From contig JWZX01002477.1 in the NCBI GenBank assembly GCA_001275005.1, forward strand, positions 1 through 34,171: a stretch of DNA of 34,171 bases, written 5' to 3'. Shown piece after piece: positions 1 to 34,171 of the stretch. The notes beneath the pieces are model-generated. The model made no database searches. It was not told where the DNA came from and worked only from the letters and a program-made list of their open reading frames with translations. Source of the stretch: Chrysochromulina tobinii (lineage: Eukaryota; Haptophyta; Prymnesiales; Chrysochromulinaceae). Position 1 is the stretch's first letter. Every line of letters begins with the position of its first letter. Made by a program: the position numbers and the translations under genes.

Positions 1-3000
1 GTTGCGCCGAGAAAGCGCTCGCTGCCCTCAGTGCAAGCGGCGCACGCGCCGGAGCCAGGATCGAGCTGGGTGTTCTCGTCGCACTCGTAGCAGACGTCGA
101 AAACGTCGTCGCGGCGTGAGGACGGAGCAGGGCAGCGGACGCATCCGTTGCCGTAGCGGCTGCGCGCGGTGCCAGGTTCGGAGCACCGGATGAAGGGCAG
201 CACCCGGCTGGGACCGCCATCGTTCCCAAGCAGCACGTCGAGGTCGCCGTCGCCGTCCACGTCCGCCGCCGCGATCGAGCGCGTGTACGCGCTGCCGCCG
301 GGCAGCTCGATGCTCGTCGGGAAGGTGACGTCGCCCGCGTTGAGCAGCACTACGCTGGAACTGCCAACGTTCCCAAGCAGCACGTCGAGGTCGCCGTCGC
401 CGTCCACGTCCGCCGCCGCGATTGAGAACGTGTTCGCGTTGCCGGGTAGGTCAAAGCTCATCGGGAAGGTGCCGTCGCCCGCGTTGAGCAGCACTCGGCT
501 GGGACTGACCGAATTCCCTAGCAGCACGTCGAGGTCACCGTCGCTGTCGACGTCCGCAGCCGCGATCGAACCCGTGTACGCGCTGCCGCCGGGCAGCTCG
601 ATGCTCGTCGGGAAGGTGCCGTCGCCCGCGTTGAGGAGCACTCGGCTGGGACTGCCATCGTTCCCAAGCAGCACGTCGAGGTCGCCGTCGCCGTCCACGT
701 CCGCCGCCGCGATCGAGCGCGTGTACGCGCTGCCGCCGGGCAGCTCGATGCTCGTCGGGAAGGTGCCGTCGCCCGCGTTGAGCAGCACTTCGCTGGCCAA
801 GGAAGTGCCATCGTTCCCAAGCAGCACGTCAAGGTCGCCGTCGCCGTCAACGTCGGCCGCTGCGATCGACCTAGTCAATTTGCCGCCGGGCAGCTCGATG
901 CTCGTCGGGAAGGTGCCGTCGCCCGCGTTGAGCAGCACTCGGCTAGCACGAGCAATGTTCCCAAGCAGCACGTCGAGGTCGCCGTCGCCGTCCACGTCCG
1001 CCGCCGCGATCGACCTCGTGTATGCGCTGCCGCCGGGCAGCTCGATGCTCGTCGGGAAGGTGCCGTCGCCCGCGTTGAGCAGCACTCGGCTGGCACTGTC
1101 ATAGTTCCCAAGCAGCACGTCGAGGTCACCGTCGACGTCGACGTCCGCTGCCGCGATCGAGTACGTTGACGCGTTGCCGCCGGGCAGCTCGATGCTCGTC
1201 GGGAAGGTGCCGTCGCCTGCGTTGAGCAGCACTCGGCTGGCACTGCCAACGTTCCCAAGCAGCACGTCGAGGTCGCCGTCGCAATCTACATCTGCCACCG
1301 CGATAGACCACGTCATACTGGTACCGGGCAGCTCGATGCTCGTCGGGAAGGTGCCGTCGCCAGCGTTGAACAGCACTCGGCTGGCACTGCGATCGTTCCC
1401 AAGCAGCACGTCGAGGTCACCGTCGCCATCAACGTCCGCCACCGCGATCGCGTACGTGTACGCGCTGCCGCTGGGCAGCTCGATGCTCGTCTTCAACGTG
1501 CCGTGCATGTCGATCGCATTGAGGAGCACTCGGCTAGCACTACCGTCGTTCCCGATCAGCACGTCGAGGTCGCCGTCGCCGTCCACGTCCCCCGCCGCGA
1601 TCGAGTACGTTGACGCGCTGCCGCCGGGCAGCTCGATGCTCGTCGGGAAGGTGCCGTCGCCCGCGTTGAGCAGCACTCGGCTGGCAATGCGATAGTTCCC
1701 TAGCAGCACGTCGAGGTCGCCGTCGCCGTCCACGTCCGCCACCGCGATCGAGTACGTTGACGCGCTGCCGCCGGGCAGCTCGATGCTCGTCGGGAAGGTG
1801 CCGTCGCCCGCGTTGAGCAGCACTCGGCTGGGACTGCCGTCATTCCCAAGCAGCACGTCGAGGTCGCCGTCACCGTCCACGTCCGCCGCCGCGATCGACC
1901 TCGTGGACACGCTGCCCCCGGGCAGCTCGATGCTCGTCGGGAAGGTGCCGCCGCCCGCGATGAGCAGCACGCGACTGGGACTGCCATAGTTCCCAAGCAG
2001 CACGTTGAGATCGCCGTCCCCGTCCACGTCTGCCGCCGCGATCGACAACGTGGACGCGCTGCCCCCGGGCAGCTCGATGCTCGTCGGGAAGACACCGTCG
2101 CCCGCGTTGAGCAGCACTCTCGAACTCCCATAGTTCCCAAGCAGCACGTCGAGGTCGCCATCGCCGTCCACGTCCGCCGCCGCGATTGAGCTCGTGGATG
2201 CGATGCCGCCCGGGAGCTCGATGCTCGTCGAGAAGGTGCCGTTGCCCGCGTTGAGCAGCACTCGGCTGGGACTGCCATAGTTCCCAAGTAGCACGTCGAG
2301 GTCGCCGTCCCCGTCCACGTCCGCCGCCGCGACCGACCTCGTGGACGCGCTGCCGCCGGGCAGCTCGATGCTCATCGGGAAGGTGCCGTCGCCCGCGTTG
2401 AGCAACACGACACTGGGACTGTTATTGTTCCCAAGCAGCACGTCGAGGTCGCCGTCCCCGTCCACGTCCGCCGCCGCGATCGACAACGTGGACGGGTTGC
2501 CCCCGGGCAGCTCGATGCTCACCGGGAAGGTGCCGTCGCCCGCGTTGAGCAGCACGCGGCTGGGACTGCCGTCGTTCCCAAGCAGCACGTCGAGGTCGCC
2601 GTCCCCGTCCACGTCCGCCGCCGCGATCGACAACGTGGACGCGTTGCCCCCTGGCAGCTCGATGCTCGTCGGGAAGGTGCCGTCGCCCGCATTGAGCAAC
2701 ACGCAGCTGGGACTGTTATTGTTCCCAAGCAGCACGTCAAGGTCGCCGTCCCCGTCCACGTCCGCCGCCGCGATCGAGAACGTGAACTGATTGCCGCCGG
2801 GCAACTCGATGCTCGTCTTGAAGGTGCCGTCGCCCGCGTTGAGGAGCACTCGGCTGGGACTGTCGCCCATCCCAAGCAGCACGTCGAGGTCGCCATCGCC
2901 GTCCACGTCCGCCGCCGCGATCGACCTCGTGGACTCGCTGCTGCCGGGCAGCAGCACCAGGCTTTGTCCCACAAACTTCAGCACTGCTTCGTCACTGCCC

Positions 3001-3290
3001 AGCAGCTCGTTCCCCATCCTCGCCAACGGCTTGGGGAAGCGCAGGCACCCCGGCTCGGAGGACAACGAGCATGCCGGCGGCAAGAGAGCAGCCCGAACTC
3101 CTGGTGCAGGCTTGGGACGGGCCGGCGTGGGCAGCATCACAACGCAGCCGACCCGCGCTCGTGCCGAGCAGTTGGGTGGTGCGAACACTGTCGGCTGACC
3201 GCCCGGCTGGAGTCCCTGCGCATAGTCCCGTGGGGGAGGGTAGCGCCTGCGGCCTTGGCGGTCGATGTGCCAGCCTGTGAGCATCGACAT
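1..3290 (-). CDS. FG-GAP/VCBS-repeat surface protein with Cys-rich C-terminal module (3' partial)
   Basis: The minus strand is open from an ATG at 3290 through the left edge, about 1,096 residues. From about 2930 down to 200 it carries 19 tandem repeats of about 49 residues, each with a DVDGDGDLD core followed by VLLGN and VLLNAGDGTF-like segments. The D-x-D-x-D-G-x-x-D core is the calcium-binding loop of FG-GAP/VCBS beta-propeller repeats, as in integrin alpha chains. Beyond the last repeat (about 1-200) the sequence turns Cys-rich (GNGCVRCP, VCYECDEN, GACAACTEG), resembling the ephrin-receptor-like Cys-rich modules of algal surface proteins. An extracellular adhesion or lectin-like role is inferred. 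The N-terminus has no clear signal peptide, so a 5' exon may be missing; an in-frame stop at 3444-3446 limits extension in this exon. The long plus-strand open frames here are mirror images of the repeats. Confidence 0.85.
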   Translation of the reverse strand, partial: MSMLTGWHIDRQGRRRYPPPRDYAQGLQPGGQPTVFAPPNCSARARVGCVVMLPTPARPKPAPGVRAALLPPACSLSSEPGCLRFPKPLARMGNELLGSDEAVLKFVGQSLVLLPGSSESTRSIAAADVDGDGDLDVLLGMGDSPSRVLLNAGDGTFKTSIELPGGNQFTFSIAAADVDGDGDLDVLLGNNNSPSCVLLNAGDGTFPTSIELPGGNASTLSIAAADVDGDGDLDVLLGNDGSPSRVLLNAGDGTFPVSIELPGGNPSTLSIAAADVDGDGDLDVLLGNNNSPSVVLLNAGDGTFPMSIELPGGSASTRSVAAADVDGDGDLDVLLGNYGSPSRVLLNAGNGTFSTSIELPGGIASTSSIAAADVDGDGDLDVLLGNYGSSRVLLNAGDGVFPTSIELPGGSASTLSIAAADVDGDGDLNVLLGNYGSPSRVLLIAGGGTFPTSIELPGGSVSTRSIAAADVDGDGDLDVLLGNDGSPSRVLLNAGDGTFPTSIELPGGSASTYSIAVADVDGDGDLDVLLGNYRIASRVLLNAGDGTFPTSIELPGGSASTYSIAAGDVDGDGDLDVLIGNDGSASRVLLNAIDMHGTLKTSIELPSGSAYTYAIAVADVDGDGDLDVLLGNDRSASRVLFNAGDGTFPTSIELPGTSMTWSIAVADVDCDGDLDVLLGNVGSASRVLLNAGDGTFPTSIELPGGNASTYSIAAADVDVDGDLDVLLGNYDSASRVLLNAGDGTFPTSIELPGGSAYTRSIAAADVDGDGDLDVLLGNIARASRVLLNAGDGTFPTSIELPGGKLTRSIAAADVDGDGDLDVLLGNDGTSLASEVLLNAGDGTFPTSIELPGGSAYTRSIAAADVDGDGDLDVLLGNDGSPSRVLLNAGDGTFPTSIELPGGSAYTGSIAAADVDSDGDLDVLLGNSVSPSRVLLNAGDGTFPMSFDLPGNANTFSIAAADVDGDGDLDVLLGNVGSSSVVLLNAGDVTFPTSIELPGGSAYTRSIAAADVDGDGDLDVLLGNDGGPSRVLPFIRCSEPGTARSRYGNGCVRCPAPSSRRDDVFDVCYECDENTQLDPGSGACAACTEGSERFLGA
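200..2930 (-). repeat. 19-copy tandem 147-bp repeat encoding FG-GAP units
   Basis: The plus-strand anchor AGCAGCACGTCGAGGTCGCC or a close variant recurs 19 times, from about 228 to about 2874. The mean spacing is 147 bp (49 codons). Indels that I checked are multiples of three, so the frame is kept throughout. The copies at about 2431 and 2727 share variants (a GNNNSP segment) that the copy between them lacks, which suggests duplication of a 294-bp two-unit block. Confidence 0.9.
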
Positions 3291-3984
3291 GAAAATAGGG
3301 ATGGGATTATATCGGGTGCTCTGGTCGGAGTTCGAGGCCCAAGGGAGATCTGGGTGGGATCTAAGTGGGATCCAGTGGAAACCTGCGGAAGCCTTCTCAA
3401 ACCATCTTCGACCCGGGGCCGCCTGCGGGATCTTAGAGTTCCTTCAAAATCGTCTTCTCACTGGCCCGCGCGCCATCGACGATTCAACTTTGGAAAGTTG
3501 AAGTGTCATAGGTAATTTCTGAGTTTAGTGTGTTATTAAGATGTCACTACGACCCAGAGAACCCGACACTACCGGGTTCCCGATACCGGGTTTGCGAGAA
3601 TTGTACGACATTTCAAGTTGTGAGCAGGATACGGCGTGCTCTGAGGCGACTTAGCCTGCCTTTTAGATTGGCTATTGAAAAACTTAAGAGAGAAACCGGT
3701 TAGTTAACCTCGGTTTCCTTATGAGGTTGGACATGAAGCGATCTGGACTTTATCAATTGTAAAATGATCTGATATGAAAAGTGCCAAACACGGCGCGTCG
3801 CCACTCTCCAGTATGGGGTCGGGTCGGAGGGGGTCGGATCGCGGGATGTGATATGAAAATTGGGCTCTGAGGTCGAGGTCGGACCGGGTCGGATCGAGTC
3901 TGGAGAAAGTCCAGGAAATTCAGTGTCATTTTCTCAACAATTTCTCAAAACACACACCCCCCCCCTCCGACCTCACCGACCTCA

Positions 3985-4470
3985 TAGACCGACCTCCGAG
4001 GTCAACCTCAAACTTTAGGGTTAGGGTTAGGGTTAGGGTTAAGGTTAGCGTGAGAGTCGACGTGTCACACTGGAGTGTCTGACACTGAAAGTGCGCGAAA
4101 AGTTTCGTCGAAGTTTCGTCACTGACAACACTAAGTTTCGTCATCTCTTTATTAGGCAATCAGTGGGTTTCGTCAGTCAGTCTACCGGTCGTAAACCTCC
4201 GTACGATATACCCCCCAGGAAAATGTTGCCGACCCCCTAGCTGACCTCCGAGGTCAAGCCCCAACTTCCGCCACACCCCCCCGAGCCAAGGTTTGAGAGT
4301 CGAAGGGTCACACTGGAGTGTCAGACACTGAAAGTGCGGGAAAAGGTTCGTCGAAGTTTCGTCACTGACCTCGCAGGGTTTCGTCATCTCTTTATTAGAC
4401 AACCAGGGGGTTTCGTCACTTCGATTCGTCACTAGGGCTACCGGTACGCAATCTCCGTAGGCGATATAGG
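3985..4470. repeat. Diverged direct repeat pair, about 245 bp per unit
   Basis: Unit A (about 3985-4212) and unit B (about 4236-4470) share ordered blocks. These are GACCTCCGAGGTCAA (3991 and 4243), GAGAGTCGA followed by GTCACACTGGAGTGTC (4052 and 4295), CGTCGAAGTTTCGTCACTGAC, TTTCGTCATCTCTTTATTAG, and a closing CTACCGGT followed by CCGTA and CGATATA. The offset is 243-252 bp. Unit A has a TTAGGG tract where unit B has unrelated sequence. Confidence 0.8.
4015..4044 (+). repeat. Interstitial telomere-like (TTAGGG)n tract
   Basis: Four perfect TTAGGG units are followed by one imperfect TTAAGG. TTAGGG is the commonest eukaryotic telomere unit. The array is short and flanked by ordinary sequence and genes on both sides, so it is internal, not a chromosome end. 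Confidence 0.8.
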
Positions 4471-4477
4471 TGGGAAT

Positions 4478-4545
4478 GAGTGGGATCCGGTGGGATCTAC
4501 GCTAGGTGCGATCCAGTGGGATCCGGTGGGATCCGGTGGGATTGA
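4478..4545. repeat. Short tandem GTGGGATCCG-type repeat
   Basis: Imperfect units of about 10-11 bp based on GTGGGATCCG recur, most regularly at 4507-4540. Related GTGGGATC words occur at 3350-3375 and 4560-4600. No function is apparent. Confidence 0.6.
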
Positions 4546-4986
4546 GCCCAGTATTTGATTGGGATCACGGATCTGATTGGGATCTGAGTGGGACCGCGGG
4601 ACCGCGTGGGACGCTGCAAGCTCGGGACCGCGGCCGGTAGGGTTTAAAAGTCGCCCGCCCGTACCGGTGTCGGTTCCCCAACGTGCAACGAAGTTCGAGT
4701 GGCACTCGTGTATGACTGTGAATTCATCGTGTACCGCACGCGCTCGCTCTCAAATGCCGCACTTTCTACTTTGCCATCGCACCAGGTGTCCTCTCCACTG
4801 CTCCATGCACGTCCCACGCCGCACACATGCCTCCACCTGCCCACCGCCGACTCACAGCACGCGACTGAGCACTGATGACCACTCATGCGCCACGTATCAC
4901 ACGGACCCGCCATTCCCTGTACGCTCACTCCAAACGCGCCTACCGGTACCTGCCGAGGAGACCCCCGCACGTAGTAGAGGGCACGC

Positions 4987-7623
4987 TCAGCCCACCGACA
5001 TGGGTTTGCGACCGACGCTGGAGCTCCTGTGAAGGTGAATCTTCGGGCTGCCCGACATTCCGGGCATCCCTTTCATCCGATCGTCGAGTGAGCCGCCCGC
5101 CCCCAATTCAGTCGCGTCGAGGGGCGGCAGCCGCGCCGCGCTCGAGCGCGGGCCATCGATGGGCACGTAAGCATTGCGAGGGCGCGGCGTCGGAGGCAAC
5201 AATCCGGTGGTCGCTAGGAGCTTTCGAGGCGAAGGAATCGTGTCTTCGAGCGTCTTGCGGTGCTTGCGATGGGCATTCTCGTGCATCGCGCGCGTCTGCT
5301 GCACCATGTGCTCAAAGTGCTGGTGGAAGAAGGTCGACTTGAGCTGGCCGAGCTCCTTCATCCCACGAAGGGATTCGGCGCGAAGCGTGTCGAAAAATTC
5401 CTTCCGGGGGATCACAAGAAGTTCGAGCTGCGTAATCGGCTCGAGGCACCAACGGGCGCCGGCCTCCTTGAAGAGATTGTCTGAGATGCACTCGCCTGGC
5501 CCAAGCGTCGCCACGGGCAGCGAGCTGGCGCCCAAGTGGGCCCTGACGGCGTGCGCGGCTGGGGGAACCGCGTCGACGAGTGGGCCGTACTCGGACGACG
5601 GCACGGAGATGGGCGGCGGTTTGGTGGCGTGCATCTCTGGGTTGGCGCCGGCGACAAGACGCGCCTCACCCGAGAAGATGAGGTACACGTAATCGTACGA
5701 GAACGAGGAGGAGGTCAGCGAGGGCTCGGGCGGGTGCGCGAGGCACATTTGGCCGCGCATGAACGTCCTCTTCTGCGCGCTGTTCGAGAGCCCGTGGATC
5801 GCGGCCACCGAGATGCCGTCCGTCATCGAGAGAGACCCGAGGAAATCGATGAGCCGGCCGCGCTCCGAGGTGCGATCTGCCTTGAGGATGCGGTCGAAGT
5901 CCGCGCGGTCGATCTCCATGAGCTCCATTGGCTCGGTAGTGATCGCCGTCACGAGCCAAATCGGATTCTCCAGCAGGAGCTCCTCCTCGCCGATGGCATC
6001 GCCCGCGCGCAGTACGCTGGTGGGCTTCAGGCCGGCGAACGCGTCGATGCCCTGCTGCCGTCGGCGCAGGTCCGAGTTCGACGACTTCTCGGTGAACGCC
6101 GACATGGCAAGCGAGGTCATCCGCCGGCGCGGCTCATGGGCGAATGTGTTGCACTTGCCTGAGATGATCACGTACAGGCACGAGGCGGCAATGCCCTTGC
6201 GCACGAGCATCGAGCTCTCGTTCACCTTGCGGTAGCGCATCACGCGGCAGAGCTCGAGGTGCGTGTGCGACGTGAGGGAGCTCAGGTGATGCAGGTGCGA
6301 GGTACGCTGCTGCAAGATCTGCAGGTCTTCGCGCGTGCGTTGGTGGGGCTCCTTGGTACAGGCCGCATTGTACCGTGCGTTCTCCGAGATGAGATGCAAT
6401 GTGCCGCGGTCGAGGTCGAGGAAGTCCTTTTTGCTGAGAATGAGGAGCTCGACGTTGTCGCTCGAGCGCACCGTCGCCATGCGCTTCACGCCGTCCTTAA
6501 AGAGAGCGATCTCTCCCACGATCGCGCCAGGCCGCAGCGTCACAATGTGGCGCATGTTCGCACGCACAACGGTCGACTGCCCCGTCTCGATCGCCTTGAG
6601 CGTGGCCAGCCCGGCCTTCCTCATCAACGCAAACGGGTTCTTCTTCTTGGGAGGCGAAACCTCACCCTCCCTCCTCTCCTCCTCCTTGACGAGCACATCA
6701 CACCGCCCGCTGCGGATGATGAAGCAAAAGTTGGCCTCGTCGCCCTGGCTGACGATGTCCGTCTCGGGCGCATACTTGCGTCGATCGAACCAATAGTTCA
6801 AGCGCGCGATCGACTGGTCCGACCACGACGCGAAAAAGGGCGTCGCCTTCAGCATCGTCACCGTCTCCGTCATCTCCTTCTCCATCATGCGACGCAAGAT
6901 GTAGGCGTAGTCCGACTTGAGAATGATCAGTACCGAGGCGCCTTCCTCGCCGCACGTCGCCGTGTAGCCGTATAAGCGGTACTGCATCACGAGCGGGAAG
7001 TGGTGGAAGCTCTTACCCATCCGCATGTCGGTCTTGCGCGTCTGGCTGCCGCCTGCACCCTTGCTCGCCTCCTGATGGGACACTTGCGGCTCCTCGATTG
7101 TCACCGAGCCTCGGAGCACGATGAAGAAGCAGGCGGCCTCCTCATCCTTGTCGCACAGCGTCGTGCCCGGCTTGAAGTGATGATACAGGCAGTTGCGTGC
7201 AAGATCGTTCTGCTGTTCTTCCGTGAGGGAATGGACAAACTCTGGGGCGCTCAAGCCAAGAGCACTAACGATGCCATCGATGTGGGCCGTCTCGCGCTCG
7301 TCCGGCGGCGTGCTGAGCGCATCAATCGCTGCCTGCGGCTCCAGCAGGTCTTTGGGCGGCTCCACGAAGGGCTCGTTGCTGTCGGGGTCCTCCAGCATTC
7401 GATCGCGAATATATTTGAGCTCGTCCTCCTTGGCCTGTGCCCGGGTCTTCATGGCGAGCAGCGCGGGTTTCCCATCGGTCTTGGCGGTCAGCAAGCTCGT
7501 GGGCTTCGCCACGGCCGGGGCCTTGGCTCGTAGAAGTGCCGGCGACGAGCCGGGCGAGCCGAGCGTCTTCTTATGATCCTCCTCCTCGTCAGCCTGTTCT
7601 GGAGCCATACCAGGGACGCCCAT
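4987..7623 (-). CDS. Protein with four tandem cyclic-nucleotide-binding (CRP-like) domains
   Basis: The 878-residue product begins at the ATG at 7623; the frame extends to a GTG at 7641, but ATG in a GCGGATGG context is the likelier eukaryotic start. Numbering from that GTG, four cNMP-binding-like beta-barrels lie at about 140-255, 268-412, 452-590 and 600-755. The second has the full phosphate-binding-cassette pattern (GEIALFKDG followed by KRMATVRS) with the Glu and Arg that contact the cyclic nucleotide. The others keep only parts: GEEELLLENP without the Arg in the third, PGECISDN in the fourth. The N-terminus is charged and disordered; the C-terminus has a His/Lys-rich helix and a Ser/Pro tail. 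No kinase, channel or transmembrane segment is visible, so it is a regulatory or scaffold protein rather than a PKG or CNG channel. Which nucleotide binds is unknown. Confidence 0.85.
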   Translation of the reverse strand: MGVPGMAPEQADEEEDHKKTLGSPGSSPALLRAKAPAVAKPTSLLTAKTDGKPALLAMKTRAQAKEDELKYIRDRMLEDPDSNEPFVEPPKDLLEPQAAIDALSTPPDERETAHIDGIVSALGLSAPEFVHSLTEEQQNDLARNCLYHHFKPGTTLCDKDEEAACFFIVLRGSVTIEEPQVSHQEASKGAGGSQTRKTDMRMGKSFHHFPLVMQYRLYGYTATCGEEGASVLIILKSDYAYILRRMMEKEMTETVTMLKATPFFASWSDQSIARLNYWFDRRKYAPETDIVSQGDEANFCFIIRSGRCDVLVKEEERREGEVSPPKKKNPFALMRKAGLATLKAIETGQSTVVRANMRHIVTLRPGAIVGEIALFKDGVKRMATVRSSDNVELLILSKKDFLDLDRGTLHLISENARYNAACTKEPHQRTREDLQILQQRTSHLHHLSSLTSHTHLELCRVMRYRKVNESSMLVRKGIAASCLYVIISGKCNTFAHEPRRRMTSLAMSAFTEKSSNSDLRRRQQGIDAFAGLKPTSVLRAGDAIGEEELLLENPIWLVTAITTEPMELMEIDRADFDRILKADRTSERGRLIDFLGSLSMTDGISVAAIHGLSNSAQKRTFMRGQMCLAHPPEPSLTSSSFSYDYVYLIFSGEARLVAGANPEMHATKPPPISVPSSEYGPLVDAVPPAAHAVRAHLGASSLPVATLGPGECISDNLFKEAGARWCLEPITQLELLVIPRKEFFDTLRAESLRGMKELGQLKSTFFHQHFEHMVQQTRAMHENAHRKHRKTLEDTIPSPRKLLATTGLLPPTPRPRNAYVPIDGPRSSAARLPPLDATELGAGGSLDDRMKGMPGMSGSPKIHLHRSSSVGRKPMSVG

Positions 7624-8227
7624 CCGCAACGAAGCGCCCACGGACGTCGGCGAAACGGGGAGCCTTTTCTAAATCTGTTTCTGCGGATTCTGTGGATTCT
7701 GTTCAAATGTGTTCGATACCGCGCGCTGAGAGCTTGAGTGCTCGACTTGAGTGCTTGCGTGCTTGCTTGAGTGCAGCGCGCGCGCGCGTGAGTCTGAGTG
7801 AGGATAGATAGGGATCCTACATCCTACAACCCCTGAGTTTTGGGGGGGGGTGAACTATCATGCGGGCACTTTCTGCTCTCTCTGCACTCTGGTGCTCGCT
7901 CACCTGGGGCCGATTCCGGCCGAAGACAAATTCGGCAAATAGCGCACGGCAAGCCTCAGGAAGGTAACTTAGGAAGGAAATGTCTGATGTGCGTGTGGAA
8001 GTGCGCCAACAAGCAACATGGGAACATCTCAGTCATCACACAAGTGACCGGACAAAGAATGCTGCGATCCAATGACGCGTGACATGCGATCATGACACTC
8101 AAAGTCGCAACAAGTCAACATGCGAAAACTAAGTTCGCAACTCACACGCCGCAGCTCACACAGTCGAGCCTCTGCGCTCTGCCTCTGGCTCCAAGTCCGC
8201 GCCAAAACAAGCCAAAGGATCCTTCAT
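7624..8227. other. Intergenic region upstream of the cNBD gene
   Basis: These 600 bp lie between the start of the cNBD gene and the 3' end of the carboxypeptidase gene. They presumably hold the cNBD promoter and the carboxypeptidase terminator. Visible features are a short alternating GC tract near 7776-7790 and a G-run near 7842-7850. I recognise no gene. Confidence 0.5.
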
Positions 8228-9798
8228 TTAGAGCTTTCCTTCGAGGAACGCATTGATCATCGCCAGCGCATGCGCAGGCTGGTCGCGAGGCACTGTGCGC
8301 CGCGAGAGTGCACAATGGAGGTGAGAGGGCCGGCACAGGGGGGGGGAAGAGGAGTTACAAGCAGGACACTCAGGGCGGTCTCTCCTGGCCTCGTCGCAGT
8401 GGCGGGGAGGGTCTGGGCAAAGGCTGGGAGGGGGTGGGCAAAGGCGAGGATGGGCTGGGGCCCAAGGGTCTGGCAGTGTCCCGTGGCGTTCGAGAGCGCC
8501 GTTCTGAGCGCACCCATGTGGCCCGCGTCGTACACACGCAGAAAGGAAAAGTTAGCCGCCGTCTGCAGCGTGCCTGCAGGGGTGCCTGAGACGTTCCACA
8601 AGGTTACCGGCGCCGCGTTGAACTCGTCCTTGTGCGCCCACTCGAGCGCGCGCGTCCAGGCCTGGTTGCCGAGCCAGTTGCAGATGAAGTCCTGATCACC
8701 TGCGTACATGAGGACGCGGATGCCGGCGGAGAGCTGGTCGGGCAGCTTGTCCTGAAATGAGTGCATCCAGTCCCCCTCGAGCTCAAACTCGATCGCGACG
8801 GCGTGGTTGCAGTCCTTCCACTTGTGCTCTCCGTCGACGCCCAGCGCCTGCTGCACGTCCGGTCGCGACAGGTACACGCCAACGTTCGAGAAGTCGTAGC
8901 ACAACGGAGGCACTTCGCACTTCTCGCGCATGTCGTAGGGGTTGAGCCCCGTGAGCGAGTATGGCTCGATGAGGCCGAGATTGCACACATCCGTGGCGAG
9001 GATGCACGTCTCGGGGATGCCCTTGTCGCAGCCGCGGATGGCCTCCTGGCACGGCGGCACCGCGGCCTTCATGATCTCGTACGTCGCATTCGACACCGCG
9101 GGAGCATGGCCGTTGGATGAGATCGCCATCTCCGGGTAGTACCCGTACTGAACTTCAGGGTTCGTCAGCCCGTTGCCGACGGAGGTGCCCTTCAGGTTGA
9201 TGTACAGCGCGCCCGAGGGCAGCTTCGTGTTCATCTCCCACACCTTGTGCGTGACTGCCGGCACGTAGTGCCCAGCATAGCTCTCACCCACCACAAAGAA
9301 GGGGTTCTGCTTGTACTGTTGGTGGTTGCGGTAAAACTGCTGCAAAAAGTCGTACATATCGGCTGCGACCGTGTCCTCGTTGTGGTCGTACCCCGTGCCC
9401 CACGAGAAACCCGTTCCAGTTGGCTGGTCTATGTACAGCACGTTTGCCTGTGTATTCCATGAGTAATCATTGGTGATCGTCTGGGTACCCTGCTTGTTGA
9501 TCGAGCACGGGCCATTCTCGCCAAAGAGTGCGACCTCCGACGAGCAGCCTGGTCCACCCGTCATCCACATGACGACCGGGTCGGTTGATGGAGTGCGACG
9601 CGACTCAAAAAACCAGTAGAAATAATTCTTGCTGCGCCCCACCGTGCCCGTGGAGAGGGTGTAATAGCCGGAGTACTGCTTGACGGGATCGCACAGTGTG
9701 GCACTCGCGTTTGCTGCGTGCGTCTTCTCGCGCAAGGTGCCGAGCAGCGTGTACGCGGGCGTCGGCACCGCCGAAGAAGCGAGCAGAATTGACATCAT
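8228..9798 (-). CDS. Serine carboxypeptidase (peptidase family S10), two exons
   Basis: Exon 1 is 9798-8514 and exon 2 is 8292-8228; joined they give 1,350 nt, 449 residues. The start is the ATG pair at 9798, giving a short hydrophobic signal peptide (MMSILLASSAVPTPAYT); the frame extends upstream only to a TTG. S10 hallmarks are the CDPVKQYSGYY N-terminal motif, the oxyanion-hole GGPGCSS, the nucleophile Ser173 in GESYAGHY, the acidic member in AGDQDFICNW (about 368-370) and His427 in AGHM. The unspliced frame loses the conserved end after AGHM; splicing restores VPRDQPAHALAMINAFLEG. The enzyme removes C-terminal residues from peptides at acidic pH in the secretory/vacuolar system. N-glycosylation sequons are present. 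The start codon lies close to that of the divergent kinase gene. Confidence 0.93.
8293..8513 (-). other. Intron of the serine carboxypeptidase gene (221 nt)
   Basis: The donor is G|GTGCGC at 8513 and the acceptor GCGCACAG| ends at 8293. Removal changes the frame (221 is not a multiple of three). It joins the active-site AGHM to VPRDQPAHALAMI, the family-standard C-terminal motif, and ends at a TAA at 8228-8230. The middle is pyrimidine-rich on the coding strand. Confidence 0.88.
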
Positions 9799-9828
9799 GA
9801 ATTGATGAGGCCCTTTTAGGAAGGGAAA

Positions 9829-11340
9829 ATGGATGGCCGCGGCGGACCGAGCATCGTAACGCAGCGCCCCGCAACTCGACCGATGTTTCCCCAAATGCGG
9901 TCTCCGAACTTCACTTTTGTGAACGCGTCGTGTCGGTCTTGGCGGCGGAAAGACGAAATGCCATTGCGCTCGGGGCTCGCCGCCCTCACCATCCAGGACG
10001 ATGAGTCCGTGGATCTGGGCGCGACGTCTCCTCCAGCGCTTTCCCGCGGCTCGTCCTTCGATGTTTCGCTGAACGATACATTCAAGGCTGGCGGCGGCAC
10101 CCCGCTGGACTCAACCATCCGGCTGCGACCAGAAGGCATGGAGGTGAAGGGCGCACAATTCTCAGACATCAGCCTCGCAGATCTTGACAAGGGCAAGATG
10201 CTTGGCAAAGGCGCGTCGGGTCGCGTCTTCCTGGTGACGCACCGGAGGACAAAGGAGCAATACGCGCTCAAGCAACTGACTGCGCTCGCCGATAAAGCAG
10301 CGCGCCACCAAGCCCTGAACGAGCTGCGCATCGCTACGAATCACTGTGGCAAGGCCGAGGACGGAAAGACGGAGCATCTCGTGCGGCTCGTCGATGCCTT
10401 CTTCCACGAGGGCAACATCAGCATGCTCATGGAATTGTGCGACGGCGGCTCGCTCGACGACCAGCTGAGACTGTCGAGGGAGCAAGGGCAAGCAGCGACG
10501 ATGCCGCTCGCGCCGCTCGCGTACCAGATCTGCACGGGCGTGCGCTACATGCACGAGACCATGAAGCAGGTGCACCGCGACCTCAAGCCCGCCAACATCC
10601 TGCTCACCTCCGAGGGCGTGGTCAAGCTGACCGATTTTGGCGTCTCGAAGCAGCTCAATTCAACCGACGCCTTCGCGATGACACAGGTGGGCACCACCTC
10701 ATACATGTCGCCCGAACGGCTCAAGGGGAACGACTACACGTACCCGAGTGACGTGTGGTCCGTGGGCGTCATCGTGCTCGAGATGCTCCGGGGAGCACAT
10801 CCGTTCAACGGAACGTCCTTCATGGCTATCTGCAAGGCGATCTGTGAAGAGCCCCTCCCGGCACCACCCGACGGCACCGCGCCCGAGCCTGTGGCGTTTG
10901 TGGACGAGTGCCTGCAGCGCGAGCCGAGCGCGCGCAAGAGCGCGGGCGCGCTGCTCGACGGTGAGTGGCTCAAGCCACTGCGCCACCGCGACGTGCGCCA
11001 GGCCGTATTCAAATGGCTCATGGGATCCGCCGCCTCGGCCGCCATGACATCCGCGGCCGCCAATGCGGAGATGAAGAGGAGGGCGCGCGAGATGGCGAGG
11101 CGTGCGATCGCCTCCTCCTCGGACGCGCCCCTCGACGGTGACGACGATCTCTTCACCCCCCAGGGTTTCGTCACGCCCACATTCACGGTGACGCCCCAGC
11201 TGGTGCAGGCGTCGTGCGCCGCCGCTTCGGAAGGATATGCCGAGGACGGCACCGCCGATGGTATGAAGCAGACCTTCGTGGCCGCCCGGCCGGATGGCGG
11301 AGACAGCCACGGCGCCCGACGGGTCAATTGGCAGGAATAG
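9829..11340 (+). CDS. MAP kinase kinase-like dual-specificity protein kinase (STE7/MAP2K family)
   Basis: The frame encodes 503 residues from the ATG at 9829; in-frame ATGs at 9883 and 9958 are alternative starts. The kinase domain runs about 120-385: Gly-rich loop GKGASG (126-131), Lys148 in YALKQ, catalytic VHRDLKPANIL (HRD 249-251), DFGVSKQL (DFG 269-271) and activation segment VGTTSYMSPERL. DFGVS together with GT-x-SYMSPERL is characteristic of MAP2Ks, which phosphorylate Thr and Tyr in a MAP kinase. The loop carries Thr279-x5-Thr285, like the plant S/T-x5-S/T phosphosite spacing rather than the animal S-x3-S/T. The C-terminus (from about 400) is Ala/Arg-rich then acidic, with no recognised domain. 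An upstream kinase is the likely activator. Confidence 0.9.
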   Translation: MDGRGGPSIVTQRPATRPMFPQMRSPNFTFVNASCRSWRRKDEMPLRSGLAALTIQDDESVDLGATSPPALSRGSSFDVSLNDTFKAGGGTPLDSTIRLRPEGMEVKGAQFSDISLADLDKGKMLGKGASGRVFLVTHRRTKEQYALKQLTALADKAARHQALNELRIATNHCGKAEDGKTEHLVRLVDAFFHEGNISMLMELCDGGSLDDQLRLSREQGQAATMPLAPLAYQICTGVRYMHETMKQVHRDLKPANILLTSEGVVKLTDFGVSKQLNSTDAFAMTQVGTTSYMSPERLKGNDYTYPSDVWSVGVIVLEMLRGAHPFNGTSFMAICKAICEEPLPAPPDGTAPEPVAFVDECLQREPSARKSAGALLDGEWLKPLRHRDVRQAVFKWLMGSAASAAMTSAAANAEMKRRAREMARRAIASSSDAPLDGDDDLFTPQGFVTPTFTVTPQLVQASCAAASEGYAEDGTADGMKQTFVAARPDGGDSHGARRVNWQE

Positions 11341-12176
11341 GGAGGGAGCTCCCACAGAGCGGTGGGCTCGCCGTCTTCGGCGGCGTCCTTGGCGGCCGCG
11401 CGCCGGATCCAACGGGCGCAGGAGCGAGCGACGCGCCTGCCGTCGCCGAGCGCTGCCACCTCGCCCGACCGTGGCCGTCGATGACGCCACCACTTCGCGT
11501 GCCACTCTGTGGGAGCCTCCTACCTAGGGTATACCGAGCCTCGCGGCAGGACCCTTCATGCCACTGTGCACACTGGATGCACTTCTGATGCACTTCTGAG
11601 TGCAGCGGCGCAGCGGCACCGCGTGCAGGCTGGACACGGTCTGCACGCGGTCTTACGACGAGTAATTTAGGACCAATAGCCAGCCCCAGGTGAGTTTTAC
11701 GTTACGTTGCCTCAAGAATCACGCTTCTACGGATCAGGAACGGCGAACGCTCCGCCCGCGCGGCGTCCGGCTCGCGCGCCCCCGTCGCGTACAGTCCGCA
11801 ACGGCCAACGCTCTCGCGCCTCGGTGTAATGCCCGCACGAGCTCGAGCTCACCGGCGAGGAAACGTCCGCGCCGCGACCAGCCGGACCGGGTGTCGACGC
11901 CGCACTGCGAAGCGTGAAGGCACGACCCCCCGTGCCGATCGCCCCGCGGGGTCCGGGGACGTGCTGGGACAAGGGACCGGACGAGGGACGCCCGCTGTGA
12001 CGCGCGGTCACCCGGCCGGCGAGTGCAAGAGACGGCCCCTCACACTCCTGCACACGCAGCTATGTGTCTGTGTGATTTCTAACACGCTAGGTCTATGGTC
12101 ATCGTATAGGCCGTTGAGTCAATCACCGACCGACACCGCCGTTCGGTTCCCTACGCGACCGCGCTGCCTCACATCG
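11341..12176. other. Convergent intergenic region
   Basis: These 836 bp lie between the stop codons of the convergently oriented kinase and RING genes. They are presumably 3' untranslated and terminator sequence. Open frames on both strands show no domain or composition suggesting a gene. A small direct repeat, GATGCACTTCTGA, occurs at about 11577 and 11588. Confidence 0.5.
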
Positions 12177-13349
12177 TCACATGACAATTGCTGCCCGACA
12201 CAATGGGCACAGACACGGTCCATACCCACCCACGCACGCCCTAAGTATGCGTTGCGGGTTCCAGTTACCCTCACGAGTTGGACGGACACTCAGATTCATG
12301 AATGATTTATAGCATGGCATGACGCACATCTTATGGCCACATGCCAGAATCCTCACATCTGCACTCAGTGGCTCAAGACATATGGGGCATCTGTCTTGAG
12401 CCAGCACCACCACCGCCGCCTCCGCCGCCGCCGCCGCCGCAGCAGCAGCTATTAGTCCTCTCCATGGAGCATCTCCCGGAGATTGGACCTCGTTGGAGAT
12501 TGGACCTCGCTGGAGATGGGATATCCATGGAGCATCTCCCGGTTGCGACCTTCCTCGCCGACTCCCACGTGCTCCTTGCGTCCCGTCTCGCATCGTGCTC
12601 GAACGCAGTGCTCTAAACAGCCCCACCAATCGTACGACGAGGCCAGCCATCGCAAACAACACCATCGAGAGCAGGCAAGCGAATCGACCCATCTCGCCTT
12701 GGAGAGCGGTGGCCTTCCATCCAGTGGCTGCATGCGTGTGTAAGGTGGTGCCTTGGGGCGGCGGCAGCGAACTTGGCGGAGGCGACGAGGAGTGCGTCAG
12801 CGATGGCGGTGGCAAAGGCCGCGGTGGCGAGGGTGCGGACGGTGGCGCCAGCGGTTGAGGGGCGGTTGACTTTGGCGAGGGCGGCGAGGACGTGTCGGCC
12901 GAGATGCTGCCAGGAGTGGACGGCATCCGTGGAGGCGGTAGAACCAGATGCGGCGGCGGCAATTGCATGGCGTGCGATCCGCAGTCCGCGCAGTCGGTGC
13001 CGTAGGCGCACACTGGGAACTCGGAGCAGCCAACTGAGGCATAAGCTAGCATTCCGACGCAAGTGACAGCGCTGATGCAAAGGGCAGGGGGTGCCGCGGG
13101 TGCCGGAGATGTTGACGGTGCCTGCAGCTCACGGCGGTGGCTAGGCACAAGGGACGCCGCGGCGACGCTGCCCACGATCGACCCAAGTTGATACGTGGGC
13201 TGCACAGATTGTCCCACCGTGCCGCTCAGCTGGAGGAGGAGCAGAACAAATGTGAGCCTCGAATGGCGGGGTGAACCGACTCGGATCGCACTCGACAGCT
13301 TGCGCGCGGCCGGCGTGGCCGGAACGATTGAAGGTGCGAGTGCTGTCAT
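12177..13349 (-). CDS. Transmembrane RING-finger protein (putative E3 ubiquitin ligase)
   Basis: The 390-residue product starts at the ATG at 13349. A hydrophobic segment at about 33-44 (LTFVLLLLQLSG) looks like a signal sequence. Residues 91-123 hold six cysteines ending CAYGTDCADCG, resembling the small Cys-rich module common in secreted algal proteins. A Pro/Ser-rich stretch (130-200) follows, then a transmembrane helix at about 222-245 and an Ala run (about 301-309). The C-terminal RING finger (321-384) has CPIC, CGHKMC and CPLC. The layout predicts a luminal or extracellular N-terminus and a cytosolic RING that recruits an E2 enzyme. Spacing between the fifth and sixth ligands is x3 rather than x2, so zinc binding is probable but slightly atypical. 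The gene diverges from the ABC1 kinase gene across about 220 bp. Confidence 0.8.
   Translation of the reverse strand: MTALAPSIVPATPAARKLSSAIRVGSPRHSRLTFVLLLLQLSGTVGQSVQPTYQLGSIVGSVAAASLVPSHRRELQAPSTSPAPAAPPALCISAVTCVGMLAYASVGCSEFPVCAYGTDCADCGSHAMQLPPPHLVLPPPRMPSTPGSISADTSSPPSPKSTAPQPLAPPSAPSPPRPLPPPSLTHSSSPPPSSLPPPQGTTLHTHAATGWKATALQGEMGRFACLLSMVLFAMAGLVVRLVGLFRALRSSTMRDGTQGARGSRRGRSQPGDAPWISHLQRGPISNEVQSPGDAPWRGLIAAAAAAAAAEAAVVVLAQDRCPICLEPLSADVRILACGHKMCVMPCYKSFMNLSVRPTREGNWNPQRILRACVGGYGPCLCPLCRAAIVM
12408..12442 (-). repeat. GCN/CCG trinucleotide tract encoding poly-Ala
   Basis: An imperfect CCG/CCA/CCT run on the plus strand is read on the minus strand as about nine alanines. It lies in the linker before the RING domain. 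Confidence 0.7.
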
Positions 13350-13572
13350 CCAGTCGTATGAGCGCGCGCGCCGTGCGTGCCGGCGTCGAGTGGCTCAGAA
13401 GAAAGTGAGCGAAGAGGGCAAGGAAAGCGAGCACCTCGCTCGGTTATGTAACGCCGGGATATACATGTATCAACAGCCTTCCCGCCCCGCAGCGACAGTG
13501 ATGAATTCATACAGAAGCGCTCCACGCTGCCGTGTTGAACAATTCACACCTCTTCACACTCATCAAGCAGCG
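13350..13572. promoter_or_regulatory. Bidirectional promoter region between RING and ABC1 kinase genes
   Basis: The two start codons (13349 minus, 13573 plus) are 223 bp apart, so both promoters and leaders must lie here or overlap the genes. I cannot assign specific factor sites. Confidence 0.5.
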
Positions 13573-15928
13573 ATGGCACTTTCGGCTAGGCTGCTTCTCG
13601 CCTTGGCTGCGGCCGCAGCCTACACGCCACTCGCGACCTTGCGACGTGCTGCGCTGCCGCCAGTCCAGCTTTTTCATCCTCGCAACCGGCGCTCGCCCGC
13701 TCGTCCGCTCGCTGTCGCGCCGGTCGACAAAGAGCCGCTCAACGAGGTCGACCTGATGGTGATGGTAGACAGATGGCAGCGCGAGGACGAGCACCGCCTC
13801 GCGAGCGCGGCGGCGGCCCTGCTCGTCGAGGACGCGCCGCAGATTCGCAACGGCGCCGCCACTGCCAACGGCCGGCGAGCGTCCAAAGGCAGCGGCGCGT
13901 ACCAGCAGCGGCTCGTGGAGGCGGAGGGCGACCCAGCGGACAGGAAGCCGAGCGTCGAATATGACCCGATCCGCGCGGCGGCGCGCTTCGCCGCACAGCC
14001 GATGGCCGTGCTCAGGCGCCAGATGGAGCTCATCGGCCCGCTGCTCGGCTTCCTGTCCAGGGTGATCCTCGACAAGAGGGCTGGCAAGGAGGCGGAGCAC
14101 CGGGCCGCTCGCGCCGAGGAGCTGACCGAGCTGATCTCGTCGCTCGGCCCGGCGATCATCAAGGCGGGCCAGGCGCTCTCGTCGCGCTCTGACCTGCTCC
14201 CACTCGAGTACCTACAGAGCCTCGAGCAGCTGCAGGACCGCGTGCCCCCCTTTCCGACCGCGACCGCGTACAGCATCATCCAGGCCGAGCTTGGGGCACC
14301 TCTCGAGAGCACGTTTGCCTCGATTGGGCCGGAGCCGGTGGCGGCGGCGTCGCTCGGGCAGGTGTACCAAGCCGTGCTGGCCACCGACGGCACGCGCGTC
14401 GCCGTCAAGGTACAGCGGCCCAACGTCGAGGCGATCATCGCCCTCGACCTGTACATCCTGCGCTCGTACTCGCTCACGCTGCGCTCACTGCTGCAGCTGC
14501 TCGGCCGGAACATCGACTTCGTGTCGGTCATCGACGATTTTGGGCGCCTGATCTACGCGGAGGTCGACTACGAAGTCGAGGCCGCCAACGCGCGCCGCTT
14601 CGATCGGCTCTACGGTGCACTCCCAAACGTGTCATCGCCCCGAATCTATGACAAGTTCTCGACACGTCGGGTGCTCACGATGGGCTGGGTGGACGGCGTG
14701 CGTCTCACGGATCGCGAGGCGCTGCTCGCCCGCGGGCTCGACCCCGCAGCGCTCGTGGACACACTCGTGCAGTGCTCGCTCCGCCAGATGCTCGAGCATG
14801 GATTCTTTCATGCGGACCCGCATGCGGGCAACCTGCTCGTCACCGACGCGGGCGAGCTCGTCTACCTTGACTTCGGCATGATGAGCTACCTCGCACCCAC
14901 GCAGCGCTACTCGCTCATCGAGGCGGTCGTGCACATGGTCAACCGCGACTTTGGCGCCCTCGCCGAACTCTACCGCAATCTCGGCTTCATCCCGCCGGAG
15001 GAGGACATCGGCCCGATTGTGACCGCACTCAACGCGGCTCTGCCCGATGTCCTCAACGCCCCCGTCTCGGAGCTCAACTTCAAGTCGGTGGTGGAGCGGC
15101 TCGGCGACGTCATGTACAAGTTCCCCTTCTCGCTCCCGCCCTTTTACATCGCCATCCTGCGATGCCTAGGGGTGCTCGAGGGCCTCGCGTTGCAAGTGGA
15201 TGATAAGTCGGCCATCATCCACGACGCGTACCCTTACATTGCGGCGAGGCTCCTCACCGATCGTTCGCCGCAGCTGCGGCGCGCGCTGGTGACGCTCATC
15301 TTCCGCGACGGTGCGATCCAATGGCACCTGCTCGAGGGGCTCCTCGACAACGCCGCGGGCACGCGCGAGCTCGACCTGCTCGCCGCCGCCGAGCAGCTCT
15401 CCGACTACCTACTCTCGCCCGAGGGCTCGCCTATGCTCGAGCGGCTCACCGACGAGATTGTGGACGAGATCGACACGCTCGGCGCCGAATCGGGCGCCTA
15501 CCTCTACCAGACGTTCGGATCGTTCGCCGCGCAGCTCGTGGCGGAAGGTGGGCCGGCGGCCACGGCGGCTGCGGCCGCCGCTGCTGCCGCCGGAAGTGGC
15601 AGCAGGAGGTCCAGCACCAGCACCAGCACCAACTCCAGCACCAGCGACGCACTCGCAGGCATGGCGGCCGTGGCAGCGCGGCTCGCGGCCGAGCACACTG
15701 CGCTCAACCCGCCTACCGAGCGCATCCGACGCGCCATCCGCGTCCTCGAGTTACTGCAGCGCTCTGCACGCGGCGGCAGCCTTGAGCTCTCGAGGATCGG
15801 GGCGCTCGCCACGACGCTGCTCGCTCAGGAGCGTGTGCAGCGCCAGCTCGCGGACGTGACGCTGCAGCTCGTCGAGCGCAGCGTCCGGCGCGGTATCCAA
15901 TCCTTCTTTGCCATGGACTGGAGTAACC

Positions 15929-15986
<58 letters not shown>

Positions 15987-16407
15987 TCCGCCGCCGCGGC
16001 GAGCGAGGCCCCCACCGTCGGCGACGCCGCCACCGCCGCCACCGCCGCCACCGCCGCCACCGCCGCCTCCGCCGCCTCCGCCGCCGCCAGCAACCACGGC
16101 GACGGCTGGCCCGCAAACTGGAAAGGCGGCTGCTGCGGTAACGGTCGGCCATGAAGCCGTTGCCTTGGAAGCAGCGGCCAGCTTTCTGAAAGCTGAGGTT
16201 GCAGCGGCGCACCATGCGCATGACGCCCAGCATGACGCAGCACTCAGCTGGACGTACGCGGCGGCGAGACGCGAGGCCTCAGCACCTGCATCGAGTTGGG
16301 CGTATGAGCAATGGACGTCGAAAGCAGTGAACGTCGACAGGGTGAGGAGCGCTCAGGCCTCGCGAATCGGACAAGACGAGAGATGGATGTATGCTGCGGA
16401 AGGATGA
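13573..16407 (+). CDS. Plastid-targeted ABC1/UbiB-family atypical kinase
   Basis: The 944-residue product starts at the ATG at 13573; the frame is open further upstream but through the divergent promoter. The N-terminus (MALSARLLLALAAAAAYTP) is a signal peptide followed by an Arg/Pro-rich stretch, with an aromatic residue near the predicted cleavage site, as in bipartite presequences of secondary plastids. ABC1 landmarks are KAGQ (197-200, the KxGQ motif), the Ala-rich nucleotide loop AAASLGQV (about 257-264), VAVKVQRP with the catalytic Lys near 279, EVDYEVEAAN, HADPHAGN (413-420) and LDFG (433-435). The family acts on prenyl-lipid (quinone, tocopherol) metabolism; plastid members associate with plastoglobules or thylakoids. 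The C-terminal part beyond about 640 is unusually long, with poly-Ala, Ser/Thr-rich and two long poly-Pro runs, then a helical tail of unknown role. Confidence 0.9.
15934..16090 (+). repeat. (CCG)n microsatellite encoding two poly-proline blocks
   Basis: Nearly pure CCG runs occur at about 15934-15998 and again at about 16025-16090. They encode roughly 21 prolines each, separated by an Arg/Ser/Thr-containing spacer (RRARPPPSAT). Interruptions by CCT and CCA are few, so the tract is probably length-polymorphic. Confidence 0.9.
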
Positions 16408-16713
16408 GAGTTGCGAGACTTGTGACTCCTGCGAGAGGAGACAAGCACGTTCAGGATCCCCAGGCTTTGACGACTATGTGTCACTAGTATAATTTAAGCA
16501 AGACAACGCACTGAGACGTCCGCGCACCTCCACCCTCAGGGTCCGACCCTGCTCGCCCATACGCCGCCGGTGCGGGACGAGCGTCATACATCGTGTCTTT
16601 GCATCTCAGAGCGGAGTGAATAACTCGACTATAGAGCCGCCCCGAGTCGCATTCGCAAGTCCCATGGCAAGTTCCCATACTCCACAACAGCCACCACGCA
16701 CTGGTGCGCAAGT
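16408..16713. other. Convergent intergenic region
   Basis: These 306 bp separate the stop codons of the ABC1 kinase and sulfatase genes. I see no gene, repeat or recognisable signal. Confidence 0.5.
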
Positions 16714-18555
16714 TCACGTTGAGGGCGGCCCGTTGCAGTCGCACCCGAGCGTTCTGTTGCAGCAGATGCCGTACTCGCCTTTCTTCTCGCCGGGGCCATC
16801 TGGAGCTGGGTCCGAATGGTACGGCACGATATCCTGCTTCACCTTCTCGTAAGCACTCATGATCGTCGCGATCACCGAGGCGAGGTGGGGGTCCTTGGGA
16901 GTAGTCGTGTTGACAGAGAGCGGATGCGCCTCCGATGGGTCGACCTGCCAAATTAGGACAGAAACTTCCAGATGAGGGAGGAGCTCACAGGCAATCAGTG
17001 TCCATCGACGCCGCACCTCGACATTGAAGAGGAGCGGCCCGTTGCTGCATTGCAGGGTCGGGCACCCCACGGGGGCCGAGGGAGAGACGCCGCACCCACT
17101 CAGGCCAGGCCCCGTAGCGAAGTGAGCCTTGTACGGACCAAACCGGGCGGCGGAGGGGCTGTTGCCATCGTTGCCTGCCTCGGCGCCTCCGTAGAAGAAG
17201 AGGATGTCGTGAAGGGACTTGCCGGACTCGTTGAAGAGGATGGACTTGAAGTCGCGCCCGTCGTACACCCGATCCGTCGGCAGCGGAACCCCCGCCAGAC
17301 CAAGGACCGTCGGGAAGACGTCCATGGAGGAGACGATCTCCGCGGAGCGCGTGAAAGGCTCGATGACACCAGGCCAGTGCGCAAAGCCCGCCTCGCGGAT
17401 GCCCCCCTCCCAGGTTGACCCCTTGCCGACGTTCCAGTACCCGGCGTACCGCGCCGACAGAAGCCCCTCTGACCCACCCGATGTGCCCTGGACCAGCCAC
17501 GGGCCGTTGTCCGCTGTGAACAAAATGAGCGTATTGCCCTCGATGCCGTTGGCCTTCAGCCGCTCAGCGACTTGCCCCACGAGCGTGTCGATCTCGGCGA
17601 GCGCGTCGCCAAAGGCTCCGCGGCGCGTAGCGTTCTTGTGCTCGCAGTCGCAGTACCTGAGGGGAAAGGGCGCCGTGTTGAGCAAGTGCAGAGGTGGGCT
17701 CTGCCGTGGGTGAGGCGGCGGGGCGCACTGCTTCTCAGGCTGATTGTCCATGGTCGTGTGCACGTGCGAAAAGGGGAGGTAGAGGAAGAAAGGCTCATCC
17801 TTATGTTCGTCGATGAAGGAGGTTGCAAACGTGCGGTATTGCGGAGACAGGTTTGTAAGGTCGACCGGCTGCTCAAGGACGGTGGTAGTCACGGTGCCGT
17901 CGGCATTCTTGCGCTGCTCCACGAGGGGCAAGAAGTCGCCGCCAGGGTCGTCCGCCTCCCCGGCGCTCAATGGCCGCGCCAAGCCCGCCTCCACGTATGG
18001 CTTGATCGCGGACTCTGATGCCGATGCACCGGGCCGTTGGCTGAAGCCGGATGTGCCGCCGCCCGGCTTGTCGCATGGCGACGCGCGTGCCTTTCCCATA
18101 TCATCGCTGAAGGGTATGCCCAGGTACGCATCGAATCCGCGAGCCGCTGGAAGGTACGCCTCGCGTTGGCCGAGATGCCATTTTCCGCATGCCCCGGTCG
18201 CGTAACCCGCTGTCTTGAGTTGCGAGGCAAGCGTCGTCTCGTTCAACGGAAGCCCGCTGTCTGTGGTTTGGCCGAACACGCCCGGGATGCCCATCCGAGA
18301 CCACTGGCGGCCCGTCATCAACGACGCGCGCGAGCACGAGCAGACCGGGCAAGCGCTGTACCAAGTAGTGAGGACCTTGCCGCTGAACGCCAGCTTATCG
18401 ATTTGTGGAGTCTTGGTCGTTGGATGGCCGGTAAAGCCCGTGTCTCCGTAGCCAAGATCGTCGACAAAAAAGAGCACAACGTTCGGCTTATCAAGTGGCG
18501 CTCGCGCCGCCGCGGACGTGGCAAGGACGCCACACAAGAAGAAGCTGCGCTTCAT
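16714..18555 (-). CDS. Secreted sulfatase (arylsulfatase A/GALNS-like), atypical CSCSR active site
   Basis: The start is the ATG at 18555, giving a signal peptide (MKRSFFLCGVLATSAAARA); the frame extends upstream only to a GTG. The product is 613 residues unspliced, or 589 if the proposed 72-nt intron (17657-17728) is removed. Metal and sulfate-site residues include DDLGYGD (Asp32-33), Lys125 and His127 in GKWHLG, the His in SHVH, and ADNGP. The formylglycine signature reads CSCSRASLMTGR with Cys72 as the residue to be oxidised, but the usual Pro (or Ala) two residues on is Cys74. Sulfatases hydrolyse sulfate esters; a lysosomal or extracellular role on sulfated polysaccharides is inferred. 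The C-terminal region carries several Cys (GICCNRTLGCDCNG). Activity depends on whether the CSCSR motif is matured. Confidence 0.9.
   Translation of the reverse strand: MKRSFFLCGVLATSAAARAPLDKPNVVLFFVDDLGYGDTGFTGHPTTKTPQIDKLAFSGKVLTTWYSACPVCSCSRASLMTGRQWSRMGIPGVFGQTTDSGLPLNETTLASQLKTAGYATGACGKWHLGQREAYLPAARGFDAYLGIPFSDDMGKARASPCDKPGGGTSGFSQRPGASASESAIKPYVEAGLARPLSAGEADDPGGDFLPLVEQRKNADGTVTTTVLEQPVDLTNLSPQYRTFATSFIDEHKDEPFFLYLPFSHVHTTMDNQPEKQCAPPPHPRQSPPLHLLNTAPFPLRYCDCEHKNATRRGAFGDALAEIDTLVGQVAERLKANGIEGNTLILFTADNGPWLVQGTSGGSEGLLSARYAGYWNVGKGSTWEGGIREAGFAHWPGVIEPFTRSAEIVSSMDVFPTVLGLAGVPLPTDRVYDGRDFKSILFNESGKSLHDILFFYGGAEAGNDGNSPSAARFGPYKAHFATGPGLSGCGVSPSAPVGCPTLQCSNGPLLFNVEVRRRWTLIACELLPHLEVSVLIWQVDPSEAHPLSVNTTTPKDPHLASVIATIMSAYEKVKQDIVPYHSDPAPDGPGEKKGEYGICCNRTLGCDCNGPPST
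17657..17728 (-). other. Candidate in-frame 72-nt intron of the sulfatase gene
   Basis: The donor is CA|GTGCGCC at 17728. The acceptor, after a pyrimidine-rich CCCTTTCCCCTCAG|, ends at 17657. Being 24 codons with no stop, it does not break the frame. Its translation is a low-complexity Pro/Leu/His insert between QPEKQ and the Cys-containing YCDCEHKNATRRG, just before the conserved RRGAFGDALAEID. Splicing would join QPEKQ directly to YCDCEH. Confidence 0.65.
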
Positions 18556-18741
18556 AAGGCCGCCCCGTCTCCTCGACGCGAGCGAGGAGAGCGCTCGGGG
18601 CCCGACCAGGACGCGGGTGTCCAATGACGAAACCGAGAACTCCACACCTGAGACTCTTCGTAGACTTCACTGCCTGTGAACATGTGGCTTCGCTGCCTGG
18701 ACACATGTGTAACACAGCGGTTTTCCACGGTCCACATGGAA

Positions 18742-18855
18742 GTCATCCTCATCCTCATCCTGGACCAGCGCAGTGCCAAAACATCCTCATCCTCAATCCT
18801 CATCCGAATCCTCAACCGAATCCTCATCCTCATCCTCATCCTCATCCGAGGATGA
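18742..18855 (-). repeat. CATCCT/ATCCTC simple repeat encoding an acidic tail
   Basis: An imperfect hexanucleotide repeat of the CATCCT type (plus strand) covers the last codons of the GIY-YIG gene, read as Asp/Glu, and about 50 bp past its stop. It is broken by AATCC variants. Confidence 0.8.
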
Positions 18856-19581
18856 GGACTCCTCCTCTTCCGAGAAACGGTTCCCGGCGACGTCACTTGT
18901 CGCGTAGCAGTCCTCGATCGTGTGACTCGCCCGCCCACAGCGACGGCACCCGTCGAGAGAGTTGCGCAAGCGCTTTTTGGTCGACGACGCGGATGGCGAC
19001 ACGCCCCCACCGCGGCCGCCTTGGCCACCTCGGCCGCCCTGCCACGCTGATTCTGCAGCAGCTGCAGCCCGCTGCTCCGCTGCAGCCGCACGCTGCTCAG
19101 CTGCAGCGTACCTCGGGCGCTGCGGTCCGGTTGGTGCACTCGTTGATGTGGAGGGCGAAGCATCATCGTCCTCAATGGCATTGCCCATCACATCCGTCCT
19201 CGCGAAGCATGCAGTAGCCCAGTGGCCCTGATGCCCGCACCGTAAGCAGCCGTTGGTGGCGTGATACATTTCCTTGCACAAAGCCTTCACGTCCTCGCGA
19301 GACAAATGCGGACGCGAATATGAGCCACCACGCACGGAGTCGATGCCACGATCGAGCATCACCGCTTTCACATGCGCGTCTTCCTGCAAGCGCGCCGCCT
19401 CGTCGGAGCACTCGAGCTTCCGCAGCTTGTACTTCTGCGAGAAGCACAGCGGTGGATGCAGCCGTGTCCATTCGGCGCCGGCACCATCGCGATGCTCTTT
19501 TAGACGTGCAGCTGGGTTGGTGGTGGTGCCGACATAGAAATGGTTTTCCTTCAGCTCCAGCGTGTAGAGGAATAGAGGCAT
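18793..19581 (-). CDS. GIY-YIG-like domain protein with two CCHC zinc knuckles
   Basis: The 262-residue product starts at the ATG at 19581; the frame is open further upstream but that part has no family resemblance. Residues 1-90 resemble the GIY-YIG nuclease fold: LYTLEL for GIY, FYVGTT for YIG, then ARLKEH with the Arg expected in the active site. CCHC zinc knuckles (C-x2-C-x4-H-x4-C) lie at 112-125 and 212-225. Each is followed by a similar tail (ARTDVMGNAIEDDD and ATSDVAGNRFSEEEE), so the knuckle-plus-tail unit was duplicated. Between them are EQRAAAA repeats and a GGRGG segment; the C-terminus is Ser/Asp/Glu-rich. Knuckles usually bind single-stranded nucleic acid. Whether the domain cuts DNA is uncertain; no transposase or integrase lies nearby. 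Confidence 0.75.
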   Translation of the reverse strand: MPLFLYTLELKENHFYVGTTTNPAARLKEHRDGAGAEWTRLHPPLCFSQKYKLRKLECSDEAARLQEDAHVKAVMLDRGIDSVRGGSYSRPHLSREDVKALCKEMYHATNGCLRCGHQGHWATACFARTDVMGNAIEDDDASPSTSTSAPTGPQRPRYAAAEQRAAAAEQRAAAAAESAWQGGRGGQGGRGGGVSPSASSTKKRLRNSLDGCRRCGRASHTIEDCYATSDVAGNRFSEEEESSSSDEDEDEDEDSVEDSDED

Positions 19582-19721
19582 CAGGATTTGGAGTTCAAGT
19601 GGCACCGCGCGCGCGCGCGGCCTGTGTTCGTGTGGCGGGCGCTTCACGCGGGGGTTTTCGGGAACGTACCGACCTGTGAACCAAACTTGACAGCTGTGAA
19701 AAATACAGCACGTGACGTGTT

Positions 19722-19729
19722 TACCGGTA
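19722..19729. promoter_or_regulatory. TACCGGTA palindrome upstream of the GIY-YIG gene
   Basis: This perfect 8-bp palindrome lies about 140 bp upstream of the ATG at 19581, between that gene and the stop of the GT61 gene. The same word occurs at four other non-coding places in the window. A regulatory role is inferred only from its recurrence. Confidence 0.3.
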
Positions 19730-19832
19730 CATGTGATGTGCGACCTGGGATCATACAACGTGCGAGGCTTTGCAGATTTGCAGTGCTCGTTTCAGACTGC
19801 AATTTCACACAATGCAACGCACATCTCAGTTC

Positions 19833-21806
19833 TCACGACAAAGACGCATTGCCAGACGAGTTGCCTGGCACCCAGTAGGGGCACGCTCGCACGGGCCGGT
19901 CATCGTACGCGCCCCCCATGTGCCCAATGGAGGCCACGGCCGCCATCGCCACTTGCTGCACCTGATCCGAGTAGAGGTGGATCCCTTTACCCGTTGCCTG
20001 TCCGGCGCAATGCGCGTACTCCTTGCGTGTCCGGTCGTAGCGATTCGTCCTGTTGTCGCACACCTCGCGGCTAAAGTACGTGTGGCCCGACAGGATTGCT
20101 ACGTTGCGGTAATAATAGACCATCTCCTTCTCGGCCTGTGACTCATGCCCGCTTGGCGAGCTCGTATCTTGAACCGAGATGCGGTGGAACTCAACGACAG
20201 CGCTGCCGTGCTGCATCCACATGACGTTCATCAGCTGGGCACCATGGATGCCCATTGCGACGTTACATCCTTCCATCTGGCTGACCTGATGACGAAGCGT
20301 AGTAGCGGATTGGAACAGGATATCGCGCGTTTGCACCCGCTGGTGCCCGCGGCAGATCCCGCCCAAAGTTTGGTGCATCTCGTGGACGCAGTTTGCTGCC
20401 TCATACCGGGGAAACTCTCGATGGGCCTTGTTCCATGTCCACGTGCGCCCGGCGGGCTTGTTGGGATCGGACCTCAATAACAGGCACACCTCCGTTCTCG
20501 ACGGCTCGTGCAACGTGTGATGCGGCCACAGCATGTGGCGCAAATTCATCCTCGTGAGCATGTCCCTGACAAATGCGCGCCAGACGTATCCAGCTTCGGA
20601 GCTCGCGCATGCAAAGTGACGTCCAAACGAGAGGCTCCAGAGCGTGTCAGCAACGCCGCTGCCCTTGCCCTCCGAATCACGGAATTCCTGATTTTCGGTG
20701 ACGATCTTCGGCGCATACGGCAGGATCACGAGCTTATCATATGAGCACCATGGCACTTTGTACGGCGGATCCTTGACCTTACACGACCTGCACCAGGTGT
20801 GCGGATTCAGCACCCGACCTCCGACGAGCGTGCTCCATCCGCTCCTTGATGAATTTGGAAAGACCAGGTAGCTGTGCCGACGTGTGAAGAGCACGTCCGC
20901 CACGGGAAGTTCGGCGTCGCTGCACTCTTGGTCACCCAAGCTGGCACGGGCGCAACCCAATGCTTTGAGCGCTTGCCAAACAGTAAACATTCTCGACATT
21001 CGATGCCACAGATTGGAGGATCCTGACACTGTCTTGCTGCAGCCATTGCAAGCCTTGTCGACTATGAGAAGAAGCCGTGGTGATGCTGACGCAGACGTCG
21101 CGCCCGTTGCGATGGTGCACCGAGAAGAAGTCGTGTTCGTCTGGTTGCTCGACCATCGTTCCAGATACTCGCGCACTACCTTCGCGGTGCTATCGTCGCA
21201 GGGATCTTCCCCACACACGCGAGTTTCCTTGCTGTTCAAGGCATCTTTGTGCCACTTGGGAAGAACTGTCGGGCTGGGCTCACGCGTGTAGCACTGCCTC
21301 TGGCCGTCCACGAGCGTCATGAGTTTGCAGTCGCGGATGTAAACTGGACGGAACCCTTGGAGCGTCCTGATGTGGGTCGGAGACGCAGCGGGCCGTTGGC
21401 ATGCATCCTCTTGCGCGACGCGTGCGCATTTGCCTATCGGCAGCCATCCATCCATGGTGCCGCAGCGGACTGAGACGTCACGCAGCACTTGATCTGCGCG
21501 TGGCACACCAGGAGGCAACACCAGGCTCTCTGTGCACCCACGTGCATCAAGGCCGGCAAGCACCCAACCAAAGGCACCGGGCTTCTGCCTCCAATGATGG
21601 AAGGCGCGGCATCGGCCATCGTAGTACCAGCAGTCTGCAAATCCTTGGCTTACACGCACTTGTAGAAGGCGGCGCGATACGGACTCTTCACACTTCCTCG
21701 GGTTGTTGTCAAAGAGGTTGCACGTGTCGGCAGGCGTGCGGTGAGCTGAAGGGCATGTAGTTGGCGGCTCAGCCAGTGTAGTGAAGGCTGCGAGGCTGGA
21801 ATGCAT
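19833..21806 (-). CDS. GT61-family-like (DUF563) glycosyltransferase
   Basis: The 657-residue product starts at the ATG at 21806. The C-terminal half carries the GT61/DUF563 hallmark MGIHGAQLMNVMWMQHGSA followed by VVEFH (motif at about 521-527), and upstream segments such as RMFTVWQAL and EVCLLLRSD fit the family. GT61 enzymes include plant xylosyl- and arabinosyltransferases and animal EOGT-type O-GlcNAc transferases; donor and acceptor here cannot be told from sequence. The N-terminal 200 residues are Cys-rich (about 15 Cys) and unrecognised. No signal peptide or membrane anchor is visible at the chosen start. Most relatives are Golgi or ER enzymes, so a missing 5' exon is possible, though a TATA-like box about 50 bp upstream argues for the start used. 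NQTNTT and NSS sequons suggest a luminal location. Confidence 0.75.
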   Translation of the reverse strand: MHSSLAAFTTLAEPPTTCPSAHRTPADTCNLFDNNPRKCEESVSRRLLQVRVSQGFADCWYYDGRCRAFHHWRQKPGAFGWVLAGLDARGCTESLVLPPGVPRADQVLRDVSVRCGTMDGWLPIGKCARVAQEDACQRPAASPTHIRTLQGFRPVYIRDCKLMTLVDGQRQCYTREPSPTVLPKWHKDALNSKETRVCGEDPCDDSTAKVVREYLERWSSNQTNTTSSRCTIATGATSASASPRLLLIVDKACNGCSKTVSGSSNLWHRMSRMFTVWQALKALGCARASLGDQECSDAELPVADVLFTRRHSYLVFPNSSRSGWSTLVGGRVLNPHTWCRSCKVKDPPYKVPWCSYDKLVILPYAPKIVTENQEFRDSEGKGSGVADTLWSLSFGRHFACASSEAGYVWRAFVRDMLTRMNLRHMLWPHHTLHEPSRTEVCLLLRSDPNKPAGRTWTWNKAHREFPRYEAANCVHEMHQTLGGICRGHQRVQTRDILFQSATTLRHQVSQMEGCNVAMGIHGAQLMNVMWMQHGSAVVEFHRISVQDTSSPSGHESQAEKEMVYYYRNVAILSGHTYFSREVCDNRTNRYDRTRKEYAHCAGQATGKGIHLYSDQVQQVAMAAVASIGHMGGAYDDRPVRACPYWVPGNSSGNASLS

Positions 21807-21850
21807 GAGAGTCCGATCCTTCGTTGCACATGACGCGGCCCGAAGCGCAC

Positions 21851-21863
21851 TCTTATACCGGTA
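21851..21863 (-). promoter_or_regulatory. TATA-like box and TACCGGTA palindrome upstream of the GT61 gene
   Basis: Read on the minus strand, TACCGGTA (21863-21856) overlaps TATAAGA (21857-21851), about 45-57 bp before the ATG at 21806. The spacing would allow a leader of about 20 nt. The assignment rests on motif and position alone. Confidence 0.35.
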
Positions 21864-23169
21864 CCTTTAAAAAGAGCTCTGGTGACCGTTTCAAAGACAG
21901 TGGTGGCACACACGGTTCACACACACGAACGATCACACGGGTCAGAACCCACGCACGCACCAGCCAAGTCCCAAGAGCCAACCGCCCAACCCCCGGCCAA
22001 CATGCTTGGCGAACTACTGTACCCGCGGTATGATTCTTTGCCTTTGGGCGCGCATGTTGATCCCCGGCGCCCCGCAGGCGCCGCTGTTGAGTTGTGAACG
22101 TGTAGTGAATGTGTGTCGCGCGGCGTCTTAACCGTGGCGTCGGCCAGGAACGAAAAGGTTCGTCAAAAGTCTCGGTTTCGTCATGTCGTTGTGAGCTCCT
22201 CGGAGCCTGGCACTGCGCAGCGTGTGAGCTCACCTCTCGTTCTTGTTCCCCTTCCATGGTTCGGTGCCTCTTCACCGTCATCTTGTTGCTAAGTTTCAAC
22301 GATTCAGTGGCGTGGCGCACGCGTGCGCATGCGCCACGTGTCAAGAGCACAACCGATCAATCCGCTATTCAGCCGCCTCTCGTGGCTGGCCCCACTCGGA
22401 CTCGCTTGCGGCTGAAGAAGAGGAGTGATGCGATGGCCTACGCGCAACCTTCAGAACTCTTCTGGTTCGAGCCTCCGCGGAAACAGTCCGTCGATGAGAG
22501 TTCGAGAGGTTCGACACAGGAACGCGCTGGTGTGGCCGATCACCACCGATCACCACCCGGGCTTGGCATGTGACAACAAGGCGCGCCGTGCCTTGGCATG
22601 TGACAATGCGCCGGGGGCTGATGCTATATTTTGCGTGCGATAGACGTGGTCGCACGCTCTCGATGTCCTAATCTAGGACGGCCGCTGAGTATGGTAAATC
22701 ATGACGGGAAACCGGGTGCGCGGGCAAGGCGCGCCGCACACTGTCACTGCCACGAAAGTTTTGTATTAACACATGACGCTTTGAGCTCCATAGGAGCTGG
22801 ATGGATGAAGTGTTTCAATAACGATGTTTCATCTCCCATGTACGACTACATCTTGACAGACTACAATTGCTGCTCGCCGCTCTCTGGCCGGCTGTCCCCC
22901 GAGCTCCCCCGCCCACAGTACCGCGGGCATGATGTGAGGCCACAGCGGGTCTATGAGGCACGACTGCCTCCGTTCCGAACTACGCTAAGGACACAGCAGC
23001 AAGATGAGAGCATAAGCCGTCCGGCGATGCGAGTCCACCCACAGTGCCGGCCGGACCCTGCTCAAGCACAACACGCCCTCTGGCAACCTGCAACCGCCAT
23101 TGAACCGCCACCAACGATGAGAGATGGTACGAGGCAGGTACAAGTAACAAGGTAGATCAAGACCTGTGG
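21864..23169. other. Gene-poor intergenic region
   Basis: About 1.3 kb separate the GT61 promoter from the 3' end of the next minus-strand gene. Open frames of 150-175 codons on the plus strand (22109-22573, 22631-23155) show no domain or family signal. The region holds a small direct repeat, TTGGCATGTGACAA, at about 22562 and 22594. At 22147-22190 there is a stretch resembling part of the 4.0-4.5 kb direct repeats (shared AAAAGGTTCGTC and GGTTTCGTCAT). Confidence 0.55.
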
Positions 23170-24000
23170 TCAATGCGATGGCGGGTCGGCCACCCACAAG
23201 ACGAGTGGCGCGTCGACGGCGAGGTGCCCCCCCTTTGGCAGGCTGAGCTGCAGGCTCAGAAGGCCGTCCTCACCGTCCATCAGATGATTGCCCACTACTG
23301 GCGGGCACAAGCGCAGCGTGGCATGCGCTTGGGGGGCTGCGTGGAGGAGCGCATCAACGAGGGAGCTTCCAAACGGTTCAGTGAGGTCGTGACCGTCACT
23401 CACATTGAACGTGGCCTGGAGTGCACGGTAATCCAACTCCTTCGGCCACGTGATGGCGTCACTCTCGATCGACTTCCAAACGACCCTGGTCTTGGTGACG
23501 CGGGTAGGATCATGATCATCACAGTCGACGCCACTATTCCCGCTGAAGACGAGGGATAGAGATGCCTTGCCTGGGAGCCCATGCACCGCGCCCCACCGCA
23601 ATAACACGGTGAGCCGAACAGCACGATGCGAGGCTGCTGAGCCCTTGTGCATACTGAAGAGCTCAAGATGCTTCACGATGGTTTTCACTTGAGTCGCGGA
23701 GAGGGCGATGGCGACCGCCGGCTGGGTCGGGGCCAGCGTCGCCCTAGCGTGTCGCGTGATCGCCGTCTGTTTGTGCGCCGCGTCGAGCATGACCTCCCGA
23801 CGCAAGAGAAGGAAGCGCACGACGTGTTGGACGGTGTCTGGATCGAGGCCCTTACGCTGTAGCACCCACACGTAGAAAGGCAGCAAGGGCGGCAGGTACA
23901 CGTGGATCAGCGTGGTCCGTGCGACGCCTCTTGTATCGAAGAGGGCACCGTGGCGGTCTCGGCACGGATCTGCAGAAAGGAGCCCACTAGCCCTGCCTTG
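23170..24000 (-). CDS. Unrecognised protein, probable C-terminal exon of the adjacent gene
   Basis: This frame is open from 24000 to the stop at 23170 and has no ATG near its beginning (the first is about 38 codons after the GTG at 23901). It reads as ordinary folded protein: RTTLIHVYLPPLLPFYVWV, LQRKGLDPDTVQHVVRFLLL, VAIALSATQVKTIVKHLEL. It overlaps the end of the upstream frame (stop at 23907) by about 90 bp. Lack of a start plus the overlap suggests a single gene joined by a short intron or a frameshift near 23970-24020. A GT...AG pair of 44 nt (about 24013-23970), ending in a pyrimidine-rich TTTCTGCAG, would link the frames, but its donor is not of the GTGC type seen elsewhere. Function unknown. 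Confidence 0.55.
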   Translation of the reverse strand, partial: QGRASGLLSADPCRDRHGALFDTRGVARTTLIHVYLPPLLPFYVWVLQRKGLDPDTVQHVVRFLLLRREVMLDAAHKQTAITRHARATLAPTQPAVAIALSATQVKTIVKHLELFSMHKGSAASHRAVRLTVLLRWGAVHGLPGKASLSLVFSGNSGVDCDDHDPTRVTKTRVVWKSIESDAITWPKELDYRALQATFNVSDGHDLTEPFGSSLVDALLHAAPQAHATLRLCPPVVGNHLMDGEDGLLSLQLSLPKGGHLAVDAPLVLWVADPPSH

Positions 24001-25079
24001 TCACGAACCCCACTGGTGCAGACGTCTGTGAGGAGATTCAGTATCGAGAAAGCGAGCACGGGCTCGGCCTCTGACGGATGTGCCGAGGCGCCCGGGAGAG
24101 CGTGCTGGCGCCTGTGCATGAGTGCGGGAGCCGGTACGACGGTCCGATGGCCAGTCATCGAGATCTCGATCTCGTTGGTCTCGGGGAGGAGCTTGAGGCA
24201 TCCCGTACTATAAATCCCACCCTGATGATCCCATCGCATTGCGCGGACGATATTATAATCGACCACGCTCGCAAGGCGGGCCAGCTGCTCGAGAGCCGCG
24301 TAGACCGGCGGCGACAGGTGGAGCCAGAGCCACACAGGCCGCTCGCTCTCGCGCCTGGCACGCCGCTGGACGTCCTCCAGAAAGCATTCGAAGACGGCTC
24401 TCCTCCAGTCGCCCTCTGCTGCCTTGGCGGACGGTCCGAGCCGATGCCACGTGAGCTGCTTCAGAGCTTCGAGATTGAGGAGCTCGGTCGTGCCATCGTA
24501 TATGTTGCGTGCGCAAGCCGGCTTCGAAGCCCACTGCACCACGAACGCGCCAGGCGTGACTTTGGGGCCAGGCGTGGCCGATCTCGCGGCCTTGGCGGGA
24601 CGCTTCCCCTGCGATTTCACGCTGGGCTCCGTTTGGGGCGATGCAATGGCGGCGACGACGGCGACCGCTGACGACGGGCCGGGCGAGCCACCCGCGTTAT
24701 TGGACGCGAGGCGTGGGCTCACTCGAGGCGCGGGAGGCGGAGGAGCAGGCTCGAAGCCGATCACCTTGCCAGCCTTACGGCCGTCACTGGTGAAGACTCG
24801 AAGGCCGTTCACCCCAATCTTCACACCGTCGACGTTGCCGTCCACCTGCAGATTCTTGTAGTTGGGTTTGTTACCGTGCTCCTCATCGTATGCCTTGCGA
24901 GCGGCCTTGACAATCTCCGCAAGCGTGCTGGGAGAGAGCACGCCTCGCATCAGCGACTCGACAAGGACCTCGTTCGGCTGCGATGAGAGCCAGTCGCGGA
25001 GTGCATCTTTCTTTCTTTGGCGCTGCTCCACGTGTACCTGCCAGTTGTTTCGGCACGGCAGACGCGCGAGGCTTTCCAT
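23907..25079 (-). CDS. Unrecognised protein, N-terminal part
   Basis: The start is placed at the ATG at 25079 (MESLARLPCRNNWQ); the frame runs on upstream to a GTG at 25319 through less convincing sequence. The 390-residue frame has an N-terminal region rich in charged residues (VEQRQRKKDALRDWL, EIVKAARKAYDEEH). Then comes VDGVKIGVNGLRVF, a disordered Pro/Ala/Ser linker, and a second folded region (VWLWLHLSPPVYAALEQLA, VVDYNIVRAMRWDH). No motif I know is present. The end (EASHGPR) looks like out-of-frame translation, in line with an unrecognised junction to the 23170-24000 frame; the joined protein would be roughly 640 residues. It lies head to head with the helicase gene. Confidence 0.55.
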   Translation of the reverse strand: MESLARLPCRNNWQVHVEQRQRKKDALRDWLSSQPNEVLVESLMRGVLSPSTLAEIVKAARKAYDEEHGNKPNYKNLQVDGNVDGVKIGVNGLRVFTSDGRKAGKVIGFEPAPPPPAPRVSPRLASNNAGGSPGPSSAVAVVAAIASPQTEPSVKSQGKRPAKAARSATPGPKVTPGAFVVQWASKPACARNIYDGTTELLNLEALKQLTWHRLGPSAKAAEGDWRRAVFECFLEDVQRRARRESERPVWLWLHLSPPVYAALEQLARLASVVDYNIVRAMRWDHQGGIYSTGCLKLLPETNEIEISMTGHRTVVPAPALMHRRQHALPGASAHPSEAEPVLAFSILNLLTDVCTSGVRDKAGLVGSFLQIRAETATVPSSIQEASHGPR

Positions 25080-25498
25080 CCCACGTGCGAGCAGAGGGGC
25101 TCTCGCGCGCTCTCGCTCGAAGCCGCCCTCGCTAGGTAGCTCGCTCGCTCGCTCCACGCGCGCCGTTCCCGCGTGAATGGTCACGTTTCCCCACAAGGGA
25201 GTCGGCGAGTGCGGGAGCCCCTCACGCTCGGCGTGGGAGCCTCCATTCACAATGAGAAAGGAGGGACTGCAGTCTAGTCGGCGGAAAGATTTTACCGTCG
25301 CCAGCCGTATCACCTGCACACCGTCGCCTTACCATCGTGTAGTGCCAGACCCCGCCGCGGAGCGCTCCGTCTTTCTCGTGACTTGACGACTTGACTCATC
25401 GTGAGCCTCCCCGTTGCCCCACAAGTTTCGTTCACGGTCACTTTCGTCGTGCTCATTCACGCCTCTCATTCGCGCCACGATTCGACTTCTCTGCTGCA
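25080..25498. promoter_or_regulatory. Divergent promoter region, hypothetical gene and helicase
   Basis: About 420 bp lie between the chosen ATG codons of two divergent genes (25079 minus, 25499 plus). No TATA box or known site stands out. Confidence 0.4.
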
Positions 25499-27019
25499 AT
25501 GAACGAGTTCGAGGCGATGATGCGTGCGCGCCTCGAGGGCAGCGCGGCCGTAGCGCGACCTTCGTCTGTATCGCAGGCATCGCTCCCGCAGTCACGTCCA
25601 ATTGGAGGCTCCTCGCAGCAGCGTATGGCCGGCAGCTACTCCGCGCGCCCCGTGAGCTACCTGCAGTCCCAGGCGGCACCTCCTGCAGCAGCAGTGGCAG
25701 CGGCACGGCCGCCGCAGCAGCTGCAATCAGCAGCGGTCGAGTACGACGACGGCGCCGGCGTGCTAACGCCCAACTCGCGCAAGCAGGAGGAGGCCCGGCG
25801 GTTATCAGAAGGCCAGGGGCAGGCTGCTGCTGGTGGCACTGTGGCTGCGACTGGGGCAGGGCCGTCGCCACAATCCACGGGCTCGAGAGGTGCAGGCCCG
25901 TCCGATGGTTCGCTCCTCGCGCTTGGTGTCGCGACACGCGACGGACTGAACGAGGCGCAGATGCAGGCGGCGAGCCACGCGCCGTGTTCGGCTCTCATCA
26001 TCTTCGCGCCGGCGGGCGCCGGGAAGACGCTCACACTCGTGCACCGCGTCTTCTTCTTGTGCGGCAGCGGCGGCCTGGTGCCCTCGCAGGTGCTGTGCCT
26101 CACATTCACGCGCAAGGCGGCCGTTGAGATCCGCGGTCGGCTGCACCAGGCGGCGGGAATGGTCGATGTCGAGTGTGCGACCTTTCACGGATGGTGCCTG
26201 CGCCTGCTGCGCACCTTTGCCCACCTCACTGGCCGCCGGCCCGACTTTCGGCTCGCCTCGCACGCGCAGCAGCTTGGTCTGCTCAAGGAGGCGGTCTATG
26301 CGTGGCAGCGTCAGCAGGGCATCAGCCCACCCGACGATGCCGACGCCGAGGCTGAGGCGGCCGGTGGCGCAGGAGGCGGCGGCCGTGGTGCCGGCGCCGG
26401 TCCCGTCATCGGAAGAGGTGCGACGCCCAGGCACGCAACGCCCCACGGCAGCGTGCTCCCGAGCGGCCTCACGTGCCGCCGCGCGTCCGACGCGACCACG
26501 ATGCTGTGCCGCAAGCTCCAAAAGGCATTCCGCGACGTCAAGCTCCTCGGCCACCAGGTGGGTGAGCAGACGAACGCCCTCTTGATGTCGGAGATGGGCC
26601 AGTTCGTGCTGGTCCAGTACGACGAGCAGATGCGCCGCTGCGGCCTCGTCGACCTCGGCGACCTGCAGAGCATCGCCATCGAGCTCCTCGGCCACGCTCC
26701 CGTGCTCGAGAGCCTCCGGCGCAAGTACCGGCACGTGCTGGTCGACGAGTACCAGGACACGAACAAGCAGCAGCTCCAGATCATCAAGCTCCTGTGCGGC
26801 GTACAGCCGGCCCCGAAGCCGGAAGGGCGGCGGGATGATCCTCGGGGTGAATCTCGGGGTGAATCTCGGGGTGAATCTCGGGGTGAATCTCGGGCTCCGA
26901 AGCCGGATGGGCGGCGGGAGACCCTCGACGGCAGCCGGATGCGCCCGCCTGCGATGGCGCTTGCCGCCCACGGGCCGCTGGCCGTGCCGCCACCACCGGG
27001 ACCGCCGCCGCCCGAAGCC

Positions 27020-27055
<36 letters not shown>

Positions 27056-29488
27056 ACCGCCGCTCCGCCCTCGCAGCCGGCGATGGGCGTAACGGTTGTG
27101 GGGGATGATGACCAGTCGATATACTCGTTCCGAGGCGCCCAGCCCGGTGTCTTTGGCGTCTTCCAACGGCACGTCACCGGCGCGCGCGCGATCACGCTCT
27201 CACAGAACTATCGCTCGACGCGGAACATTGTGCAGGCGGCCACAGCCGTCATCAAGCACAACCCCGGGCGCGTCGACAAACAGGTCTTCACGGACGCGGC
27301 GCCAGGCCGCAAGGTCGAGCTGTGCGAATGCCGCAACGCGCACTTGGAGGCGGACTGGGTCGTCTCGCGCGTGCTCGCGCTGCAGCAGCAGGGGACGCCG
27401 CTTAGCTCGATCGCCGTCCTCTACCGGACGCACGCTGTGGGGCGCGAGATTTACAAGGCACTCAAGGACCATCACATCGCGCGCGCCGCCTCCTCGGCGG
27501 ACGTCTTCGCGCGCCCCGACATCGCGCCGCTGGTGAACGTGCTACGGCTCATCGCCAACCCGCACGACGACGCCGCCTTCCGCCTAGTCGCCACTGGCAC
27601 CGCCCCGGCATTCGACGGCGCGCTTCTCGACGTGCTGAGTACCGAGGCGCTCCGGACCAAGGCTTCGCTCTACCAGGCCGCTCGGCAGCTGCACGCGGCG
27701 TCCTCTGGCTTCTTTGGCGCGCCCACAACGGTGCCCACACCGGCCGCCGCGCCTTCGCCCCTCGTGGGCGCACCCTCGCCCTACCGCCCCCCGCCCTCGC
27801 CCTACAACCCCGCGCCCTCGCCCTTTGGCGCCCACGGCGGCGCCGGCGAGCCCGCCGCCACGCCTTATGGCGCCCACGGCAGCGCTCGAGCGGCCGCGGC
27901 GCTTGATGACGCCTCTCGTCGAGCACTCCACACTCTGCTGCACAAGCTCGACGAGCTGACGACGACCGCGCGTCGCGAGACGCCGAGCGCGCTGCTGCAG
28001 GCCATCATCCGCAGCGGCGTGCAGGTGGCTCTCAATCCGCAGGCACCTCCGCACGGCGCTAAGCTGCTGGCCGATGAGCTCGCCACGGCGCTACCCCACG
28101 CGCCCGCCCAGCCTGAGAGCCTCCACCTGCCGCCCGCCACGCCCGCCGGTGGTTACGCCGGTGGTTACGCCGGTGGTTACGCCGGCGGTTACGACAGCAG
28201 CGCCGCCGCTGCGCGCATGCCGCCGCCGCCGCGCCCCGCCGACAAGCTGACGGCGCTCCGCCATTTCCTGGAGCACCAGGCGCTGTCCGAGGTCGAGTTT
28301 GCAGGCGTGGATGGGCGCGACGCCAAGGCGGGCGTCTCCCTGAGCACCATCCACGGCGCCAAGGGCCGCGAGTGGCCCGTCGTGCTCGTCGTGCGTGTCA
28401 ACGAGGACATCTTGCCATTGTGCCTCGGCGCCGCCGACGAGGGGGGCGGCGCCTCGGCAGAATGCGTGGCCGAGGAGCGCCGTCTCCTGTACGTGGCGAT
28501 GACGCGCGCGCGCGAGCAGCTACTGCTCTCGTACGTAATGATGGGCGAGGACAAGGTGCCGAGCTGATTGCCCCTGATGAGCGCTGATTGCCTCCCCCAT
28601 CAGGTGCCGAGCTGATTGCCCCTGATGAGCGCTGATTGCCTCCCCCATCAGGTGCCGAGCTGATTGCCCCTGATGAGCGCTGATTGCCTCCCCCATCAGG
28701 TGCCGAGCAGCGCCTCCCGCTTCCTCAAGGGCATTCCCGCCGAGCTGCTTGAGCACACGTGCCACATGGAGCTGCTCAATAAGCCAACCGCCCGCCGCGA
28801 CACCAACGGCGCAAACTTTGCGCAGCCGCCGCCGCGCCCGCCGCCGGCGCATGCGGCGCACGGCCTCCCCCGAGCTGGGGGCGCGAGCGACGCCCGTCAC
28901 GACGCCCGTCTGGCCTCTCAAGCCGCAGCCGGCGGCGCCGCCGCGCTGGCCGCTGGCGCCACCGCGCTGGCTGCTGGCTTGGGCTCTCAGCCTGTGGGCT
29001 CTCAGCCTGCAATGAGGGAGGCCATCAGTGGCTCCCAAGCGGAGGGTGAGAGGCCGACGGGCGCCGTGACGGGCGCCGTGACGGGCGCCGTCGGAGCGCA
29101 CCTCGCACGTTGGCAGGAGGCGCACGCGCGCAAGGAGCACGAGCGGCGCGCGCGCAAGGAGAAGGAGCAGGCGCGCAAGGCGGAGAAAGAGGCCGCCAAC
29201 GAGGCCGCGGCAGGGGAGGGAGAGGCGAGCGGCTCGAGGGCTCCGAGGGCGCCCAAGGCGGCGCTCAAGGCGGCGCCCAAGGCACCAAGCAGCAAGGCGG
29301 CGGGCGCTGTGTCGGGCGCTGTGACGGGCGCTGTGTCGGGCGCTGTGTCGGGCGCTATCCCAAGCAGCAAGGCGGCTGGCAAGGCGCGGGTGCCGCCAGC
29401 TGGGGATCCGCCGCCGGCAAAGAAGGCCAAATCGAAGCGGATCGTCGTGGACGACGAGGACAGCGAGGACAACGACCTCTTCGACTGA
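25499..29488 (+). CDS. UvrD/Rep/Srs2-type superfamily 1 DNA helicase, two exons
   Basis: Exon 1 is 25499-28555 and exon 2 is 28700-29488, giving 1,281 residues. The start is the ATG at 25499; the frame extends only to a TTG at 25391. SF1A motifs in order: Q-like GLNEAQMQAA, Walker A APAGAGKT (170-177), LCLTFTRKAA (Ia), TFHGWC, Walker B VDEYQD (Asp416), GDDDQSIYSFRG (III, about 535-546), SQNYRST (IV), STIHGAKGREW (V) and LLYVAMTRARE (VI, about 994-1006). Exon 2 opens with the UvrD-typical SRFLKGIPAELLE and continues as a long basic tail ending in an acidic DDEDSEDNDLFD. These enzymes translocate 3'-5' on single-stranded DNA in repair and recombination control. Low-complexity inserts (Gly-rich near 285, ESRG repeats and poly-Pro between motifs II and III, GGYA repeats near 885) lie in loops. 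Without splicing, translation stops at 28567, just after motif VI. Confidence 0.93.
26839..26890 (+). repeat. 12-bp tandem repeat encoding ESRG units
   Basis: The unit GGTGAATCTCGG recurs four times after a CCTCGG lead-in and encodes Glu-Ser-Arg-Gly repeats in the helicase insert between motifs II and III. A (CCG)n poly-Pro run follows at about 27017-27055. Confidence 0.85.
28141..28190 (+). repeat. 12-bp tandem repeat encoding GGYA units
   Basis: Four near-identical GGTGGTTACGCC units encode GGYAGGYAGGYAGGY in a linker of the helicase 2B-like region. Confidence 0.85.
28556..28699 (+). repeat. Triplicated 48-nt mini-intron in the helicase gene
   Basis: Three identical tandem 48-nt units (28556-28603, 28604-28651, 28652-28699) each begin GTGCCGAGC and end CCCATCAG, so each is itself a GT...AG segment. 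Exon 2 begins with the same GTGCCGAGC. Every unit carries an in-frame TGA as its fourth codon. Removing all 144 nt (phase 0) joins GEDK to VPSSASRFLKGIP, the expected continuation of a UvrD helicase. Each internal boundary reads CAG|GTG, an acceptor directly abutting a donor. Inside each unit GCTGATTGCC occurs twice. Confidence 0.88.
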
Positions 29489-29735
29489 GCACAGCTCGCG
29501 CTCCAACAGGAGCACGTGGTAGGAGCGTGTGAGCATCGACACACTGTTCCACAGAGGACTGAGAACTCTGCGGCATGAGCACATGCAATCAAATCGGACC
29601 GGGCGGGTTCGTGTTCCGGCCGGTTTCGTTCGGAGAGCAACCAGCAACGGAAGCGTTTTGAGGAGCGGTTAGTATCGTTATCGGTTGCGTGAAAATAACG
29701 CAGAACTAATCCTACGAGCTACGATCGAACGCGTG
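29489..29735. other. Convergent intergenic region
   Basis: These 247 bp lie between the stop codons of the helicase and Trm7 genes. No feature is recognised. Confidence 0.5.
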
Positions 29736-31169
29736 TCAGCTGATATCTGGCGCAAGATCAGTCGTAGCCGTGGTCGCCCGCTGCGCCTCGAGGTACGCTC
29801 TGTACACAAGGAGAGGCGCCGTCGTGGGCGGCATCGGCGTCTGCGCGGGCTCGCGCATCCCATCTGGCGGCTCGCCGGCGGCCTCGAGCATACAAGTGAT
29901 GTCGGCGTCGTACCCGCTCAGGTCGCCGCACGCCACAAAGGGCAAGATCAGCCTCGCCAACTCGGCGCTCAACTCGGCGCTCTCGGCGCTCAACTCGGCG
30001 CTCTCGGTGGTAGCTGCCGCCGCCGCCGCCGGCGGGTCGCAGCATCCGCCGTCCCGACCATCCACGCTAGCGCACAAGGCGCCGCCCCCACCGCCGCCGC
30101 CGCACTCGCTGGCCGCCATGAGTGCGCTGCTGTAGTTGTCCGTGGTGATGCGCTGTAGGTGACCGCGCTCGAAGCCCTCGGGCAGCACAAAGCCCCGCGC
30201 GACGACGAAAGCTTCGACGGACGACGTGCGCGACGAGCTGGGCTTGGCAATGTAGACGTCGGGGAAGAAGATGCGGAGCTGCGAGCGACGCGAATGATAT
30301 GGAGACGAGGGGAGCAGGCAGGGTGTGAATATGGAGACGAGGGGAGCAGCAAGGTGTGCGAGCGAGGGCGGCATGGGTGAGATGCGGAGTGGTGTGGCAC
30401 AAGGCTCAAGGGCGCATGGATCAGCAGGTTGCGCAGATGGGCCAGGCCGTTAGGGCCGTTAGAGCCGTATGTCAGTTTGGGAGTGTCTCTCATCAATCCA
30501 AGCGTTTCCGCTGTGAAGGTACAGATAGTGGTAGTAGCGACTCGTTCTTCACCCATACGGCGGCCAGAGGGGCGGTATGTGCGGCGAGCGTGCGTGCCCA
30601 GGCCCTGCGCGCGATCTCGTCCGCATGTGCCGCACCTGAGCGTACAGCAGTGACGTGTTGCGGCTACGGAAGATTTTGGCCACAAAGGTACCGCCCGTGC
30701 GCAGCAGCTGTGTGGTGATCGAGAGGGCGGAGAGGAGCAGCTGAGCTTGGATGTACTCATCCAGGTCGTGCATGCCGCTCACGTCCGGCGCGCCGTCACA
30801 CACGACCAGGTCTGCAAACCGCTCGGCATCACCCTCGCGGAACTGGGCGAGCACCTCGTCTACCGTAGCCTGCGAGGTGATGTCGCCGGCGATGAGATGA
30901 ACGCCCTCAATGGGCGCCATCTCCTGCAAATCGACCGCAACGATGCGCACGTCTGCACGATCGGCAGCCGGCGCCCCGCGAAGCAGCCTACGGCTCAGTA
31001 CTTGACTCCAGCTGCCTGGCGCTGCGCACAGGTCGACCGCGCGGCGCACGCCCGAAAAGAGGTCGAACTGCTCGTCGAGTTGCAGCAGCTTGAAGGCCGA
31101 ACGTGCACGCCAGCCCTCCTCCTTGGCCTTGCGGTAGTAAATGTCGCGCTTGTCCCTGGGCTTCCCCAT
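29736..31169 (-). CDS. TRM7: tRNA 2'-O-ribose methyltransferase, Trm7/FTSJ1 family, two exons
   Basis: Exon 1 is 31169-30636 (178 codons) and exon 2 is 30278-29736, giving 358 residues. The start is the ATG at 31169 ([20 protein letters not shown]), the canonical Trm7 beginning. The AdoMet site is [13 protein letters not shown] (46-58). The catalytic K-D-K-E tetrad is Lys27 (RSAFKLL), Asp125 (CDGAPDV), Lys165 (FVAKIF) and Glu200 (SVEAFVV), the last encoded in exon 2. Trm7 methylates riboses 32 and 34 of the anticodon loop of certain tRNAs, with different partner proteins for the two sites. Exon 2 keeps [11 protein letters not shown] and [13 protein letters not shown], conserved in the family. 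It also has a Gly run and ESAELSA repeats, making the protein longer than the yeast or human enzymes (310-330 residues). Confidence 0.93.
29958..30008 (-). repeat. Short tandem repeat in Trm7 exon 2 (ESAELSA units)
   Basis: CTCGGCGCTCAA and CTCGGCGCTCT words alternate on the plus strand and are read on the minus strand as Glu-Ser-Ala-Glu-Leu-Ser-Ala repeats. This is a low-complexity insert absent from typical Trm7. Confidence 0.75.
30279..30635 (-). other. Intron of the Trm7 gene (357 nt)
   Basis: The donor is CAG|GTGCGG at 30635 and the acceptor GTCGCTCGCAG| ends at 30279. Removal is phase 0 and joins SLLYAQ to [13 protein letters not shown], matching the family. Near its 3' end it has a 32-bp tandem duplication (30297-30360, shared ATATGGAGACGAGGGGAGCA). 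Reading through the donor quickly gives non-homologous sequence. Confidence 0.9.
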
Positions 31170-31576
31170 TTCGTGGGTAGTAGGTGCGCGTGTGCAGTGC
31201 GCGTGCGACTTGTGTGCGAGTGCGTCGCGTGCCCGGCCAGCGGGTGTCAGTGTGAACGTTAACACGACAGACGCGACAACCGGTGCTGCAGTGTGAATAA
31301 GGGGGTACCGCGTGGAGAACCCCTTAGGAACTGGGTTTTGACAACCTGAGATGTAACGACCTCAACTGACTTCTACCGGTAACGTCGTGAAAGGACATGC
31401 GTACTTGACTTGACTCGTAACCTGGCCCCTGAAACACGTGGCCTAAGTGTAGGCTGAGGGAGCACGTTCTGCGTCCGCGGCCGGCTGAGGGAAAACGAGA
31501 TGTTTGCTCGTCAGACTCGTAACGGAATTGTCAAGCAACTCACGAGCGCACCGCTCGGAAGGCTCCCCTCGACGCC
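31170..31576. promoter_or_regulatory. Divergent promoter region with TACCGGTA palindrome
   Basis: The region separates the ATGs of Trm7 (31169, minus) and the EF-hand gene (31577, plus). A TACCGGTA palindrome sits at 31374-31381, almost exactly central (about 205 and 196 bp from the two starts). That would suit a shared element, but there is no functional evidence. Confidence 0.4.
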
Positions 31577-33079
31577 ATGAGCCAATCCGTACCCGCATCG
31601 CGCCCCGGCTCTGGCTCACCTGCAGTGCAGCTCGCGCCGCTCTCCAAGTCGCGCCCGCCAACTCCTCCCCAAGTGCCCTCTGTCGGGGGCAGCGGCCCGC
31701 GCGGGATCAGGATCAGCCGCAGGCAATCGTTAGATGCGGCTCCGCAGGTCGCGCCGCTGGCGGTCACGTTTCTCGATGAAGCGAGCAGCAGCGGTGGCCG
31801 CCGACCAAGCCGCCGCGCCAAGTCGATGGACGACATTCCAGTCATGCCGACCGGAGGCTCGCCGGCATTGTTGAGCGGCTCTGCGGCGAGCGGCAGTGGC
31901 GGCGAGCCACTGGCTCGTGCTCTGCCCCGCCGGTCCAGCCTTGGCAAGTCACCCTTGGGCGAGGATGGCGCGAGACGCCTGCCACCACTTGCGCCGGCGC
32001 CGAGTCCAGGGAAGCGGAAGCGCGCCTCGGGCGGCTTCTCCGGCGAGTCGAGCGCCTTTGGTATCCCGTCGTGGGACGCTGGCGCTGGCTCGAGCTCAGA
32101 CGCCGCACGGCCGGGGTGGAGCGGCGCCGAGCTGCTCATCCCGCCTTCGCCCGACGCGCGGCGCGGGTCCAGCGCGCGTACCCAGCCCGCGACCCTCGCC
32201 GACTTGCTGCCGTCGCCCGCGGTCGGCTTTGGCCATGCGGTCGCTCCGGCCACCATCCCAACAATGGAGCCATCGCCCTTCTCGCCCACCAAGAAACTTC
32301 GCGCGAGCATGGGTGGAATGCGGCTGCGCTCGGCGCGCGGTGAGGGGCCCACCGCAGGGGGGGCGGGCTTCCTCCAGACGGTGTCGGAGGCGCCGCCGCC
32401 CAAGCCGCTGGGCGTCGCGGGGGGTGAGCTTCTACCGGCACAACAACACCGCATCAAGATGGCTATCGGGCTGTGGGAAGTGCACACGGGCATGGGTGGC
32501 ACGATCGGGGCGGCGTGGAAGGCGCTCTTGCGGCGTGAGTTCGCGGCGCTCCGGGATGGAGAGCGCGCCGAGATCGAGCTCGCCGTCGCTCAACACGTCA
32601 AGCAGAGCAACTTTAAGAAACGGGTCGATGAGCGAGCATGGACGAATGAGGAGAAGGATAAGCTCGTGAACCTCTTCCACATCATCGATGCGGACGAGGG
32701 CGGCTCGATCTCGCGGCACGAGTTCCTCGAGATCGCGTCGCTCGCCGAGCTCGGTCGCGCTGAGCTCGGTCGCGTCTTTGATCAGCATGTACTCACCGAC
32801 CGCCGACGCACTGCGCGGACGCCCGGCGGCACCGTCGAACTGACGCTCGCGCAGTTCACACGTCTCATCGAGAACCTGGATGACGCGATGCTCTCCAAGG
32901 TCCGCGCGTGCCTGCACGGGCTCGTCGAGAAGCGGAGTGGGCGGGAATCGCTCCTCGTCTTCGATGACGGCAAGCAGCAGCTGTGGCGCCTGGTGCCCGG
33001 CGGCCGTACCCTCGTGCGCAAGCCCAAGAACACAGAAGCGGGAGGCGCACTCAACACCATCGACTCCATGGTGATGTAG
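31577..33079 (+). CDS. EF-hand domain protein with long disordered N-terminus
   Basis: The 500-residue product starts at the ATG at 31577. Residues 1 to about 290 are Ser/Pro/Gly/Arg-rich and disordered, with several basophilic kinase-type sites (RRQS, RRAKS, RRSS). From about 290 the protein is folded and helical: RIKMAIGLWEVHTGMG, EKDKLVNLFHIIDADE. One canonical EF-hand loop lies at 371-382 (DADEGGSISRHE), with Asp at positions 1 and 3, Gly at 6, Ile at 8 and Glu at 12. Position 5 is Gly instead of the usual Asp/Asn/Ser. A second helix pair (LTLAQFTRLIENL) may be a degenerate partner hand. No enzymatic domain is seen; a calcium-responsive adaptor is a reasonable inference. Confidence 0.75.
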   Translation: MSQSVPASRPGSGSPAVQLAPLSKSRPPTPPQVPSVGGSGPRGIRISRRQSLDAAPQVAPLAVTFLDEASSSGGRRPSRRAKSMDDIPVMPTGGSPALLSGSAASGSGGEPLARALPRRSSLGKSPLGEDGARRLPPLAPAPSPGKRKRASGGFSGESSAFGIPSWDAGAGSSSDAARPGWSGAELLIPPSPDARRGSSARTQPATLADLLPSPAVGFGHAVAPATIPTMEPSPFSPTKKLRASMGGMRLRSARGEGPTAGGAGFLQTVSEAPPPKPLGVAGGELLPAQQHRIKMAIGLWEVHTGMGGTIGAAWKALLRREFAALRDGERAEIELAVAQHVKQSNFKKRVDERAWTNEEKDKLVNLFHIIDADEGGSISRHEFLEIASLAELGRAELGRVFDQHVLTDRRRTARTPGGTVELTLAQFTRLIENLDDAMLSKVRACLHGLVEKRSGRESLLVFDDGKQQLWRLVPGGRTLVRKPKNTEAGGALNTIDSMVM

Positions 33080-33455
33080 GCCAGTGCCGCGTCTGGGGAC
33101 GCGATGGGAAGGCGTGGTGACTGGAGAGCGGGCAGACGGCAGTCTGAGAACGCGGGGGCACGGCGTTCGGAGGCACGTTGGCTCGGCACAGAGAGTCGGA
33201 CCGCGAGGGACGAGGCGCAGTCCTCAGTCGGTGTCAGTGAGCAGTGCGGTGCGTGCACGTGTGTGTGTCCGTGTGGCACGGGCCATGATTCAATTGCGTG
33301 CCGATGCAGAAAATAATGACGAAATCATTCCCGTGCAACACGGATCCTGTGGGTCTGGGTGCAGAACGCATTTACGTCCGAATTAATCGGCAGTGTCGAA
33401 GTGTGTGCAACCTGCAGTGACCCAGTGACGCCGGTGCGTTTGAGCGGACCATTTC
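33080..33455. other. Convergent intergenic region
   Basis: These 376 bp lie between the stop codons of the EF-hand and Pro-rich genes. No gene is recognised. TTTCTCAAAGTTCGTTTC begins here at about 33451 and recurs at about 33532 inside the end of the Pro-rich frame, forming an 81-bp-spaced direct repeat. Confidence 0.5.
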
Positions 33456-34171
33456 TCAAAGTTCGTTTCGCGTGGCAGTGTTTCGCGTGGTCGTGGCTGG
33501 TCGGTACCTTGTGTGTCGATTCAACTGACCCTTTCTCAAAGTTCGTTTCTGTCGGTTTCGGCTCCCATCATCGGCCCCAGGAATCCCCCCAGGAAGGGTA
33601 CCCGGAATTGTAAAGGGAGGGGATTCTCTTGTATTCATACCGGGTACTGTACCAGTTCCCGGTTGTCCTCCACGAGGCTTCTGGCTTGCAGATGGACTGT
33701 TCTTGAGGATGGGTGGCGGTGCTTCGTCGGAGCTCCCGGCGGCCGCCTTCGCCACCACCACGGTCGTCAAATCCCGACTGTTGTGGCGAAGGGGCGGCGG
33801 AAGCGGGGGCGGCGATGGAGGCGGCGGCGACGGGGGCGGCGGCAACGGCGGCGGCGACGGCGACGGCGACGGCGGCGGAGGCGACGGCGACGGCGGCGGC
33901 GGCGACGGCGGGGAGGTCGAGCCCAGAACGAACTCCCCAAAAGAAACAAAGAAATCAGTGAGGGCGAATGAAAGCAAAGAAGGATACGAAAGCGCTGCCC
34001 GGACTGTAAGATTTTGTAACCAGTCGATCGCAGTAGGAGTGATCGTTGAAGCTAGTGCCAGCGCCGAATAGGAAATATCTAAACTGCCCGTCGCATCGAC
34101 CGACGACGAGCCGTACGCGATCGTGCCCTGTGTGAGTGACACCGGGAGCTGACCGTAGTCTGCTTGTACGT
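33456..34171 (-). CDS. Proline-rich (SPPPP) protein, C-terminal part (5' partial)
   Basis: The minus-strand frame is open from the right edge of the window to a TGA at 33456, about 237 residues; no ATG occurs near the edge, so the N-terminus lies outside. The first 95 residues (YGSSSVDATGSLDISYSALALAS, quoted in part) are Ser/Leu/Thr-rich and unrecognised. A Pro/Ser-rich run of SPPPPSP type (about residues 95-135) follows, as in hydroxyproline-rich extracellular proteins of algae. The rest is basic and low-complexity (PGTLPGGIPGADDG, then RNRQKRTLRKG). The last 40 residues may be untranslated sequence if an intron or earlier stop exists. A cell-wall or matrix role is inferred only from composition. 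Confidence 0.55.
   Translation of the reverse strand, partial: VQADYGQLPVSLTQGTIAYGSSSVDATGSLDISYSALALASTITPTAIDWLQNLTVRAALSYPSLLSFALTDFFVSFGEFVLGSTSPPSPPPPSPSPPPPSPSPSPPPLPPPPSPPPPSPPPLPPPLRHNSRDLTTVVVAKAAAGSSDEAPPPILKNSPSASQKPRGGQPGTGTVPGMNTRESPPFTIPGTLPGGIPGADDGSRNRQKRTLRKGQLNRHTRYRPATTTRNTATRNEL

Follow-up and report, generated by a model that had tools for sequence, protein, structure and literature searches.

Introners, known from Micromonas, Aureococcus and other organisms, are many similar introns at unrelated positions that can take over their 5′ splice site from the duplicated target, and those previously characterised with DNA-transposon signatures are flanked by duplications of 3-9 bp (Gozashti et al., 2022, PMC9860276). 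Low-complexity families did not pass the filters of this survey, and its Chrysochromulina sp. example, taken from a metagenome-assembled genome, has duplications of 4 bp and contains the 5′ splice site. The introner elements of Amoebophrya have direct repeats of 3-5 nt and inverted repeats of 8-20 nt (PMC7789003). In the potato RdRp gene an intron was gained by tandem duplication across an intron-exon border, with former exon sequence as the donor (PMC4974935), and in gain by AGGT tandem genomic duplication or double-strand-break repair a duplicated exon segment gives the GT (PMC3443670). Stwintrons, finally, have abutting splice elements that permit one-step or stepwise removal (PMC7138796). 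Introners may be copied as DNA transposons, through RNA or by repair, and the copies of the haptophyte alga Chrysochromulina tobinii bear on this choice. The published assembly of this species comprises 59 Mb at 63.4% GC, from 454 plus Illumina reads, with 16,777 genes that average one intron apiece (Hovde et al., 2015, PMC4580454). Our literature search found no paper on C. tobinii introners, and the words tobin and CCMP291 are absent from the main text of the introner survey (PMC9860276).

Like introners, the family described here consists of many similar introns at unrelated positions, as seen from its module matches and from the restoration of codon phase, and it appears to take the 5′ splice site from the target duplication. 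Unlike the introners of the survey (PMC9860276), its detected duplications are variable and measure 12-57 nt (shorter ones are undetectable, and that of the helicase array has 9 nt), its body is low-complexity and variable with only about 20 nt of 3′ end in common, and its concatemers carry tags from donor exons. Repeated introns with direct repeats at their borders also recall Amoebophrya (PMC7789003), whereas the insert ends in C. tobinii have no excess of inverted repeats. As in potato RdRp (PMC4974935), the repeated unit in the helicase gene combines the 3′ part of an intron (a 39-nt core) with the start of the following exon, GTGCCGAGC; unlike that single event, the unit was reiterated in perfect copies and apparently began from an inserted introner. 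The AG/GT context, with a duplicated exon segment giving the GT, matches the AGGT and break-repair route (PMC3443670), which the preliminary description of this DNA had put forward. This mode alone fails, because the 39-nt core is a dispersed repeat rather than exon sequence or unique filler, so that the intron is not duplicated exon only. One-step or stepwise removal would be permitted as in stwintrons (PMC7138796), whereas the helicase units stand side by side at AG/GT and none is nested in the splice element of another.

The array interrupts a gene for a UvrD/PcrA-like helicase in the window, by which we mean the whole 34,171-nt stretch of C. tobinii DNA analysed (Table 1). On re-examination the three 48-nt GT...AG copies at 28556-28699 proved 100% identical, the number of three resting on the 454 plus Illumina assembly, and TRF reported 3.2 copies with 100% matches and a score of 310. 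Sequence and translation bore out that every unit starts with GTGCCGAGC, finishes with CATCAG and contains a TGA in the helicase frame, so that the unspliced translation runs KVPS(stop)...HQVPS(stop)..., and a retained unit would terminate the protein directly after VPS. The same nine nucleotides do open exon 2, at 28700-28708, as the preliminary description had said. Deletion of all 144 nt makes the helicase read ...GEDK/VPSSASRFLKGIP, and the protein spliced in this way aligns collinearly with relatives' helicases, in agreement with the earlier claim that removal restores the C-terminal sequence. The array is thereby confirmed as sequence; by reading frame it behaves as an intron, and its splicing is predicted. 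It looks like a very young intron: the identity of the units suggests youth and supports the earlier call of a recent expansion. At up to 3 mismatches the 3′ motif of the array has three matches in the window, all inside the array, while shuffled sequences average 0.05. The helicase gene also contains other short in-frame repeats. A hammerhead ribozyme, suggested by the string CTGATGA, was dropped after an Rfam scan of the window at gathering thresholds gave no match.

Table 1. Positions of the helicase gene parts and of the predicted intron in the window.
Feature	Position	Strand	Remarks
UvrD/PcrA-like helicase, exon 1	25499..28555	+	PF00580, PF13361, PF13538; 25499 is the first ATG in the long frame; ends ...GGCGAGGACAAG
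Predicted 144-nt intron, three identical 48-nt units	28556..28699	+	
Unit 1	28556..28603	+	GTGCCGAGC + 39-nt core
GTGCCGAGC of unit 1	28556..28564	+	copy of exon 2 start; predicted 5′ splice site AAG/GTGCCG
39-nt introner core of unit 1	28565..28603	+	
Last 20 nt of unit 1 core	28584-28603	+	family module: branch-site, C-T tract, CATCAG
Unit 2, GTGCCGAGC + 39-nt core	28604..28651	+	abutting AG/GT at 28603/28604
Unit 3, GTGCCGAGC + 39-nt core	28652..28699	+	abutting AG/GT at 28651/28652
Coding GTGCCGAGC (Val-Pro-Ser), exon 2 start	28700..28708	+	presumed original target copy
Helicase exon 2, through stop codon	28700..29488	+	

In a protein alignment, the helicases of relatives are uninterrupted at the position of the array. 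There P0002 (51% identity over 98% of the query) reads GADKVPLSASRFLKALP, P0003 reads GADRVPCPASRFLLALP, P0004 reads GDQNVPVPSSRFLKALP, P0005 reads GPDNVPASASRFLRNLP and P0014 reads GADKVPIAKSRFLSPLP, and homologues have VP where exon 2 starts. Judged by this alignment, the Val-Pro at the start of exon 2 is old exon sequence, and the predicted intron gain left the protein length there unchanged. Pfam scores did not rise when exon 2 was added to the helicase; since the reported domain stretches stop short of the junction, they are neutral on splicing, and Pfam was dropped as an uninformative splice test. An L-asparaginase gene at locus C19 gives a second comparison: its spliced frame, SAIESM/VRYSSKLRGLVLSLYGTGNGPSRK, matches the uninterrupted relatives P0242-P0245, P0247 and P0248, while the open frame P0246, identical over the aligned part, enters the intron and stops. 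An intact protein facing uninterrupted relatives was thus found, at the protein level, in both genes examined.

Moreover, we searched the assembly (53.15 Mb in 2253 contigs) for the 3′ module, TGATTGCCYCYYTCATCAG, and obtained 4120 matches at up to 2 mismatches, 2003 on one strand and 2117 on the other, array units being counted singly; the reversed pattern gave a single match. The full 39-nt core occurs elsewhere, at up to 3 mismatches, once on contig C987 (2 mismatches) and in four copies spaced 54 nt apart at C1959 (3 mismatches). These are the other occurrences, with different flanking duplications, for which the preliminary description had proposed a search, and its proposal of an introner-type origin agrees with the dispersed module and with the locus-specific duplications flanking 36 of 80 isolated copies. 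Upstream of their last 20 nt the copies are variable, with a loose CTGATG-like rhythm, and in a consensus of 76 copies strong conservation is confined to that 3′ end, where the search pattern itself fixes 19 of the 20 positions. A viral carrier was considered and rejected, as the 19-nt module had 0 exact matches in viral contigs; positions 28400-28860 of the window gave no match to phage records.

We asked of the reading frame whether such copies are removed, using a codon model trained on six open frames of the window that found the phase in 42/42 stretches of one held-out open frame. Among the 37 testable cases (duplication score of at least 10, GT start, length up to 260, usable flanks), GT..AG removal gives a matching codon phase on both flanks in 33 and a disagreement in 4. 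Where the length is not a multiple of 3 (n=25), the phase agrees in the spliced state in 22 cases and in the unspliced state in 3. The downstream flanks (n=148) appear sense-coding in 94 cases, lean towards antisense in 14 and are unclear in 40; none of the 148 is a clear antisense insertion within a gene, the best antisense score being +5.0. The retained phase suggests that members of the family are spliced as introns.

The start of the following exon is clearly duplicated at the start of the intron (score of at least 12) in 36 of the 80 isolated copies sampled, as against 0/596 swapped exons and 9/600 AG positions of the window; these controls replaced those of a first duplication test, which lay in introner-rich loci and were 19% positive at score 12. 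The duplications in the 36 copies measure 12-57 nt with a median of 21; for 97 copies forming a clean set the median is 23 nt (10-90% range 16-35) and that of the insert 59 nt. The 9-nt duplication of the helicase falls below the detection limit of these scans, and the 44/80 ends without a duplication scoring at least 12 may be old, may have a duplication as short as that of the helicase, or may have originated differently. Loci were chosen by motif or array search (L113-L133 for tags), so none of these frequencies is a genome-wide rate. The following exon begins with GT in 53 of the 80 isolated copies, and 28/85 duplications do not start with GT, splicing there being only putative. When the best duplication was sought without anchoring, it began exactly after the AG in 60 of the 81 scored cases. 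In these 60 the similarity between copies extends precisely to the 3′ splice site; farther upstream the body varies, and the 5′ portion comes from the target. Of the other 21, 15 lie 1-5 nt off, a shift that one border mismatch can cause, and swapped pairs reached the score in 3/297. Exact starts hold where the exon starts with GT (42/55) and also where it does not (18/26), and the right end of the insert therefore seems to follow from the process itself, beyond any selection for a GT..AG intron.

Abutting units recur in this genome. Exact AG/GT..AG/GT neighbours number 36 at a spacing of 29-58 and 117 at 59-88, a few of the latter covering two short units, and the reversed controls gave 0. 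By hand count, runs of near-identical units stand at 18 loci, among them the helicase (48 x 3), C1959 (54 nt), C1217, C1300 and C492, in addition to an array of 42 x 5 at C858; other loci have arrays with small differences between units, and the bare 21-nt 3′ module is also arrayed, up to nine times at C1041. The preliminary description took the event as a local one. The helicase array is real, but such arrays recur at other loci, and it neatly illustrates what this genome does habitually.

Copies that cross a unit junction would take along a piece of the donor's exon, a tag by which the spread of introns might be traced from one gene to the next. The insert at C987 matches positions 28583..28651 (+) of the window, a stretch repeated one unit downstream in the array, at 66/69 positions (68 bases aligned at 97%). 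It corresponds to 1.4 helicase units with the GTGCCGAGC junction included and is flanked by a 23-nt duplication of its own, GTGCAGGACGCCGACGGATTCCT. Once two introners are removed, the frame of the recipient is open over 823 codons, and a dynein heavy chain domain (PF08393, E 4.2e-9) lies downstream of both junctions. At 0 mismatches the junction CATCAG/GTGCCGAGCTG occurs only in the helicase, at its two internal junctions, and at C987; allowing up to 3 mismatches adds one further place, with 3. Because GTGCCGAGC is helicase exon sequence, the simplest order places the helicase array first and C987 second, and the array was probably the donor for the dynein gene, a direction read from the tag.

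A tag from C858 tells a similar story. At up to 1 mismatch it has 17 matches (reversed control 3), of which only C858:1549 continues into an exon (GTGCTCCTCACCCTGACGG). At C176 the introner with this tag is exactly one 42-nt GT..AG unit of C858 between an 18-nt duplication, at C373 one tag copy lies inside a duplication of about 25 nt, and at C644 a foreign tag stands between a 22-nt duplication. At three loci with the tag or its 1-mismatch form (C2244, C1011 and C1733) the exons themselves start with GTGCTCC; entry by microhomology therefore seems to occur, which also allows the reverse direction for the helicase. With up to 1 mismatch allowed, the tag GTGGACCACATCC matches 14 times (twice for its reversed control), and three candidate source places (C761:3.6k, C1622, C1503) have exon-like sequence and no introner.

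We put at about 0.7 the probability that the helicase intron was born in three steps, namely an introner-like insertion, a tandem duplication of the compound unit and its donation to C987. A 39-nt introner piece ending exactly at the 3′ splice site would have entered the uninterrupted helicase exon and supplied the branch site, the C/T tract and the AG, while the 9-nt target GTGCCGAGC would have been duplicated, its left copy becoming the 5′ splice site. Tandem duplication of target copy plus insert to three units would then have produced the abutting AG/GT junctions, and a stretch of the array spanning a junction would have been copied into the dynein heavy chain-like gene, with a new 23-nt target duplication. 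The preliminary description had offered a target-site duplication or the scar of a tandem duplication for the repeated nonamer; both appear to hold, in succession, as a 9-nt repeat later multiplied by three. The helicase would in this way show a young intron turning into a concatemer with abutting splice sites.

The copying itself was likely a microhomology-guided template switch onto the 3′ part of an intron, after which the polymerase would return to the target at a (C)AG and duplicate some 9-57 nt there. AG stands just before the duplication in 11/23 non-GT and 14/45 GT cases, over a background of 5.2%; this count dropped 29/97 copies whose preceding six bases resemble an introner end. Another intron may precede some of the 23 non-GT cases. 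At the left junction, the tail of the duplication and the sequence preceding the candidate donor share on average 1.29 nt vs 0.42 in shuffles (n=39; 0/2000) after removal of same-locus donors and of matches of at least 5 nt, and 1.76 vs 0.43 (n=50) before this filtering. Variable duplications with microhomology at both junctions appear to favour template switching over a transposase. More tentatively, and with somewhat less than even confidence, we suggest that C. tobinii makes introns without a transposase, through microhomology switching, fall-back to an upstream AG, and slippage concatemers that act as donors.

The main rival is an RNA route, in which excised intron RNA is reverse-transcribed at a nicked target in the manner of target-primed reverse transcription. 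We regard it as unlikely, yet as a serious contender: it predicts 5′-truncated, 3′-anchored copies with target duplications of variable length, and the mostly exact 3′ ends (60/81), the variable 5′ ends and duplications and the lack of an inverted-repeat excess all fit. Reverse transcriptases are present (26 RVT_1 matches, 22 of them above the cut-off), and the C176 insert is exactly one GT..AG unit of C858. Against it, neither the microhomology at the left junction nor the preference for AG before the duplication is specifically predicted, and inserts do not begin preferentially at the branch site (26/97 at -3..0, where we estimate a uniform expectation of roughly 0.3), for which reason the idea of reverse transcription stopping at the branch point of a lariat was discarded. 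Sequence can separate the two intermediates, as RNA copies should never pass the AG of the donor nor start outside the transcript, whereas DNA template switching may do both; long readable target duplications and donor-exon tags in concatemers show which way single copying events went and how far they reached. Movement by a transposase, as of the non-autonomous DNA transposon introners of Micromonas or Aureococcus, would account for the numerous copies and their target duplications, but seems quite improbable given a duplication length that spreads from 12 to 57 nt vs the 3-9 bp reported (PMC9860276) and the 97 copies without an excess of terminal inverted repeats: the mean best match is 4.09 of 8 nt, vs 4.10 in swapped controls, and 6/97 copies match at 7 or more of the 8.

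The three-step order proposed for the helicase has its own competitors. The helicase may have received its unit from C987, or from a lost third source, through chance microhomology over the 9-nt GTGCCGAGC, and the exons that open with the first 7-8 nt of the tag at C2244, C1011 and C1733 lend this some weight; we hold it to be rather unlikely, the 0-mismatch junction being restricted to helicase and C987 and the tag being the helicase exon itself, where relatives read VP. That assembly has misjudged the number of units is improbable. Identical 48-nt repeats are difficult for the short reads of a 454 plus Illumina assembly, but elsewhere in the genome the units of an array can differ slightly from one another, and C987 holds a copy that spans a junction. 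A plain minisatellite, in which the 48-nt content of an old ordinary intron expanded by slippage and the splice sites at its borders are coincidental, fits the perfect tandem copies and the other short in-frame repeats of the gene. It appears very improbable in view of the unit start, which is the same as that of the downstream exon, of the dispersal of the core with different flanking duplications, and of the closest relatives, which are uninterrupted at the site.

As to how the three-unit array is removed, the isolated introners whose duplication is clear are 51-228 nt long, with only one below 61 nt (n=36). A 48-nt unit is shorter than all 36, which makes removal of 144 (or 96) nt in a single step likelier, and by this comparison of lengths all 144 nt probably leave together as a single intron. 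The units may instead be taken out step by step, with zero-length exons between them; since partial removal regenerates the AAG/GTGCCG donor, its completion would yield an identical mRNA. Units below 60 nt are found in 5/18 arrays of near-identical units vs 1/36 isolated introns (p = 0.013), where the 18 arrays were hand-counted as neighbouring matches, with 100 of the 117 places of the 59-88 spacing class listed and C1189, C1552:58.5k and C1645, whose neighbouring units are dissimilar, not counted. This hints, and is suggestive only, that the expansion of an array can rescue an intron that is too short.

The exon-derived tag of the C858 array was found, exactly or with one mismatch, in the introners of three further loci, L120 (C2244), L129 (C1011) and L130 (C1733). 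Because the recipient genes' own exons at these loci begin with the same 7–8 nt as the tag, the sequences suggest that these introners were inserted at microhomology. In other loci the common 3′ module itself (CTGATTGCCTCCCTCATCAGG) forms bare arrays, and the one in L043 is flanked by a 23-nt target duplication.

We also considered the target duplications that do not start with GT. Their left copy often contains a strong-looking donor (GTGCG, GTACG or GTGAG) whose position is a multiple of 3: 7 of 10 by hand count, which omits L056, whose left copy starts with GT. Loci with such an internal donor include L045, L035, L050, L021, L044 and L087. When all GTR sites in these duplications are taken, the position is divisible by 3 in 12/30. 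Where the donor is internal to the left copy, the protein may gain a few codons.

For the asparaginase gene on C19, the public protein cluster P0246, which comprises 70 sequences, is identical to the C. tobinii protein over the aligned 72%, and its open frame continues into the introner. Its source is C. tobinii itself or a near-identical one, and the cluster could possibly serve for a copy-number comparison.

Repeats were also seen elsewhere in the window and within the helicase coding sequence, which in addition contains proline and alanine runs.

Repeat features of the window and arrays of the bare 3′ module
Feature	Location	Copies	Remarks
147-nt tandem array	window 197-2952	18.7	84% matches; within long open frame 3-3290, minus strand
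TTAGGG repeat, interstitial	window 4015-4048	5.7	
Short 12-nt repeats	window 26841-26894 and 28144-28193		in frame, helicase coding sequence
Bare 21-nt 3′ module	L048 (C1041)	9	
Bare 21-nt 3′ module	L043 (C1604)	7	
Bare 21-nt 3′ module	L042 (C127)	5
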